Below are positions 1 to 64,000 of a DNA stretch of 64,000 nt, piece by piece. Position 1 is the first letter of the stretch, and each line of letters begins with the position of its first letter. The position numbers and the translations under genes are program-made. The notes beneath the pieces are model-generated. The model made no database searches. It was not told where the DNA came from and worked only from the letters and a program-made list of their open reading frames with translations. This stretch comes from Lacinutrix venerupis (GTDB taxonomy: Bacteria > Bacteroidota > Bacteroidia > Flavobacteriales > Flavobacteriaceae), in contig NZ_RCCH01000005.1 in NCBI RefSeq assembly GCF_003663945.1, forward strand, positions 186,001 to 250,000, given 5' to 3'.

Positions 1-153
1 ATTAAGGACACTTACTTTGTATTTGTTTATTATTATATGTTGCTTTGATTAAAATACTCAAGCACATGTTATATTTATTAATTAGAGTTTCATTCATAAA
101 ATCTCTTAATAAAAAAGACATATTATTATTAACTTATTAATGGTCTAAAAATT

Positions 154-1308
154 ATGAATGAAAACAATATTTTCCCAGAAGATATTTTACATAATACAGT
201 AGAATATCATATTGCTAAACACAGTAAAAAAACTAATCTTATATTTTGGATTATTTTTTTAGTGCTTGCAACAGCATTAGCAGCACTACCTTTTATTTAT
301 GTAGATATATATACAACTAGTCGTGGTATTATTACATCGCATGAAAAGCCCGTAACTTTATTTGCACCTGCAACTGGCCGTATTACTTATTTTAATTTAA
401 TAGAAAATCAATCTGTTTCGGTTGGAGATACACTGCTGGTAGTGAACCAAAAGATTTTAGATGAACGTGATAATTTAATAGATTCTCAAAAAGAAGATAC
501 CGAAAATTTTATTAAAGATTTAGAATTTCTAATTAAAGGAAACTATTCTAAACTAAAAACTAAGCAATACAAAAAGGAATATTTAAAATTCCAACAACAG
601 TTATTTAATATAAATACGATTATTAAAAATACTCAAGCAGAATACAATCGTGCAAAAATACTTTTTGAAAAAGATGTTATCGCAAAATCTGAGTATGATA
701 ATGCCTTATTAGAACTAAATAAATTAAAAAACGACAGAACTAATATTTATAAACAAGCTCAATTAACTTGGCAAACAGAATTAACAGATTATGAACAGTC
801 TTTAGAAAATTTAGATTCTAACAAAAAACAACTTAAAGAAGAAAAAGATATGTATGTTTTAATTGCTCCTATAGATGGAGAATTAATAAATGTTCAAGGT
901 TTTAATTTAGGAAGTATTTTAAATGCAGGAAGTAATTTAGCAAACATATCTCCGAGTAAAAATTTAGTTATTGAGTCTTTTCTATCACCTTCTGATATTG
1001 GCTATATAGATGAGGGTATTGAAGCCAAATACCAAGTAGACTCTTACAATTCCAACCAGTGGGGATTTGCAACTGGTGAAATTACAGAAGTTGGTAAAGA
1101 TATTGTTCAAATAAATAACTCCAATATTTTTAAAGTTAGAAGCTCTCTTAACGAAAAATATCTCTCGCTGGTTAATGGTGCTCGTGGTGATTTAAAAAAA
1201 GGAATGACAGTTACAAGTAGATTTTTTTTAACACGTAGAAGTTTGTTTCAACTATTATTTGATAGCATAGACGATTGGTTTAACCCTTATAACAATAAAA
1301 ATGAGTAA
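154..1308 (+). CDS. HlyD-family membrane fusion protein of the RiPP exporter
   Basis: Periplasmic adaptor (384 aa) expected to link the inner-membrane ABC exporter encoded next to it with an outer-membrane TolC-type channel; no TolC gene is in the window. A short cytoplasmic N-terminus is followed by one membrane segment at about residues 29-51, a lipoyl/barrel segment (PATGRITYFNLIENQSVSVG), a long charged coiled-coil hairpin at about 100-240 and a C-terminal beta-barrel region. That order is typical of the HlyD family. The ATG at 154 follows an AT-rich leader and gives a normal family start. The stop overlaps the ABC gene by 8 bp, so the two are translationally coupled and form the start of the lanthipeptide operon. 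Confidence 0.9.
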   Translation: MNENNIFPEDILHNTVEYHIAKHSKKTNLIFWIIFLVLATALAALPFIYVDIYTTSRGIITSHEKPVTLFAPATGRITYFNLIENQSVSVGDTLLVVNQKILDERDNLIDSQKEDTENFIKDLEFLIKGNYSKLKTKQYKKEYLKFQQQLFNINTIIKNTQAEYNRAKILFEKDVIAKSEYDNALLELNKLKNDRTNIYKQAQLTWQTELTDYEQSLENLDSNKKQLKEEKDMYVLIAPIDGELINVQGFNLGSILNAGSNLANISPSKNLVIESFLSPSDIGYIDEGIEAKYQVDSYNSNQWGFATGEITEVGKDIVQINNSNIFKVRSSLNEKYLSLVNGARGDLKKGMTVTSRFFLTRRSLFQLLFDSIDDWFNPYNNKNE

Positions 1309-3460
1309 AATAGAAATTAAACAACATGATTTTAGTGACTGTGGTGCAGCGTGTTTAGCTTCTATTTCAGAGCATTATAAACTAAGCTTACCAATTGCAA
1401 GAATTAGGCAGTATGCAAATACTAGCCAAAAAGGAACAACGCTTTTAGGTCTTAGAGAAGCAGCAATTAAATTAGATTTTATTGCAAAAGGTGTAAAAGC
1501 TTCTATGGATAGTTTAGAGGAAATTCCTCTACCTGCTATAGCGCATGTTATGATTAAGCTTGAAGAGCATGAGTTTCCACATTACATGGTTATCTATAAA
1601 GTAACTAAGGATTATGTAAAAGTAATGGATCCTGCAAATGGTAAGCTAGAAAAGAAAACAAGGGCTGAGTTTGAAAAGATTTTTACAGGTTTTATGTTAA
1701 TACTTATTCCTGATGAAGATATTTTTAAAGAAAGAAATGAAAAATTTTCGAATTTAAAACGCATGTCGTTTTTATTAAATCCGCATAAACATATTCTTAT
1801 TCAAGCGTTAATAGGCTCAATAATTTATACTGTTTTAGGGTTCTCTGTCTCCATATACATAGAAAAAATAACAGATTTTGTTTTAGTAAGTGGCAATAAA
1901 AGCCTGCTAAACTTAATGAGTATTATTGTTTTAGTATGTATCATTCTTCAATTTGTATTTGGTGCGTTAAAAGATGTATTCATGCTAAAAACAAGTCAGC
2001 AAATAGATTCAAGACTTATTTTAGGTTATTACAAACACTTATTTACAATGCCTCAAAAGTTTTTTGATACTATGAGAATTGGTGAAATAATGTCTAGAAT
2101 TGGTGACGCTGTAAAAATTAGATTACTAATTAACGAAACAGCTTTAAGCATAGTCGTTAATGTGTTTATTGTAATTTTTTCTTTCATTTTCATGTACACC
2201 TATTACTGGAAACTAGCTGCTATAATTACACTAATTATTCCATTGTATATAATTATATACTTTATAGTTAATAGTCTTAATAAAAAAGTAGAGCGACAAG
2301 TGATGGAAAAAAACGCACTATTAGAATCTCAACTAGTAGAGTCTATAAAAAATATTGGTACTGTAAAACGTTTATCTCTTGAGCAATTTTCTAAAAACAA
2401 AACAGAATTAAAATTTATAGATTTATTAAAAACTATTTACAAATCTGGATTAAATAATGTTTTTTCTAATATCTCTACACAGTTTATTTCTAGAGTATTC
2501 ACCGTTATTTTACTTTGGGCAGGTACTTTTTATGTTATAGATGGAGAAATTACTCCTGGAGAATTATTCTCATTCTATTCAATTATAGGATACTTTACCG
2601 GACCGGCATCACAATTAATTGGCACTAACAAATCCATCCAAAACGCAATGATTGCTGCAGATAGATTATTTGGTATCATGGATTTAGAAACAGAGGCAAA
2701 CGAAGCTAATATTACCATATCAGAACATTCTTTTGGAGACATACAGTTCGATAATGTTCGTTTCCATTATGAATTAGGTAGAGACATTTTTAAAAATATA
2801 ACTTTAACAATTCCAAGAGGTAAATTTACAGCCTTAGTTGGGGAAAGCGGTAGTGGTAAGAGTACAATTGCATCATTAATTCAAAATGTCTATCAACCAA
2901 GCGAAGGAAAAATACTTATTGGAGATTACGATTTAAAATATATAACCAAAGACAGTATTAATGCTTTAGTAACAACAGTCCCTCAAAATGTTGAATTGTT
3001 TGATGGTTCTATAATTTCAAATATTGCAATTGGAGAGTACAGCCCAGATATGGAAAAAGTTATAACAGTTTCTAAACAAGTAGGCGCTTACGACTTTATA
3101 GAATCTTTACCTAATGGTTTTGAAACCTATTTAGGAGAATTTGGCGCTAACCTTTCTGGTGGAGAAAGACAACGTATTGCATTTGCAAGAGCTCTTTATA
3201 AAGATCCAGAAATTCTAATTTTAGACGAAGCAACTTCTGCATTAGATTCTGAGTCCGAATTGGTTATAAAAGACCTAATTACCGATTTACAAAAACAAGG
3301 AAAAACCATTATAATAATTGCCCATAAATTACAATCTATTGTTAAAGCAGATAAGATAATTGCCATGAAAAAAGGTGAAGTTGTCGAGTCTGGAACACAC
3401 CAAGAACTATTAGCCAACAATAGCTATTATGCTAAAATGTGGAGCAATTTAAATGTATAA
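1301..3460 (+). CDS. C39 peptidase-containing ABC exporter (LanT type)
   Basis: Bifunctional exporter (719 aa) that should cut leader peptides after a double-glycine motif and export the core. The N-terminal C39 peptidase has the catalytic triad Cys14 (FSDCGAAC), His94 (FPHYMV) and Asp110 (VMDPA). The membrane domain spans about residues 160-440. The nucleotide-binding domain has Walker A GESGSGKST near 513, the signature LSGGERQR near 617 and Walker B ILILDEATSALD near 636. The substrate fits: the predicted precursor peptides across the terminator all carry leaders ending in Asn-Gly-Gly. Its start overlaps the HlyD gene by 8 bp and the dehydratase gene follows it. All catalytic motifs look intact, so it is probably active. 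Confidence 0.95.
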   Translation: MSKIEIKQHDFSDCGAACLASISEHYKLSLPIARIRQYANTSQKGTTLLGLREAAIKLDFIAKGVKASMDSLEEIPLPAIAHVMIKLEEHEFPHYMVIYKVTKDYVKVMDPANGKLEKKTRAEFEKIFTGFMLILIPDEDIFKERNEKFSNLKRMSFLLNPHKHILIQALIGSIIYTVLGFSVSIYIEKITDFVLVSGNKSLLNLMSIIVLVCIILQFVFGALKDVFMLKTSQQIDSRLILGYYKHLFTMPQKFFDTMRIGEIMSRIGDAVKIRLLINETALSIVVNVFIVIFSFIFMYTYYWKLAAIITLIIPLYIIIYFIVNSLNKKVERQVMEKNALLESQLVESIKNIGTVKRLSLEQFSKNKTELKFIDLLKTIYKSGLNNVFSNISTQFISRVFTVILLWAGTFYVIDGEITPGELFSFYSIIGYFTGPASQLIGTNKSIQNAMIAADRLFGIMDLETEANEANITISEHSFGDIQFDNVRFHYELGRDIFKNITLTIPRGKFTALVGESGSGKSTIASLIQNVYQPSEGKILIGDYDLKYITKDSINALVTTVPQNVELFDGSIISNIAIGEYSPDMEKVITVSKQVGAYDFIESLPNGFETYLGEFGANLSGGERQRIAFARALYKDPEILILDEATSALDSESELVIKDLITDLQKQGKTIIIIAHKLQSIVKADKIIAMKKGEVVESGTHQELLANNSYYAKMWSNLNV

Positions 3461-3480
3461 CTAAAAAAAATCCGTCGATT

Positions 3481-6400
3481 ATGAAAAATCACTCATTTGC
3501 AAACAAAGCGGTTGTTAGAACACCGCTAAGCGTTAAAAAAATTGATATTACTTGGGAGGAAATCCAAGAAATATTTAAAGTTCCAAAACACAGAGAGGCT
3601 TTATTTATTGGCTCTCCAAACATTTACAAAGCTCTCGAAATGTGGGAAAAAGGTGAAGCTTTTCAAACTGAAGACGAACTTAAAAACCTTAAAGGTTCTT
3701 TATATAAATATACCTCCAGGCTGGCAAACCGTTGTACTCCTTTTGGATTATGGGCTTCAGTAAGTACTATTGATTTAGCAAAAGAAACAGATATTAATGT
3801 TGCTGAAGGTGAATTAAAACGTACAACAAAATTCGATATGTATTTTTTAGGTGAAATTTTGCCAGAAATCACTAAACATAAAGAAATTAGAGAGGTTTTA
3901 AAGTACTATCCTAACAATTCTATGTATAAAGTTATGGATAAGTACCGTTTTGTAGAATATTACTTTAAAGACAGAGCAAGATGCCATAAAATATCTGAAG
4001 TTGATATTAATGAATATTTAGAAAAAACCATTGAAATTGCTCAAAACGGTGCCACAATAGAACAACTTATAAAGCCTATTATAGATGATAATATTAGTGT
4101 TGAAGATGCTAAAGCATTTATTAATCAAGTTATCGATAGTCAGTTTTTTGTTAATGAATTAGAATTCACTTTAACTGGTGACGATTATTTAGAAAGTCTT
4201 TTAACTGTTTTAAAAGAAGACCGTTTTAATTTTTATGAAGCAAATGTTGTAAAAGAACTACTTATTTCTCTAAAAAGTAAAATTTCTGCTATAGATGATA
4301 ATGTATTTAACAACCCAGAAAAATATAGAGAGATACACGAACAAATAGAAAAAGAAATTCAAGAAGCGGACATTACTAAACTGTTTCAAGTAGACAGCTT
4401 TAAAAGTTTACCTAATGCAACTTTAAGCTATTCTATTGTTAAAAAACTTCGTGTAGCAATAGTTGCTTTAAATAAATTAAGTAATGAAAGGTCTAATGCT
4501 GCATTGGATGATTTTAAAAAGAAATTTCAAGAACGTTATGAAGAGTATGAACAGCCACTTATAAATGTTCTTGATCCAGACTTAGGAATAGGATACGCCA
4601 AAGGTGCTAGTGCAAAAACACCTTTAGTCGATAAATTAGCAATTAAAGGGAATCAAGCCTCAAGCAAACAAATTAATTGGACAGATAAAACTGGATTTTT
4701 ATTTAAAAAGGCACTTAAGGCTTTAAAAGAAAATGCTGTTGAAGTTGAATTAACAGACGAAGAAATTAATCAATTTGAAGAGAAAGAAAGTTTATATCCA
4801 GATAGCTTTTCAACGTTTTTTAATGTGTTTCATGAAAATGGTGAAGAAAAAGTTCATTTAAAAACTGTTTGGGGACCTTCAGCAAATGGATTAATTGGTC
4901 GTTTTGCTCATTTAGATGAAACCATAGAAGAGATGTGTAACACCATTCATGAAAATGAAAAAGCATTATATCCAGATAAAATTTTAGCTGAGATTATTCA
5001 TTTACCTCAAGCTAGAACAGGTAATATTCTATATCGAAAGTTTCAAAGAGATTATGAAATTCCATATTTAGGAAACTCTTCTTTAAATGAAGATCACCAA
5101 TTAAATGTTGACGACTTATACGTTTCTGTAAAAAGAGGAAAAGTAATATTACGCTCTAAACGCTTAAATAAAGAAATTATTCCACGCCTTGGAAACGCTC
5201 ATAATTATAGTGCTAACGCATTACCTATTTATCATTTTTTATGCGACTTACAAGACCAAGAGCAATCTGGATTAGGATTTAGTTGGGGAAGTTTACAAAA
5301 CGAATTCAACTTTTTACCAAGAGTAAGCTATAAAGGTGTTGTACTTTCTCGTGCTACTTGGAATTTGAATAAAAAAACAATGCAATCTATTTTAGATAAT
5401 AAAAAAGAGGACATTATAAAAGTAGTTAAAGACTTCCAAAAAGAAAGAGATATCCCTAATATTGTGGCTTTTGCTCAAGGAGATAATGAAGTTGTTTTGA
5501 ATTTTGAAAATGATTTAAGTTGTAAGACTTTTTATTACATGATGAAAGGAGAGCATTTTATTCAACTTAAAGAATTCTTTTTTGAAGAAGATACTGTAAC
5601 TGGATCATATTGTAATGAATTTGTTTTACCATCTTATAAAAATGCTCCAAAAGCAAAAGACATTAAACCAACACAGCAATTACAAGCACAAAAAGCAACG
5701 TTACAAAAAGCATCATATTCTACTGGAGATGAGTGGCTTTATTACAAATTTTATTGTGGTGAGCGTGTAGGAGAAAAATTACTTAACCAAGCCATTAAGC
5801 CTATAGTTGACGAACTAGAAGCTAATAACCTAATTGATAAATGGTTCTTTATTCGTTATTATGATAAAGATGGACACCATTTAAGATTTAGAATTCACTT
5901 AAATGACCAAACAAAATTCTCTGAGTGTGTCTTAATTATTAAAAAACACATACAACCATTCGAAGACAACCTGTTAATTTGGAAAACACAAACAGATACA
6001 TACTTAAGAGAATTACAACGTTATGGATTTGAATCTATAGATGCTACAGAAGATTTGTATTATAATGATAGCGAAGCTACTGTTAAATTTGCAGATATGA
6101 TTGAAGGTGATGCTGGAGAACGTGTGCGTTGGTTATTTTCTTTACTTTCTATGGATCATTTACTTAATGACTTTGGATTTAATGTAAAACAAAAAATGCA
6201 GCTATTAAACATCGCTAAAACAGCATTTGGTAAAGAGTTTAACAAAACTGGAACATTAAACAAGCAAGTAAACGAACTGTACAGTGAGAACATGTCTAAT
6301 ATTGAAATTTTCTTAAATGAAGAGGCTAAAGCTGATATGTATGAACCATTGTGGAATATTTTAAAAGAACGTTCTGTTAAAAACAAAACAGTTGTACAGA

Positions 6401-6600
6401 ACTTAAAATCTCTGGCAGATCAAAATATCCTGCCTGGTGGATTAGAAAATACTGTACTTAGTTACTTACACATGGTTTGTAACCGTATTTTCTTATCAAA
6501 ACAACGTATACATGAAATGGTTGTTTACGATATGCTTTTTAAATATTACAGTAAGCAAATGCACATACAAAAAAAAAGAAAAGCAGTAACCACTGCTTAG
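3481..6600 (+). CDS. lanB: Full-length class I lanthipeptide dehydratase (LanB)
   Basis: Dehydrates Ser and Thr of precursor peptides to Dha and Dhb through glutamyl-tRNA-dependent glutamylation and elimination. I chose ATG 3481 (1039 aa), which begins MKNHSFANKAVVRTPLS like other LanBs; an upstream ATG at 3439 lies inside the ABC gene. The motif NRCTPFGLWASVS near residues 83-95 matches the conserved R-x-TPFG region of the glutamylation domain. The C-terminal third (STGDEWLYYKFYCG, then RYYDKDGHHLRFRIHL near 790-805) is the elimination domain, also called the thiopeptide-type biosynthesis domain. Both halves are in one chain, so this is a class I lanthipeptide enzyme rather than a split thiopeptide enzyme. 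It lies 20 nt behind the exporter and ends in a terminator. Confidence 0.93.
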   Translation: MKNHSFANKAVVRTPLSVKKIDITWEEIQEIFKVPKHREALFIGSPNIYKALEMWEKGEAFQTEDELKNLKGSLYKYTSRLANRCTPFGLWASVSTIDLAKETDINVAEGELKRTTKFDMYFLGEILPEITKHKEIREVLKYYPNNSMYKVMDKYRFVEYYFKDRARCHKISEVDINEYLEKTIEIAQNGATIEQLIKPIIDDNISVEDAKAFINQVIDSQFFVNELEFTLTGDDYLESLLTVLKEDRFNFYEANVVKELLISLKSKISAIDDNVFNNPEKYREIHEQIEKEIQEADITKLFQVDSFKSLPNATLSYSIVKKLRVAIVALNKLSNERSNAALDDFKKKFQERYEEYEQPLINVLDPDLGIGYAKGASAKTPLVDKLAIKGNQASSKQINWTDKTGFLFKKALKALKENAVEVELTDEEINQFEEKESLYPDSFSTFFNVFHENGEEKVHLKTVWGPSANGLIGRFAHLDETIEEMCNTIHENEKALYPDKILAEIIHLPQARTGNILYRKFQRDYEIPYLGNSSLNEDHQLNVDDLYVSVKRGKVILRSKRLNKEIIPRLGNAHNYSANALPIYHFLCDLQDQEQSGLGFSWGSLQNEFNFLPRVSYKGVVLSRATWNLNKKTMQSILDNKKEDIIKVVKDFQKERDIPNIVAFAQGDNEVVLNFENDLSCKTFYYMMKGEHFIQLKEFFFEEDTVTGSYCNEFVLPSYKNAPKAKDIKPTQQLQAQKATLQKASYSTGDEWLYYKFYCGERVGEKLLNQAIKPIVDELEANNLIDKWFFIRYYDKDGHHLRFRIHLNDQTKFSECVLIIKKHIQPFEDNLLIWKTQTDTYLRELQRYGFESIDATEDLYYNDSEATVKFADMIEGDAGERVRWLFSLLSMDHLLNDFGFNVKQKMQLLNIAKTAFGKEFNKTGTLNKQVNELYSENMSNIEIFLNEEAKADMYEPLWNILKERSVKNKTVVQNLKSLADQNILPGGLENTVLSYLHMVCNRIFLSKQRIHEMVVYDMLFKYYSKQMHIQKKRKAVTTA

Positions 6601-6620
6601 ATTAATAGCAACTACATTTA

Positions 6621-6648
6621 AAAGAGCGCTAATTAGCGCTCTTTTTTT
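6621..6648 (+). terminator. Intrinsic terminator after lanB
   Basis: A perfect 20-bp palindrome (AGAGCGCTAATTAGCGCTCT) followed by a run of T lies between the dehydratase stop and the reductase ATG at 6668. The reductase therefore depends on read-through or on its own promoter. Confidence 0.85.
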
Positions 6649-6667
6649 AAACTTAAAAATAAAAATT

Positions 6668-7762
6668 ATGAGAGTATTAGGCGTATTAAGCCCATCATTA
6701 GCAGAAAAATTAGACGAAGCAGACAAGTATATTTTGGAGATTGATTCTCTAAAAATACCGCTAGCACTAATACATGTGCCAGATATCGAAATTGATGAAA
6801 ACAATGAGAATAATAGCGATATGGTTTTAGTAAAGAAAAAAGGCTTTTCTTTAAACTATAGAGATTTTGGTGTTATTGAAAATGCGTGGCATAAATTAAA
6901 AAAATCAGATCAAGACACATACTACCCTATTGGTTCTGAGTTTTGTGGAGAAGTTTTAAAGATTGGGAAAACTGTAAATAATTTAAAAGTTGGAGATTAT
7001 GTGATTGCTAATTGTGCTTATCCTATTGCTCCTTTTAATGCAACTCCTGGAATACCAAGCAATCATGGTAGTAAAGAGTTGGAAATATTTCATAAAGGAA
7101 AATTAATAAAAGTTCCTAAAAATATTCCTGTAGAACAAGCTGCTGGAATGAGTATTGGCGTCCAGACTGCTACATCTATGATAAGAAAAGCAGATATTAA
7201 AGACGGACAAAATGTTTTGGTGACTTCTGTAACCTCAAATACTTCTTTAATTATACTTAATTTTTTAAGAGATAAAAACTGTACTATTTATGGATTATCA
7301 TATTCTGGAAAAGAGACTAAAAAGGTAAAAGAACTATTTCCTTTCATTAAAACTATTTATAATTTTAAAGATAATAATATACCTAAAAACTTGTTTTTTG
7401 ATGCTGTTCTAGATCCTTTCGCAGATACACACATTGTAGCCTTACAGCCTAATTTAAATTTTGAAGCACATTATGTTACTTGTGGGATGTTTAATCAATC
7501 TAGTGAAAAGATACAAAGCAAAGATTCATATACCAACTTGCCTTCATTAATTAGTAATTTAATCTCTAAAAACATACAAATTAGAGCTAATTGTTTAGGT
7601 ACTACCGAAGATTTAGAAAATGGTTTAAAAATGTTAAGTAGAGACGGTTCAAGTAATATTCCTGTTGATGAAGTATTTAATAAGGAGGAAGAAATTAATC
7701 TATTTTTAGACAAGTCTTTTTTAAAAACTAAAAAAATTGGAAAAACAGTCTTTATATATTGA
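6668..7762 (+). CDS. MDR-superfamily oxidoreductase, possible dehydroamino acid reductase
   Basis: Medium-chain dehydrogenase/reductase-like protein (364 aa). A GroES-like half (IGSEFCGEVLKIGKTVNNLKVGDYVIANC) precedes a nucleotide-binding half (DGQNVLVTSVTSNTSLIILNFLRDKNCTIYGLSY). The usual zinc-ligand His of the GHE motif is Ser here (GSEF), so a zinc-independent reductase is likely. Known LanJA enzymes such as LtnJ belong to the same superfamily and reduce Dha to D-Ala in lanthipeptides, so a tailoring role is a reasonable inference from position. A quinone or enoyl reductase of unrelated function is the alternative. A hairpin separates it from lanB, and it runs toward the precursor array with a shared terminator between them. 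Confidence 0.7.
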   Translation: MRVLGVLSPSLAEKLDEADKYILEIDSLKIPLALIHVPDIEIDENNENNSDMVLVKKKGFSLNYRDFGVIENAWHKLKKSDQDTYYPIGSEFCGEVLKIGKTVNNLKVGDYVIANCAYPIAPFNATPGIPSNHGSKELEIFHKGKLIKVPKNIPVEQAAGMSIGVQTATSMIRKADIKDGQNVLVTSVTSNTSLIILNFLRDKNCTIYGLSYSGKETKKVKELFPFIKTIYNFKDNNIPKNLFFDAVLDPFADTHIVALQPNLNFEAHYVTCGMFNQSSEKIQSKDSYTNLPSLISNLISKNIQIRANCLGTTEDLENGLKMLSRDGSSNIPVDEVFNKEEEINLFLDKSFLKTKKIGKTVFIY

Positions 7763-7888
7763 TTATTTTAATAAAAAATTTGGTTTTCTAAAGAGAATAA
7801 AACATTCTCTTTACTAGAATACAGACAGAAAAGATTATCGTTTTAGATAATTTTTTTTTCTTCTTCAATTAAACAAACCTAATTTTAT

Positions 7889-7926
7889 AAAAAAACCTGA
7901 ACAAATGTTTTGTTCAGGTTTTTTTT
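7889..7926. terminator. Bidirectional terminator between reductase and precursor array
   Basis: Stem CCTGAACAAA/TTTGTTCAGG flanked by A and T runs, so it can end transcription in both directions. It separates the rightward biosynthetic genes from the leftward precursor array. A second perfect 9-bp stem (AAAGAGAAT/ATTCTCTTT, 7790-7812) sits just downstream of the reductase without a T run. Confidence 0.85.
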
Positions 7927-7943
7927 AATTTTAATAATCTATT

Positions 7944-8084
7944 TTACTCTCTTGTAACTAATAGACTAATAATAACTCCTACACATACTGGAGAAGTTCC
8001 TCCGTTTACATCTTGTAATTGGTTATCATTTAATTCTGTTACTGAATTCTTATTGAAGGCTAAGTTTGTGTTTTGTGTTTTCAT
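7944..8084 (-). CDS. Lanthipeptide precursor 1 (core allele A)
   Basis: 46-aa precursor. The leader MKTQNTNLAFNKNSVTEL continues to a VNGG cleavage site, followed by the 17-residue core TSPVCVGVIISLLVTRE. LanB could dehydrate Thr1, Ser2, Ser11 and Thr15. The single Cys5 allows only one thioether ring, most likely to residue 1 or 2. This is the last unit of the array relative to transcription, and its leader matches the other array members. Confidence 0.88.
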   Translation of the reverse strand: MKTQNTNLAFNKNSVTELNDNQLQDVNGGTSPVCVGVIISLLVTRE

Positions 8085-8113
8085 AATTTGTGTTTTTTAG
8101 TGTTTAATAAATT

Positions 8114-8254
8114 TTATTCTCTTGTAACTAATAGGCTAATAATAACTCCTACACATACAGGAGAAGTTCCTCCGTTTACATCTTGTAATTGGTTATCATT
8201 TAATTCTGTTACTGAATTCTTATTGAAGGCTAAGTTTGTGTTTTGTGTTTTCAT
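8114..8254 (-). CDS. Lanthipeptide precursor 2 (core allele A)
   Basis: 46-aa precursor, identical in protein sequence to precursor 1 with core TSPVCVGVIISLLVTRE after the VNGG site. It differs from unit 1 only by silent bases, such as AGC for AGT and CCT for CCA in the core. It is part of the 170-bp tandem array. Confidence 0.88.
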   Translation of the reverse strand: MKTQNTNLAFNKNSVTELNDNQLQDVNGGTSPVCVGVIISLLVTRE

Positions 8255-8283
8255 AATTTGTGTTTTTTAGTGTTTAATAAATT

Positions 8284-8424
8284 TTATTCTCTTGTAACTA
8301 ATAGGCTAATAATAACTCCTACACATACAGGAGAAGTTCCTCCGTTTACATCTTGTAATTGGTTATCATTTAATTCTGTTACTGAACTCTTGTTAAAGGC
8401 TAAGCTTGTGTTTTGTGTTTTCAT
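8284..8424 (-). CDS. Lanthipeptide precursor 3 (core allele A)
   Basis: 46-aa precursor with leader MKTQNTSLAFNKSSVTEL and the same 17-residue core as units 1 and 2. The leader carries the N-to-S changes at residues 7 and 13, shared with units 4 and 5, while the core is still allele A. It is therefore a hybrid of the two unit types, suggesting recombination within the array. Confidence 0.88.
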   Translation of the reverse strand: MKTQNTSLAFNKSSVTELNDNQLQDVNGGTSPVCVGVIISLLVTRE

Positions 8425-8453
8425 AATTTGTGTTTTTTAGTGTTTAATAAATT

Positions 8454-8594
8454 TTATTTTCTTGTAATTAATAGGCTAATAATAATCCCTGTACATACTG
8501 GAGAAGTTCCTCCGTTTACATCTTGTAATTGGTTATCATTTAATTCTGTTACTGAACTCTTGTTAAAGGCTAAGCTTGTGTTTTGTGTTTTCAT
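8454..8594 (-). CDS. Lanthipeptide precursor 4 (core allele B)
   Basis: 46-aa precursor with core TSPVCTGIIISLLITRK after VNGG. Compared with allele A it has V6T, V8I, V14I and E17K; the new Thr adds a dehydratable residue next to Cys5 and the last change reverses the C-terminal charge. The leader matches unit 3. Confidence 0.88.
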   Translation of the reverse strand: MKTQNTSLAFNKSSVTELNDNQLQDVNGGTSPVCTGIIISLLITRK

Positions 8595-8623
8595 AATTTG
8601 TGTTTTTTAGTGTTTAATAAATT

Positions 8624-8764
8624 TTATTTTCTTGTAATTAATAGGCTAATAATAATCCCTGTACATACTGGAGAAGTTCCTCCGTTTACATCTTGTAATT
8701 GGTTATCATTTAATTCTGTTACTGAACTCTTGTTAAAGGCTAAACTTGTGTTTTGTGTTTTCAT
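8624..8764 (-). CDS. Lanthipeptide precursor 5 (core allele B)
   Basis: 46-aa precursor encoding the same protein as unit 4 (core TSPVCTGIIISLLITRK). It is almost identical at DNA level, with one silent base in the leader (AGT for AGC at codon 7). Confidence 0.88.
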   Translation of the reverse strand: MKTQNTSLAFNKSSVTELNDNQLQDVNGGTSPVCTGIIISLLITRK

Positions 8765-8793
8765 AATTTGTGTTTTTTAGTGTTTAATAAATT

Positions 8794-8934
8794 TTATTTT
8801 CTTGTAATTAATAGGCTAATAATAATCCCTGTACATACTGGAGAAGTTCCTCCATTTACATCTTGTAATTGGTTATCGTTTAATTCTGTTACTGAACTTT
8901 TGTTGAAGGCTAAGTTTGTGTTTTGTGTTTTCAT
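8794..8934 (-). CDS. Lanthipeptide precursor 6 (core allele B)
   Basis: 46-aa precursor with core TSPVCTGIIISLLITRK and leader MKTQNTNLAFNKSSVTEL, which is intermediate between the two leader types. It is the first unit of the 170-bp array relative to transcription; its upstream spacer diverges after about 14 bp from the ATG. Confidence 0.88.
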   Translation of the reverse strand: MKTQNTNLAFNKSSVTELNDNQLQDVNGGTSPVCTGIIISLLITRK

Positions 8935-8959
8935 AATTTGTGTTTTTAATGGTTATTAT

Positions 8960-9103
8960 TTATTGAGTAATTGTTTTAATTTTTTCTTTTATAGGGTCTA
9001 TTATTACTGTCCAGCTTCCACCATTAACAGTCGCCATAGAATCAATATTTAATTCTATTAAAGAATTCTTATTAAGCTTAAGCTTGTTATCTTGTGTTTT
9101 CAT
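8960..9103 (-). CDS. Cys-free lanthipeptide-type precursor 7
   Basis: 47-aa precursor too short for routine ORF calling. The leader MKTQDNKLKLNKNSLIEL runs to VNGG, then the core SWTVIIDPIKEKIKTITQ. The core has Ser and Thr but no Cys, so LanB could dehydrate it but no lanthionine could form within it. It shares the SWTV opening with precursor 11. The conserved leader and operon position support it as a real gene. Confidence 0.8.
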   Translation of the reverse strand: MKTQDNKLKLNKNSLIELNIDSMATVNGGSWTVIIDPIKEKIKTITQ

Positions 9104-9112
9104 AATTGTTTG

Positions 9113-9268
9113 TTAATTTATAACTGTTACAGTTATTGATTTTTCTGAAATTGTCATACAATTTGAACAAACGATTCCTGTTCCTCCGTTTACAGAGTGA
9201 ATTTCTGCATCTGTTAATTCTGTTATTGCGTTCTTTTTAAATACTAGTTTTGTGTTTTGTGTTTTCAT
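9113..9268 (-). CDS. Lanthipeptide precursor 8 (CSNC core)
   Basis: 51-aa precursor with leader MKTQNTKLVFKKNAITEL and VNGG. The 22-residue core opens TGIVCSNCMTISEKSI and ends TVTVIN. Two Cys in a CSNC motif and several Thr or Ser allow up to two rings. The core family is shared with precursors 9 and 10. Confidence 0.83.
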   Translation of the reverse strand: MKTQNTKLVFKKNAITELTDAEIHSVNGGTGIVCSNCMTISEKSITVTVIN

Positions 9269-9305
9269 AATATTAATTTGATTTTTATTGTTGTTAACGG
9301 ATATT

Positions 9306-9455
9306 TTATTTAATAGTCATTGTTATTGTTATCGTCATACAATTAGAGCATACAAAACCTGTTCCTCCGTTTACAGCGTATGTTTCTTGATCTGTTAATT
9401 CTGTTATTGATTTTTTTCTAAAATCTAATTTTAATTTGTTGTCCTGTGTTTTCAT
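9306..9455 (-). CDS. Lanthipeptide precursor 9 (CSNC core)
   Basis: 49-aa precursor with a leader beginning MKTQDNKLKLDFRKKSITEL and ending AVNGG. The core is TGFVCSNCMTITITMTIK. After the CSNC motif the tail alternates Thr with hydrophobic residues, so full dehydration would give alternating Dhb residues. The leader is identical to that of precursor 10, 216 bp away. Confidence 0.83.
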   Translation of the reverse strand: MKTQDNKLKLDFRKKSITELTDQETYAVNGGTGFVCSNCMTITITMTIK

Positions 9456-9521
9456 AATTTTAATTTGGTTTTTATTGTTGTTAATGATTATTTCTTCAAT
9501 TTCTATTAATAATGTTTAAAT

Positions 9522-9671
9522 TTATTTAATAGTAATTGGTATAGTTACTGTCATACAATTAGAGCATAAAAAACTTGTTCCTCCGTTTACAGCGTATGTT
9601 TCTTGATCTGTTAATTCTGTTATTGATTTTTTTCTAAAATCTAATTTTAATTTGTTGTCCTGTGTTTTCAT
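9522..9671 (-). CDS. Lanthipeptide precursor 10 (CSNC core)
   Basis: 49-aa precursor with the same leader as precursor 9 but core TSFLCSNCMTVTIPITIK. The pair shows recent duplication with changes confined to the core, while CSNCMT is held constant. Confidence 0.83.
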   Translation of the reverse strand: MKTQDNKLKLDFRKKSITELTDQETYAVNGGTSFLCSNCMTVTIPITIK

Positions 9672-9687
9672 AATTTTAATTTGGTTT

Positions 9688-9846
9688 TTAAAGTGGTCCA
9701 TTATCTATCCAAGTTCCATAGGTTGTTGCCCTAATTATACTTTCTACAACAGTCCATGATCCACCGTTTATATTTTCAATTTGTTTGTCGTTAAGCTCGA
9801 CAATTACATCCTTTTTAAAGTTGAGTTTTTTCTTTTGTGTTTTCAT
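9688..9846 (-). CDS. Cys-free lanthipeptide-type precursor 11
   Basis: 52-aa precursor with leader MKTQKKKLNFKKDVIVEL and an INGG site. The core starts SWTVVESIIRATTYGTWI and ends DNGPL. It has no Cys and is rich in Thr, Trp and Ile. It shares SWTV with precursor 7. Confidence 0.78.
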   Translation of the reverse strand: MKTQKKKLNFKKDVIVELNDKQIENINGGSWTVVESIIRATTYGTWIDNGPL

Positions 9847-9861
9847 AATTTCTAGATTATT

Positions 9862-10041
9862 CTAAAATGAAATATTATCGTTTTGTGATGGATTATCTGC
9901 AACTATAGATATTTTTATAGTTAATGTTGGCCCTGATGATTGGCTCCATTGGCATCCTCCATTTACAGCTATAGATTCAGAACTATTTAACTCTGTAATT
10001 GAATTTTTGTCGAACTGTAATTTTGAACTTTGTGTTTTCAT
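9862..10041 (-). CDS. Lanthipeptide precursor 12 (Cys at core position 1)
   Basis: 59-aa precursor, TAG stop. The leader MKTQSSKLQFDKNSITEL runs to VNGG and the core starts CQWSQSSGPTLTIKISIV. The single Cys directly follows the cleavage site, so a ring would have to close onto a downstream Dha or Dhb, unlike precursors 1-6. The tail is polar (Asn, Ser, Asp). Confidence 0.78.
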   Translation of the reverse strand: MKTQSSKLQFDKNSITELNSSESIAVNGGCQWSQSSGPTLTIKISIVADNPSQNDNISF

Positions 10042-10080
10042 ATTTTGTAATTATTATTTTAATTGTACTTTCAATTTATT

Positions 10081-10263
10081 TTATCTAGACTGTATATCTT
10101 CTCCTTGACTACCGTTTGTAATTATAGAGACTGTAATTATAGATGTAGGAAGCATTGGTGAAATAGAAGAGACTGTTCCTCCATTAATTTGGCTTAATTG
10201 GTTAGTATTTAATTCGCTAATTGAACTTTTCTTAAAAACTAGTTTTGAGTTTTGTGTTTTCAT
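10081..10263 (-). CDS. Cys-free lanthipeptide-type precursor 13
   Basis: 60-aa precursor with leader MKTQNSKLVFKKSSISEL and INGG. The core starts TVSSISPMLPTSIITVSI and ends with a polar, charged tail. No Cys is present but Ser and Thr are abundant. The longer in-frame start at 10323 adds a 20-residue basic extension absent from every sibling, so ATG at 10261-10263 is preferred. Confidence 0.82.
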   Translation of the reverse strand: MKTQNSKLVFKKSSISELNTNQLSQINGGTVSSISPMLPTSIITVSIITNGSQGEDIQSR

Positions 10264-10274
10264 AATGTTTTGTT

Positions 10275-10400
10275 TTAAATTCTTTTTGTGAAAATTTTTA
10301 ACTTTATTAATAGCTTTTTCCATAAAGATTTCTCTTGTTGGATTTCTACTATTGTTCTCTTTTTTAAATGCTCTTTAAAAGAGTTTTTAATCTCTTCCAT
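10275..10400 (-). CDS. Small basic ORF upstream of precursor 13
   Basis: 41-aa ORF not recognised as any family. It begins MEEIKNSFKEHLKKRTIVEI and ends in a basic stretch WKKLLIKLKIFTKRI that could form an amphipathic helix. It sits 17 nt behind the 39-aa ORF and 11 nt before precursor 13, a spacing that suggests translation within the same operon. It lacks the leader and GG site. It could be a small immunity or accessory peptide, or a remnant of a larger gene. Confidence 0.35.
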   Translation of the reverse strand: MEEIKNSFKEHLKKRTIVEIQQEKSLWKKLLIKLKIFTKRI

Positions 10401-10417
10401 AATTTTAAATTGTACTT

Positions 10418-10537
10418 TTAATCTAAAATTATGGCATCGCCTAATGAAAGGCAAACGGTAGTAAACTCTTCTTGTAGCTCGTTAGAGATAAAGCCTAAGG
10501 CTTCATTTTCCTGATTTTTGTGGTGTAATGTTTTCAT
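10418..10537 (-). CDS. Small first ORF of the precursor operon, atypical
   Basis: 39-aa ORF. It begins MKTLHHKNQENEALGFISNE and ends TTVCLSLGDAIILD. It shares the ATGAAAACA start with the precursors but has no EL...NGG leader. Its C-terminal part contains two Thr, one Cys and one Ser, so it might be a divergent precursor without a double-Gly site, or a regulatory leader peptide. It would be the first cistron of the array. Confidence 0.45.
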   Translation of the reverse strand: MKTLHHKNQENEALGFISNELQEEFTTVCLSLGDAIILD

Positions 10538-10573
10538 TTTTTCGAATTTTTTAGATTTATAATTAATTCTTTT

Positions 10574-10622
10574 ATGAAAAGTTGATTACTAACAAACCAT
10601 AGTGTGTTCATCAACTTTTCAT
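10574..10622. repeat. Perfect 13-bp inverted repeat upstream of the precursor operon
   Basis: ATGAAAAGTTGAT at 10574-10586 is mirrored exactly by ATCAACTTTTCAT at 10610-10622 with a 23-bp spacer. It lies 37-85 bp upstream of the first small ORF of the leftward array. An operator or a 5'-leader hairpin are both possible. No transposase is nearby. Confidence 0.7.
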
Positions 10623-10703
10623 CTCAAGCGCTATCGTGCCTAAGCAATATTTAATTATGTATTCCGAAAAAATAAGTGAAGACTCTTTTATAATATATTC
10701 TAC

Positions 10704-10734
10704 TTTGTAGTGATACAAAAAATATATATATTTG
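10704..10734 (+). promoter_or_regulatory. Consensus Bacteroidota promoter for a small RNA
   Basis: TTTG at 10704-10707 and TATATTTG at 10727-10734 are separated by 19 bp, matching the -33/-7 consensus TTTG-N19-21-TAnnTTTG of this phylum. It points rightward, where no ORF of useful size follows before a terminator at 10791-10822. Confidence 0.7.
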
Positions 10735-10739
10735 TAGAG

Positions 10740-10822
10740 TATTCAATGTTGACGGACACGGAATACATGAAAATTTGTGTTTTCAAAATTAACAGGGCTT
10801 TACAGAGCTCTGTTTTTTTTTT
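10740..10822 (+). ncRNA. Putative ~80-nt RNA complementary to precursor start codons
   Basis: Defined by the promoter at 10704-10734 and by an intrinsic terminator: stem AACAGGGCT/AGCTCTGTT (one G-U pair), loop of 6, then about 8-10 T. Its middle, TTTGTGTTTTCAAAATT (10774-10790), matches the antisense of the precursor start region at 16 of 17 positions for the six tandem units, the mismatch being in the ATG. The segment TGAAAA-TTTGTG-TTTTCA would form a hairpin presenting UUUGUG in its loop. It may act in trans on the array, or may be a relic of a precursor start now read from the other strand. The exact ends are inferred. Confidence 0.5.
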
Positions 10823-10993
10823 GTTCTAATTAATAAATGTTTTATTTGAGTTATAATTAATAGAACATATCTTTCGATGGTTCAAAGTAAGTTTAAATAA
10901 AAGTCACTTCCAAACTAAGCTACCGTATATTTATAAAAAATACCATGCTTTTTCAAAATGTAAAACATTTAAAATCAATTAATTAAAGCAATG

Positions 10994-12817
10994 TTAGCTA
11001 TTTTTAATTTCTTCAATCTTTTTTATATAAACAGTAGGAGAAATACCTGTAGCAACTTTAAAATAACGTGAAAAAGCATCTGCATTTTTATAGCCCATTT
11101 CTTCTGCAATTCCTTTTACAGAATAAGAGCGCAAACGCTTGTTGTTTTTCAGTTCTAATATAGCATGATTGATTCTAAGCTCATTAATGTAAGTACTAAA
11201 AGATTTTTCTAAATGAGTATTTACTATTTTAGAGAGGTATGAGGTGTTTGTTTTGAGTTTTTTAGCCATATTATGCATAGTACAGTCTTGGCGTAAATAA
11301 TATTGCTTATCCTCTAATTTTTGAATTTTTACTAATATTTCTTCTACTTTTTTATCATCTATAACATAACCAGAGTCTTCTTCTTCATTTTCTTTTTCTC
11401 TAGTAGTGTTAACTTTTTCTGTTTTGGACAGCTCTATTTCTACCTCTTTTTTTAAATCATTTTCACCTACTATATCCTGTGTTTCTTTAAGCTCTTTATC
11501 TATTTCTTCTTTTTTATTAGCAATAGGACCTAAAGTAGTAGTCTTCTTTTTATCTTCATAAGCTTTAATTTTAATCATAAGTTCGTTAAAACGTTTCTGA
11601 TTTTGAAAAGCTTTCATTTTGAAAAAGAAAAACAAAGCAACTATTAAAACTATTAGCGAAATACTAATAAATGTCCATACCCAATTATTTTTTTTATATT
11701 TTTCTTTTTCTAAAATCTCTTGGTCTAACTCTAATTCAAAATCACTTTGTAATGAAGCTACTTTTTTATTTAAATTAAAGTTATATAAAGTCTCTAAAGT
11801 AGCTAGTTTGTTCTCTGAAACTTTTTGTTTTTCCTCTAAATATTTATAATAAAATACATCTGCCATCTTACTATCCTTAAGAGCATTATAGGTATCTGAA
11901 ATCAGTTTATAGTATTTTATTTTTTGTAATGGTGTTTTATCTATTGTACTTTCTATTATTATATTTAAATCTGTTATAGCAGCAGTAAAATTAGAACTCA
12001 AAAAATTAATTTCTGCATTTCTATATTTAATTTCATTAATAAATTCCTGATTTTTTAGTTTTATTGCACAAGTTAGAGCTTCTGCGCTTGCTTTTTTTGC
12101 AGAATTGAGCTTGTTATTAAACACATCTATTTTAGATTTTAAAAAATTCATGTGATAAACAAACTCACAATCATTTTTAGCTTTTGCTTCAGCTAAACCA
12201 TCTGTTATTAACTGTTCTGCTTCCGTTAATTTTTCTGCCTTTATATAAGCCTCAATTAATGTTTTTCTAATAAACCTTAAATTAAAATCGCCAAGTAAAA
12301 TTTTATTGTTATAATCTGTTTTAAGCTCTTCTAAAGCGTTATTAGATTTACTTATTTTTAATTTTAATGATCTTATATATGCTTCAACAGTTTCTATAGA
12401 CTTAGAGTCTTCATTTTTTTCTGCTAAGGCTAAAGTTTGTTGATATAATCTTAAACTCTCTCTAAAACGTTCTTTATTCTCTAAAATCCTAGCTATACTA
12501 TGCTTTGTTTGAATAATATCTTTAGGTTTCTCTGCTATACTTAAATTTTTATAGTGATAAAAAAGCGTACTATCCGTTTGGTTCATTATCTCATGAGCAG
12601 CAGCTATGGATGAATTAGTAATTATAATATTTTCTATATTGTTTTCAGATTCTAAAATACTAAGGTATTTATGAAGATAGTTTAAAGCCTTGGCTGGATG
12701 ACTATAAATATTATTTCTAATGGAATCTTCTAATATTTGTTTATCCTGTTGTGAGAATGATTGAATTGAAAATAGAGATACAATAAATAGTATTATAAGT
12801 AATTTTAATGCTCGCAT
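10994..12817 (-). CDS. Membrane-anchored TPR-AraC transcriptional regulator
   Basis: 607-aa regulator with a signal peptide (cleavage after SFS), a long helical region with TPR-like repeats (about residues 40-350), one membrane segment near 376-398 (WTFISISLIVLIVALFFFF), an acidic linker and a C-terminal AraC DNA-binding domain from about 490. The latter contains two helix-turn-helix units (MAKKLKTNTSYLSKIV and GIAEEMGYKNADAFSRYF). The topology places TPRs outside the cytoplasm and the AraC domain inside. It lies next to the precursor array and points the same way, so control of the RiPP locus by an extracellular signal is an inference from context. A bidirectional hairpin sits about 46 bp upstream of its start. 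Confidence 0.88.
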   Translation of the reverse strand: MRALKLLIILFIVSLFSIQSFSQQDKQILEDSIRNNIYSHPAKALNYLHKYLSILESENNIENIIITNSSIAAAHEIMNQTDSTLFYHYKNLSIAEKPKDIIQTKHSIARILENKERFRESLRLYQQTLALAEKNEDSKSIETVEAYIRSLKLKISKSNNALEELKTDYNNKILLGDFNLRFIRKTLIEAYIKAEKLTEAEQLITDGLAEAKAKNDCEFVYHMNFLKSKIDVFNNKLNSAKKASAEALTCAIKLKNQEFINEIKYRNAEINFLSSNFTAAITDLNIIIESTIDKTPLQKIKYYKLISDTYNALKDSKMADVFYYKYLEEKQKVSENKLATLETLYNFNLNKKVASLQSDFELELDQEILEKEKYKKNNWVWTFISISLIVLIVALFFFFKMKAFQNQKRFNELMIKIKAYEDKKKTTTLGPIANKKEEIDKELKETQDIVGENDLKKEVEIELSKTEKVNTTREKENEEEDSGYVIDDKKVEEILVKIQKLEDKQYYLRQDCTMHNMAKKLKTNTSYLSKIVNTHLEKSFSTYINELRINHAILELKNNKRLRSYSVKGIAEEMGYKNADAFSRYFKVATGISPTVYIKKIEEIKNS

Positions 12818-12862
12818 TATAAGGAATTAATCTAATTTAAGCCAAGCTACTAAAAAAAATAA

Positions 12863-12919
12863 AAGCATCCTAAAGCATTCTATAAAACATAATATTTATA
12901 GGTGTTTTGATGCTTTTTT
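12863..12919. terminator. Bidirectional hairpin upstream of AraC regulator
   Basis: Outer stem AAAAGCATC/GATGCTTTT and inner stem CTATAAA/TTTATAG, with T-rich tracts on both sides in the matching orientation. Nothing obvious would be terminated from the right. It may be an attenuator in the regulator's leader or insulate it from the orphan precursor. Confidence 0.55.
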
Positions 12920-12978
12920 TTATACTGTTTTTTTATAAATTTAGGGAGTTATATTTTTTATTATAAGTTTTAATATTA

Positions 12979-12986
12979 GATATTTG
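12979..12986 (+). promoter_or_regulatory. Probable -7 box of the orphan precursor
   Basis: GATATTTG, 7 of 8 positions of TAnnTTTG, lies 33 bp before the ATG of the orphan precursor gene. Confidence 0.4.
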
Positions 12987-13018
12987 AAGTAACTAATAAC
13001 CCTTTTAAAATCTTTTTT

Positions 13019-13180
13019 ATGAAAACTCAAGCAAAAAAACTAAACTTTAAAAAAAGTAACATTACAGAATTAAACAGTAATATGCTAATGACAATTAATG
13101 GAGGTAGCGATGTTGAAGCTGCAGGAGAAGCTATAACGACATCTAGATACACAAGTCATTTGTGTGATAAAATTAGTTAA
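13019..13180 (+). CDS. Orphan lanthipeptide precursor on the opposite strand
   Basis: 53-aa precursor with the same leader type, MKTQAKKLNFKKSNITEL, through INGG. The core starts SDVEAAGEAITTSRYTSH and ends LCDKIS. Thr, Ser and a single Cys near the C-terminus permit one C-terminal ring (for example Thr or Ser to Cys), a layout unlike any of the array cores. It is separated from the array by the AraC gene, transcribed the other way and has its own terminator, so it is probably regulated independently. Confidence 0.82.
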   Translation: MKTQAKKLNFKKSNITELNSNMLMTINGGSDVEAAGEAITTSRYTSHLCDKIS

Positions 13181-13196
13181 AAAATTAAGATTTTTT

Positions 13197-13233
13197 AAAA
13201 AAGCGTGTAATTTTAAAATTACACGCTTTTTTT
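13197..13233. terminator. Terminator after orphan precursor
   Basis: Near-perfect stem AAGCGTGTAATTTT/AAAATTACACGCTT with flanking A and T runs, 16 bp after the precursor stop. Confidence 0.85.
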
Positions 13234-13376
13234 ATAGTGTAGTTTTTATACTCTTTAACCCGAACTAAGTTAAATGCTCTAATCTTTATTCTCACAAATC
13301 AATTTAAAAGAGACTATATAACAAAGACATTACTTAATTGTTATACATTTTAACGCATTATAAAAACTTTAATTAC

Positions 13377-13384
13377 TAACTTTG
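13377..13384 (+). promoter_or_regulatory. -7 box of tatA
   Basis: TAACTTTG matches TAnnTTTG and lies 20 bp before the tatA ATG. Confidence 0.6.
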
Positions 13385-13403
13385 TGCTTTAAATACAATT
13401 ATT

Positions 13404-13586
13404 ATGATATCACTAAGTATATTTTTAGCGCCAGGCCCATGGCAAATAGGATTAATAGTTTTGGCTATTTTATTACTTTTTGGAGGTAAAAAAATTCCTG
13501 AATTAATGAAAGGACTTGGAAGCGGAATTAAAGAATTTAAAGACGCTAGTAAAGAAGACGAAGAAAAAGCTGAAGAAAAAAAGTAA
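13404..13586 (+). CDS. tatA: Twin-arginine translocase subunit TatA/TatE
   Basis: 60-aa Sec-independent translocase component that oligomerises to form the pathway for folded Tat substrates across the inner membrane. It has a short periplasmic N-terminus, one membrane helix ([16 protein letters not shown], residues 12-27), the conserved FGGKKIPEL hinge, an amphipathic helix ([14 protein letters not shown]) and a charged Lys/Glu tail. Length and motif order match the small TatA proteins of Flavobacteria. TatB/TatC are not in the window. It is a single-gene unit with its own promoter box and a terminator shared with the convergent DUF4837 gene. Confidence 0.92.
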
Positions 13587-13606
13587 TTTTTTAAACTAAA
13601 TAACAC

Positions 13607-13637
13607 AAAAAAACCATCGCAATGCGATGGTTTTTTT
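13607..13637. terminator. Bidirectional terminator tatA/DUF4837
   Basis: Stem AACCATCGC/GCGATGGTT with A and T runs on both sides between two convergent genes. Confidence 0.88.
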
Positions 13638-13660
13638 GTGCTTTATATTAAAAAATATTA

Positions 13661-14650
13661 CTAATTAATTTTAATAGACCTTATAATAGATTCTAATTCA
13701 AAAACATAATTACGTTTAGATACCGAAGGAGCATAAACAAATCCTTCTGCAACCAAATACCTATTATTTACTTTATCTTCTATTAAATACATTAAAAAAG
13801 GGCCTGACATGAATTGTTTTTTTACATCCCAAAGACCTTTAACTTCTATTGTAGGTTTATTATCTATAATTGTTTCGTAAACATGTGGTGCATAAGCCAT
13901 TTCTGTTGCCATATAACTACCGTCTACAGGACCAGCAATATATTTTTTTCCAATAGAATCTCTTGTTTTTATTATTTCACTTACTAAGCTATCATTTTTT
14001 TTAATAGCGCTTAATGGTAATTCGTAAAACAACACATTTGTATATCCTGTTGGTAAATCTCGTTTTATCCAATTAAATTTATCTTCTGGTGTTGCTGTTG
14101 TTTTTGCTACTCTGTAATAAGATGGAAACTTTACCTTAATACCTAAAGATTCTTGAACATCTGTAGTATTAGATAGAGATTTACTCATTTGTGATTGTTT
14201 GTACCTTATTTCCTCTTCTTTTAAAGCCTCAACAATATTATCTGCTTTATTTATTATTTGCTCCTTAATTTCGGCTATATCTTTTCCTGAAATTGTAACA
14301 ATTTTTTGCGGTCTTGCGTGTACATCTCTTTCAATTTTAAAATCTGCTTTTCCTTGTTCTATTTTTAAAATACTTCTATTTTGTTTTGCAAATCCTGTAA
14401 AAACTTGAGTTGGTATTTGATTTAAAGAAAACATTGGTTCTGGTTGTGGCAATCCATCTATTGATTGTGCCATAATACTTCTAACAGTATCTCCAACGCT
14501 ATTTTCCCATAATTCGTTATTTATTACAATAGCTATTTTATTAACTGGTCCTGCAGAATCTGGTAGTATTTTAATGTTTTCTTTTTTACCATTATTATTA
14601 CATGATAAAGTAGTAGCAACGATTGTTACTAATAGAATAAATTTACGCAT
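13661..14650 (-). CDS. DUF4837 family lipoprotein
   Basis: 329-aa lipoprotein with the lipobox TLSC (Cys17). The body matches the DUF4837 family found in Bacteroidota, including a segment on the assessment of a mean ELWENSVGDTVRSIMAQ near the start and PVDGSYMATEMAYAPHV later. Function is unknown. It lies 18 bp downstream of the transglycosylase gene in the same direction, and pgk follows upstream, so a cell-envelope role in an operon with the transglycosylase is plausible but only inferred. Confidence 0.82.
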   Translation of the reverse strand: MRKFILLVTIVATTLSCNNNGKKENIKILPDSAGPVNKIAIVINNELWENSVGDTVRSIMAQSIDGLPQPEPMFSLNQIPTQVFTGFAKQNRSILKIEQGKADFKIERDVHARPQKIVTISGKDIAEIKEQIINKADNIVEALKEEEIRYKQSQMSKSLSNTTDVQESLGIKVKFPSYYRVAKTTATPEDKFNWIKRDLPTGYTNVLFYELPLSAIKKNDSLVSEIIKTRDSIGKKYIAGPVDGSYMATEMAYAPHVYETIIDNKPTIEVKGLWDVKKQFMSGPFLMYLIEDKVNNRYLVAEGFVYAPSVSKRNYVFELESIIRSIKIN

Positions 14651-14668
14651 AATTTAATTTTTTTATAA

Positions 14669-16252
14669 CTAACTTTTAGAAACTCTTAAAGTCATTCCTA
14701 TTTTTAAATTAGTACCACTAATATCGTTCCAATTTTTAATATCTTGAACAGAAACTCCAGAAAATTTTTGAGAAATACTCCATAATGAGTCTCCACTCTT
14801 TACAGTATATGTTTTTCCTTTAAAATTTGCAGTACTTTTAGGTTTTGAAGCAGCTTTAGTTATTGCTGATGGATTACGAGGATATACCGTTAAACGTTGC
14901 CCTATTTTTAAATTATTACTTCGTAAACCATTCCATTGTTTTAGTTGGCTAACTCGAACACCAAATTTTCTTGCAATTTTACCCAAATAATCGCCTTGTT
15001 TTACTTTATATCTTGTTTTAGTATCTGCAGTTAAAAGTTTAGGTAATGGTTTTTCTCGTTTATCAAATTCTGCTTTAGCAAAAGCATACATGTCTTTTTC
15101 ATTATTTACAAAAGTACCTACTACATCCCTTGGTAATCTTAAAGTATAATTTTTACCTTTTATATATGGAATAACATCTAATTTATATGATGGGTTTAAA
15201 AACTGAAGGACTTCCATTTTTACACCAGTAAATTCTGAAACTTGATCCAATGTAATCATCTGTTTTACATGAATAGTATCTGTTTCTACATAATTAAATT
15301 GAGGTTTATGCTGTATAAAACCATGCTCTTTTGCATATTCGAATATATACATTGTAGCTAAAAAAGCAGGAACGTAACCTGCTGTTTCACGTGGAAGATT
15401 AGGCCTAATATTCCAGTAATTTCTGTAACCTCCTGAACGTCTAATAGCTTTACTTACATTTCCTGGACCAGAATTATATGCCGCTAATGCTAAATCCCAA
15501 TCTCCAAAAATTTCGTATAATTTTGCTAAATATATTGACGCTGATTTTGTAGATTTTATAGGGTCACTACGCTCGTCTACATAACTACTTACATCTAGCC
15601 CATATTGTTTTCCTGTTGCAAACATAAACTGCCATAAACCAGTTGCTCCAACTCTAGATTTTGCTCTTGGTTTTAAAGCCGATTCTACTATGGCAAGATA
15701 TTTCATCTCTAAAGGAATATTATAATTATCCAATTCTCGCTCAAACATTGGAAAATAATACTTACTTAATCCCATTAAACGCTCCATAGACTGATGTCTA
15801 TTTTTTAACCAACGTTTTATTAAGTTTTCTAATTGCGGATTGTATTCTACATTAAAAGGAGTCCTTGCATTTAAACGTTCTAAACGTGCCTTTAAAGTAT
15901 CTGTAGAAAGTTCTGGATAATATACAGCCTCATATTTTAGGTCTGTTACTTCTCGATAAATAGTATCAAAAAGAGAGGTGCTATACAGCTCTTCCATCCA
16001 TTTTTTATCGAATTCTGATGCCATTTCGTGGTCTTGTAATTCTTTTGTTAAATCTATTTCCTTTATAGGTTCTATAGATTTTTTAAAAAAAACTTTACCG
16101 TCTACAATGGTATCTATTACATAGCTTTCGCCTGCAATTAATTCAGATTCTGAAAGCCTTGTTGTTTTTACATTTAGCGAATCTTGCGCATACAATTGCA
16201 TTCCGAATAAAACAGAAAAAAAGAGAAATGTATATTTTAAAACTAATGTCAT
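14669..16252 (-). CDS. MltD-like lytic transglycosylase with two LysM domains
   Basis: 527-aa peptidoglycan-cleaving enzyme. A signal peptide (MQLYAQ) is followed by an N-terminal helical region, then a soluble-lytic-transglycosylase domain with catalytic Glu190 in AIVESALKPRAKSRVGATG, the GLWQFM motif and AAYNSGPGNV. Two C-terminal LysM modules follow (about residues 411-455 and 479-527), which bind peptidoglycan glycan strands. This is the MltD architecture. It sits 18 bp ahead of the DUF4837 lipoprotein gene, with pgk 58 bp upstream on the same strand. All motifs look intact. Confidence 0.92.
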   Translation of the reverse strand: MTLVLKYTFLFFSVLFGMQLYAQDSLNVKTTRLSESELIAGESYVIDTIVDGKVFFKKSIEPIKEIDLTKELQDHEMASEFDKKWMEELYSTSLFDTIYREVTDLKYEAVYYPELSTDTLKARLERLNARTPFNVEYNPQLENLIKRWLKNRHQSMERLMGLSKYYFPMFERELDNYNIPLEMKYLAIVESALKPRAKSRVGATGLWQFMFATGKQYGLDVSSYVDERSDPIKSTKSASIYLAKLYEIFGDWDLALAAYNSGPGNVSKAIRRSGGYRNYWNIRPNLPRETAGYVPAFLATMYIFEYAKEHGFIQHKPQFNYVETDTIHVKQMITLDQVSEFTGVKMEVLQFLNPSYKLDVIPYIKGKNYTLRLPRDVVGTFVNNEKDMYAFAKAEFDKREKPLPKLLTADTKTRYKVKQGDYLGKIARKFGVRVSQLKQWNGLRSNNLKIGQRLTVYPRNPSAITKAASKPKSTANFKGKTYTVKSGDSLWSISQKFSGVSVQDIKNWNDISGTNLKIGMTLRVSKS

Positions 16253-16310
16253 TTAAAAAATAGTTGTGCTAAATTAACGCTATAATTACAAAAATGGTAT
16301 AATTACTATT

Positions 16311-17498
16311 TTAATCTAAAATAGCTGCTATTCCCGGAAGTGTTTTACCTTCTAAACTTTCTAGCATGGCTCCTCCACCGGTACTTACATAGCTTACTTT
16401 ATTTGCAAAACCAAATTGTTTTACTGCAGCAACAGAGTCTCCTCCACCAACTAAAGAAAATGCTCCATTTTTTGTAGCCTCTGCTATAGAGTTTCCTAAA
16501 GCAATGGTTCCATTTGCAAAACTTTCCATTTCAAACACACCTAAAGGACCATTCCATAAAATTGTTTTACTATTCATAACTACATTATGAAATTGCTTTC
16601 TTGATTCTGGTCCTGCGTCTAATCCCATCCAACCTTCTGGAATAGCAGTAATATCTGATGTTTTAGTATTTGCAGTATTGCTAAAAGCATCTGCTATAAT
16701 AGAATCTACAGGTAAATGTATGTTTACATTTTTTGCTTTAGCTTGTTTTAAAATGTCTAAGGCCATTTCTAATTTATCGTCTTCAACTAAAGAGTCTCCA
16801 ATGGTTCCGCCTTGAGCTTTTACAAAGGTAAAGGCCATTCCTCCACCAATAATAATATCATCTACTTTGTCTAATATATTTTCTATTACAGTAATTTTAG
16901 ATGATACTTTTGCTCCTCCCAAGATTGCTAAAACTGGTCTGTCGTCAGATTTTAAAACCTTGTCTATGCTTTCTATTTCTTGTGCTAATAAATGGCCAAA
17001 ACACTTTTTTTCTGGAAAAAATTGTGCTACAACTGTTGTAGATGCATGCGCTCTATGTGCGGTACCAAAAGCATCATTTACATATATGTCTCCAAGTTTC
17101 GATAATTTTTCTGCAAAATCTTTATCTCCTTTAGTTTCTTCTTCATGAAAACGTAAGTTCTCTAAAATTAAAAGTTCGCCTGGTTTTAAATTTGCTGCAG
17201 CTTCCTCTGCTTCTGCTCCCACACAATTTGATACAAATTTTGTTTCGACTCCAATAATGTCTTCAACTTTACTAACTATGTGTTTTAAAGAAAACTCATC
17301 TTGCACTCCTTTAGGTCTTCCTAAATGAGACATTAAAATACAACTTCCGCCGTCTTCTAATATTTTTATTAATGTTGGCTTTGCAGATGAAATTCTTGTT
17401 GCGTCGGTTACATTAAAATTATCGTCTAATGGCACATTAAAATCTACTCTAATTAAAGCTTTTTGATTTTTAAAATTGAAGTCTTTTATAGTTTTCAT
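16311..17498 (-). CDS. pgk: Phosphoglycerate kinase
   Basis: 395-aa glycolytic enzyme transferring phosphate between 1,3-bisphosphoglycerate and ADP. Signature pieces are the N-terminal substrate motif [17 protein letters not shown], the basic region [11 protein letters not shown], the hinge GGAKVSSKI and the nucleotide-binding GGGDSVAAV near the C-terminus. Length equals that of normal bacterial Pgk. It lies 16 bp after the surface/SPOR protein gene and 58 bp before the transglycosylase gene, all leftward. Confidence 0.98.
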
Positions 17499-17514
17499 AT
17501 TTATTTTATCTTTT

Positions 17515-19089
17515 TTAATCTAAATTAACTTTTAATACCCAAGTGTCTCTAAATTTATACTCTTGAATTAATTCTTGTTGTTTTGTAAAGGCTTCTTTTG
17601 CACTTTCTGTTTGCAGTACAGCTACAAAATTCCAATTATTTTTTGGATTAGTAATTGTAATTGGTGTATGTCCTTTTTTAATTAAAAATGCTTCCCATTT
17701 TCTAGCTCTATAAGGTTCTGAAAACACATTAGTTACCACATAATAGCCATTACTAACACCATTAAAAATTGTTGGTTTTTTTGCAACTAACATTTTAAAA
17801 TCTTTAGAGTCAAAACCTTTTTTTCCTGGTGGTTTCCATACGTATTTTCTATTGTTTTTTTTAACCTCTGCTTGTGTGGTTCTAATAACTTCTGGCTCGA
17901 TAGTGGAAACTTTGCTAACAGGCTCTTTTTCTTTTACAACATCTTCAAAAAAATCTTGACTAATTTCTGTTTGAAAAGCAGCAAAATACATATAATATCT
18001 ATCTGATTTTGTTTTTAATCTTAATGTTGTAGAACTCATATTATTATCTATAATAGAGTTATTGTAGTCTGGTATTTCTAATTCTGCAATATCGAAACCT
18101 AATGTGTTTCTACTGCTTGGAATACGGTCTGTATTAACTAAACTGTTATTTGTAATACTGCTATTAAAAAAGTTTTGCTGGTACCTTGATCCATTACTAA
18201 GTGACTGGTAAGAACCATCTCTTTTAATTATTGCACACTCGTCTTGTAGTAATGTTAAATCTCCTTCTAAAGCAGAAACTACAAGCGATGTTTTAACATC
18301 TCCTTGATCTACTGCTTTAAAATTTCTAAAAGTAATGTCTACTGGTAGGTTATTTACTAAAGCAAAACCATTATAAGATGAAATATATTTTGGGTTATCT
18401 GTAGGCGATTGGTAAATAATATAAAGCATCCATCCAGCAGCGCTACCTCCAGAAATATAACCTTGTGAGGCTCTTACATTAGCTACAGTATAGTCTCCAT
18501 TTTTATCTTGTGCTTCTCTAAGTATTTTTGTAACATCTGCAACACAAACGTAAGGTGAATTTATTGCATGTGTTGGGTTTTCGGCTCCGTCGTAAATAAT
18601 TTCTCCTGCAATAGTTTGGTATTCGCTATTTGGCGTTTTAAATTTAATTGTATCTATTGCGTGACTATGTCTAAAATCTCCTTTGTATTCGTAACTATCT
18701 TTAACCTTTCTTCGTTTTCCTTGCTCTAAGCTATATGTTGCTGTCCAATATAAGGCTGCATAGGTTATTTTTTTTAAATTATCTGGTAGTTTTAATTTAG
18801 CAGAACTTGAACTAAAGGTAGATTTGTCGTCGTCGATGTCAATATATTTCATTTTCACATCATCGTTACTTACTGTTATATCATCAAAATCGTTAACCTT
18901 ATGTTCTCCTAAAATACTGTTTCCTATAACTTTACTATCTCCATAGATATAAAACTCGTTAACCGATTTAAAATCCACACCATCATACTCTAGACTTTGT
19001 TTAATAGTCTGTTCTTGAGAATAGCCATTAAAAAAAGCTAAAAAGGAAAAACTAATTAGTAATAAATATTTCATTAATATTATTTTCAT
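17515..19089 (-). CDS. Secreted surface-type protein with C-terminal SPOR-like domain (paralogue A)
   Basis: 524 aa, signal peptide ending NGYSQ. The first ~370 residues resemble the N-terminal region I know from large Flavobacterial adhesin or gliding-associated proteins: [61 protein letters not shown] and [12 protein letters not shown]. Instead of DUF11-like repeats it ends, after a basic linker, in a SPOR-like module ([19 protein letters not shown] to the end). It is a paralogue of the 20473-22329 gene. A TATATTTG box (19124-19131) lies 35 bp upstream. Function is unknown; a cell-surface or peptidoglycan-associated role is inferred. Confidence 0.75.
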
Positions 19090-19123
19090 TATTATAAAAA
19101 ATAGCGATACGTTTTATATGCTT

Positions 19124-19131
19124 CAAATATA
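19124..19131 (-). promoter_or_regulatory. -7 box of paralogue A gene
   Basis: TATATTTG read on the minus strand, a perfect TAnnTTTG match 35 bp before the ATG. Confidence 0.6.
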
Positions 19132-19247
19132 GATAAATACTAACAAACGTGTTTGAGTTACACTGTTTAAAATTGAATTTTAAACCGATACTTTACAAAA
19201 ATAAGTAATTTCCTTAGGCTTAAATTTAAACTATAACAGCTATAAAC

Positions 19248-19255
19248 TATATTTG
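19248..19255 (+). promoter_or_regulatory. -7 box of the delta' gene, implying a very short leader
   Basis: TATATTTG ends 4 bp before the ATG at 19260. Transcription would start at or within a few bases of the start codon, so the mRNA is probably leaderless. Confidence 0.55.
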
Positions 19256-19259
19256 CCTT

Positions 19260-20414
19260 ATGCTTTTTAGTGAAATAATAGGACAGACACATATAAAAAA
19301 ACACCTAACTACTAGTGTAGATAATGGTCGTGTACCTCATGCTCAACTTTTTATTGGACCGGAAGGTTCTGGAACTTTACCTATGGCAATTGCCTATGCG
19401 CAATATGTTTTATGCTCTAATACTAACGGTAAAAATAATAATGGCAATGAGGCTTGTAATTTAAAATTTAAAAATTTCTCTCATCCAGATTTACATTTTG
19501 CATTTCCGGTAACTACTAACGATAAAATTAAAAGACATCCTGTTTCTAGTCATTTTTTAGAAGAATGGAGAGATTTATTAACCAAACAACCGTACGGAAA
19601 TCTTTTTGATTGGTATAAGCAATTAGGTGTAGATAATAAGCAAGGCCAAATTGGTGTGGATGAAGCTCAAGATATTATAAAATCTTTATCTTTAAAATCT
19701 TACGAAGGTGGTTACAAAATAATGCTTATTTGGATGGCAGATAGAATGAATACTGCTGCTGCAAACAAGCTTTTAAAGTTAATTGAAGAGCCTCCAAATA
19801 AAACAATTTTTATTTTAATTGCTGAAGAAGAAGAGCAAATAATTAATACCATTAGATCTCGTTGTCAAATATTACACTTTCCACCACTAGCCGAAGTTGA
19901 TATTAAAAATGCTCTTATAAAAAATTATAGTTTAAATGAAACAATAGCAACAAAATTAGCACATCAAGCTAATGGAAACTATAATAAAGCATGCGATTTA
20001 GTATATAGCGATAGTGAAGACACTCAGTTTGAAGACTGGTTTATTTTCTGGATTCGTTCTGCTTTTAAAGCTAAAGGTAACAAAGCAGCTATTCACGATT
20101 TAATAAAATGGAGTGAAGATATTGCTAAAACTGGCCGTGAAACACAAAAACATTTTTTAAACTTTTGTTTAGATTTTTTTCGTCAAGCTTTGCTATTAAA
20201 CTACAATGCAGAAGAATTAGTTTATATGGAAGTTAAAAACGAAAAATTTAAACTTGAAAATTTTGCGCCTTTTGTACATAACAACAATATTTTAGACATT
20301 TCTAACGAAATACAAGACGCTATTTACCATATTGAGCGTAATGGTAACTCTAAAATTATTCTCACCGATTTGTCTATAAAATTAACGAGATTACTTCATA
20401 AAAAATCAGAATAA
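19260..20414 (+). CDS. holB: DNA polymerase III delta' subunit (clamp loader)
   Basis: 384-aa clamp-loader ATPase-like subunit. It begins MLFSEIIGQTHIKKHLTTSVDNGRVPHAQLF, the usual delta'/gamma opening. The P-loop is degenerate (GPEGSGT without the GKT lysine), as is common for delta'. It contains the sensor-type segment MNTAAANKLLKLIEEPP and the SRC motif RSRCQILHFPPL. A Cys pair brackets CSNTNGKNNNGNEAC, the position of the delta' zinc site. It is a single rightward gene inserted between two leftward paralogues. Confidence 0.9.
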   Translation: MLFSEIIGQTHIKKHLTTSVDNGRVPHAQLFIGPEGSGTLPMAIAYAQYVLCSNTNGKNNNGNEACNLKFKNFSHPDLHFAFPVTTNDKIKRHPVSSHFLEEWRDLLTKQPYGNLFDWYKQLGVDNKQGQIGVDEAQDIIKSLSLKSYEGGYKIMLIWMADRMNTAAANKLLKLIEEPPNKTIFILIAEEEEQIINTIRSRCQILHFPPLAEVDIKNALIKNYSLNETIATKLAHQANGNYNKACDLVYSDSEDTQFEDWFIFWIRSAFKAKGNKAAIHDLIKWSEDIAKTGRETQKHFLNFCLDFFRQALLLNYNAEELVYMEVKNEKFKLENFAPFVHNNNILDISNEIQDAIYHIERNGNSKIILTDLSIKLTRLLHKKSE

Positions 20415-20472
20415 TGTAATCTTCTAGTAATTGGGTTGTAATTATAAATCCAAAAGTCTTCTCTGTTTATTG

Positions 20473-22329
20473 TTAAAGCTTCTTTATTACCTGTTTTTCT
20501 ATATTAATATTTAGTATCCAAACTTGTTCTAAAAATTCGCTTTTAATAAATGCTTTTCTAAGCATGAATACATCGTAAAAATTTTCAGAATTAAAAAGAT
20601 ATACGTAATAATGACCTTTAGATATGTCTTTAAATATTTTTGAATTTACACCTTTTTCCTGAAGCTCTTTTTGATAATTAATAGCATAATCTAAGTCGTA
20701 TAACAATCCGGCTATTATATAGTATCCTTTTTCGACTCCAGCTATTATATTTGGCTCTTGGTTAAGAATTCTTTTAAATTTTTGAGTTTCGTAAACATAA
20801 TCTTCTATGGTTAATAATTTCTCATAATTTTCTCTGTTCATTACAAGAGAAGTGTTTGAATATATTGGTTTTTGAAGAGTTATATTTGGCTGATAAATAT
20901 CTGTTTGTGTAATAGTTACATTATTTTCAGTTTGTTTTTTTTGTAACCATACTGGTAGTGGTTTTTCCTTTTCTATTGTTTTTGTTTTATATGCTTCTGG
21001 AGAAGGTAATTGTTTTTCTGATGTAAAAATATCTTGATTAGTTTTATTTACTTTTTGTTTTTCTTGAGGAACAGTTAATTTGGCTATTTCAGTATTTTTT
21101 ATTTCTTTTTTTAACTGTTTCTTTTTAGTAATTTTTTCCTTTTTAGGTTTTTCACTAACTATTATTTTTGGTTTTTCTACATCTGTAATTTCTATTACTG
21201 TATTGTCTTTGTTTTCCTCATAAAAAGTTTTACTTATTTCTGTTTGAAAAGCAGTAAAAAACATATAAAATCTATCGGAATTAGTATTAAAAGCCATTTC
21301 AATTTCTGTGGTTGTATTGTCTATTAACGGTTGCGATTCGTTTGGTACATCCATAGAAACAATATCAAAACCTAAGGTGTTTTCGCTTTTAGGAGATCGC
21401 TCATTAAAAGCTGTATTACTATAAGTAATTTTACTATTAAAAAAGTTATTTCTAGGCCTATTTTCTGTGCTTAAAAGTGAGAGGCGTTTTGAAATTGGAT
21501 TAATTAAAATACACTCATCTTCTTTTAATGCAGAGTCACCTTCTAAAGCTGCAAACGTTAAACTTGTTTTTATTTCTCCTTTTTCTAAGGCTTTAAAATT
21601 ATTAAATTTTAGTTTTAGTGGTTGGTTATTTACATGTGCAAAACCATTGTAAGTAGTAATATATTTAGGATTTTTTGTAGGAGCTTCGTAAATAACATAA
21701 AGTAACCATCCTGCAGCGCTTCCTCCAGATACAAATCCTTTTGTTGCCATAACATTTGCTACTGTATACTCTCCATTTACTATATCATTTTTTTGAAGTA
21801 GTTTGGTAACATCTGCCATACAAACGTAAGGCGAGTTTAGCCTAAATGAAGTGTTTTTTGCACCATCAAAAAGCACTTTTCCGATAATATTTTTGTAGTC
21901 TCCGCTTGGCGTTTTAAATTTTATTTTATGAATGTTCTCTCTATTATTTACACGTTTTCCTTGAAATATAAATTGTCCTGCAGATTCTTTTCTAAAACCT
22001 TCTTCATAACTATAAGTTGCAGACCAATATAAAGCGGCATAAACAATTTTGCTGTGATTTTTAGGTAATTTTAAGCTAGCAGAACTCGAGCTAAAAGTAG
22101 AGGAATCGTTGTCAATATCAACAAAAACCATATTTATATCATCATTGGTTAATGATGTGTCGTTAAATGGTTTTTTAGCGTCTTTACTTAGTATATTGTT
22201 ACCAATAACAGCAGCATCTCCGTAAATAAAAAATTCATTTTGAACTTTAAACGGAACTGCTTCTTGGGCATATAAAAACCCACAAAAAGTAAAGACGATG
22301 AAACTGATGGTTATGCAGTTTTTCATCAT
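20473..22329 (-). CDS. Secreted surface-type protein with C-terminal SPOR-like domain (paralogue B)
   Basis: 618 aa with a signal peptide ending LYAQ. The N-terminal ~370 residues parallel paralogue A motif for motif ([72 protein letters not shown]). A longer Lys/Glu/Pro-rich linker at about 390-480 follows, then a SPOR-like domain (GYYIIAGLLYDLDYAINYQ to the end). It differs from A mainly in the linker. The pair looks like an old duplication separated by the clamp-loader gene. Function unknown. Confidence 0.75.
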   Translation of the reverse strand: MMKNCITISFIVFTFCGFLYAQEAVPFKVQNEFFIYGDAAVIGNNILSKDAKKPFNDTSLTNDDINMVFVDIDNDSSTFSSSSASLKLPKNHSKIVYAALYWSATYSYEEGFRKESAGQFIFQGKRVNNRENIHKIKFKTPSGDYKNIIGKVLFDGAKNTSFRLNSPYVCMADVTKLLQKNDIVNGEYTVANVMATKGFVSGGSAAGWLLYVIYEAPTKNPKYITTYNGFAHVNNQPLKLKFNNFKALEKGEIKTSLTFAALEGDSALKEDECILINPISKRLSLLSTENRPRNNFFNSKITYSNTAFNERSPKSENTLGFDIVSMDVPNESQPLIDNTTTEIEMAFNTNSDRFYMFFTAFQTEISKTFYEENKDNTVIEITDVEKPKIIVSEKPKKEKITKKKQLKKEIKNTEIAKLTVPQEKQKVNKTNQDIFTSEKQLPSPEAYKTKTIEKEKPLPVWLQKKQTENNVTITQTDIYQPNITLQKPIYSNTSLVMNRENYEKLLTIEDYVYETQKFKRILNQEPNIIAGVEKGYYIIAGLLYDLDYAINYQKELQEKGVNSKIFKDISKGHYYVYLFNSENFYDVFMLRKAFIKSEFLEQVWILNINIEKQVIKKL

Positions 22330-22424
22330 CTTAAAATAGAATAATTAATAGCGTTAAATTATTGATCTAAATATAGGCAATTTATTTTATTGCGCTGAAT
22401 TCTACGGGATTAATAAACAAAAAA

Positions 22425-22451
22425 AAACGCTAAATAGTTATTTAGCGTTTT
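22425..22451. terminator. Bidirectional terminator after ompH
   Basis: Stem AACGCTAAA/TTTAGCGTT with A and T runs, 28 bp downstream of the leftward OmpH gene stop. Confidence 0.85.
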
Positions 22452-22478
22452 TTAAAAGTGAAAAAGATTAATTACTAA

Positions 22479-22991
22479 TTACTTTTTGTATTTAGAATCT
22501 ATTTCTTTAATTATAATATCTGATAAATCTGAAGCTTCATCGCCGTATAATACAGTTCCAACAGATTCGTTTGTTCCAAAAATAAATTTATAACCATTTG
22601 CTTTACCGTAATCTTCAACAGTAGTTTTCATTTTAGAAATTACAGAATCTAATTCTGTTTGATAAGCTGTTTGCATTTGCTGTTGCTCTGCTTGCATCAT
22701 TTGTTGAAATTGTTGCGCTTTTGCTTGAAACTTTTGTATTTCTTCTTGTTGTTTACTTTGAGACATTCTAGCTGCCTTTGCTTGAAGTCCTTGGTATTCG
22801 GCTTGGTAAGTTTGACCTATACTATCTGCTCTTTTTTTAAAAGCTTCTGTTAAACCATCATATTTAGTTTCGATATCTTTTTTCTCTTGGATATCGTTAA
22901 TAACTTTTCCATTATCTACAAATCCTATTTTTTGTTCTTGACAAGATGCAAAAGTTACTAATACAATTACTGCTAATATTAATTTTTTCAT
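22479..22991 (-). CDS. OmpH/Skp-family periplasmic chaperone-like lipoprotein
   Basis: 170 aa. The N-terminus MKKLILAVIVLVTFASCQEQ carries a lipobox (ASC, Cys17). The rest is the OmpH/Skp fold: a short KIGFVDNGKVI strand, a long Gln/Lys-rich coiled coil (residues 50-115) and a C-terminal KYIFGTNESVGTVLYGDEASDLSD segment. Skp holds outer-membrane proteins in the periplasm; lipid anchoring is a difference from E. coli Skp. A TATTTTTG box lies at 23017-23024 upstream. Monocistronic. Confidence 0.88.
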   Translation of the reverse strand: MKKLILAVIVLVTFASCQEQKIGFVDNGKVINDIQEKKDIETKYDGLTEAFKKRADSIGQTYQAEYQGLQAKAARMSQSKQQEEIQKFQAKAQQFQQMMQAEQQQMQTAYQTELDSVISKMKTTVEDYGKANGYKFIFGTNESVGTVLYGDEASDLSDIIIKEIDSKYKK

Positions 22992-23016
22992 TTTATAAAA
23001 TAATTTTCTGTTTGCG

Positions 23017-23024
23017 CAAAAATA
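23017..23024 (-). promoter_or_regulatory. -7 box of ompH-like gene
   Basis: TATTTTTG on the minus strand, a full TAnnTTTG match 26 bp before the ATG. Confidence 0.5.
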
Positions 23025-23217
23025 GAAAAGTGGCTATAATAATTATCTAAATTAAAGGAGAAAAACAAACTATAAATATAATTTATACTAAAATATTTTA
23101 TAAATAATAAATATCTATTAAAATTGCATTATTTTAAGGTGTATTTAAGCCTGTTTTAGAGATTTAACAGTAAAACATATATTAAAACAAAATAAACAGC
23201 TTTAAAACGTGTTAAAA

Positions 23218-24054
23218 TTAGTTTTTGTTGTTTTTTATCACATAAATAAGAGAAGAATACTCTCCAGATTGCTTAGCTTTTAAATTTGAAACCAATCCTA
23301 TAAAAAATGCAGGTATTATTCTTAAAAATGTATTTCTATATTTTTCTGAAAGTAAACTCACGTAATAAGCATCAAAAACCATAGGAAGAGATTTTACTAC
23401 TATCATTTTTTTTGTAGAAAACAATTTAATAATAGATTCCTTAGAAAAATGCCATAAATGTCTTGGCACATCATAAGCAGCCCAAAACTCTTTATAATAT
23501 TTTGCATCGAAACTTTTAAAATTTGGTACAGCGATTATTAAAGTTCCGTTAGCTTTTAAAAGCCTTTTTAAAGACGCTATTTGTCTATCAAGATTTGGAA
23601 GATGCTCTAAAACATGCCAAAGTGTAATAACATCGAAACTACCATCTTTAAGTTCTTCTATCTTATTAGTATCAAAAATTGAGTTACCACAATTCTCGAT
23701 TGCAATACTTCTTGCTTTTTCGTTTGGCTCTATTCCAACAACATTCCAATTATTGTTTTTAGCTATTTTTAAAAAAGATCCTGTACCACATCCAATATCT
23801 AGTATTTTTTTTTCTTCTGAGTTAAATGAACTAATCAGTTTTAATTTTCGTTTTAAGGAAATATCTCTTATAAAGTGATATGCTTTTTCAAACAAGTTTC
23901 GCTTACTATTAGTATGCGAAATATAATCTTCACTTTCATAATATTTAGATAGCTTTTTTAAAGACGGTTGCGGTGTCGTTTCTAAATAACCAAATTCTTT
24001 ATTTTTTATTAATTGGAATTCTTCTCCAGAAACCGAAAAATCTTTTACCTGCAT
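23218..24054 (-). CDS. Class I SAM-dependent methyltransferase
   Basis: 278 aa. Motif I is ILDIGCGTGSFLKIAKNNNWNVVG near residue 80, followed by the acidic GIEPNEKARS strand and LWHVLEHLPNLDRQIASLKRLLK, typical of methyltransferase domain families 11/12/23. The N-terminal 40 residues (LIKNKEFGYLETTPQPSLKKLSKYYESEDY) resemble methyltransferases acting on sugars or lipids in surface polysaccharide pathways, but the substrate cannot be read from the sequence. It stands alone between ompH and the parS/mnmG region. Confidence 0.85.
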   Translation of the reverse strand: MQVKDFSVSGEEFQLIKNKEFGYLETTPQPSLKKLSKYYESEDYISHTNSKRNLFEKAYHFIRDISLKRKLKLISSFNSEEKKILDIGCGTGSFLKIAKNNNWNVVGIEPNEKARSIAIENCGNSIFDTNKIEELKDGSFDVITLWHVLEHLPNLDRQIASLKRLLKANGTLIIAVPNFKSFDAKYYKEFWAAYDVPRHLWHFSKESIIKLFSTKKMIVVKSLPMVFDAYYVSLLSEKYRNTFLRIIPAFFIGLVSNLKAKQSGEYSSLIYVIKNNKN

Positions 24055-24269
24055 ATTAATTTATTTTTTTTCTAATAATGCTTTTTATTGTTTTTTGTAA
24101 TACAATATTCTTTAAGAAATACATCTTTGTAGTATTATTATTTCCAATAGGAATAGATTTATACTATATATAAAACTCATCTTAAAATTGCTCTTTATTT
24201 AAATATTTCAAATAAATTCTATAATTGAATATTTAGAAAAATTCCTAATGAAAGAATATAAAAAAGAAA

Positions 24270-24307
24270 AATTAATTTAACGTTCCACGTGGAACGTTAA
24301 ATTAATT
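24270..24307. other. parS-like site at the centre of a 38-bp perfect palindrome, also mnmG terminator
   Basis: A 19-bp arm is followed by its exact reverse complement. The centre CGTTCCACGTGGAACG differs at few positions from the parS 16-mer TGTTTCACGTGAAACA bound by ParB. It starts 10 bp past the mnmG stop and, in the mnmG direction, is followed by a T-rich tract, so it can also serve as the mnmG terminator. Confidence 0.6.
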
Positions 24308-24316
24308 GCTAAATTT

Positions 24317-26188
24317 TTACCTTCCCATATACACTAAAAGCACAGAAATATCTGCAGGAGAAACACCACTTATTCTCGATGCTTGAGAAATTGTAACTGG
24401 TTGAATTTTGTTTAATTTTTCTCTTGCCTCTAAGCTCATAGATTGCAATTTTGAATAATTAAAATTAGGAGGTATTTTAATATTTTCTAATCTATTTAAT
24501 TTGTCTGCATTATTCTTTTCCTTATCAATATATCCAGAGTATTTTACCTGAATCTCGGCTTGCTCTATAATTTCCCTATCTAAATTATGCTCTTTAATAT
24601 AATCGTCTACAGATTTAATTTTACGCATATCTTCAATAGTAATATTTGGTCTTGCAAATATTTTATGCATTTTACCTTGCTGTTTTACACTAGCCGAGTT
24701 CTTAGATTCTAAAATAGGATTTGCTTCTTCTTTAGTGACACTTGTGTCTTTAAAAAACTGAACAAATTTTTCTGAAGCTTCACGCTTCTCCTCCATTCTT
24801 CTTAATCGTTTTTCGCTAGCTAAACCTAAATCATAAGCTCGAGGTGTTAATCTAAAATCGGCATTATCTTGTCTTAATAGAGTTCTATATTCTGCACGAG
24901 ACGTAAACATTCTATAAGGTTCTTCTGTTCCTTTTGTAATTAAATCGTCTACAAGAACTCCTATATATGCTTCGTTTCTTTGTAAGATAAACGGATCTTT
25001 TTCTTGCACTTTTAAAGATGCATTTATTCCAGCCATTAAACCTTGCGAAGCAGCTTCTTCGTAACCTGTAGTGCCATTAATTTGACCAGCAAAATACAAT
25101 CCATCTACTAACTTAGTTTCTAATGTATGTTTTAATTGTGTAGGTGGAAAATAATCATATTCTATTGCATAACCAGGTCTAAAGAACTTTACGTTTTCAA
25201 AACCAACAATAGAACGCATCGCTTTAAACTGAACATCTTCTGGTAAAGAAGTAGAAAAACCATTTATATACATTTCTACAGTATTCCAACCTTCAGGTTC
25301 AACAAATAATTGATGACTATTTTTATCTGAAAATCTATTTATTTTATCTTCAATACTTGGGCAATATCTTGGTCCTAAACTTTTAATTCTACCATTAAAC
25401 ATTGGAGAACGATCGAAACCTTCGCGAAGCAAATCGTGAACCAATTCACTTGTGTGCGCCATGTAACATGATCTTTGATTCTCTAATGGTTTTGTTGAAT
25501 CTAAAAAAGAGAATTTTTCTGGAATTTCATCACCAGGTTGCTCTGTCATTTTAGAAAAATCTAAAGAACGACCATCTACTCTTGGAGGTGTTCCTGTTTT
25601 CATTCTACCAGATTCGAAACCTAAATTTACAAGCTGTTCTGTAATTCCTGTAGCAGCTTTTTCTCCTGCTCTACCACCACCAAAATTTTTATCACCTATA
25701 TGAATTAAGCCATTTAAAAAAGTTCCATTTGTTAAAACAACAGACTTCCCTTTTACTTCGATTCCTAAAGATGTTTTTACTCCTACTATTTTTCCGTTTT
25801 CAACTATTAACCCAGAGACCATTTCTTGATAAAAATCTAAGTTCTTAGTATTTTCTAAAAGCATTCTCCAATCTTCTGCAAAACGCATTCTATCACTTTG
25901 CACTCTTGGAGACCACATTGCAGGCCCTTTAGATTTGTTTAGCATTTTAAATTGTATAGCAGACGTATCACTTACAATTCCGCTATAACCACCAAGCGCA
26001 TCAATCTCTCTTACAATTTGTCCTTTAGCAATTCCTCCCATAGCAGGATTACAAGACATCTGTGCTATGTTTTGCAAATTCATGGTAATTAACAAAGTTT
26101 TGCTTCCCATATTTGCAGCAGCAGCAGCAGCTTCACTTCCTGCGTGACCTGCTCCAACAACAATAACATCGTAAATTTCGTTAAACAT
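24317..26188 (-). CDS. mnmG: tRNA uridine-5-carboxymethylaminomethyl modification enzyme MnmG (GidA)
   Basis: 623-aa FAD-binding enzyme that, with MnmE, installs carboxymethylaminomethyl groups on U34 of certain tRNAs. The N-terminal dinucleotide fold is VIVVGAGHAGSEAAAAAANMG. Other signatures are SCNPAMGGIAKGQIVREIDALGG, KTGTPPRVDGRSLDFS and FAGQINGTTGYEEAASQGLMAGINA; the C-terminal helical domain ends in ISQASRISGVSPADISVLLVYMGR. Full length. It is flanked by parS-like sites on both sides, and its predicted promoter (26338-26345) lies upstream of two of them. Confidence 0.98.
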   Translation of the reverse strand: MFNEIYDVIVVGAGHAGSEAAAAAANMGSKTLLITMNLQNIAQMSCNPAMGGIAKGQIVREIDALGGYSGIVSDTSAIQFKMLNKSKGPAMWSPRVQSDRMRFAEDWRMLLENTKNLDFYQEMVSGLIVENGKIVGVKTSLGIEVKGKSVVLTNGTFLNGLIHIGDKNFGGGRAGEKAATGITEQLVNLGFESGRMKTGTPPRVDGRSLDFSKMTEQPGDEIPEKFSFLDSTKPLENQRSCYMAHTSELVHDLLREGFDRSPMFNGRIKSLGPRYCPSIEDKINRFSDKNSHQLFVEPEGWNTVEMYINGFSTSLPEDVQFKAMRSIVGFENVKFFRPGYAIEYDYFPPTQLKHTLETKLVDGLYFAGQINGTTGYEEAASQGLMAGINASLKVQEKDPFILQRNEAYIGVLVDDLITKGTEEPYRMFTSRAEYRTLLRQDNADFRLTPRAYDLGLASEKRLRRMEEKREASEKFVQFFKDTSVTKEEANPILESKNSASVKQQGKMHKIFARPNITIEDMRKIKSVDDYIKEHNLDREIIEQAEIQVKYSGYIDKEKNNADKLNRLENIKIPPNFNYSKLQSMSLEAREKLNKIQPVTISQASRISGVSPADISVLLVYMGR

Positions 26189-26250
26189 AATTTCTTTCTT
26201 CTTAAATTTAGCTACAACTACACCTGTAACTACAGAATTATCTTTTTTAG

Positions 26251-26266
26251 TGTTCCACGTGAAACA
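26251..26266. other. parS-like site in the mnmG leader (1)
   Basis: TGTTCCACGTGAAACA, one base from the canonical parS 16-mer TGTTTCACGTGAAACA. It lies 63 bp upstream of the mnmG ATG. Confidence 0.72.
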
Positions 26267-26295
26267 ATTAAGCTTTCTTTCAATTTAAAATACAA

Positions 26296-26311
26296 TGTTC
26301 CACGTGAAACA
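26296..26311. other. parS-like site in the mnmG leader (2)
   Basis: A second identical TGTTCCACGTGAAACA, start to start 45 bp from the first. Flanking bases extend the near-palindrome (AATG...CATT). Confidence 0.72.
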
Positions 26312-26337
26312 TTATATTATTAAAATAAAAAAGTCTG

Positions 26338-26345
26338 CAAATATA
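26338..26345 (-). promoter_or_regulatory. -7 box of mnmG
   Basis: TATATTTG on the minus strand, about 150 bp before the mnmG ATG. The two parS-like sites would lie in the transcribed leader. Confidence 0.5.
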
Positions 26346-26362
26346 CTACGAATTAATGAATT

Positions 26363-26773
26363 CTATATAAGTGTATTAAGATAGAAGTTTTCTTTATCTC
26401 GCATCTGCTTTGCTTCAATATCTGTTTTATCTTTATACCCACAATAATGAAGAATTCCATGAACAATAACACGATGGAGTTCTGTTTCAAAAGAAACTTT
26501 AAAATCTTTTGCATTATCCTCTACCCTTTCTGTGGAAATAAAAATATCTCCTTGTAGCTTTTTTCCTACCGAATAATCAAAGCTAATAATATCTGTTAAT
26601 GTATCATGATTTAGAAAATCTACATTTAGTTTATGTAGGTAATCATCATCACAAAAAACATAGTTTATTTCATCCTCCTTACAGTTTTCGTTGAAAATAA
26701 CAGAAGATATCCATTTTGAAATTTTAGCTTCATTAACAAGCTTAAAATCGTTTTCGTAGTTAAAACTAATCAT
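26363..26773 (-). CDS. ybeY: rRNA maturation endoribonuclease YbeY
   Basis: 136-aa single-strand-specific metallo-RNase involved in 16S rRNA 3' end maturation and ribosome quality control. The zinc motif is HRVIVHGILHYCGYKDKTD; the two HxxxH histidines are present, while the usual GYDH is GYKDK, the form I know from Bacteroidota homologues. DTLTDIISFDY is the conserved strand-loop before it. Its start overlaps the DUF4175 stop by 8 bp, so the two are translated from one mRNA. Confidence 0.93.
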   Translation of the reverse strand: MISFNYENDFKLVNEAKISKWISSVIFNENCKEDEINYVFCDDDYLHKLNVDFLNHDTLTDIISFDYSVGKKLQGDIFISTERVEDNAKDFKVSFETELHRVIVHGILHYCGYKDKTDIEAKQMRDKENFYLNTLI

Positions 26774-29700
26774 TCTTTTCTTTAAAGTATTCTTGTACTT
26801 TTTGTTTATAAATTTGTTGCAAAGGTAAGGCTTGCTTATTCAATATTTCGGTTGTATTAAAATATTCTTTTGCTTTAGGAATTTGATTGTTTGTAGTATT
26901 TGAAAAATCTTTTTTATTTGTTTCAGATTTACGTTTTGTATCCTGACCTTGCTCTAATGTTGCCTTTTCAAGTTTTAATAATTGATGTTGCAAATTCATC
27001 ATTTTGGATAAAGTTTCGTTTGTAAAACCGCCATTTATAAGATTATCTTCTACATCTTCCATTTGTTTTAGTAATTGCTTTGCATTTGCAGGAATACCTT
27101 TTCCTAGTTTTTCATCCATAGCAAGTTTATTTTCTAAAGCTTGACGTATTAATTGTTGTTGTTGGTAAATTTTATATAATTCTCCATTTATATCTTCACT
27201 AAATCCATCGTTTCCATCTTGTCCTTCACCTTTACCTCCTCCATTACCTTCTCCTTTTTCTTCACCTTCACCTTTTCCGTTTTTTCCCTTCTTACCATTT
27301 TTTCCACTTTCTCCATTCTCTCCGTCTTCGCCATTTTCACCAGGTTTTTTACCTTTACCTGGCTTCTCACCAGGTTTATCTCCAGGCTTTTCTCCAGGTT
27401 TCTCGCCACCTTCACTTTGCGGCTTTCCGCTTTTGCCTTTTTTTGTACCTTCTTCCATTTGTTTATTGAGTTCTTCTTGACTCATAATAATATCGGGAAG
27501 TGGCATACCGCCTTCTCCTTTACCTTTTCCTAACGATGGCATTGCCATAGCATTTTGCATTTGGTCTAAAGCATTGCTTAAAAAATCTGCCAAATTATTT
27601 GCAGATGTTACTGCATATTGTTGTGAAGATGTTCCTCTATATAAATTATTTTCTGCTAAATCTGCTAATGCTTTATCTATATTAGAATAAACTTCGGAAA
27701 TTTCTCTATTTACTTTTTCAGAAATTTTTGGTTGACGTAGTGATAATGCAAATAAACTATCATCTACATGTTCAAAATGTGTACGTAATTCTTTTTGCTT
27801 TTTTAAATATGTCGCATATTCATTATGGTTAACTTCTATGCTTTTAAACTGCTTCATTACACGCTCTTCATCAAAAGAAAAAAGGACTAAATTATCTAAA
27901 ATTTGTCGTAAGGTTTCTATATCTTCTTGTAAAGCTTCTTGTCCTCCTTGAGACATTTGTGCTTGCATTTTCATGCTCATTTCTTTCATTTTTTGGGCAG
28001 CACCTTTTTGATTTTTTTTAGCTTTTGAATTTTGACTTTGCTTCTGCTCTTCAGTTTGAGATTGTTCTTTTTTATCTAATTCTTCTGTAGCTTTTTCTTG
28101 ATCTTGTGCTACATTCTCTTCTTTATTTTCGTCTCGTGGTAAATCTATTGGTTGTTTTAATTGTTTATTATCCTTCTCAAGTTCGTCTAATTGTTTTTGT
28201 ATGTCTTTAAACTTTTTATTTAATTCCTCTTGCTTTTCTTTTGTATTCTCTTTTGGGTCTTTATTTGCAAGTTTATCTTGTTCTTTTGCAAGCTTATCTA
28301 ATTCATTTCCAATTTTTTCCATCTTTTTATTAACGTAATATCTTTTCGTTAATTCAAGCATTTGTTCGAGACTTCTTTTTTGATTTTTTGCTTTTTGAGC
28401 AAGTTTATCTAACTTCTCTGAGAATTCTTCTTTATTCATTTTCTCGCGAAGTTTCTCTAATTCTTCAAGAAGTTTTTCGTCTTTTTTAAGCTGCTCTTCA
28501 TTTTCTTTTAAACGCTCTTTTAAATCTTCTTTAAATTGATCTTCTTCTTTATTTTCTTTTTGAAAGTCTTCTAAGTTTTTTTGAAGTTTTTTATTAAACT
28601 TCTGCATCATTTGTTCTTGTTGTTTTTGACGCTTTATAAAATTTTCAATTTTCTTTTTATCGTTAAAATTAAGTTCAGATTTTTCTTTTTGTGTTTTAGA
28701 GAGTTCTTCTAATTCTTTTTGTTGCTTATCGAATTTTTCTAAAGATTTATTTAAATCTTGAATGGTTTCATTTTGTTCATTTAATTGTTTTTGTTCCTCT
28801 TCATCTGCAGTACGTTTTCTATAACTAAACACACTACTTTTAGTGCTTTTATTTTTATTAACTGCATCATTATCGAAAACTTCAAAATATAAATTATAAC
28901 TCGTACCTTCTTTTATTTCTAAATTATTAGGAAAAGCACTAACAAATTCACTAAAATTTGAACCCGAAATTGGTATACGCTCTATTTTTTTATCCTTCTC
29001 ATTTTCGCTTGGATAATAAACTAATTGTAATTTATTTAAACCATAATCGTCGCTAACTTTACCATAGAAATATAAAGATTGTTGGTCTAAAGAATCTATT
29101 TTAGATTGTAATTTAAGCTCTGGATATTCATCACGAACTACTTGAATGTTAAAGGATAAACTTTCGTAATCTTTTAGTTGCTTGTTACTTGTTGCAATAC
29201 TATAATCTAAATTATTATATACTCTTTTTTGTACAGAAAACTTGTTGTTTTCTATGGTATTAAATTGTATTGTATCGTTTGCATAAAGTGTAGCATAATT
29301 TGTTGCTTTTGTATTTAATTTCCATGTTATATTAGTTCCTGCTGGAACAATGGCATTACCTGTGCTTTTTAATACCTCATCTCGTTTATTTGTATAGTTT
29401 GGATAGTTTAAAACCATATCAAAACTTAATAGTGTTGGTACTGGAGCAACAGAAACAGTATAAGGTTTAGATGTTACATTATTAGCAAATAAATTAAAAG
29501 TTATATTGTTTTTAGGTTGCTCGAAAACATACTCAAAAGCTCCTGCTCCACGTTGTTGTAAATAATATGTTTCGTTGTTAAAAGTAATTTGTGCAGTTTC
29601 TGGTATTACATCGCCAGCAGTTTTTACAATTAATCTAAACTCCTTATTTTCAACAGCCTGTAAGCTTTCGTTTAATACAAAAAATTGAAAAGGAGCTGGT

Positions 29701-30272
29701 GGCTCATAAGCAGTTTGATAATTAACTACACGTTCATAACTATCGCTAAACCAATTTAATTTACCTGAAACTGCTGTGATTAATATTATTGCTAATGGAA
29801 TAGCAGCATATTTTAAATATTTAGTGTTTTTCTTAAAATTAATAGCGAGCTTAAATGGTACTGGCGTTAATTCGGAGGATTTTTGATTAATACTTGCTAA
29901 TAATAACTCTGAGTCCGAATTAGAGCTTTTAAGTTGTAAAACATTTAATAATTTATCGTTAACTTCTGGAAAATGACTACCAATTATTAACGAGGCATCT
30001 TCGTAATTTATCCCTTTTTGAAGTTTAAATAATTTTGCTAACGGAATAACTATAAACTTAATAAAAAGCGCCACTTCTACAGCTATAAATAACCAAAATA
30101 AAATTGTTCGAGCGGTAGAATTTAGCCAAAGAAAATGTTCAATTAATAAGGTAATTAACAGATATAACAAACCAATACTAAAAAATAAAATAGCACCTTT
30201 AATTAACTCGTTGGTGTAATATTTTTTAATGAATTGCTCAAGTTTAGTTTGTATATTTTTAAAATTGCTCAT
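26766..30272 (-). CDS. DUF4175 family membrane protein with Gly/Pro/Lys-rich tail
   Basis: 1168 aa. Two N-terminal membrane segments (about residues 22-48 and 56-75) and a third near 155-170 precede a large extracytoplasmic beta region. Long Glu/Lys/Gln coiled coils follow (about 480-800), then a low-complexity stretch near 950-1025 (KPGEKPGDKPGEKPGKGKKP and similar) and a C-terminal helical part. This matches the DUF4175 family of Bacteroidota; function is not established. The collagen-like tail is coded by imperfect short repeats and may vary in length. It overlaps ybeY by 8 bp. Confidence 0.88.
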   Translation of the reverse strand: MSNFKNIQTKLEQFIKKYYTNELIKGAILFFSIGLLYLLITLLIEHFLWLNSTARTILFWLFIAVEVALFIKFIVIPLAKLFKLQKGINYEDASLIIGSHFPEVNDKLLNVLQLKSSNSDSELLLASINQKSSELTPVPFKLAINFKKNTKYLKYAAIPLAIILITAVSGKLNWFSDSYERVVNYQTAYEPPAPFQFFVLNESLQAVENKEFRLIVKTAGDVIPETAQITFNNETYYLQQRGAGAFEYVFEQPKNNITFNLFANNVTSKPYTVSVAPVPTLLSFDMVLNYPNYTNKRDEVLKSTGNAIVPAGTNITWKLNTKATNYATLYANDTIQFNTIENNKFSVQKRVYNNLDYSIATSNKQLKDYESLSFNIQVVRDEYPELKLQSKIDSLDQQSLYFYGKVSDDYGLNKLQLVYYPSENEKDKKIERIPISGSNFSEFVSAFPNNLEIKEGTSYNLYFEVFDNDAVNKNKSTKSSVFSYRKRTADEEEQKQLNEQNETIQDLNKSLEKFDKQQKELEELSKTQKEKSELNFNDKKKIENFIKRQKQQEQMMQKFNKKLQKNLEDFQKENKEEDQFKEDLKERLKENEEQLKKDEKLLEELEKLREKMNKEEFSEKLDKLAQKAKNQKRSLEQMLELTKRYYVNKKMEKIGNELDKLAKEQDKLANKDPKENTKEKQEELNKKFKDIQKQLDELEKDNKQLKQPIDLPRDENKEENVAQDQEKATEELDKKEQSQTEEQKQSQNSKAKKNQKGAAQKMKEMSMKMQAQMSQGGQEALQEDIETLRQILDNLVLFSFDEERVMKQFKSIEVNHNEYATYLKKQKELRTHFEHVDDSLFALSLRQPKISEKVNREISEVYSNIDKALADLAENNLYRGTSSQQYAVTSANNLADFLSNALDQMQNAMAMPSLGKGKGEGGMPLPDIIMSQEELNKQMEEGTKKGKSGKPQSEGGEKPGEKPGDKPGEKPGKGKKPGENGEDGENGESGKNGKKGKNGKGEGEEKGEGNGGGKGEGQDGNDGFSEDINGELYKIYQQQQLIRQALENKLAMDEKLGKGIPANAKQLLKQMEDVEDNLINGGFTNETLSKMMNLQHQLLKLEKATLEQGQDTKRKSETNKKDFSNTTNNQIPKAKEYFNTTEILNKQALPLQQIYKQKVQEYFKEKND

Positions 30273-30376
30273 TAATTTATAAATTCTTTTTTAACAACTA
30301 CTGCTTAAAACCACTTGTTTACAACTTATAAAACTACAATTTTATTTTTCAAACTCTAATAATTATGTGTTAATTG

Positions 30377-30384
30377 TATCTTTG
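30377..30384 (+). promoter_or_regulatory. -7 box of gltX
   Basis: TATCTTTG matches TAnnTTTG. It overlaps an upstream in-frame GTG at 30384, arguing that translation starts at ATG 30405 instead. Confidence 0.65.
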
Positions 30385-30404
30385 TGCACTTAAAACTTAA
30401 ATTG

Positions 30405-31913
30405 ATGTCTAAAAATGTTCGTGTGCGTTTCGCACCTAGTCCAACTGGACCTTTACATATAGGAGGAGTTAGAACTGCTCTTTTTAATTATTTATTTGCA
30501 AAAAAACATAATGGTACTTTTGTATTACGTATTGAAGATACAGACCAAAACCGCTATGTAGAAGGCGCAGAACAATATATAATTGATGCTTTAAACTGGT
30601 GTAATATTCCTTTTGATGAAGGCCCAAATAAAAACGAAAAATTTGGCCCTTATAGACAAAGCGAACGTAAAGATTTATACAAGGATTATGCCGAGCAACT
30701 TATAGCATCTGGTAATGCATATTATGCTTTTGATACTGCAGTGAGTTTAGATGCACACCGTAAAGACCATGAAGCTAACGGAAAAACATTTATTTACAAC
30801 TGGCATAACCGTTTAAAACTAAGTAACTCTTTATCTCTTTCTCAAGAAGAAGTAAAAGCTAAATTAGATAATGGTGATGATTATGTTATTCGTTTTAAAT
30901 CGCCTCAAGACCAAACATTACATTTAAAAGATATTATACGTGGTGATATAAAAATAGACACTAATATATTAGACGATAAAGTGTTATTTAAAAGCGATGG
31001 TATGCCAACTTACCATTTAGCAAATATTGTAGACGACCATTTAATGGAAATCTCTCATGTTATTCGTGGTGAAGAATGGTTACCATCTTTAGCATTACAT
31101 ATGCAATTATATACTGCTTTTGGTTGGGATGCTCCAGAATTTGCACACTTACCATTAATTTTAAAGCCAACTGGTAAAGGAAAATTAAGCAAACGTGATG
31201 GCGATAAATTAGGTTTTCCAGTATTTCCTTTAGAGTATACATCACCAAATGGAGATGTATCTAAAGGTTATAAAGAAGAAGGCTATTTTGCAGATGCAGT
31301 TATTAATTTCTTATCATTTTTAGGATGGAATCCTGGTACAGAACAAGAAATTTTTAGTTTAGAAGAACTTATTACTGCTTTCGATTTAAGTCGTGTAAAT
31401 AAAGCCGGAGCACGTTTTGATCCAGATAAAACAAAATGGTTTAACCACCATTACATGCAAGAACAAAATAACGATGAGTTAGCCGAAGCTTTTAAAAATA
31501 ATCATGACGAGTTAAAAGATATCGATGTTAATTACATTGCTATGGTTGTTAATTTAGTAAAAGAACGTGCAACGTTTGTAAACGACTTTTGGGACTTAAG
31601 TAGCTTCTTCTTCGTAGCACCAGAAAGTTTTGATGAAAAAGCATCTAAAAAAGCTTTTAAAGACGAAACAAAAGAACTTATGACGACACTTGTTTCAATA
31701 ATATCTAATATTGAAGAATTTGAAGTAGAAACGCTTCAAAAGGAAATAAAAGGATGGATTACAGGAAACGAAATAGGTTTTGGAAAAGTTATGATGCCTT
31801 TACGTTTAGCTCTTGTTGGTGCTTTACAAGGTCCAGATGTTTTTGATATTATTTACATGATTGGTAAAGCAGAAACTATAAAGCGTATAGAAAAAGTAAT
31901 TTCAGTTTTATAA
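30405..31913 (+). CDS. gltX: Glutamyl-tRNA synthetase
   Basis: Charges tRNA-Glu with glutamate; the product also supplies the glutamyl-tRNA that LanB enzymes use for dehydration. It is 502 aa from ATG 30405 (MSKNVRVRFAPSPTGPLHIGG). The HIGH-like motif is PLHIGG and the KMSKS-like motif is GKLSKRDGDKLG. An in-frame GTG at 30384 lies inside the promoter box and is rejected as a start. The class I catalytic core and C-terminal anticodon-binding helices are complete. It is monocistronic, with a terminator at 31934-31963. Confidence 0.97.
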   Translation: MSKNVRVRFAPSPTGPLHIGGVRTALFNYLFAKKHNGTFVLRIEDTDQNRYVEGAEQYIIDALNWCNIPFDEGPNKNEKFGPYRQSERKDLYKDYAEQLIASGNAYYAFDTAVSLDAHRKDHEANGKTFIYNWHNRLKLSNSLSLSQEEVKAKLDNGDDYVIRFKSPQDQTLHLKDIIRGDIKIDTNILDDKVLFKSDGMPTYHLANIVDDHLMEISHVIRGEEWLPSLALHMQLYTAFGWDAPEFAHLPLILKPTGKGKLSKRDGDKLGFPVFPLEYTSPNGDVSKGYKEEGYFADAVINFLSFLGWNPGTEQEIFSLEELITAFDLSRVNKAGARFDPDKTKWFNHHYMQEQNNDELAEAFKNNHDELKDIDVNYIAMVVNLVKERATFVNDFWDLSSFFFVAPESFDEKASKKAFKDETKELMTTLVSIISNIEEFEVETLQKEIKGWITGNEIGFGKVMMPLRLALVGALQGPDVFDIIYMIGKAETIKRIEKVISVL

Positions 31914-31933
31914 AATTTAAAATATATATAGAA

Positions 31934-31963
31934 AAAAAGCGAGCCATTTAGCTCGCTTTTTTA
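31934..31963. terminator. Bidirectional terminator gltX/M36 peptidase
   Basis: Stem AAAGCGAGC/GCTCGCTTT with flanking A and T runs between two convergent genes. Confidence 0.88.
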
Positions 31964-31983
31964 TTTATAAATAAATCTAATTT

Positions 31984-33819
31984 TTACTCTTTAATAAACT
32001 TTAATACAGCATCTACTCCATTAAACTTAACAAAGTAAGTTCCTGTAGAAAGATGAGATACATCCATTGTTTTATTAGTAGTATTTATTATTTGGTCTTT
32101 AACTTTTTGACCTAACATATTAAATACAGTAACATTATATTCTTCATTTATATTTTTAAAAGTAATAACTCCATTTGTTGGATTTGGGAATATTGAAATT
32201 GTATTTACATTAAATTCATCTACACTTAAATTACAAGTATAAGCTGGTAGATTATAGCCTTGTGCAGTAAATCTATTTGTCATGGCTTGAATATCTGCAC
32301 AAGTATAACCATGAGCTGTTCCCATATCTATTGCCGCTTGCCTTACAGCTATTGCAGCATTTTGTTGGTTAGTACCACTATTAGTCATACCAAGTCCTTC
32401 TAAAAAGGCTTTATCTGTTTTTTCACGACCTATATCTTCCCAAATTTCCATTAATGTAGTTGCCCACATTTGTCCATCGGTGTGTATTTGTCCTACTAAT
32501 CCTCCTGGATATTGTGCTCCGTAAACTGTACTTCTTCCAGGCCAACATGCATTATGTCCATCCCAACCAAAAACCCAATTTCTAGCAGCATCACTTGCAG
32601 ACCATTGCCCTAAACTTCTTTTATAAGAGTTTGCCCAATAATCTCCACTACCTTCACTTAATCCGTTTACTTGAGATAAACCTCCGTTAGTAATCCAATC
32701 GTGTAAACCGTGACCTAATTCGTGTAAAATTACATCGGCATCTTCACCATCATCTACGCAACCTTCACCAAAATTTAAAGTTCCACTAGTATAATAAGAG
32801 TTATCTGCACCGTTTGCTCCATGTGGATCGAAACGGATTACACCACCATTTTGAGATGGAGCTAACGTAATACCTAAATCTAAATTAATATAACGCATAG
32901 ATTTATCTGTATGGTAATATACGTTTGCAGCTTCAAAACCATCTTCTTGTCTATTAAATTCAAAATTGTTTGAAGCTTGAATAAATAAACCTTTATTTGG
33001 AGCTGTTAGTTCTGCTATTTGCGTGTAAGGACCTTTTAAAGTATAATTTCCTCCTGATAATTCAATATCTAAAAGTGTAACAGGTGTTCTTGCCGCATCT
33101 AAAGCAGCATTAGTAACATCGTTTTCATCTACATATTGTCCGCCATAAGCACTTGTAGTTGCTGTTAATGGATCTGTATCGTATATCATTGCAGTTCCAG
33201 AAGCCATCATAATTGAAGAGGTGTTTTTTGTTTTTAATGGAGTTGTTTTGTGTTTTTTATCTTTATATCCATGAGAATAATAAAAAGCAACATCTTTACT
33301 ACTTAAAATAGCTCCTGTTTGAGCATCTACCATTACCTCCCAAGCTCCAGGTTTAGTATAAGCATTTACTAAAAAGCGGTAAGCAAGTGTTGTTTGGTTA
33401 TTGCTTTTTATTATAAAAAGTTTCTTTTCTAAATTTACAACATCTTCTAATTCAACATTTAAATTTGTTAAAGCGCTTTGTTGAGCTTCTGTTTGAGAAA
33501 TACTTGGTATTGTATTTATGGTTTCAATACTAGAATCGTAAGTACTTGCGTGGTATGTTACATTTTTTCTGTTAGATAAATGAACTGTAACTTCTGCATT
33601 AAAAACCTGTACACCATTCATCATTTGATAAAAACGAAACGTTTCTCCAGAAGGTCCTACTCTACTAAATTGCATATCTAAAGTATGATTATCTTGAATA
33701 TTTAACTCATGCTTATTATTTTCTAACCAATTACGAGCAATAGTTTCGCCATCTATTTGCCCAAAAACTATAGATAAGTTAAAAAGCATAAAGTAAAAAA
33801 AAAGTAGTTTTTGTTTCAT
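31984..33819 (-). CDS. Secreted M36-type (fungalysin-like) metallopeptidase with T9SS sorting domain
   Basis: 611-aa extracellular protease. A signal peptide (LSIVFGQ) is followed by an FTP-like propeptide (FRFYQMMNGVQVFNAEVTVHL) and a zinc peptidase core with HELGH (His366, Glu367, His370) and the downstream SEGSGDYWAN supplying a third ligand. The C-terminal ~75 residues are a type A sorting domain for the type IX secretion system (ISIFPNPTNGVITFKN, LGQKV, LSTGTYFVKF). The protein should therefore be exported by T9SS and fixed to the surface or released. It is a single gene convergent with gltX. Confidence 0.88.
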   Translation of the reverse strand: MKQKLLFFYFMLFNLSIVFGQIDGETIARNWLENNKHELNIQDNHTLDMQFSRVGPSGETFRFYQMMNGVQVFNAEVTVHLSNRKNVTYHASTYDSSIETINTIPSISQTEAQQSALTNLNVELEDVVNLEKKLFIIKSNNQTTLAYRFLVNAYTKPGAWEVMVDAQTGAILSSKDVAFYYSHGYKDKKHKTTPLKTKNTSSIMMASGTAMIYDTDPLTATTSAYGGQYVDENDVTNAALDAARTPVTLLDIELSGGNYTLKGPYTQIAELTAPNKGLFIQASNNFEFNRQEDGFEAANVYYHTDKSMRYINLDLGITLAPSQNGGVIRFDPHGANGADNSYYTSGTLNFGEGCVDDGEDADVILHELGHGLHDWITNGGLSQVNGLSEGSGDYWANSYKRSLGQWSASDAARNWVFGWDGHNACWPGRSTVYGAQYPGGLVGQIHTDGQMWATTLMEIWEDIGREKTDKAFLEGLGMTNSGTNQQNAAIAVRQAAIDMGTAHGYTCADIQAMTNRFTAQGYNLPAYTCNLSVDEFNVNTISIFPNPTNGVITFKNINEEYNVTVFNMLGQKVKDQIINTTNKTMDVSHLSTGTYFVKFNGVDAVLKFIKE

Positions 33820-33866
33820 AATTCGTTAATTTATTAATTAATTAAGCACAAGATAGTTACAATTTT

Positions 33867-34547
33867 TTAAAAAGTAATCATTGCAGAAAAAGCAAACATA
33901 GATTGATTTCCTTTAAACTTATTATTATCCTCCATATCTATATTATTGTTAGAGTTTAATGCATTAAGTGTATTTAAAAAACCATAAATATATTGTGCTT
34001 TAAATTTTATAATACTAAATCCAGCTGTTAAACCTACCACTCCATTGGCATTAAAATTAGAAATATCTTCAATTTCTTTAGCCGTTAAAGCTGTATAATT
34101 GGTTACTAAAAACTGTTCTTGTTGTTCATTTTTTAATTCTAAATCGCTATTATATTGTAGCATTGGTCCAAAATCAAAAGTTAAATAACTTCCTGCAAGT
34201 TTTGCGTGCCAAAGAAAAAGAACCTGTGCTGTAAACACTTTATATTCTAATTCTTGGGTTGTAAAATCTAAATTAGAAACTCCAGCAATGCCAAAATTAT
34301 TTTCTGATAATTGCATGCCATAACTTGCATTATACCATTTATGCGGAATTTCTACAGTTGCACTCATTCCAGCAACCCAACCGTTTCCTTTTGTAGTTTC
34401 AAAATTGTCTGTTATAATATCGAATTGTGTAATACCACCAAACAAACCAAAGCCATTTTTAATATCTATATTTCTATGTTGCGAAAAACTTTTTGTAACA
34501 AAACATAGTATAAGTGCTACTAATAAGGAAAGTTGTATTCTTTTCAT
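33867..34547 (-). CDS. Predicted outer-membrane beta-barrel protein
   Basis: 226 aa, signal peptide ending KSFSQ. The rest is a succession of alternating amphipathic strands (GFGLFGGITQFDI, WVAGMSATVEIP, SYLTFDFGPMLQY, GVVGLTAGFSIIKFKAQYIYG) ending with a terminal aromatic (FAFSAMITF), the usual mark of an outer-membrane barrel. No specific family recognised. A TATATTTG box lies on the minus strand at 34570-34577. Confidence 0.7.
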   Translation of the reverse strand: MKRIQLSLLVALILCFVTKSFSQHRNIDIKNGFGLFGGITQFDIITDNFETTKGNGWVAGMSATVEIPHKWYNASYGMQLSENNFGIAGVSNLDFTTQELEYKVFTAQVLFLWHAKLAGSYLTFDFGPMLQYNSDLELKNEQQEQFLVTNYTALTAKEIEDISNFNANGVVGLTAGFSIIKFKAQYIYGFLNTLNALNSNNNIDMEDNNKFKGNQSMFAFSAMITF

Positions 34548-34569
34548 CTTTAATTTGGGTGTTTATGAG

Positions 34570-34577
34570 CAAATATA
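34570..34577 (-). promoter_or_regulatory. -7 box of the outer-membrane barrel gene
   Basis: TATATTTG read on the minus strand, 23 bp before the ATG. Confidence 0.5.
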
Positions 34578-34609
34578 GCTTATTTTAGTATTTCATATTT
34601 ATTAATCGT

Positions 34610-34634
34610 AAAAGCTAATATTATTAGCTTTTTT
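34610..34634 (+). terminator. Hairpin in the leader of the SPFH gene
   Basis: Stem AAAAGCTAAT/ATTAGCTTTT followed by T, 18 bp before the SPFH ATG. There is no gene upstream on this strand that needs a terminator, so attenuation is possible. Confidence 0.4.
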
Positions 34635-34652
34635 AAACCACTTAAAACTGTT

Positions 34653-35588
34653 ATGGGTAAACTTATTTTAATTCCAATTTTATTTTTTGGTCTCATTATT
34701 TTAATCTCTGCATTCTTTGTTGTAAAACAACAAACAGCAGCTATTATTGAGAGATTTGGAAAATTTCATAGTATAAGACAATCTGGGTTACATTTAAAAA
34801 TTCCTATTATTGATAAAATTGCTGGACGTTTAAGTTTAAAAATTCAGCAATTAGATGTAATTATAGAAACTAAAACTAAAGATGATGTTTTTGTTCGTTT
34901 AAAAGTATCTGTACAATACCGTGTTATAAGCCAAAAGGTTTATGATGCTTTTTACAAACTAGATTACCCACACGATCAAATTACAAGTTATGTTTTTGAT
35001 GTTGTTCGTGCCGAAGTACCAAAAATGATTCTTGATGACGTATTCTTAAAGAAAGATGATATTGCCATTGCAGTAAAATCTGAACTTAACGATGCTATGC
35101 TAGATTATGGTTTTGATATTATTAAAACTTTAGTTACAGATATTGATCCAGATCAACAAGTTAAAGAAGCTATGAACCGTATTAATGCTGCAGATAGAGA
35201 AAAAACTGCTGCACAATATGAAGGTGATGCACAACGTATTTTAATTGTAGAAAAAGCAAAAGCTGAAGCTGAAAGTAAACGTTTACAAGGACAAGGTATT
35301 GCAGACCAACGTCGTGAAATCGCTAGAGGTTTAGAAGAATCTGTAGAGGTATTAAATAAAGTTGGTATTAACTCTCAAGAAGCTTCTGCTTTAATTGTAG
35401 TAACACAACATTACGATACTTTACAAGCTATTGGTGGTGAAACTAATAGTAATTTAATTTTATTACCTAACTCACCACAAGCAGGAAGTAATATGCTTAA
35501 CGATATGGTTGCTAGCTTTGCAGCAAGTAATCAAATTGGAGAGGCTATGAAAGAAGCTAAACTAAAAAAGAAACTAGATAAGCAATAG
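34653..35588 (+). CDS. SPFH/band-7 domain membrane protein (stomatin-like)
   Basis: 311 aa. One N-terminal membrane segment (ILIPILFFGLIILISAFFVV) precedes an SPFH domain (TAAIIERFGKFHSIRQSGLHLKIPIIDKI, SVQYRVIS, DIDPDQQVKEAMNRINAADREK) and a coiled-coil Ala/Glu-rich helix. This matches the stomatin/prohibitin-like proteins that scaffold membrane microdomains. No NfeD partner gene is adjacent. The gene is monocistronic and its terminator overlaps the end of the convergent small gene. Confidence 0.92.
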   Translation: MGKLILIPILFFGLIILISAFFVVKQQTAAIIERFGKFHSIRQSGLHLKIPIIDKIAGRLSLKIQQLDVIIETKTKDDVFVRLKVSVQYRVISQKVYDAFYKLDYPHDQITSYVFDVVRAEVPKMILDDVFLKKDDIAIAVKSELNDAMLDYGFDIIKTLVTDIDPDQQVKEAMNRINAADREKTAAQYEGDAQRILIVEKAKAEAESKRLQGQGIADQRREIARGLEESVEVLNKVGINSQEASALIVVTQHYDTLQAIGGETNSNLILLPNSPQAGSNMLNDMVASFAASNQIGEAMKEAKLKKKLDKQ

Positions 35589-35609
35589 CTAACTAGTTAT
35601 AAATAGTAG

Positions 35610-35637
35610 AAAACCCGAAGTTAAAGCTTCGGGTTTT
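35610..35637. terminator. Bidirectional terminator overlapping a coding end
   Basis: Stem AAAACCCGAAG/CTTCGGGTTTT. The right arm encodes the last residues of the leftward 68-aa gene (stop at 35621), so the terminator is partly inside a CDS. Confidence 0.82.
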
Positions 35638-35827
35638 CTTTTGCCTTAGCTAAAATATTTTGCAAGCTATTTAAATAATTTTCTAGTTGCTTTTTATGAA
35701 CTTCTGGATTTTCTTCTGAAGGGATTGTTTGAGGAATTTCATCCAAATGCTTATAAACCTCAGGATAATTATCTTCAATTTCTCTAGTTATATTACTAAT
35801 TTTAGTAAGAAGGTCTCTATTTTCCAT
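35621..35827 (-). CDS. Conserved-looking small hypothetical protein
   Basis: 68 aa, acidic and helical (MENRDLLTKISNITREIEDN, then NYLNSLQNILAKAKENPKL). No family recognised beyond similarity to short Flavobacterial hypotheticals. The codon use fits the neighbourhood, and its reading frame runs cleanly into a terminator. No membrane segment or signal peptide. Function unknown. Confidence 0.6.
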   Translation of the reverse strand: MENRDLLTKISNITREIEDNYPEVYKHLDEIPQTIPSEENPEVHKKQLENYLNSLQNILAKAKENPKL

Positions 35828-35889
35828 AATGTTTTGATTTACTCTAAAATTATAAAAACAATTACTTAACTAGAAATTTTTAAAGTTAA

Positions 35890-37053
35890 TTAATACTTAA
35901 AAGGATGTCTTTCTTTCCACTTTATTGTTGGATTTAAATACTTAACAATAAGCTTAAGCATTGAATTTGCTACAAAGTTTGTATGTTTCATATAAATATA
36001 CATAGGCTTTGGTTTTGCACCAATAGAGCTTTTTATTTCCATTGCAGTTCTTGCATAAACAATTTTTTTAAAATTATTTTTAATGCCAAATTGTGCCATA
36101 TCAAAAAGCATGTTTAAGTATAATTGGTTTTTATGTTGGTATTTATGATTATAGCCTAAAAAATAGGTTTCTAATGTTGAGTTATTTAAAATTAAAGTAT
36201 AAAAACCAACAAGTTCTTCTTCTAAAAAATAACCAAACACTTTAAAATTATCTTTTAGTTCTCTTTTTAAAATTTTAAAATGATTTTGCTTTAATATAAA
36301 AGTATTTACACGCGCATTGTCTGATACATTTTTATATAATTGATACATTTTAGATTCTAACATGTTTAACTCTTTAAAAGTTAATTCTTGCTTAGTAATT
36401 TGTGCTCCCTTTTTTTTGGCCGATTTAAAACGATCTCTATACTTTTTTGTAAAGGCCGATGTATAGTTTTCTAATGTATTCCACGATTCTGGTATATTAA
36501 AAATCATATTGGGTTGTACTTGAACTTTGTAAAGTTTTTGGGTATTAAAAAAGTCCTGATTATTATGGATTACATCGTTTTTAAAATAATCTTTAAAAGC
36601 TATTAGTCTAATTTTTTTATTCTGTTCTTGTTTTAAATTAGTTTTAATTTCATTAATAACTAAAGATAATTGCTCTAAATACTCTTTATAACTAATCTCT
36701 TTTATATTAAAATATAAACCGTGTTGTCCTGTGTGCATTATATTACCAATAACCAACGTATTACCTCTAACTATTTTAGATATTAACTGTTTTGTTTTTT
36801 GAGTTAAATACTTATCCTTATTATTTCTAAAAATATCTTTAAGATACATTTCTACTCGCTGTATTATAGCTATTCCAACAAGCTCTTTAGCTTTAAAAAA
36901 AGCTATGTAATGTAAAGTAATATTTTTAGGAGAAGATTGCTCTAATGCGATTAAAAATGGTGTTTTTAAAAAAACATCATTATTAGGTAAAGCATTCCAG
37001 GAGTCTGGAAGTTGAGAAACTTTATTATATATTTTAACTTGTAGTTTATTCAT
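35890..37053 (-). CDS. GNAT/FemAB-like acyltransferase domain protein
   Basis: 387 aa. Two GNAT-like halves are suggested: an N-terminal SWNALPNNDVFLKTPFLIALEQSSPKN segment and a C-terminal acetyltransferase fold (FKVFGYFLEEELVGFYTLILNNSTLETYFLGYNHKYQ). The central basic helix TKKYRDRFKSAKKKGAQI resembles proteins of the peptidoglycan/FemAB-like (BioF2-like) acetyltransferase group. The substrate is unknown. It is a single leftward gene followed by a non-coding 58-bp gap with the DUF1761 gene's terminator on its upstream side. Confidence 0.72.
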   Translation of the reverse strand: MNKLQVKIYNKVSQLPDSWNALPNNDVFLKTPFLIALEQSSPKNITLHYIAFFKAKELVGIAIIQRVEMYLKDIFRNNKDKYLTQKTKQLISKIVRGNTLVIGNIMHTGQHGLYFNIKEISYKEYLEQLSLVINEIKTNLKQEQNKKIRLIAFKDYFKNDVIHNNQDFFNTQKLYKVQVQPNMIFNIPESWNTLENYTSAFTKKYRDRFKSAKKKGAQITKQELTFKELNMLESKMYQLYKNVSDNARVNTFILKQNHFKILKRELKDNFKVFGYFLEEELVGFYTLILNNSTLETYFLGYNHKYQHKNQLYLNMLFDMAQFGIKNNFKKIVYARTAMEIKSSIGAKPKPMYIYMKHTNFVANSMLKLIVKYLNPTIKWKERHPFKY

Positions 37054-37059
37054 AAAAAA

Positions 37060-37079
37060 ACTGATGGCAACCCATCAGT
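37060..37079 (-). terminator. Terminator after DUF1761 gene
   Basis: Stem ACTGATGG/CCATCAGT with a 4-nt loop, followed on the minus strand by seven T. Confidence 0.8.
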
Positions 37080-37110
37080 CTTAAATTTATTTTTTTATAA
37101 AATTACATTA

Positions 37111-37590
37111 TTAAATCCAACCACAAACAATTGCTCCCATAACAGCTAAAGAAACAATCCAATATCCAGAATTAATAAAAATATATTTCCAACTTTTTCG
37201 CTCAAACATACCGTTAATTGCTATTACAGGAAAAAACAAGAAAACACCTGCTAAAATACCGTGTAAAGCACCATGTTTAAAAGTTCTAAATTCATTTTTA
37301 TACTCTTCCATAAAAGCTTTATAATTTGCTGTTTCGCCAAGTTCACCTTGTGCTAAACTATAAGCTCCCATTTGGTGTGTGGTTAATTGTTGTAAAAAAA
37401 AAGCTAAAACAAATGATAGTAATAAAGTAAGTACAAAAATAACAGCCATATTACCACTTTTCATTTTATCTGGTGTCATTTCTGCTTCTCGCATCCATGA
37501 ATTTCCAAAAGTTTTTGGATTATACCATAAAAAACCTATTAGAATAGGTGCAATTGCAGCAACTAAAATTGCTAAAAAATTAAATTCCAT
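37111..37590 (-). CDS. DUF1761 family membrane protein
   Basis: 159 aa with four predicted membrane segments (about residues 6-23, 49-68, 103-123 and 137-157). The opening LAILVAAIAPILIGFLWYNPKTFGNSWMREAEMTP is typical of DUF1761, with the conserved WY-P and Trp-Met pieces. Function unknown in the family. It stands alone between terminators. Confidence 0.82.
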   Translation of the reverse strand: MEFNFLAILVAAIAPILIGFLWYNPKTFGNSWMREAEMTPDKMKSGNMAVIFVLTLLLSFVLAFFLQQLTTHQMGAYSLAQGELGETANYKAFMEEYKNEFRTFKHGALHGILAGVFLFFPVIAINGMFERKSWKYIFINSGYWIVSLAVMGAIVCGWI

Positions 37591-37626
37591 AATTATTTTG
37601 TGTTAGGTTAGTTGTTTTAAAGATAC

Positions 37627-37661
37627 AAAAAAGCCTCTAAATTAATATTTAAAGGCTTTTT
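37627..37661. terminator. Terminator after glnS
   Basis: Stem AAAAAGCCT/AGGCTTTTT with AT-rich inner pairing, 18 bp past the glnS stop on the minus strand. Confidence 0.75.
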
Positions 37662-37678
37662 ATATATGTTATTTAAAT

Positions 37679-39685
37679 TTAGGCTAATGCTTTAGCTTCT
37701 GTTACTAATAATTCGTTTTTATCGGCTAATGCTTTAGAAATAAACTCGTTTATTGCTTCATTTTTTTCTAATCCATTTTCTAATAATACGCCTAAACTAA
37801 TCATAGTAATTATACGTGTTCCAGCCTTTTTTACTGCTGTTCCAAAGAGTGGTTCTATATCTTGATAACTAATATTTTTAGCTAGTTCTTGGATTTCTAA
37901 TTTAGCTTTTTCACGTTGCTCATCCTTCATTCTATCGTACTTTTTACCGTAAGATTTAATTTGATCTATTGCTGGACGCTTATTTTGTTGTGATTGTTTT
38001 TGTTGGTTATTATTATTTGTTTTAGGTTTTACTTTCGCCCAAGAATCTCTTAAACCAACTGTTTTATTAAACACTAATTTTTTTGCAGTAGAATCTTTAT
38101 CCACATTAAAATAACCTAAGCGTTGAAATTGAAACTGCTCACCTATTTTTGCTTCTACTAAGCTTGGTTCTACAAAAGCTTCAATTACATTTAAAGAATT
38201 AGGATTAATAAATTCCATAAAATCTTTATCTGCATGGCTATCTGGAGCTTCGTCTGTAAATAATCTATCATATTCACGAACTTCTGCTTTTATAGCGTGT
38301 TTTATAGATACCCAATGTAAGGTACCTTTTACACGTTTTTCGGTATCGGTAGAATATGTACAGCGTATTTCTGTAATTTCTCCATTATTATCTTTTACAA
38401 CACTTTCTGCTTTAATAATGTAGGCATTTTTTAACCTTACTTCACCACCTAATTTTAATCTAAAAAATTTGCTACTTGCTTCCTCTTTAAAATCTTCTTT
38501 TTCAATGTATAATTCTCGAGAAAATGGTACTTTTCTAAAACCAGCACTATCGTCTTCTTGATTATTTTCTGCCTCTAGCCATTCTTCTTTATCTTCTGGA
38601 TAATTAGTAATCACTAGTTTTACTGGATTTAAAACAGCCATTACTCTATCGGCTTTTTTATTTAAATCTTCACGAATACAAAATTCTAAAAGAGATACAT
38701 CTATTATATTTTCTCGCTTGGCAACACCAACAGTTTCTACAAATTTTCTAATAGATTGTGGTGTATAACCACGACGGCGTAAACCAGAAATAGTAGGCAT
38801 TCTTGGGTCGTCCCAACCAGAAACTATACCATCTTCAACCAATTTAAGTAACTTTCGTTTACTCATTATGGTATAACTTAAATTTAAACGTGCAAATTCA
38901 CGTTGTTTAGGAAGCATTGGATACTTGTTCTTTGCAAAATTATATACTTGTTCCTTAAACCAATCGTAAAGTTCTCTATGCGGCTTAAATTCGAGCGAAC
39001 ATAAAGAGTGAGAAATTTGCTCTATATAATCGCTTTCTCCATGTGTCCAATCGTACATTGGATATATACACCAATCGCTACCTGTACGATGGTGGTCTTT
39101 TTTTAAAACACGGTACATAATAGGATCTCGCATTAACATATTTACGTGTTGCATGTCTATTTTAGCACGTAAAATATGTTCGCCTTCATTACATTCTCCT
39201 GCTTTCATTTTAGAAAAAAGAGCTAAGTTTTCTTCAACCGTTCTATTTCTATAAGGTCCATCTACACCAGGTTGTGTAGGTGTTCCTTTTTGCTCTGCCA
39301 TAGCTTCGCTTGATTGAGAATCTACATAGGCTTTTCCTTCTTTAATTAGTAGTATTGCCCAATCGTAAAGTTCTTGAAAATAATCTGAAGAGTAGCGCTC
39401 TTCTGCCCATTTGTATCCTAACCAAGATACATCTTCTTTAATAGCATCTACATATTCCTGTTCTTCTTTTGCAGGATTTGTATCGTCGAAACGTAAATTT
39501 ACTGGTGCATTATATTTTTCACCTAGTCCAAAACTTATTCCTATAGCTTTAGTATGGCCAATATGCAAATAACCATTTGGTTCTGGTGGAAAACGAAAAC
39601 GTAATTTATCTTTAGATAATCCGTTGGTTAAATCTTCTTCAATAATGTGCTCTAAAAAATTGAGCGATTTGGTTTCTGTAGACAT
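37679..39685 (-). CDS. glnS: Glutaminyl-tRNA synthetase with C-terminal extension
   Basis: 668 aa enzyme charging tRNA-Gln directly. HIGH motif GYLHIGHTKAIG, FRFPPEPNG opening, DDTNP motif and the KMSKS-like MSKRKLLKLV are all present. The first ~555 residues cover the usual GlnRS. After a Gln/Asn-rich linker (PKTNNNNQQKQSQQNKRP) an additional ~95-residue helical domain follows (DQIKSYGKKYDRMKD to the end). Such a tail recalls the YqeY-like appended domain known in some GlnRS enzymes, but identity here is only inferred. With gltX nearby, the organism makes Gln-tRNA without transamidation. Confidence 0.95.
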   Translation of the reverse strand: MSTETKSLNFLEHIIEEDLTNGLSKDKLRFRFPPEPNGYLHIGHTKAIGISFGLGEKYNAPVNLRFDDTNPAKEEQEYVDAIKEDVSWLGYKWAEERYSSDYFQELYDWAILLIKEGKAYVDSQSSEAMAEQKGTPTQPGVDGPYRNRTVEENLALFSKMKAGECNEGEHILRAKIDMQHVNMLMRDPIMYRVLKKDHHRTGSDWCIYPMYDWTHGESDYIEQISHSLCSLEFKPHRELYDWFKEQVYNFAKNKYPMLPKQREFARLNLSYTIMSKRKLLKLVEDGIVSGWDDPRMPTISGLRRRGYTPQSIRKFVETVGVAKRENIIDVSLLEFCIREDLNKKADRVMAVLNPVKLVITNYPEDKEEWLEAENNQEDDSAGFRKVPFSRELYIEKEDFKEEASSKFFRLKLGGEVRLKNAYIIKAESVVKDNNGEITEIRCTYSTDTEKRVKGTLHWVSIKHAIKAEVREYDRLFTDEAPDSHADKDFMEFINPNSLNVIEAFVEPSLVEAKIGEQFQFQRLGYFNVDKDSTAKKLVFNKTVGLRDSWAKVKPKTNNNNQQKQSQQNKRPAIDQIKSYGKKYDRMKDEQREKAKLEIQELAKNISYQDIEPLFGTAVKKAGTRIITMISLGVLLENGLEKNEAINEFISKALADKNELLVTEAKALA

Positions 39686-39810
39686 AAATATAACTATTGA
39701 TTAATGCTATTAAATCAATTTTAATAAGCTGTAAAATTAATGAAATTACGTAACAAAATATATATTTATAATACTTATACTTTGAATTGTTTATGTAAAA
39801 TTTTAAAATT

Positions 39811-40011
39811 ATGAATTACGAATGCCCAAAATGCCATAATACTTCATGCGATATAGACCAAATGCAAGCTACTGGAGGACTATTTTCAAAGCTTTTTAAC
39901 ATTCAAAATAAGAGATTTACAACTGTAACATGTAAAAAGTGTACATATACAGAGTTTTTTAAGTCTAAAACTAGTACAATTAGTAATATCTTTGACTTTT
40001 TTACTAATTAA
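39811..40011 (+). CDS. Small zinc-ribbon protein
   Basis: 66 aa with two CxxC knuckles (YECPKCHN at residues 4-7 and TCKKCTY near 46-49), forming a predicted zinc ribbon, and a central hydrophobic GGLFSKLFNIQNKRF segment. It resembles the nucleic-acid-binding zinc-ribbon family of small proteins. It ends 9 bp before folB on the same strand, so the two are probably cotranscribed; a functional link is not evident. Confidence 0.75.
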   Translation: MNYECPKCHNTSCDIDQMQATGGLFSKLFNIQNKRFTTVTCKKCTYTEFFKSKTSTISNIFDFFTN

Positions 40012-40020
40012 AATAATTTA

Positions 40021-40383
40021 ATGGGAATAATTAAAGTTGAAAATATCCGCGTTTATGCATATCATGGTTGTTTAAAAGAAGAAACTGCTATTGGAAGTGA
40101 TTATCGTGTAGATTTAAAGGTAAAAGCCGATTTACAAAAAAGTGCTAACTCTGATGCACTTAGTGATACTGTAGATTATGTTTTTTTAAACAAAGTTGTT
40201 ATTGAAGAAATGGCAACTCCAAGTGCACTTTTAGAGCATGTTGCTAAACGTATTTTAGACCGTATATTTACTGAAGATAAGTTAGTTACCGTTGCTACAG
40301 TTGCTGTAAGTAAAATAAATCCGCCTATAGGAGGAGATGTTGAAATGGTAACTATAGAATTAACTGAAAAAAGAAAAAGTTAA
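40021..40383 (+). CDS. folB: Dihydroneopterin aldolase
   Basis: 120-aa folate biosynthesis enzyme converting 7,8-dihydroneopterin to 6-hydroxymethyl-dihydropterin and glycolaldehyde. Diagnostic parts are RVYAYHGCLKEETAIGSDYRVDL near the start, the DTVDYVFLNKVV segment, LLEHVAKRILDRIF with the conserved Glu, and the C-terminal KINPPIGGDVEMVTIEL. Length is normal. It follows the zinc-ribbon gene by 9 bp and precedes tRNA-Cys. Confidence 0.95.
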   Translation: MGIIKVENIRVYAYHGCLKEETAIGSDYRVDLKVKADLQKSANSDALSDTVDYVFLNKVVIEEMATPSALLEHVAKRILDRIFTEDKLVTVATVAVSKINPPIGGDVEMVTIELTEKRKS

Positions 40384-40412
40384 ACTATGTAGTGTTAAAA
40401 GGTAATTATTTT

Positions 40413-40420
40413 TATATTTG
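40413..40420 (+). promoter_or_regulatory. -7 box of tRNA-Cys
   Basis: TATATTTG, perfect TAnnTTTG, 12 bp before the mature tRNA 5' end. Confidence 0.6.
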
Positions 40421-40432
40421 CCTTCCAATTAA

Positions 40433-40503
40433 GGTGTCGTGGCCGAGTGGCTAGGCAGTGGTCTGCAACACCATCTACAGCGGTTCGAATCCGCTCGACA
40501 CCT
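40433..40503 (+). tRNA. tRNA-Cys (GCA)
   Basis: 71-nt cloverleaf: acceptor GGTGTCG/CGACACC, D arm with AGTGGCTAGGC, anticodon stem GTGGT/ACCAT (one G-T pair) with loop CTGCAAC giving anticodon GCA, and T arm AGCGG-TTCGAAT-CCGCT. The discriminator base is T and CCA is not encoded. An intrinsic terminator follows immediately. Confidence 0.96.
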
Positions 40504-40505
40504 CT

Positions 40506-40539
40506 AAAAAAGCGTTACTTTTTAAGTAACGCTTTTTTT
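40506..40539. terminator. Terminator after tRNA-Cys
   Basis: Stem AAGCGTTACTT/AAGTAACGCTT with a 3-nt loop and T run. Confidence 0.88.
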
Positions 40540-40574
40540 ATTTTAAAATTTTTATAGTAATTAATAAGGGCTTT

Positions 40575-41255
40575 TTAATGAGTTTTCTCTTCTATTTGCT
40601 CAAATATTTCTTGAGGATTTAAACTATCTTTTGGTAAGAAACCTTTAATTATAAGTACAATTCCACAGATTACTAAAATTAAACCTAATAAACGTTTAAC
40701 TTTTATAATAGCATTAGGTGTTAATTTATTTTTAAGTTGTTTTGCTAATAGTATTTTAAAAATATCTGTTACAAAGTAAGCTCCAATCATAGCACCAAAA
40801 AATACTACAAATCTATTTGCATTATTTTCTAAACTTGGACCAACTACAATTATTACTCCTAACCAAAATACTAAAACACCAATGTTTATAAAGTTTAAAA
40901 AGAAACCTTTTATAAATAATCTAAAATAATCGGTTTTAGGTATTACTATTTTCATAGTTTCTATAGCTTCTTTTTTAGGTTTTTTAAAAAAGATAATAAA
41001 GCCATAAATTGCTAAAATAGTACCGCCAAATACATAAAGTCCTGGTTGATTACTTAAGTTTTCTAAGAGTTGAAAACTTGAAAAATATGCAATAGCAATA
41101 AATAAAATATCTGCTACAATTACACCTAAATCGAAAGCTAGAGCAGCACGAAATCCTTTTATTACACTAGTTTCTAATAATACAAAGAATACAGGACCAA
41201 TCATAAAAGCTAGAAAAAAGCCTAATGGTATTGCCGCCTGAATATCTTCAATCAT
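40575..41255 (-). CDS. LysE-family amino acid exporter
   Basis: 226-aa membrane transporter with about six hydrophobic helices. The opening AIPLGFFLAFMIGPVFFVLLETSVIKGFRAALAFDLGVIVAD is the LysE/RhtB signature (GPxxxxxxxxSxxxGxRxxxxxxxGxxxxD). It ends in a charged cytoplasmic tail. The substrate, probably an amino acid or derivative, cannot be deduced. Single gene convergent with the tRNA. Confidence 0.9.
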   Translation of the reverse strand: MIEDIQAAIPLGFFLAFMIGPVFFVLLETSVIKGFRAALAFDLGVIVADILFIAIAYFSSFQLLENLSNQPGLYVFGGTILAIYGFIIFFKKPKKEAIETMKIVIPKTDYFRLFIKGFFLNFINIGVLVFWLGVIIVVGPSLENNANRFVVFFGAMIGAYFVTDIFKILLAKQLKNKLTPNAIIKVKRLLGLILVICGIVLIIKGFLPKDSLNPQEIFEQIEEKTH

Positions 41256-41347
41256 ATAAAAAGTAAATGTTTATTACAAAGTAAAGAAATTAAGTGGTTA
41301 AAGTAAAGTATTTACTATTTTTAGTTAAATGATTTAAAATAAAAAAA

Positions 41348-41369
41348 GCTTCAGATTACTCTGAAGCTC
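41348..41369 (-). terminator. Terminator after head-GIN gene
   Basis: Stem AGCTTCAGA/TCTGAAGCT followed by seven T on the minus strand. Confidence 0.82.
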
Positions 41370-41392
41370 TTTAATTAAATATCGGGTAAATT

Positions 41393-42067
41393 TTATTTTT
41401 TAATTTCTATTTTACCTCCAAACGTGTGTTTTTTAGTTACATTATTTGGATTTCCATAAATGTAAATATCACCACCTGCTGTTACTCTTGCATCTACTGT
41501 TTCGCTTGCATTAACATCTGCCTCTCCACCTGCTTTAATTTTAACTATTGTGTTTTCTGTTTCAAACTCACGACCTTCATAAATGCCTCCAGTATTTAAT
41601 ACTATTTCTTGAGATTGAGCTTTACCTTTTGTTGCAATTATACCACCAGAAACAGATCTTACTTCAAGATTTTTTACATCTAATCCTATTTTTAATACTG
41701 CTCCTTCTTGTGCACGAAGTTCTATTTTGTCTTGTACTATTAACTCGTTTCCAACAATTTTAGTACCTTCATTTCCATCTATTACCTCTAAATTTGTATA
41801 ATGTACAGCTACAAAAGTTTTAGTTCCATCAAAAATACGATCAAATTTCATGCGTACTTTTAATATTCCATTTTTAGAAATAATTTCTACATCATCTGCA
41901 TCTTGTCCAGAAATTATAACTTTGTTTTCATTAGCTTTTACTAAGCTTATATGTATTAAATCGAAGACTTTAACTGTATTAAAATCTTGTACTTTCATCT
42001 CTTTTGGATTTTGTCCAAATATTGCAATAGACATAAAAAGAAGCACTACTGTTGTAATATATTTCAT
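41393..42067 (-). CDS. Head GIN domain (DUF2807) secreted protein
   Basis: 224 aa with a signal peptide ending IFGQ. The rest is a repeated beta-helix-like fold (VKVFDLIHISLVKANENKVIISGQ, then NLEVRSVSGGIIATKGKA and VDARVTAGGDIYIYGNP) that matches DUF2807, the putative auto-transporter adhesin head GIN domain. It is common in Bacteroidota; function is unclear. It lies 60 bp after the YbjQ gene on the same strand. Confidence 0.88.
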   Translation of the reverse strand: MKYITTVVLLFMSIAIFGQNPKEMKVQDFNTVKVFDLIHISLVKANENKVIISGQDADDVEIISKNGILKVRMKFDRIFDGTKTFVAVHYTNLEVIDGNEGTKIVGNELIVQDKIELRAQEGAVLKIGLDVKNLEVRSVSGGIIATKGKAQSQEIVLNTGGIYEGREFETENTIVKIKAGGEADVNASETVDARVTAGGDIYIYGNPNNVTKKHTFGGKIEIKK

Positions 42068-42127
42068 AATAAAGTATTGTTTCTTTTAAAGAGTATTAAA
42101 AGTTAAAAGTGTTACAGTATTACAAAA

Positions 42128-42430
42128 TTATTTTTCTGTAGCTACGTTTACAGCTGTTCCAGTAACTGATACAAAAAAATAAGAACCATTAACGGTTTCA
42201 AAATCTACATTTATTCCAACAACTGCATTTGCATTTAAATTTCTAGCATTGTTTTGTAATTTTTGAAAAGCTACTTCTTTAGCTTCGTTAATTACATTAT
42301 CCATAATAGCTTTATTCTTGCCTGAATTAAAAGAAAAATTTGTTTTTGTTTCGTAAGAGTTTCCTGTTACAATTCCTTTATATTCTATAATTCTAAAACC
42401 TTCAATTGAATTTGTTGTAGTTAAAACCAT
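42128..42430 (-). CDS. YbjQ/heavy-metal-binding-domain family protein
   Basis: 100 aa matching the YbjQ family: MVLTTTNSIEGFRIIEYKGIVTG at the start, a central AKEVAFQKLQNNARNLNANAVVGINVDFE and a C-terminal VSVTGTAVNV. These pentameric beta-alpha proteins are of unclear function. It lies between rnr and the head-GIN gene in one direction, spaced 60-62 bp from each. Confidence 0.9.
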   Translation of the reverse strand: MVLTTTNSIEGFRIIEYKGIVTGNSYETKTNFSFNSGKNKAIMDNVINEAKEVAFQKLQNNARNLNANAVVGINVDFETVNGSYFFVSVTGTAVNVATEK

Positions 42431-42492
42431 AATTATTTTTTTTATTAGTTGTTACTTTATAAAAAATGTTACAAAATTTAAGTTTATACAAT

Positions 42493-44691
42493 TTAACTAT
42501 TTGCTTTTCCAATTAATTCGAAATCTAGGTGTCGTTTTACTAAATCGGCTTGTTTTACTTTTACAATAACTTCGTCTCCAAGCTGATACATTATTTTTGT
42601 TTTTTGTCCTATTAAAGCAAATTGATCTTGATCAAATTCATAGTAATCGCCTTTTATATCACGAGTTCTAACCATTCCTTCGCATTTATTAGAAATTATT
42701 TCTACATAAATTCCCCAATCTGTAACTCCAGAAATTACACCAACAAATTCTTCGTCTTGATGATCTTGCATAAAACGAATTTGCATGTATTTAATAGAGT
42801 CTCTTTCGGCTTTTGTTGCTAGATTTTCCATATTACTAGAGTGTTTACATTTTTCTTCGTAAACCTCCTCGTTTGCAGATTTTTCTCCATCTAAATACCT
42901 TTGTAATAAACGATGTGCCATAACATCTGGGTAACGACGAATTGGAGATGTAAAATGACTATAGTAGTCGAAAGCTAAACCATAATGACCAATATTATGT
43001 GTTGTATATTCTGCTTTAGACATAGTTCTAATAGCTAAAGTATCTACAAGATTTTGTTCTTTTTTACCTTGTACATCGTTTAATAACTTATTTAAAGAAG
43101 ATGCTATACCATTTTTACTATTAAAGTTAATTTTATGTCCAAATTTAGAGACAACGCCTTGCAAAGCCATTAATTTACTTTCGTCTGGCTCGTCATGTAC
43201 TCTGTAAACAAATGTTTTTTCTGGTTTTTGTTTACCAACAAATTCTGAAACCTTTCGGTTTGCTAATAACATAAATTCTTCAATTAATTTATTAGCATCT
43301 TTACTGGTTTTAAAAAATACTCCTATAGGATTTGAATCTTCATCTAAATTAAATTTAACTTCTACTTTATCAAAAGATATTGCACCATCTCGCATACGTC
43401 TTCCACGCATTATTTTTGCAAGTTCGTCCATTTTTAAAACAGCGTCTGCAATGGCTTGATCTGTTTTATATTCTTTTCCTGTTAATGAAACTTCGGCTGG
43501 AATGGTATTGTTTTTATTTTCTATAATGGCTTGTGCTTCTTCATATGCAAAACGTGCATCAGAGTAAGTTACTGTTCTACCAAACCATTCTTTTTTAATT
43601 TGTGCTTTATTATCGAGCTCAAAAACTGCAGAAAATGTATATTTTTCTTCATGCGGACGTAATGAACATGCACCATTACTTAAAATTTCTGGTAACATTG
43701 GCACTACTCTATCTACTAAATATACAGATGTTGCACGCTCGTAAGCTTCATCGTCTAAAACGGTTCCTTCTTGTAAATAATGCGAAACATCTGCTATATG
43801 AATTCCTATTTCGTAGTTTCCATTTTCTAAAACGGTAAAAGATAATGCATCATCAAAATCTTTAGCATCTTTTGGGTCTATGGTAAAGGTTAAATCTTTA
43901 CGCATATCTCGACGCTTTTTAATTTCTTCTGGTTGTATTTTTAAATCTATATTATTTGCATAATCTTCCACTTCTTTTGGAAACTCGTATGGTAAACCAT
44001 AATCTGCTAAAATGGCGTGAATTTCGGTATTATGTTCACCAGCTTTTCCTAATACTTTTAAAACTTTACCGTTAGGAGAATCGGCTTTTTCTGGCCAATC
44101 TTCTAGTGTTACAAGTACTTTATCACCATCTTCGGCCTTTAAAGTTTTGTTAATTGGTACAAAAATGTCTGTTTTCATTTTATTACCATCGACCACTACA
44201 AAAGCAAAATTATTATTTTTATGAAGTTGAATTATTCCAACATACTCTGTTTTAGCACGTTTAATAATTTTAGTTATTTCGCCTTCTAATTTGCCACGTT
44301 TTCTTCTTTTATAAACGTATAATTCTACTTCATCACCATTTAAAGCTTTATTAACATTGTTTGATGCTATATAGATATCATCTTCAAAATCATCGCAAAT
44401 AACGTATCCGTTACCACGTTGAGCTGCATCAAAAATTCCTGTATGGTATTCTGTATTATTTACTATTTGAAACTTACCACGATCTATTTCTTTAATCTCT
44501 TCTTTAGCTTTAAGTTGCGCTAATTTTTTTATAATCTGATTACGGCTACTAGCATCGTTAACGCCAAGTTTAGCTGCAATTTGTTTATAGTTAAAGGATT
44601 GGTTTCTATCTTTTTTTAAAATACTTAGAATTGTATTTGTTAGGTTGGAAATCTTGTTATGACTTGGTTTCCTATGTTTTTTTTTTGTCAT
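42493..44691 (-). CDS. rnr: Ribonuclease R
   Basis: 732-aa processive 3'-5' exoribonuclease degrading structured RNA. Domains in order: N-terminal winged helix (FNYKQIAAKLGVNDASSRNQI), cold-shock domains (RGNGYVICDDFEDDIYI), the RNB catalytic domain with acidic cluster FTIDPKDAKDFDDALSF near residues 270-287 and HIADVSHYLQEG, the HYGLAFDYYSHFTSPIRRYPDVMAHRLLQ motif, and a C-terminal S1 domain (EEFVGVISGVTDWGIYVEI). Complete. A TAGCTTTG box at 44783-44790 lies 92 bp upstream. Confidence 0.97.
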   Translation of the reverse strand: MTKKKHRKPSHNKISNLTNTILSILKKDRNQSFNYKQIAAKLGVNDASSRNQIIKKLAQLKAKEEIKEIDRGKFQIVNNTEYHTGIFDAAQRGNGYVICDDFEDDIYIASNNVNKALNGDEVELYVYKRRKRGKLEGEITKIIKRAKTEYVGIIQLHKNNNFAFVVVDGNKMKTDIFVPINKTLKAEDGDKVLVTLEDWPEKADSPNGKVLKVLGKAGEHNTEIHAILADYGLPYEFPKEVEDYANNIDLKIQPEEIKKRRDMRKDLTFTIDPKDAKDFDDALSFTVLENGNYEIGIHIADVSHYLQEGTVLDDEAYERATSVYLVDRVVPMLPEILSNGACSLRPHEEKYTFSAVFELDNKAQIKKEWFGRTVTYSDARFAYEEAQAIIENKNNTIPAEVSLTGKEYKTDQAIADAVLKMDELAKIMRGRRMRDGAISFDKVEVKFNLDEDSNPIGVFFKTSKDANKLIEEFMLLANRKVSEFVGKQKPEKTFVYRVHDEPDESKLMALQGVVSKFGHKINFNSKNGIASSLNKLLNDVQGKKEQNLVDTLAIRTMSKAEYTTHNIGHYGLAFDYYSHFTSPIRRYPDVMAHRLLQRYLDGEKSANEEVYEEKCKHSSNMENLATKAERDSIKYMQIRFMQDHQDEEFVGVISGVTDWGIYVEIISNKCEGMVRTRDIKGDYYEFDQDQFALIGQKTKIMYQLGDEVIVKVKQADLVKRHLDFELIGKANS

Positions 44692-44782
44692 TTAATTTGT
44701 AATCTAATTGAATTTCTAAGTTATGTGAAATTCTGTTATTTAAACTTAATTTATAAGGAGAAGATTGATTATTAAGTTTATA

Positions 44783-44790
44783 CAAAGCTA
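44783..44790 (-). promoter_or_regulatory. -7 box of rnr
   Basis: TAGCTTTG on the minus strand matches TAnnTTTG. Confidence 0.5.
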
Positions 44791-45510
44791 CGCTTTTAAT
44801 ATTTAATAGAAATTTATTTAATATTATGTTAACGTAAACACTTATTCACATATATATATATTATAATCTTTTTCTTTTAAAAATTTAAAAAAATAATAAT
44901 GATTATTATAGCTTGTTAATAGCGGTATAACTTTTTTAGCCAATAGTTGTAAATGTTACTTTTCTGTTTCTGCTAACACGTTATAAACATCTTAAAGTAT
45001 TGATTTTTACATAAATTAATAACACTATTAACAACTGTTTATAACGTTAGTTGACAACCTTTTTTTAATAAGTATTTTATTTTTTAGTGTTTGTATATCC
45101 ATTTTTTTTAATGATAATTAACCAAAAGAAAATAGATAACTTTTTTGGTGTTTATATTTATATTTTTGTTTGAAAAATTTATTGAATAATCCTAATAAAA
45201 GTTTTAAAAAACTATGATTAGATATTAACAAATAGTCAATATTAAAAGATGTAGTTGTTAACAGTTTTACATTTTATGTTTATATGCATTAGTTTACATT
45301 ATATAAAACCTTATTAGTGATGTATTTGATAACCAAAATAAAGCATTTGGTAACATTTTTTTAAATTTTTAATTTATATTATTTAGCATTGCAGTTAAGT
45401 TTTGAAATTTCATACTAATCATTAAATATATATTTATAAAATCAAGTTAAGGGATGGTTTTATAATTTAATAATGGATTAAATAAATAGCTATTAATCAA
45501 TTATTTAAAA

Positions 45511-45541
45511 ACTTGAGTATTTATTTACTCAAGTTTTTTTT
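45511..45541 (+). terminator. Stand-alone intrinsic terminator in the AT-rich gap
   Basis: Stem ACTTGAGTA/TACTCAAGT with flanking A and T runs. No gene on the plus strand precedes it, so it either ends an unannotated RNA or blocks transcription into rpiB. Confidence 0.75.
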
Positions 45542-45613
45542 ATTTAATTAAGTTTTAATAACATATTAATGTTTTAAAAAAGCGTTTTATTAAATTTACA
45601 GCATTAAATAAAA

Positions 45614-45621
45614 TAATTTTG
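45614..45621 (+). promoter_or_regulatory. -7 box of rpiB operon
   Basis: TAATTTTG matches TAnnTTTG, 38 bp before the rpiB ATG. Confidence 0.5.
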
Positions 45622-45658
45622 TTTTCGATAAAAAACGAAACAAATAATAAATTAGATT

Positions 45659-46087
45659 ATGACTATTTCTATAGGAAACGACCACGCTGGAACAGATTAC
45701 AAATTTGCTATTATAAAACATTTAGAAAGTAATGGAATAGCCATTATAAATCAAGGAACAGATGCTACCGATAGTGTAGATTATCCAGATTTTGTACATC
45801 CTGTTGCAAATGATGTTGAAAAAAATAATGCTGAATTTGGTATATTAATTTGTGGTAGTGCAAATGGTGTTGCCATGACAGCTAATAAACACCAAGGAAT
45901 ACGTGCAGGAATTTGCTGGACAAAAGAAATTACAGCTTTAACAAGGCAACATAATAATGCAAATATAATTTGTATTCCAGCTCGATTTACAGCTTTACAA
46001 CAGGCTATAGAAATGGTAGATACATTTTTAAATACTAAATTTGAAGGTGGAAGACACCAAAATAGAGTAGACAAAATACCTTGTTAA
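45659..46087 (+). CDS. rpiB: Ribose-5-phosphate isomerase B
   Basis: 142-aa pentose phosphate isomerase of the RpiB/LacAB fold, interconverting ribose 5-phosphate and ribulose 5-phosphate. It starts MTISIGNDHAGTDYKFAI (the GNDHAG motif) and contains the catalytic Cys segment GILICGSANGVAMTANKHQGIRAGIC plus HNNANIICIPARF. Normal length. Its TAA is directly followed by the TTG start of the CDF gene, so they form an operon. Confidence 0.95.
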   Translation: MTISIGNDHAGTDYKFAIIKHLESNGIAIINQGTDATDSVDYPDFVHPVANDVEKNNAEFGILICGSANGVAMTANKHQGIRAGICWTKEITALTRQHNNANIICIPARFTALQQAIEMVDTFLNTKFEGGRHQNRVDKIPC

Positions 46088-47005
46088 TTGTCACAAAACC
46101 ATCAACATAACCATACACATGATCATGTTAATTTAAAAGGAAGAAACTTATTAATTTCTATACTTTTAAATATAATAATTACTGTTGCCCAAATTATTGG
46201 TGGATTATTATCTGGAAGTCTTGCTTTATTAAGTGATGCCTTACATAATTTTAGCGATGTTGTATCACTTATAATTAGCTATATAGCAGATAAATTAACA
46301 AAAAGAAAAGCTTCACTACATAAAACATTTGGCTATAAACGTGCCGAAATTTTAGCTGCTTTTATAAATTCTTCAACATTAATAATAGTTGCTATTTTAC
46401 TTATTATAGAAGCTATAAAAAGGTTTAAAAACCCTCAGGAAATAGAAAGTAGTCTAGTTATTTGGTTATCCTTTATAGCAATTCTTGGAAATGGATTTAG
46501 CGTATTATTACTTAAAAAAGATAGTAAATCTAATATGAATATGCGTAGTGCGTATTTACATCTTTTAACAGATATGATGGCTAGTGTAGCCGTTTTAATA
46601 GGTGGATTATTAATGAAGTTTTACAATTTATTTTGGGTAGATAGCGCTTTAACACTAGCTATTGCTATTTATTTAATTTGGATGGGCTTTCATTTACTTA
46701 AAGAATCTACAAAAGTATTAATGTTGTTTACTCCAGACACAATTCCTATAGAATTAATAATTAAAAAATTAAATGCTTTTAAAGAAATAAAAAACGTACA
46801 TCACGTACATGTTTGGCAATTAAATGAAGAAGAAATACATTTTGAAGCTCATGTAGATTTTGAACATAATATAACATTAACAGAATTTGATGTTATTCTA
46901 ACTAAAATAGAAAAACTATTATTTAAAGAATTTGATATCAATCATGTTAACATTCAACCAGAATTTGAAAAAGATGATGTTAAAGATGTAATTGTGCAAG
47001 ATTAA
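46088..47005 (+). CDS. Cation diffusion facilitator metal exporter
   Basis: 305-aa CDF transporter exporting Zn2+ or related divalent cations in exchange for protons. The His-rich N-terminus (SQNHQHNHTHDH) is followed by six membrane helices with metal-site motifs ALLSDALHNFSDVVS and LHLLTDMMAS, then a cytoplasmic C-terminal domain with HHVHVWQLNEEEIHFEAHVD. TTG at 46088 is the only start that keeps the His-rich segment and first helix; no in-frame ATG occurs until the middle of the gene. It abuts the rpiB stop with no gap. Confidence 0.92.
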   Translation: MSQNHQHNHTHDHVNLKGRNLLISILLNIIITVAQIIGGLLSGSLALLSDALHNFSDVVSLIISYIADKLTKRKASLHKTFGYKRAEILAAFINSSTLIIVAILLIIEAIKRFKNPQEIESSLVIWLSFIAILGNGFSVLLLKKDSKSNMNMRSAYLHLLTDMMASVAVLIGGLLMKFYNLFWVDSALTLAIAIYLIWMGFHLLKESTKVLMLFTPDTIPIELIIKKLNAFKEIKNVHHVHVWQLNEEEIHFEAHVDFEHNITLTEFDVILTKIEKLLFKEFDINHVNIQPEFEKDDVKDVIVQD

Positions 47006-47008
47006 ATT

Positions 47009-47455
47009 ATGATAACAATTAAAATTAAAGCTTTTAATGAATTTACAATACAAGAATTATATAATTTACTTCAATTACGAAGTGAAGTTTTTGTAGTAGA
47101 GCAAAACTGTGTATATCAAGACATAGATTTTAAAGATCAAAAAGCATTACATGTTATTGGTTACAAAAACGAAAAAATAGTAGCTTATACTCGCATATTT
47201 AGACCTGGTGATTATTTTAAATTGTCAAGTATTGGTAGAGTAGTGGTTGCTAAAAACCAAAGGCAACATAAGTATGGTTATGATATTATGAATGCATCTA
47301 TTATAGCTATTAAAAAATATTTTAATACATCAGAAATTAAAATCTCGGCACAATGTTATTTAAAAAAATTTTATAATAATTTAGAATTTTTTGAAGTGGG
47401 AGAGGAGTATCTTGAAGATGGAATTCCACACATTGGAATGCTGTATAAAAAATAA
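47009..47455 (+). CDS. ElaA-like GNAT acetyltransferase
   Basis: 148 aa. ELYNLLQLRSEVFVVEQNCVYQDIDFKDQKALHVIGY is the ElaA signature opening, followed by the acetyl-CoA-binding region IGRVVVAKNQRQHKYGYDIM and a C-terminal FYNNLEFFEVGEEYLEDGIPHIGM. The acceptor substrate is unknown. It begins 3 bp after the CDF stop and ends the rpiB operon; a weak hairpin AAAGTCTGT/ACAGACTTT follows at 47458-47487. Confidence 0.9.
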   Translation: MITIKIKAFNEFTIQELYNLLQLRSEVFVVEQNCVYQDIDFKDQKALHVIGYKNEKIVAYTRIFRPGDYFKLSSIGRVVVAKNQRQHKYGYDIMNASIIAIKKYFNTSEIKISAQCYLKKFYNNLEFFEVGEEYLEDGIPHIGMLYKK

Positions 47456-47738
47456 AAAAAGTCTGTATAAATTTTTACACAGACTTTATAAGTAAAAAAC
47501 TCTACTAAAAATTATTTACTTACATATAATTGATTAATAGCATACCAAACATAAATGTTCTTTTTAATTAAAAGAAAAAATACGGTTCAGTTTCAAAATT
47601 ATTTGTTTAAAAACAAATTATAAGATAAAGTGTAAATTGTAAGAGATAAACAGTAGTGTATTTTAACCTTGTTAATTAACACTTAGAAGATTACATAAAA
47701 AAATAGCTTAATAGAAGTATTACTACAATAGTATGTTT

Positions 47739-48605
47739 TTACTCAGATTTGCCAACATAAGTTATTAAAATTTCCACACGTCTATCGAATTTTGGTTCTC
47801 CACCAAGAGGAAATTTTCTGCGTAAACCTACATATTTCATACGTTTTTTATCTACACCTTTTCTTGCTAAATAATCGTAAATATATTTAGCTCTTGCTAC
47901 AGATAAGTTTCTTTTTCTTGTTTTTTTATCTACTGCATCACGACTGTTTTGAGTACAGCACACGTGACCTTGAATAGTAAAATAAATATTTTTATTATCA
48001 ACCATTATTTTAGCCAATTCCTCTAATGTTTTTCTAGAATCTGAGGTTACATAACTATAACTTGTTTTAAAATAAATTTTATCTAAACGTATTTTATCGC
48101 CTTTTTTTATAGTACCTTTTTTAATATCGTTTGTTGTTTTTTCTTTTAGACCATCGTCTACATCAACATTTTCTTCGATACTATTTTCTATCTGTTTTTT
48201 ATTAATTTTTTTAGTTACAATTATTTCTACTTTCCTATTTAAACCACGAATTTGGTGTACTTCATCTTCATGTAAAACTTTTAAAAGTATTTCTCCTTTT
48301 CCGTTTACATTTGTTATTAAATTAGGATCTATACCATAGCCAGAAAACATTTCTTTTATAGCGTCTGCACGATTTTGAGATAATTGTAAGTTATATTCAT
48401 TAGAACCTCTATCGTCTGTAAAACCATAGATAGAAACTTTTTCTACTGGAATACTATCTAACGATGAAATAAAGAGTAGTAGCCTATTTTCTTCGGTTAA
48501 TGGTACGATATATTTATCTGTATCAAAATATACATCGTGTGTAAATTGAGTTTGAGAAAACCCAAAATAGGAAACAAAAAATAATATGGTGATTAAAAAT
48601 TTCAT
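47739..48605 (-). CDS. Protein with two OmpA-like domains
   Basis: 288 aa, signal peptide ending FGFSQ. Two peptidoglycan-binding OmpA C-like domains in tandem: residues ~22-115 (VYFDTDKYIVPLTEENRLLLF, IYGFTDDRGSNEYNLQLSQNRADAIKEMF) and ~165-288 (IYFKTSYSYVTSDSRKTLEELA, IQGHVCC, NLSVARAKYIYDYLARKGV). There is no beta-barrel. The second domain replaces the usual TD after GH with CC. Probably anchors the envelope to peptidoglycan. It lies 50 bp downstream of the S41 protease gene. Confidence 0.85.
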   Translation of the reverse strand: MKFLITILFFVSYFGFSQTQFTHDVYFDTDKYIVPLTEENRLLLFISSLDSIPVEKVSIYGFTDDRGSNEYNLQLSQNRADAIKEMFSGYGIDPNLITNVNGKGEILLKVLHEDEVHQIRGLNRKVEIIVTKKINKKQIENSIEENVDVDDGLKEKTTNDIKKGTIKKGDKIRLDKIYFKTSYSYVTSDSRKTLEELAKIMVDNKNIYFTIQGHVCCTQNSRDAVDKKTRKRNLSVARAKYIYDYLARKGVDKKRMKYVGLRRKFPLGGEPKFDRRVEILITYVGKSE

Positions 48606-48655
48606 TTTAATAAATAGATTATTATATAAATTAATCTATAATAATTTATATGTTT

Positions 48656-50302
48656 TTAGTTTAAATAGCTATTATATTTAATAGGATTAGCTAATATTTC
48701 TGTAGCTTTTTTTATTTCTTTATTATGTAGTTTATAATACTCATACAATCCTTCTCTGTATACATAACGTTTAATAATTTCATCATTTAATAAACTCATA
48801 AGTTGAGATTTATTGTCGTCTACAGCTTTTAATTTTGCTTGACCTAAATTTTGGATTAATGTATTATAATCGCGTTTTATATCATCGTCTAAATTTTCAG
48901 ATTTTGCAATTTCTAGTGCTTTATTTAAAGACTTTTCAGTATCGGTTTCAAAAGAAAAATTTGAAGCTTTTAAGAAATTTTTAAAATCATTAAAATCTGA
49001 ATTTGTAAACTCCCAATTGTTTATATCTTTAATATTTTGATGTTCGTAATAGTATTTTGTTGCATAATCAAATACACTTTGATTGCTTAAAATAGCTTTA
49101 GTAATTGCAGAGTTTTTAGAGTAATCTAATGCTTCGTCTGGAAAAACACCACCACCATCAAATACTTTTCTACCGTTTTTAGTTTTAAAAACGTTATAAT
49201 CTTTTTGTTTTACACGTATTGCATTTCCTTTTTCATCTTTATTCCAGTAGTCTAAAGCTTGTATACAACGACCAGACGGTGTATAATAACGAGAAATGGT
49301 TACTTTTAACTGCGTACCATAAGTTAATTTTTTAGGGCGTTGTACTAAGCCTTTTCCAAAACTTCTCGATCCTACAATTACTGCTCTATCTAAATCTTGT
49401 AAAGTACCAGAAACAATTTCACTAGCTGATGCACTACTACCGTTTATAAGTACAATTACTGGTATTTCGGTATCTATAGGATCTTTTTTTGTATAGTATG
49501 TTCTATTATATTTTTTAACCTTAGATTTTGTTGTAACTACTAATTGATTTTTTGGAACAAATAAATTAACAATATTTACAGCTTCTCTTAATAATCCACC
49601 AGGATTTCCACGTAAATCTAGTATAATATTTTTTGCACCTTGTGCTTTTAAATCTTTTAAGGCGTAACCGGTTTGTTGTGAAGCTTTTTCATTAAATTTT
49701 CCTAATACAATATAACCTGTCGTTTCATTTATTAATGAAAAATGCGGGACTGCATTTATTTCTATTTCACTTCGTTTTACTGTTGTATTAGCAGTTTTGC
49801 CTTGTCTTACATAAGTAATTTGTGCTTCAGAATTTGGAATTCCTTTAAGCAGGTTTCCTGCATCATCTTTATAATCTGATACTACTTGGCCATCTATTTC
49901 TATAATTTCGTCTCCTGCTTTTAAACCAGCTTTATCTGCTGGATAACCTTTGTATGGTTCGACAATTAATAATTTATCTTTTAAAATACGTACTTGTGCG
50001 CCTACTCCTGTATAATCTCCTGTTCTTTTAATTCTAGCTGCTTCTACATCTTGTTCGTTATAAAACTTAGTATAAGGATCTAACTCATTTAGCATATTTT
50101 TAATGGCATTATCCATTAATTCTCCAGGATTTGTTTCGTCTACATAATTCATATTCAACTCTTTAAAAAGAGTTGTAAATATTTCAATTTGCTTTGCAAT
50201 TTCAAAAAAATCGCTATTGTAGGATTTAAATGCAGAACCTGTAAGTAAAATTGTAAGTGCTAGAACAGGAATTAGTACTTTTTGTTTTAATAATTTTTTC
50301 AT
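48656..50302 (-). CDS. S41 family carboxy-terminal processing protease
   Basis: 548-aa periplasmic protease. A signal anchor is followed by a PDZ domain (GVGAQVRILKDKLLIVEPYKGYPADKAGLKAGDEIIEIDG) and an S41 catalytic domain with the nucleophile Ser in LINGSSASASEIVSGTLQD (near residue 288) and the Lys of VGSRSFGKGLVQ (near 315). The C-terminal ~150 residues are helical. It lies 4 bp after rnpA on the same strand, a tight coupling with an RNA-processing gene that has no obvious functional reason. Confidence 0.93.
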   Translation of the reverse strand: MKKLLKQKVLIPVLALTILLTGSAFKSYNSDFFEIAKQIEIFTTLFKELNMNYVDETNPGELMDNAIKNMLNELDPYTKFYNEQDVEAARIKRTGDYTGVGAQVRILKDKLLIVEPYKGYPADKAGLKAGDEIIEIDGQVVSDYKDDAGNLLKGIPNSEAQITYVRQGKTANTTVKRSEIEINAVPHFSLINETTGYIVLGKFNEKASQQTGYALKDLKAQGAKNIILDLRGNPGGLLREAVNIVNLFVPKNQLVVTTKSKVKKYNRTYYTKKDPIDTEIPVIVLINGSSASASEIVSGTLQDLDRAVIVGSRSFGKGLVQRPKKLTYGTQLKVTISRYYTPSGRCIQALDYWNKDEKGNAIRVKQKDYNVFKTKNGRKVFDGGGVFPDEALDYSKNSAITKAILSNQSVFDYATKYYYEHQNIKDINNWEFTNSDFNDFKNFLKASNFSFETDTEKSLNKALEIAKSENLDDDIKRDYNTLIQNLGQAKLKAVDDNKSQLMSLLNDEIIKRYVYREGLYEYYKLHNKEIKKATEILANPIKYNSYLN

Positions 50303-50306
50303 AGTT

Positions 50307-50672
50307 CTATAAGTTAGAAATAGTATCTGTAAATTTTGTTAATGCTTTCTTCATTTTGGTATTAACCAATTCAAAATCTGGCATATCTTTACTAATATAT
50401 AAAATCATTAACGCATAATTGTTAACATCATTATTAATTAACATGCTTTTATTTAATCTATAAGCTTCACGTAGTAAACGTTTTATACGAATTCTATCTA
50501 CAGCTTTTTTAAAATTACGCTTACTAACCGAAACACCAACTTTACGAGAATCTCCACATTTTAAATAGACTAACCGCAAAGGATATGCCGAAACCGATTT
50601 TCCTTCGAGAAATAATTGTTCGATAGTTTTTTGGCTTTTAAGTTTTTCGTGTTTGTTATAGGTAAGTTTCAT
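50307..50672 (-). CDS. rnpA: Ribonuclease P protein component
   Basis: 121-aa protein subunit of RNase P, which matures tRNA 5' ends. I chose ATG 50670-50672 (MKLTYNKHEKLKSQKTIEQLF); the longer upstream frame adds a hydrophobic segment not found in RnpA. The signature RNR-like region is KVGVSVSKRNFKKAVDRIRIKRLLREAYR. No rpmH lies beside it, unlike the classical order; the S41 protease gene follows 4 bp later. The gene's closeness to a possible origin is in line with many genomes. Confidence 0.93.
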   Translation of the reverse strand: MKLTYNKHEKLKSQKTIEQLFLEGKSVSAYPLRLVYLKCGDSRKVGVSVSKRNFKKAVDRIRIKRLLREAYRLNKSMLINNDVNNYALMILYISKDMPDFELVNTKMKKALTKFTDTISNL

Positions 50673-50762
50673 TATATAGTAAAAGAAAGTGCTACTTTTT
50701 AAAAATAGCAATAAGATGCTAATATACAAACATCAAGTAGAAATTAAATTTTTAAGAAAATA

Positions 50763-50788
50763 AAAAACCTCATCAATTGATGAGGTTT
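50763..50788. terminator. Terminator after M1 peptidase gene
   Basis: Perfect stem AAAACCTCATC/GATGAGGTTTT with T-rich tract on the minus strand. Confidence 0.85.
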
Positions 50789-50811
50789 TAAACTTATATT
50801 TTAAGAGATTT

Positions 50812-52647
50812 TTATTTTTTATTATTCTCTTTGTTTATATCTGCCATTAAATTTTTGGTATCTATTTCTACACTTTTAACTTCTTTTTTTGCATCAAAAG
50901 AATATGTTGTGTGAGCCCATGCCCAATCCTTTATAATAGTTGCATTTGTTGGTTTTTCACCACGCATCATTTGTAAAGGAATGTAAATACTTTCTGTAGA
51001 GCCATCAACATAGGTTACTTCTAAATCTATAGGCATTGGCATTTCGCCAATGCGTTGTAACGTTACTGTATTACCATTAATACTTTTTACACCATAATCT
51101 ATTGTATTTGTCGTCATAGTCCAATCTGTTAAGTACCATTCTAATTCTAAATTAGATACTTTTTCGGCAACACGAATAAAATCGTTTGGTGTTGGGTGTT
51201 TAAAAGCCCAATCTATAAAATATTGTTTTAAGGTTTGTTTTAAATTTTCTTCACCAATAATATATCCTAATTGAGATAAAAATACAGAACCTTTGTTGTA
51301 TGCAGCAATACTATAAGCCATATTAGTTTCAAAACGATCGGCATGTGTTGTTTGTGGTTTTTCTTTACCAGATTTTGCTAAATAATCGTAACCTCTATAT
51401 GCACCTAAAGAAGGATTATCTGCATTTTTTTTAGTAATATAGTCCATTGCACGATCGCTAATATAGCTTGTAAAACCTTCGTCCATCCATTCGTGTTTAG
51501 CTTCGTTAGTAGCTAATAAAAATTGAAACCATGTGTGTGCTAACTCGTGAGCTGTAACTCCCATTAAGCTACCAAATTTACGTTTTCCAGTAATTAAAGT
51601 ACACATAGCATATTCCATACCACCATCTCCTCCTTGTATAACAGAGTATTGGTCGTAAGGATATTTACCTATATTTTCACTAAAATATTGCATCATTTCT
51701 ACAGTTTTAGGCTGAAGATTTTTCCAATTTTCTAAGTTTTCTGCTGGTAAATCTTTTTTATAAAAAAAGTTTAATACTGGACCATTTGGTACTTGTACAG
51801 TATCGTGAATATAATCTGGATCTGCTGCCCAAGTAAAATCATGAACATTAGGAGCTTTAAAATGAAGTGTTTTTTTGTTACCATTCATTTCTGGATTGGG
51901 TTGAAGGTAGCCTGTACCACCAACAACATAATCCTTATCGATAGCTAATTTTAAATCAAAATCTCCCCAAACACCGTGAAATTCTCTTCCAATGTATGGA
52001 TCTGCATGCCAACCTTCAAAATCGTATTCTGCTAATTTAGGATACCACTGCGTCATTGAAAGTGCAACACCTTCTGCATTATTTCTACCAGAACGACGAA
52101 TTTGTACAGGTACTTGAGCATTAAAAACCATATCGAAAGTTACACTTTCTCCTGGTTGAATAGGTTTATTTAATGTTACTTCTAGAATTGTACCAACAGT
52201 TTCATGTTTAACTGCAGTTCCATTTTGTTTTAAATCGCTAACATTTATATAACCAATTTCGTTAGCCTTTAGCGTGCTAATTCTACTTTGCTTTTCTCCA
52301 TTAACTTCTGTTACCATTCTAGAATCAGGATCTACTATAGACTGTAATCTAGCATCCATTTCGCTTCCTGGTTGAAAAGCATTAAAATATAAATGATAAA
52401 AGACTTTTTTTAATACATCTGGAGAATTATTTGTGTATACTAGGTTTTGTTTTCCTTGATATTGAAAGTTATTAACATCCATATCAATTTCCATTTTATA
52501 ATCTACATGTTGTTGCCAATAAGTAGATTTATTAGAAGTGGTATTTGTACTAGTTTGATTTGATATTGGAGTAGATACACTTTTAGATGAGCCGCAACCC
52601 ATTAAAAATAATGAAGCTGAAAGGCTAAATAGAAGAACTTTTTTCAT
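50812..52647 (-). CDS. M1 family metallopeptidase lipoprotein
   Basis: 611-aa aminopeptidase-type zinc peptidase. The lipobox LMGC gives Cys18. The N-terminal beta domain (YKMEIDMDVNNFQYQGKQNLVYTNNS) precedes the catalytic domain with GGMEYAMCTLI in the GAMEN position, HELAHTWFQFLLATNEAKHEWMDEGFTSY (HExxH plus third ligand Glu) near residue 367, and a C-terminal helical part. It is somewhat shorter than E. coli PepN, as in other Bacteroidota M1 proteins. It is adjacent to a second lipoprotein peptidase gene on the same strand, with a terminator between them. Confidence 0.93.
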   Translation of the reverse strand: MKKVLLFSLSASLFLMGCGSSKSVSTPISNQTSTNTTSNKSTYWQQHVDYKMEIDMDVNNFQYQGKQNLVYTNNSPDVLKKVFYHLYFNAFQPGSEMDARLQSIVDPDSRMVTEVNGEKQSRISTLKANEIGYINVSDLKQNGTAVKHETVGTILEVTLNKPIQPGESVTFDMVFNAQVPVQIRRSGRNNAEGVALSMTQWYPKLAEYDFEGWHADPYIGREFHGVWGDFDLKLAIDKDYVVGGTGYLQPNPEMNGNKKTLHFKAPNVHDFTWAADPDYIHDTVQVPNGPVLNFFYKKDLPAENLENWKNLQPKTVEMMQYFSENIGKYPYDQYSVIQGGDGGMEYAMCTLITGKRKFGSLMGVTAHELAHTWFQFLLATNEAKHEWMDEGFTSYISDRAMDYITKKNADNPSLGAYRGYDYLAKSGKEKPQTTHADRFETNMAYSIAAYNKGSVFLSQLGYIIGEENLKQTLKQYFIDWAFKHPTPNDFIRVAEKVSNLELEWYLTDWTMTTNTIDYGVKSINGNTVTLQRIGEMPMPIDLEVTYVDGSTESIYIPLQMMRGEKPTNATIIKDWAWAHTTYSFDAKKEVKSVEIDTKNLMADINKENNKK

Positions 52648-52664
52648 TTTAATTTATTTTAAAC

Positions 52665-52703
52665 AAAAAAACCTCAGTAACTTTTGGCTACTGAGGTTTT
52701 TTT
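52665..52703. terminator. Terminator between S8 and M1 peptidase genes
   Basis: Stem AACCTCAGTA/TACTGAGGTT with A and T runs on both sides, 12 bp past the S8 gene stop. Confidence 0.85.
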
Positions 52704-52714
52704 AAAATTATTAA

Positions 52715-54328
52715 TTATTTAGATAATTGCGATGCCATAATTAATGCATTGTAAGCATTAACCATTTTTCCAGATTTTGATAGTGTTCCAAAATCTCTAA
52801 CGTCTTCTCCGTTTCCACCAACAACAACTTTAGTGTTAATTGCTAAACCAGAATCTAAAATTACTTGTTTTACTTGTGCAGCAGTTAGTTTTGGATATTG
52901 AGACCAAACTAAAGCAGCAACTCCAGCAACAGCAGGAGAGGCCATAGATGTACCACTAATAGCTTTATATTCATTCTCTGGGTATGTAGAATATATTTGT
53001 GCTCCTGGAGCAAAAACATCTACATTTTGTTTTCCGTAGTTAGAAAAACCTGCAACCATACCAGTTCCGTATTTAGGAGCTAAAGCACCAACACGAATGT
53101 AAGTATTACCTACTTCTACATAGTTTACATTATCGTCTGGAAAGTTAGGTTCTGTATCTACGTCTTTTCCATCGTTTCCTGCAGCATGAACAAAAACAAC
53201 GTTGTTATCACTAGCATATTTAATAGCTTCTCTTACCCAATCCGCATGAGGTGAAAAACTCTTACCAAAACTTCCGTTAATAACTTTTGCTCCATTATCT
53301 ACTGCATAACGTATTGCTTTTGCAACATCTTTATCGTACTCATCTCCATTAGGTACTGCACGAATACTCATAATTTCAACATTATTAGCAACACCATTTG
53401 CTCCTAAACCATTGTTACGCTCTGCAGCAATAATTCCAGCTACGTGAGTTCCATGGCTTTCAGATTTTTTTACCGGCATTACATTAGCGTTACCATAACC
53501 TGGTTTATCGTTAAAATCGTCTGGGTTATCTCCAGTAGTTCTTCCGTTAAAATCTTTATTTAAGTTAAAAGCAACTTGATCTCCGTAATAATCTAATCCG
53601 CCTTGAACTTGTTCAAGTACTGCTGGTAAAGAAGGAGCTCCACGCCCAAACATACTTGTTGCAGTATCTGCTGCAGCTTTTAATGCTGCATCATCTGTAG
53701 TAATGGCAGCAACTTCTTTAGATGTATAATCTTCTTTATTAAAGTGAGCTGTTAATGTTTTATGAGCATCATTTACAGAGTTATAAATACCTTCGTATTG
53801 TTGTTTACCTGCTAATGCTTTAGCATAATCTGTATCGTATTTTGCTTTAGCTTCTGCATATCTTGGCGCATTTGTATCTCCGCTTGCAACTAAACGTATA
53901 TACTCTAATTGCTCATCGTATCCATCTCCTAAAAAGTTCCAACCATGTATATCGTCTACATAACCATTTTTATCATCATCAATTCCATTTCCAGGAATTT
54001 CTTTTTTATTAGTCCAAAGTACACCATCTAAATCTTCATGACTAATGTCTATACCAGAATCAATTACAGCAACAATAATTTTTTGTCCTTTATTACCTTT
54101 AATAATTTCAGAATATGCTTTATCAACACTCATTCCTGGAATAGTATCCTTTGCAAGGTCAAGGTGTCCCCAGTTTTTAGCTTCAGCATCTGTTAATTCA
54201 GCTTCTTTTAAAGGAGAGCTATCTATGTTTTCTACTGGAGTAGTTAAAATTGGTGCTCCACCACCACAGCTTGATAAAATAGCTGCCGAAAATACTGAAA
54301 ACAATAGTGTTTTATTAATTAGTTTCAT
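52715..54328 (-). CDS. S8 family serine protease lipoprotein (subtilisin-like)
   Basis: 537 aa. Lipobox LSSC (Cys21). Catalytic triad: Asp90 in VAVIDSGIDISHEDLDG, His in SESHGTHVAGIIAAERN (near 292) and Ser in SGTSMASPAVAGVAALVW (near 454). A ~150-residue insert rich in Ala and Asp (QYEGIYNSVNDAHKTLTAHF and beyond) separates the Asp and His motifs, a layout I associate with Bacteroidota S8 lipoproteins. Probably acts at the periplasmic or outer-membrane face. Confidence 0.94.
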   Translation of the reverse strand: MKLINKTLLFSVFSAAILSSCGGGAPILTTPVENIDSSPLKEAELTDAEAKNWGHLDLAKDTIPGMSVDKAYSEIIKGNKGQKIIVAVIDSGIDISHEDLDGVLWTNKKEIPGNGIDDDKNGYVDDIHGWNFLGDGYDEQLEYIRLVASGDTNAPRYAEAKAKYDTDYAKALAGKQQYEGIYNSVNDAHKTLTAHFNKEDYTSKEVAAITTDDAALKAAADTATSMFGRGAPSLPAVLEQVQGGLDYYGDQVAFNLNKDFNGRTTGDNPDDFNDKPGYGNANVMPVKKSESHGTHVAGIIAAERNNGLGANGVANNVEIMSIRAVPNGDEYDKDVAKAIRYAVDNGAKVINGSFGKSFSPHADWVREAIKYASDNNVVFVHAAGNDGKDVDTEPNFPDDNVNYVEVGNTYIRVGALAPKYGTGMVAGFSNYGKQNVDVFAPGAQIYSTYPENEYKAISGTSMASPAVAGVAALVWSQYPKLTAAQVKQVILDSGLAINTKVVVGGNGEDVRDFGTLSKSGKMVNAYNALIMASQLSK

Positions 54329-54352
54329 TTTTTATAAGTATTTATTTAGTTG

Positions 54353-55225
54353 TTATATATTAAAAATGTCTTTACAAGAAAAAGTGTCTTTTAAACGCAC
54401 TCCTTTTTCGGTATGTTGCACAGTTATAAGTTCGTTATGTGCATCGTGCTCCAAAAATAAGTAATAATTATTATCTGCCGCTAAATTGAGGAATTTTTCT
54501 TTTTCGTCTAATGTCAATAGAGGTCTTGTGTCATAACCCATTACAAAAGGTAAAGGCAAGTGACCAACAGTTGGTAATAAATCTGCCATAAAACAAATAG
54601 TTTTCCCTTTATAATTTAGCATAGGAATCATTTGTTTTTCGGTATGCCCATTAGCAAAGAAAATATCGAATCCTAGAGCAGAGTTTTTTAAAATATCTTC
54701 TGAAGCGTTTTGCGGTAATTTAGTAAATTTTAAATGTCCGCTTTCTTCCATTGGCAAAATATTTTCTTTTAAAAATGATGCAACTTCTCTACGATTAGGC
54801 TGTGTTGCCCATTGCCAATGATTTTTATTACTCCAAAAATTAGCGTTTTTAAAAGCGGGTTCTAAAAGTGTTCTATCTTTATTGTATTGTATAGAACCAC
54901 CACAATGATCGAAGTGTAAATGCGTCATGAAAACGTCTGTAATATCATCACGATGAAAACCATATTTTGCTAAAGATTTATCAATAGTATCGTCTCCCCA
55001 AAGATGGTAGTAACCATAAAATTTTTCACTTTGTTTGTTTCCCATTCCAGTATCTATTAAAATAAGACGTTTTCCGTCTTCAATTAATAAACAACGAGCA
55101 GCAATATCAATCATGTTATTGCTATCTGCGGGATTGGTTCTTGTCCATAAAGATTTAGGTACAACACCAAACATAGCGCCACCATCAAGTTTAAAATTAC
55201 CTGCGTTAATAGGATATAAATTCAT
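54353..55225 (-). CDS. MBL-fold metallo-hydrolase
   Basis: 290 aa with the metallo-beta-lactamase motif THLHFDHCGGSIQ, an upstream LILIDTGMG and downstream NGHTEKQMIPML and LEHDAHNEL ligands. This resembles the AttM/quorum-quenching-lactonase-like branch of MBL hydrolases, but substrate cannot be assigned. It ends 24 bp before the S8 gene start on the same strand, so cotranscription is possible. Confidence 0.88.
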   Translation of the reverse strand: MNLYPINAGNFKLDGGAMFGVVPKSLWTRTNPADSNNMIDIAARCLLIEDGKRLILIDTGMGNKQSEKFYGYYHLWGDDTIDKSLAKYGFHRDDITDVFMTHLHFDHCGGSIQYNKDRTLLEPAFKNANFWSNKNHWQWATQPNRREVASFLKENILPMEESGHLKFTKLPQNASEDILKNSALGFDIFFANGHTEKQMIPMLNYKGKTICFMADLLPTVGHLPLPFVMGYDTRPLLTLDEKEKFLNLAADNNYYLFLEHDAHNELITVQHTEKGVRLKDTFSCKDIFNI

Positions 55226-55539
55226 AGCTGCAAATTATGAAAAATGTAAGGATTGTAAGTAAACGTTAAGTTTTTATTAAGAATTTAATTGTTATAATTA
55301 ACCTAGTAAAATTGTAATGTTTTAATTTATTTATACTTGCTAAGCGATTACGAGTTAATTTAATGCTTATTAAATTACATAATGATAAATAAGTGTTGTT
55401 TTTAAGGACAACTTAAAAAAGTTTTAAAAAAAATGAAGATAGATTTTTTCGTAGTACCTTACAAGCATTCAAGTAATCTTGGAAGTTTTACATAATTAAT
55501 TTAAATATTTTTAATTTAGCATTTTTAACAACTAACCAA
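55226..55539. other. 314-bp intergenic region between divergent genes
   Basis: AT-rich sequence with no ORF or RNA gene recognised. It should contain the promoters of the MBL hydrolase and antiporter genes; no perfect TAnnTTTG box was found. Confidence 0.6.
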
Positions 55540-55545
55540 TTGTAT

Positions 55546-57396
55546 ATGGTAGAATTAGGAGGTATTATTATTTTAGGAATTTTGGCCCAATGGGTCGCAT
55601 GGAAATTTAAAATTCCAGCTATTTTACCATTAATTTTAATAGGTCTGTTAGTAGGACCAATAGCGGCAGAATTTTTAAGTGATGATGGTACCAAATGGAT
55701 TGAACCAATTTGGAATGGAGAAGAAGGTTTATTTCCTGGAGAAAGCCTCTTTTATTTTGTTTCACTCGCCATAAGCATCATTCTTTTTGAAGGAGGTTTA
55801 ACTTTAAAAATGGGAGAAATAAAAAATGTTGCTCCTGCAATTACTAAACTAATTTCTATAGGTTCTATAGTTACTTTTTTTGCAGCTGGAGCTTCAGCAC
55901 ATTATATTTTTGATTTAAGTTGGAAAATTTCATTTTTATTTTCTGCATTAATAATAGTAACAGGACCAACAGTAATAACACCAATTTTAAGAAATATTCC
56001 ATTAAAAAAAGATGTATCGGCAGTATTAAAATGGGAAGGTATTTTAATAGATCCAATTGGAGCATTAGTTGCCGTTTTAGTTTTTGAGTTTATAAGTGTT
56101 GATGCAGGAGGAGAATTTACAAAAACTGCATTTATAGAGTTTGGTAAAATTGTTCTTTTTGGAGCCACTTTTGGTTTTACATTTGCTCATGGATTAAATT
56201 TTATTTTAAACAAAAAGCTAGTTCCGCATTATTTAATGAATGTATTCACTTTAGCCACGGTGTTAGGTGTTTTTGTATTATCCGATGTTTTTGCACACGA
56301 ATCAGGTTTATTAGCTGTTGTGGTTATGGGAATGGTTTTAGGTAATTCTAAATCTCCACACCTTAAGGATATATTATACTTTAAAGAATCTTTAAGTGTA
56401 TTATTAATTTCTATTCTATTTATATTATTGGCTGCAAATATTAATATGGAAGAGCTATATTTAATTTTTAGCTGGAACACAGTATTATTATTTGCTATAA
56501 TTGTTTTTATAATTAGACCTTTAGGCGTATTTTTAAGTACCTATGGTTCATCATTAAAATTCAACGAAAAACTATTTATTAGTTGGGTAGGACCAAGAGG
56601 AATTGTAGCAGCAGGTATTGCTTCTTTATTTGGTTTAAAACTAGCTAAAGAAGGTATTACTGGTGCAGAATATATTACGCCTTTAGTATTTGTAATAGTT
56701 TTAGGAACTGTATTATTAAATGCAACTACTGCTCGATTATTTGCTAAGATAGTTGGCGTGTTTTTAACAAAATCTAATGGTATTTTAATTGTAGGAGCTT
56801 CAAAAGTTTCAAGGTTATTAGGACATTTTTTAGAATCTAATGGAAGACATGTTGTATTAATTGATAGTAATCAAAGCAATATAAATAAAGCTAAAGAACT
56901 GGGATTAGAAGCTTTTACAACAAATATCTATTCAGATAATTTAATGGATAATATAGAATTAAATGATGTAGGATATTTAATGGCATTAACTGGAAGTTCA
57001 GATATAAATCAATATGCAATTAACAAATTTAGTAAGCAATTTGGTGAAAATGGAGCGTTTAGACTAGTTACCACAGATGAGATGAATGATATGTCTAAAA
57101 ACCCTAAAGAAGGTTTATTTAGCCATACCGACGATTATAACACATTAACAAACGTTACTAGAAAGTATCCAAGTATTCAGGAAATTGAATTAAAAGATAA
57201 AGAGCATTACGATAGTTTAATAGAGATTTGTAATAATGATAAAGAAATAATTCCGCTTTTTATTAAAAACAGCAATGGAGAATTTGAGATAATTTCATCT
57301 TACAATAAAGATATACAATCTATAGACGAAAACTCACTACTTGTTTACTTAGGAAAACCTTTTGATGTTGAAGTTGTAGCAAACGAAGAAGTTTAA
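55546..57396 (+). CDS. CPA1-type cation/proton antiporter with TrkA_N domain
   Basis: 616 aa from ATG 55546; an upstream TTG at 55540 adds only two residues. About 12-13 membrane helices form an Na+/H+ exchanger domain (LFEGGLTLKMGEIKN, VTGPTVITPILRNIP with the acidic WEGILIDPIGALVAVLVFE). A cytoplasmic TrkA_N nucleotide-binding domain (ILIVGASKVSRLLGHFLESNGRHVVLID) and a TrkA_C-like end follow. The architecture fits potassium or sodium/proton antiporters regulated by nucleotides. Monocistronic, with a terminator at 57422-57453. Confidence 0.93.
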   Translation: MVELGGIIILGILAQWVAWKFKIPAILPLILIGLLVGPIAAEFLSDDGTKWIEPIWNGEEGLFPGESLFYFVSLAISIILFEGGLTLKMGEIKNVAPAITKLISIGSIVTFFAAGASAHYIFDLSWKISFLFSALIIVTGPTVITPILRNIPLKKDVSAVLKWEGILIDPIGALVAVLVFEFISVDAGGEFTKTAFIEFGKIVLFGATFGFTFAHGLNFILNKKLVPHYLMNVFTLATVLGVFVLSDVFAHESGLLAVVVMGMVLGNSKSPHLKDILYFKESLSVLLISILFILLAANINMEELYLIFSWNTVLLFAIIVFIIRPLGVFLSTYGSSLKFNEKLFISWVGPRGIVAAGIASLFGLKLAKEGITGAEYITPLVFVIVLGTVLLNATTARLFAKIVGVFLTKSNGILIVGASKVSRLLGHFLESNGRHVVLIDSNQSNINKAKELGLEAFTTNIYSDNLMDNIELNDVGYLMALTGSSDINQYAINKFSKQFGENGAFRLVTTDEMNDMSKNPKEGLFSHTDDYNTLTNVTRKYPSIQEIELKDKEHYDSLIEICNNDKEIIPLFIKNSNGEFEIISSYNKDIQSIDENSLLVYLGKPFDVEVVANEEV

Positions 57397-57421
57397 AAGA
57401 TAATTTAATGTCTTTAAAATA

Positions 57422-57453
57422 AAAAAACCTTCAGTGAAAACTGAAGGTTTTTT
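57422..57453. terminator. Bidirectional terminator antiporter/lepA
   Basis: Stem AAACCTTCAGT/ACTGAAGGTTT closed by a GAAA tetraloop, with A and T runs, between convergent genes. Confidence 0.9.
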
Positions 57454-57470
57454 TATACTATAAACTCAAA

Positions 57471-59267
57471 TTAATCATTCAACTTTAAAACAGCCATAAA
57501 TGCTTGTTGAGGTATTTCTACATTACCAACTTGGCGCATACGTTTTTTTCCTTTTTTCTGCTTTTCTAATAGCTTACGTTTACGTGAAATATCACCACCA
57601 TAACATTTTGCTGTTACATCTTTACGTAATGCTTTTACAGTTTCACGAGCAATAATTTTTGCTCCAATAGCAGCTTGAATTGGAATATCGAATTGTTGAC
57701 GTGGTATTAATTCTTTAAGTTTTTCTGTCATTTTTTTACCAATTGTATGTGCATTATCTGCATGAATTAATGCAGAAAGTGCATCTACAGGTTGTGCATT
57801 TAATAATACATCTAAACGTACAAGTTTTGATGTTTTCATACCAATTGGAGAATAATCGAAAGAAGCATAACCTTTAGAAACGGTTTTAAGTCTATCGTAA
57901 AAATCGAAAACAATTTCTGCTAAAGGCATATCGAAAGTTAGCTCAACACGTTCTGGTGTTAAGTAGGTTTGATTAGTAATCATACCACGTTTCTCGATAC
58001 ACAAACTCATTACGTTACCAACAAAATCAGACTTTGTAATTATTGTTGCTTTAATAAAAGGTTCTTCAACCCTATTAATCATAGTAGTTTCCGGTAAATC
58101 GCTTGGGTTATTTACAATTAAAGGAACATCTGGTTCTTTGTTAGTATAAGCATAGTACGATACGTTTGGTACAGTAGTAATTACTGTCATGTCAAACTCA
58201 CGCTCTAAACGCTCTTGTATAATTTCCATGTGTAACATTCCTAAAAATCCACAACGGAAACCAAAACCTAAAGCTGCAGAACTTTCTGGTTGGAAAACTA
58301 AAGAAGCATCATTTAACTGTAGCTTTTCCATAGAGTTTCTAAGCTCTTCGTAATCTTCTGTATCTACAGGATAAATACCAGCAAAAACCATTGGTTTTAC
58401 ATCTTCAAAACCTTCAATTACATTTGTTGTTGGGTTTGCAAAATCTGTAATAGTATCTCCTACTTTAACTTCTTTTGCAGCTTTAATACCTGTAATTAAA
58501 TAACCAACATCTCCTGTTTTTACACTTTGTTTAGCAACTTGGTTGAGTTTTAAAGTACCAACTTCGTCTGCAAAATATTCTTTATCTGTGGCAACAAATT
58601 TAATTTTTTGTCCTTTTTTAATTTCGCCATTAAATACTCTAAAATAAGTTTCAATACCTCTAAATGTATTGTAAACCGAATCGAAAATTAAGGCTTGTAA
58701 TGGTGCATCTGGATCTCCTTTTGGAGCTGGAACACGCTCAATAATTGCTTTTAAAATATTTTCAACTCCAAAACCAGTTTTACCACTTGCATGGATAACT
58801 TCTTCTGGGTCACAACCTAAAAGATCTACAATATCGTCTGTTACCTCTTCTGGATTTGCACTTGGTAAATCTACTTTATTAAGTACAGGTATAATTTCTA
58901 AATCATTTTCTAAAGCTAAATATAAGTTAGAAATGGTTTGTGCTTGTATACTTTGTGCTGCATCTACAATTAATAAAGCACCTTCGCAAGCAGCAATAGA
59001 TCTAGAAACTTCGTAAGAAAAATCTACGTGACCTGGCGTATCGATTAAATTTAAAACGTAGTGTTCGCCATCTAAAACATAGTCCATTTGTATGGCATGC
59101 GATTTTATGGTAATACCACGTTCGCGCTCTAAGTCCATACTATCTAAAAGTTGAGCTTGTTGTTCACGAGCAGTTACAGAGCCTGTTACATCGAGTAAAC
59201 GATCGGCAAGTGTACTTTTTCCGTGATCTATATGTGCAATAATGCAAAAGTTTCTAATATTCTTCAT
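57471..59267 (-). CDS. lepA: Elongation factor 4 (LepA)
   Basis: 598-aa ribosomal back-translocase GTPase. G1 [16 protein letters not shown]2/G3 [14 protein letters not shown] and [15 protein letters not shown]4 NKVDLPSA, and the LepA-specific C-terminal domain ([62 protein letters not shown]) are all present. Full length. A TATATTTG box (59301-59308) lies 33 bp upstream. Single leftward gene. Confidence 0.98.
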
Positions 59268-59300
59268 AATCTATGTGCTCTTAATAAAAGCAAGAGTTTG

Positions 59301-59308
59301 CAAATATA
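59301..59308 (-). promoter_or_regulatory. -7 box of lepA
   Basis: TATATTTG on the minus strand, perfect TAnnTTTG match. Confidence 0.55.
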
Positions 59309-59429
59309 AGGCAAAAATTGGCGATTTTTCTAGTTTTTATTGGTAATACAAATACCTAAAATTTACGGTTTTTACCGTAATAATTTTAAAAAAACAATCA
59401 TTATATTGCATCCTATCTTAATTTTACAA

Positions 59430-61832
59430 ATGAAATATATTTTATACGCCCTGCTTTTCCTTTCTTCTTCTAAAATTATTGCACAGGAATTTACAGTATC
59501 TGGAACGTTATTAGATGAGCAAAGTCAAATTATACCTTATGCAAATATTTTAATTTTAAATGAATCTGGAGTACTAGTTACAGGTAAAACAACAGCTGAA
59601 GATGGTAGTTTTATTTTTACAAATGTAGAAGCTAATAATTATACTTTAAGCGTGTCTTTTATGGGTTTCGAAACTTTTACTAAAGAATTTGAACTTTCTT
59701 CTAATAAGAGTTTTGGATCTATTGTATTAAAAGAAAATTTAGAAACCTTAGATGAAGTTAATCTTGTGTCTGCAAAACCTACTTTAAATAAAGAATCCGA
59801 TCGTTTAATATTTAATGTTGCTAATACTGCTTTAAGTGAAGGAAGTTTATTAGAAGTATTGCGTAACACTCCAGGAGTTTTAATTTTAAATAATGCTATA
59901 ACTGTAAAAAATACTGTACCAACAGTTTATATTAATGATAAAAAAGTAAACCTTTCTGCCACCGAAATTACTCAGCTTTTAGAAAACTCTCCTGCAAATA
60001 CTATTAAAAAAGTAGAAGTTATAACAAATCCACCAGCAAAATATGATGCCGAAAGCGGAGCCGTTTTAAATATTGTTATGACTAGAAACTTAATTACTGG
60101 TTATCGTGGTAATGTGTATGGTAATTATACACAAGGTGTTTTTCCTAGATATAATGCTGGTATAAATCAGTTTTATAAAACAAATAAAATAAACGTAAAT
60201 TTAAATTACAGTTTTACACAAAGTAAAATTAATAGAGAGAATGATAACAGTGTTAATTATCTTGATCATTCAGGTAGTTTAGATGAAAAATGGGAAACAA
60301 ATAATAATAGAAATACAACTTCTAAAACACATAATGTTAATTTAAATTTCGATTATTTTCTAGACGATAGTAACACGTTAAGTTTTTCTGCAAATGGATT
60401 AATAGTTCCGTTTTTCGATTATAATATACATGGTCAAACATTAATTTTTGACAACACAAATACTCCAATTTATAATTTTAATTCTCTTAACCAATCTAAT
60501 GACGATAAACATAACCTAGGTTTTAATTTAGACTTTGTACATCGTTTTAAAAACCATGGGAAACTAACATTTAATGCTCATTATACAGACTATAACTATA
60601 AGAGAGATCAAAATGTAAATAGCGAATATTTCTTTTCAAGTAGCGTAGATAATTTTAATACTAGTTTTAATACAGTTAGCCATCAAGCTACAAATATTAA
60701 AACTTCTCAAATAGATTACATATTACCAGGAAATGACGGATCGGAATTTGCTATTGGAGTGAAGTCTTCAAACATAAATACAGATAGTGATATTACACAG
60801 TTCGATAATGATACCGTTACGGGTAATACAATTTTAAATGCAGAAAATTCTAATATTTATGATTATGAAGAGTCTATTTTTGCGGCATATACTAGTTACG
60901 ATAAAACTTGGGGAAAATTGAATTTTAGAGGAGGCTTGAGACTTGAAAACACAAATATAGATGGGCTTTCTGTTTCTAATAATGTAGAGAGCATGCAAAA
61001 TTATTTAGAATTGTTCCCAACGTTAAATTTAATGTATAGTTTAAAAGATAATTTAAGCCTTTATACCAATTATAACCGTAGTATTTCTAGACCAAGTTAT
61101 CAATTATTAAATCCGTTTAATTTCTTTTTAAATGATAATACAGTTGTAACTGGTAACCCTAATTTGTTACCTTCATTTACAAATCACTATATTATTGGAT
61201 CGCAGATAGGTTCGCGCTACACAGTAGAAGCGTATTATAAAGATATATCCAATCAAATAAACGAAATTCCAAGACAGGATAATATTAATAATTTATTGAT
61301 TTATTCGCCAACAAATATTGGTAATACAATAGAATTTGGATTTGATTTTATTACCTATTTTAATATAAAAGATAATTGGTCTGTTTATTTTGTAACCTCT
61401 TTGTATAATGTACAAGACGAGGCTTTTATAGATAACCAACATGTTAAAATAGACCAATGGAGTAATTATACTATGTTAAATAATAATTTCTCTTTTTTAA
61501 AAGATAGATCTCTTAATGCTAATTTTACTTTAACTTATGTTGGTAAAAATCAACAAGGATTTCAAAAAGTAGATTCTCGTTTAGTATCAGACTTAACGTT
61601 TAGTAAATCTGTTTTTAAAAATAAAGGTACTTTGTCTTTAGCTTTTGCAGATTTGTTTAATAGTCAAGACTTTGGTGTAGTGTCTAAATTTGGAAATCAA
61701 AATAATAGAAACTATACAAATTTAGATAACCGTTATGTAAAGCTAGGTTTTAATTATAAGTTTGGTAACACTACTTTAAAAACAAATGAACGCACTAAAG
61801 AACTTAAAGAGCGTAGTAGGTTAGAGAAGTAA
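59430..61832 (+). CDS. Outer-membrane beta-barrel family protein with carboxypeptidase-regulatory-like domain
   Basis: 800 aa from ATG 59430 (MKYILYALLFLSSSKIIAQEF, signal peptide); a longer frame from 59340 adds an N-terminus without a signal and is rejected. Residues ~20-105 are a CarboxypepD_reg-like domain (SGTLLDEQSQIIPYANILIL, TVEANNYTLSVSFMGFE type). A plug-like region (NTPGVLILNNAITVKNTVPTVYINDKKV) and a C-terminal barrel rich in aromatic and Asn residues follow. It is related to TonB-dependent receptors of Bacteroidota, without an adjacent SusD gene. Ligand unknown. Confidence 0.88.
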   Translation: MKYILYALLFLSSSKIIAQEFTVSGTLLDEQSQIIPYANILILNESGVLVTGKTTAEDGSFIFTNVEANNYTLSVSFMGFETFTKEFELSSNKSFGSIVLKENLETLDEVNLVSAKPTLNKESDRLIFNVANTALSEGSLLEVLRNTPGVLILNNAITVKNTVPTVYINDKKVNLSATEITQLLENSPANTIKKVEVITNPPAKYDAESGAVLNIVMTRNLITGYRGNVYGNYTQGVFPRYNAGINQFYKTNKINVNLNYSFTQSKINRENDNSVNYLDHSGSLDEKWETNNNRNTTSKTHNVNLNFDYFLDDSNTLSFSANGLIVPFFDYNIHGQTLIFDNTNTPIYNFNSLNQSNDDKHNLGFNLDFVHRFKNHGKLTFNAHYTDYNYKRDQNVNSEYFFSSSVDNFNTSFNTVSHQATNIKTSQIDYILPGNDGSEFAIGVKSSNINTDSDITQFDNDTVTGNTILNAENSNIYDYEESIFAAYTSYDKTWGKLNFRGGLRLENTNIDGLSVSNNVESMQNYLELFPTLNLMYSLKDNLSLYTNYNRSISRPSYQLLNPFNFFLNDNTVVTGNPNLLPSFTNHYIIGSQIGSRYTVEAYYKDISNQINEIPRQDNINNLLIYSPTNIGNTIEFGFDFITYFNIKDNWSVYFVTSLYNVQDEAFIDNQHVKIDQWSNYTMLNNNFSFLKDRSLNANFTLTYVGKNQQGFQKVDSRLVSDLTFSKSVFKNKGTLSLAFADLFNSQDFGVVSKFGNQNNRNYTNLDNRYVKLGFNYKFGNTTLKTNERTKELKERSRLEK

Positions 61833-61850
61833 AAGCGTATATTTTAAAAC

Positions 61851-61889
61851 AAAAAGGCATTAAATAGTATAAATATTTAATGCCTTTTT
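61851..61889. terminator. Bidirectional terminator barrel gene/PD40 gene
   Basis: Stem AAAAAGGCATTAAATA/TATTTAATGCCTTTTT between convergent genes. Confidence 0.88.
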
Positions 61890-61908
61890 ATGTTTTAAGA
61901 GAATATAT

Positions 61909-63021
61909 TTAATCTTTCCACTCTGCAATAAACAAGTTTGTATCACGTCCACCTCCATTATTTCTGTTAGACGAAAAGGCTAGTTTTTTACCATCGTTAG
62001 AAAACACAGGAAAAGCATCAAAAGTTTCACTATGCGTAACACGTTCAAGATTTTTACCATCAATATCAATTAAATATAGATTAAAAGGGAAACCACGCTC
62101 TGCTTCAAAGTTAGAAGAGAATAACACTTTTTCTCCACTTGGATGAAAAAACGGACTCCAATTGGCATTACCTAAATCTGTTAATTGGCGTAAATCGCTT
62201 CCATCTGCATTGCAAATATAAAGTTCCATATCTGTTGGTTCTACTAAACCTTCAGCTAATAAATCTTTATAATCTTTAATTTCTTTTTCAGTTTTTGGCC
62301 TAGAAGAACGGAAAATAATTTTGGTACCATCTGGAGAGAAAAATGCACCTCCATCGTAACCTAATTCATCTGTAATTTGTTTAACATCACTACCATCAAT
62401 ATTCATGGTATATAATTCTAAATCACCACTTCTAGTAGATGTAAATACAATTTTATCTCCTTTTGGAGAAACTGTTGGCTCAGCATCGTAACCTTTTTCA
62501 TTGGTTAATTGTTTTACAATATTACCTTCTAAATCAGCAACAAAAATGTCGAAAGTATCGTAAACTGGCCAAATATATTTTCCATTTTTACGTAATGGTG
62601 TGTCTGGGCAATTTTCGTTTGCTAAATGTGTAGATGCGTAAATAATATGTTTGTTATCTGGCATAAAATAAGAACAAGTTGTTCTACCTTTTCCTGTGCT
62701 TACCATTGGAGGTGCAATACTGTCGAAAGTATCGTTAGCATTCATTAAAAACATTTGGTCACAGCTAACATTCCATTTAGTATAGTTAGATTGAAAAACT
62801 AGCTGCTTATCGTCAAAACTCCAATAAGCTTCGGCATTATCGCCACCAAAAGTAACTTGGCGCAAGCTTTTAAAATGAGTTTCTTCAGGATATATTAAAG
62901 GATTGTTTGATTCTGCTTTTTCTAATACAGTTTCTGTTTTTTCAGTTTCATTTTTCACTTCATTTTTACAAGAAAAAAAAAGTATTGAGGTAAGTAATAA
63001 ATAGAATATAGGTGTTTTCAT
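61909..63021 (-). CDS. TolB-like PD40 beta-propeller lipoprotein
   Basis: 370 aa. Lipobox FFSC (Cys18). After a Glu-rich linker come repeated PD40 blades (EPTVSPKGDKIVFTSTRSGDLELYTMNIDGSDVKQIT, GAFFSPDGTKIIFRSSRP, WSPFFHPSGEKVLFSS, FPVFSNDGKKLAFSSNRN), making a TolB-like propeller. It is probably periplasmic or surface-exposed and may act in binding or as a partner of the adjacent peptidase gene, which is divergent. No catalytic residues seen. Confidence 0.88.
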   Translation of the reverse strand: MKTPIFYLLLTSILFFSCKNEVKNETEKTETVLEKAESNNPLIYPEETHFKSLRQVTFGGDNAEAYWSFDDKQLVFQSNYTKWNVSCDQMFLMNANDTFDSIAPPMVSTGKGRTTCSYFMPDNKHIIYASTHLANENCPDTPLRKNGKYIWPVYDTFDIFVADLEGNIVKQLTNEKGYDAEPTVSPKGDKIVFTSTRSGDLELYTMNIDGSDVKQITDELGYDGGAFFSPDGTKIIFRSSRPKTEKEIKDYKDLLAEGLVEPTDMELYICNADGSDLRQLTDLGNANWSPFFHPSGEKVLFSSNFEAERGFPFNLYLIDIDGKNLERVTHSETFDAFPVFSNDGKKLAFSSNRNNGGGRDTNLFIAEWKD

Positions 63022-63051
63022 CCTTTGCTTTAATAAATGGTATTTAATGCC

Positions 63052-63059
63052 TAATTTTG
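63052..63059 (+). promoter_or_regulatory. -7 box of M28 peptidase gene
   Basis: TAATTTTG matches TAnnTTTG, 21 bp before the ATG. Confidence 0.5.
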
Positions 63060-63080
63060 TACAAAACTAATATTCTTATT

Positions 63081-64000
63081 ATGAAATACATAATCACTTC
63101 ACTTTTTTTAATGTCTTTAATGGCTTGTAAAACAGAAACAGATGAAAGTATTAAAACAATTTCAATAAAAGATGATGTTACTTTTTTGGCTTCCGATGCT
63201 TTAGAAGGTAGACAAACTGGAAGTAATGGAGAACAAAAAGCAGCGGCTTACATTGCAGAAAGATTTAAAAATATAGGATTACAAGAGAAAGGTACAGAAG
63301 GCTATTTTCAGTCATTTTCATTTCGCCCAAAAACAGATCCACACCAAGAAGTTAATTATACTGTAAAAGATGGTGATAGTACAATAACAGGAACAAATGT
63401 TATTGGCTTTATAGATAACAATGCAGAGAATACAATTATAATTGGTGCACATTACGACCACTTAGGTTTAGGCGCAGAAGGTTCTTTACATAGAGGAGAA
63501 ACAGCTATACACAATGGAGCAGATGATAATGCGAGTGGAGTTGCAGTACTTTTAAATTTAGCCAATAGATTAAAAGGAAAAAATATAAATAACAATTATT
63601 TATTTATGGCTTTCTCTGGAGAGGAAATGGGATTATTAGGTTCTAATTATTTTGTAAAAAATCCAACTATCGATACTAAAAAAATAGATTACATGATTAA
63701 TATGGATATGGTAGGACGCCTAAAAGCAGATAGCACATTAGCTGTGTATGGTGTTGGCACGTCTCCTATTTTAAAACAAACAATTACTTCTAACAATTCT
63801 AATTTTAAATTGGTAGTTAAAGAGTCTGGTGTTGGACCAAGTGATCATACTTCTTTTTATAACGCAGAAATCCCTGTACTTCATTTTTTTACAGGTCAGC
63901 ATGAAGATTACCATAAGCCAAGTGATGATACCGAGAAGTTAAATTATGAAGGTATGCAAACCATTTCAAATTATATTTTTGAAATAATAACAGACCTAGA
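63081..64000 (+). CDS. M28 family metallopeptidase lipoprotein, cut by window end
   Basis: 306 codons visible, no stop before position 64000. It starts MKYIITSLFLMSLMACKTET with a lipobox (LMAC). Zinc peptidase motifs of M28 are present: GAHYDHLG, NGADDNASGVAVLLNLA, AFSGEEMGLLGS with the catalytic Glu pair, MINMDMVGR and the final ligand His in LHFFTGQHEDYHKPSDD. The last part resembles the C-terminal end of the family, so only a short piece is likely missing. Divergent from the PD40 gene. Confidence 0.9.
   Translation, partial: MKYIITSLFLMSLMACKTETDESIKTISIKDDVTFLASDALEGRQTGSNGEQKAAAYIAERFKNIGLQEKGTEGYFQSFSFRPKTDPHQEVNYTVKDGDSTITGTNVIGFIDNNAENTIIIGAHYDHLGLGAEGSLHRGETAIHNGADDNASGVAVLLNLANRLKGKNINNNYLFMAFSGEEMGLLGSNYFVKNPTIDTKKIDYMINMDMVGRLKADSTLAVYGVGTSPILKQTITSNNSNFKLVVKESGVGPSDHTSFYNAEIPVLHFFTGQHEDYHKPSDDTEKLNYEGMQTISNYIFEIITDL

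Follow-up and report, generated by a model that had tools for sequence, protein, structure and literature searches.

A conserved, predicted small RNA gene beside a lanthipeptide precursor array in Lacinutrix venerupis, with complementarity to the precursor start codons and to the LanB dehydratase gene

Where a RiPP cluster contains precursors by the dozen, the cell has to control a growing gene family and match it to a single enzyme, and how this is achieved is the wider question here. The locus lies in a stretch of 64,000 nt from Lacinutrix venerupis, called here the window, which is part of contig C5 of the genome labelled G000. The left part of the window encodes on the + strand a HlyD protein, a C39-peptidase ABC exporter, the dehydratase LanB and an alcohol-dehydrogenase-like gene, and then holds 13 lanthipeptide precursors (- strand, from 10263 to 7944), a small RNA unit and a regulator with TPR and HTH_18 domains (- strand). 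The original prediction, made from the sequence of this locus alone, was that the RNA carries an antisense to the precursor start codons and could tune the whole RiPP family. A conserved RNA gene with specific start-codon complementarity was indeed found; the proposal was nevertheless incomplete, since the longest match of the RNA lies in the coding sequence of LanB. The favoured reading is a dedicated trans-acting antisense sRNA that uses one segment for two kinds of pathway mRNA, and we consider it likely, slightly more so in the light of the LanB site, though well short of established.

The promoter and the terminator that had been proposed for the unit are both present (Table 1). The promoter, which by its sequence is of the Bacteroidota type, has a -7 box that reads TATATTTG or TATCTTTG in nine of the ten units described below and TGTATTTG in the degenerate tenth. 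The predicted fold of positions 10742-10822 reaches -21.4 kcal/mol (z -4.0; none of 200 shuffles was as good) and comprises three hairpins, the third of which is the terminator, whose 5' arm overlaps the RNA segment that matches LanB. Terminator-like sites number six in 7700-13300, compared with 1.0 in shuffles. No Rfam family matched the RNA unit in 7800-13200 up to an E value of 5, and the interval 10560-10990 holds no listed ORF of at least 40 aa on either strand. Having its own promoter and an intrinsic terminator, the unit has the build of a trans-encoded antisense sRNA (GibS-like); it does not overlap a target gene on the opposite strand, as RNAs of the cis-antisense class (DonS-like) do.

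Table 1. Features of the RNA unit, its putative targets and its paralogues (window positions unless a locus is named)
Feature	Position	Strand	Basis or remark
Promoter	10704..10734	+	Sequence; TTTG 10704-10707, N19, TATATTTG 10727-10734
Predicted small RNA, about 80 nt	10738..10820	+	5' end inferred; conserved core 10736-10812
5' hairpin GUAUUC/GAAUAC, apical GUUGACGGAC	10739..10766	+	Apical part common to type B units
Middle hairpin UGAAAAUUUGUGUUUUCA	10768..10785	+	Folding
Antisense segment TTTGTGTTTTCAAAATTAACAGG	10774..10796	+	10773-10786 against precursor starts; 10774-10796 against LanB coding sequence
Intrinsic terminator, 10-pair stem and U run	10791..10822	+	Stem 10791-10814, including G-U
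TGTATTCCG	10658..10666	+	Forms an inverted pair with CGGAATACA (10759-10767)
Putative target array of 13 lanthipeptide precursors	7944..10263	-	ORF pattern; NF038153 in the one scanned
Precursor starts	10263, 10041, 9846, 9671, 9455, 9268, 9103, 8934, 8764, 8594, 8424, 8254, 8084	-
Lone precursor (ATGAAAACTCAAGCA), predicted weak target	13019..13180	+	Rank 20 of 54 starts
Lone precursor loci	window 13019; L020:11237; L021:6069; L022:5031; L023:4720; L041:8043; L042:4928-5721
LanB dehydratase	3481..6600	+	PF04738 and PF14028; start 3481 taken from relatives
Site CCTGTTAATTTGGAAAACACAAA in LanB, inside the stretch coding for NLLIWKTQT	5970..5992	+	Complementary 22/23 to RNA
TPR and HTH_18 regulator	10994..12817	-	Domain matches; convergent with RNA
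Type B paralogues, beside other regulator-array pairs	L022:6906-6987; L020:7414-7495	+; -
Small protein of about 40 aa, loci	window ~10418-10537; L020:13730-13852; L021:8542-8664; L022:2432-2554; L023:2121-2243	- (window)

The same unit was found beside homologous arrays in relatives, a check that the original prediction had itself proposed. A 201-nt query matched 5 of the 13 genomes of the genus, with second copies in two, and a covariance model recovered the unit in the same five and in two of three genomes of a second genus, giving ten units in seven genomes: seven with the antisense, two of type B without it and one degenerate. The covariance model added no carrier in further samples of 397 and 198 genomes, where the stricter filters applied to samples of more than 40 genomes may miss weak copies. 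Two weak matches were rejected as units, one in G054 (contig C7) being mainly the terminator of a gene and the other (G000:C6) having neither a -7 box nor a U run; another weak match (23.8 bits) lies at 6570-6648 of the window. A decayed copy with a changed antisense and an altered terminator stem is present in G373 (L043:9987-10075). The core, 10736-10812, is identical to that of the window at 77/77 positions in three relatives (G009, G004 and G006), at 76/77 in G012, 71/77 in G206 and 72/77 in G373. In the first three, the 100-nt flanks differ by 24-41% (66-79 of 104-111 columns kept) and LanB keeps 495-500 of its first 600 nt, as against 77/77 in the RNA core; G012 is close to the window throughout (flanks 99/101 and 97/103). 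Helix covariation was not above shuffles (81/500), and the type A units hardly vary. Conservation as an independent unit is what would be expected of a trans-encoded sRNA gene, and in our view a real conserved RNA gene is very likely.

The place of the unit is fixed: in 10/10 cases it lies between a regulator and the array after it, on the strand opposite to both. By ORF starts and a search for regulator homologues, no unit accompanies at least seven other regulator-array pairs (L020, L021, L041, two in L042, L073 and L074). Among the 13 genus genomes, a regulator homologue (E <= 1e-40) together with a close LanB occurs in exactly the five RNA carriers, and a LanB at 36% is also found in the non-carrier G011. 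In the second genus, G206 and G373 have both the RNA and a close LanB and G407 has neither; among 299 genomes of the family a close LanB occurs only in G000 and G206, with a LanB at 37% in G188. The named contigs that carry a regulator homologue are from Lacinutrix and Bizionia.

What does the RNA match in the array? One precursor that was scanned (8624-8764) matches the class I lanthipeptide family NF038153 (E 2.4e-07), and six near-identical precursors form tandem units of 170 bp (7944-8934, - strand). As had been predicted, TTTGTGTTTTCAAAATT at 10774-10790 can pair with the start of these six at 16 of 17 positions, TGAAAACACAAA is present in 10/13 array precursors, and a second complementary site precedes the ATG in all six tandem units. 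The motif ATGAAAACACAA has 14 copies in G000, 11 of them in array precursors; copies per genome range from 6 to 32 in the seven carriers and from 1 to 8 in nine non-carriers, and those of the reversed pattern from 0 to 6. A perfect complement of at least 10 nt in at least 13 of the 14 window precursors was attained by 2 of 1000 shuffled RNAs, and the observed mean by none of 1000; 17 of 1000 had a 12-nt complement in one precursor or more. The precursors are paralogues and are not independent of one another.

An accessibility-aware duplex scan of the full RNA (10738-10820) against -40 to +40 of 54 window starts placed the 13 array precursors at ranks 1-13, the next gene scoring -4.7. Their mean of -8.4 compares with -4.3 +/- 1.4 for shuffled RNAs (0/128 as good). 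When the RNAs of relatives were set against their own precursors, the medians were -8.0 to -8.6 in G012, G009, G004, G006 and G373, from a narrower precursor list that misses the tandem VVDL precursors of L020. The precursors of G206 match poorly (median -3.8; 12-mer in 1/11). Complementarity beyond chance thus extends to the precursors, weakly in G206, as well as to LanB. This pattern makes control of the precursors by the RNA a fairly likely proposition, and such control may take the form of repression.

The first codons of the array precursors point in the same direction. In array precursors starting with MKTQ, counted from a wider list of 143 array and 10 lone precursors, Lys2 is AAA in 106/106, Thr3 is ACA in 96/106 (43/45 after thinning) and Gln4 is CAA in 99/106, whereas ACA makes up 290/519 of the Thr codons further along these ORFs and 24/55 of those near the start of other genes. 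The rest of the leader codons are less strict (GAA 51/71, TTA 47/79, AAT 45/79). By locus, ACA at Thr3 accounts for 13/13 in the window, 25/25 in L021, 29/30 in L020, 12/12 in L042 and 7/8 in L022, with lower values in L023 of G012 (5/9), L041 (2/3) and L043 (3/6). Unlike the array members, lone precursors have ACT at Thr3 in 10/10, and their pairing with the RNAs lies between -2.4 and -4.3; they lie on the strand opposite to the regulator, upstream of it, and all ten start with ATGAAAACTCAAGCA. Several arrays of the regulator-array pairs without a unit also use ACA at Thr3. The bias may have a cause other than RNA pairing, since no genome with a comparable array but lacking the RNA was found as a control, the arrays of G011 and G188 having been rejected for their distant LanB (36-37%) and a different precursor-like ORF nearby.

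The longest match lies elsewhere. RNA positions 10774-10796 are complementary at 22/23 to LanB positions 5970-5992, a pairing longer than that with the precursors; nowhere else on the + strand of the window does the RNA match better, and none of 1000 shuffled RNAs equalled it, the longest shuffled match being 17. The site is identical in 7/7 carriers, including G206 whose LanB protein is only 71% identical, and keeps 13/23 in G188, which has no RNA. Across six full LanB genes (that of G004, which is split, was left out) the run 5966-5996 is invariant over 31 nt, the next longest of 764 runs being 11 nt. Only 137 of the 634 LanB codons whose amino acid is invariant (M and W aside) are themselves invariant. 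Just two of 1034 windows of 8 codons are fully invariant, and both lie at the RNA site. The protein sequence can hardly account for such strict conservation. Constraint beyond the protein is therefore seen at both kinds of site, as the 31-nt run of LanB and as the Thr3 codon of the precursors, and the frozen LanB site would also account for the unaltered antisense of G206.

When LanB was scanned in 77 windows, the RNA site lay in the two that scored best (-7.1 and -6.8). Net pairing energies are modest, at -4.6 to -7.1 kcal/mol, since the terminator arm must open, and the site, at about codon 830 of 1039, lies so deep in the gene that it cannot block initiation. Functional pairing of the RNA with the LanB mRNA is nonetheless quite probable. 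In G004 the LanB gene is split in two overlapping pieces (C1:2342056-2345179; L050, L052), through either a mutation or an assembly error, and the RNA site is intact. The LanB start was also considered as a target of the 5' hairpin and was rejected: it reached rank 13 of 54 (-8.3) only with a 5'-truncated RNA, and with the full 5' stem it was matched by 116/296 shuffles in the window and 74/296 for the mean of four genomes. The apical loop of this hairpin has its complement in a CCGTC at 3472-3476, ahead of the LanB AUG; the CCGTC is kept in 5/5 Lacinutrix carriers, degenerate in G373 and absent in G206.

These observations may be combined in the following model. The RNA would be transcribed divergently from the lanthipeptide array and would pair over 12-14 nt with codons 1-5 of the precursor mRNAs (AUGAAAACACAAA), and in some of them with the bases immediately 5' of the AUG as well; by analogy with GibS, this pairing would block translation initiation. 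On the LanB mRNA, the 23-nt pairing, which has one mismatch and lies far inside the coding sequence, would most likely lead to decay. The RNA could in this manner hold down the peptides and their dehydratase together, with the HTH_18 regulator possibly controlling the balance. Two neighbouring RNA positions fit such a model: A10785 mismatches LanB and suits the U in the AUG of the precursors, and A10786 pairs with LanB and mismatches the A of that AUG. One mismatch per target at adjacent positions is taken here as a sign of dual targeting, and the segment looks like a compromise between the two. That it is tuned between the first codons of the precursors and the frozen LanB stretch, serving either joint gating or a built-in LanB-mRNA sponge, is put forward only tentatively.

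Could LanB be the sole real target? The precursors and LanB share the peptide KTQ, and a preference for common codons could make part of the shared match, the precursor complementarity then being a by-product. The LanB match is the longer one and is kept even in G206, where the precursors match poorly. However, this account does not provide for the excess of ACA at Thr3 in array precursors and not in lone ones, for an A10785 that suits the precursor AUG rather than LanB, or for the upstream ACACAAATT site, present in 21/143 array precursors as against 0/121 other genes for ACACAAAT; we consider it unlikely. Decay of the LanB mRNA and a sponge effect are not separated by the data. In a pure sponge the 23-nt site would titrate the RNA, and precursors would be translated only when LanB mRNA is plentiful. 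The deep coding position, the longer pairing and the strict synonymous conservation would suit this arrangement, but LanB does not surpass the precursors in net energy, and as the whole explanation the sponge seems a little less probable still.

The type B paralogues bear on a further alternative, that the RNA acts mainly by binding a protein through its 5' hairpin and terminator, with pairing secondary, or that the stretch acts chiefly at the DNA level, through paired half-sites for the HTH_18 regulator. Type B units keep the -7 box, the apical 5' hairpin and the terminator, differ in the middle, where they have no antisense, and hold an 11-codon frame, MFADMDTKFL(L/Y). They had no good partner among the precursors (pairing medians about -0.2), and a target search in five loci gave matches of at most 15 nt, one mismatch included. 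The inverted pair TGTATTCCG / CGGAATACA flanks the RNA promoter and may constitute regulator half-sites; in the type B unit G006b both halves are altered together (TTTTGTATC / GATACAAAA) and are still complementary. Yet the frozen LanB site and the precursor codons would be left unexplained, which makes the alternative improbable. It had also been suggested that the unit descends from a copy of a precursor in which the ATG had turned into TTG; this origin is not supported, the precursor match being 17 nt against 23 nt for LanB and the type B units sharing the promoter, 5' hairpin and terminator and not the antisense. The readings of the unit as a precursor relic or as a gene for a small peptide, to which TTGAAAACACAA on the - strand and an open + frame from 10746 might point, were rejected as very improbable in view of the 77/77 core, the lack of a stop in that frame before the terminator and T-run lengths that differ between relatives.

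The favoured sRNA, with its two kinds of target, resembles several known systems in part. In IstR-1/TisB and OhsC/ShoB, an sRNA gene is divergent from a small-peptide gene and has limited complementarity near its translation start. The same layout and limited complementarity near starts are seen here; unlike in those pairs, the RNA faces many leader-bearing lanthipeptide precursors accompanied by LanB and an exporter. With the scanned precursor in NF038153 and LanB and a C39 exporter in the cluster, the locus does not appear to be a type I toxin-antitoxin system. GibS of Bacteroides thetaiotaomicron is described as a trans-encoded sRNA that lies beside one of its targets, pairs over the start codons of BT_0771 and BT_3893 and is reported to repress both, with weak binding in vitro for a predicted site deep in the BT_1871 coding region (PMC7366714). 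The likeness would be that of a Bacteroidota trans-encoded sRNA adjoining a target and pairing with start codons; GibS is described there as having a single-stranded 5' seed and metabolic targets (PMC7366714), unlike the RNA of the window, whose segment lies in the middle hairpin and the terminator arm and whose targets would be amplified RiPP precursors and LanB. Rfp18 of Flavobacterium psychrophilum is a structured sRNA with predicted pairing to several protease mRNAs (PMC9723704); it too is flavobacterial and directed at several mRNAs of one class, although its targets differ. No report of sRNA control of lanthipeptide precursors was found among titles and abstract openings, in a search that took in subscription journals only to a small extent.

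An RNA that reads both the precursors and LanB would answer the question of control, and one RNA may govern the whole lanthipeptide pathway. If so, any new precursor copy that retained the MKTQ start would come under the same control, the price for the enzyme gene being a stretch frozen at synonymous positions; the RNA would either gate peptide and enzyme together, or the LanB mRNA would release precursor translation once the dehydratase message suffices. The model makes clean predictions for recoding. Two minor observations concern the array side of the unit. An inverted repeat, TGAAAAGTTGAT...ATCAACTTTTCA, lies at 10574-10622 in the array leader region. Additionally, in the five Lacinutrix carriers the array that adjoins the unit is headed by a small, conserved protein (about 40 aa; FISNEL..EF..V..SL.DAI..D) that has no GG leader.
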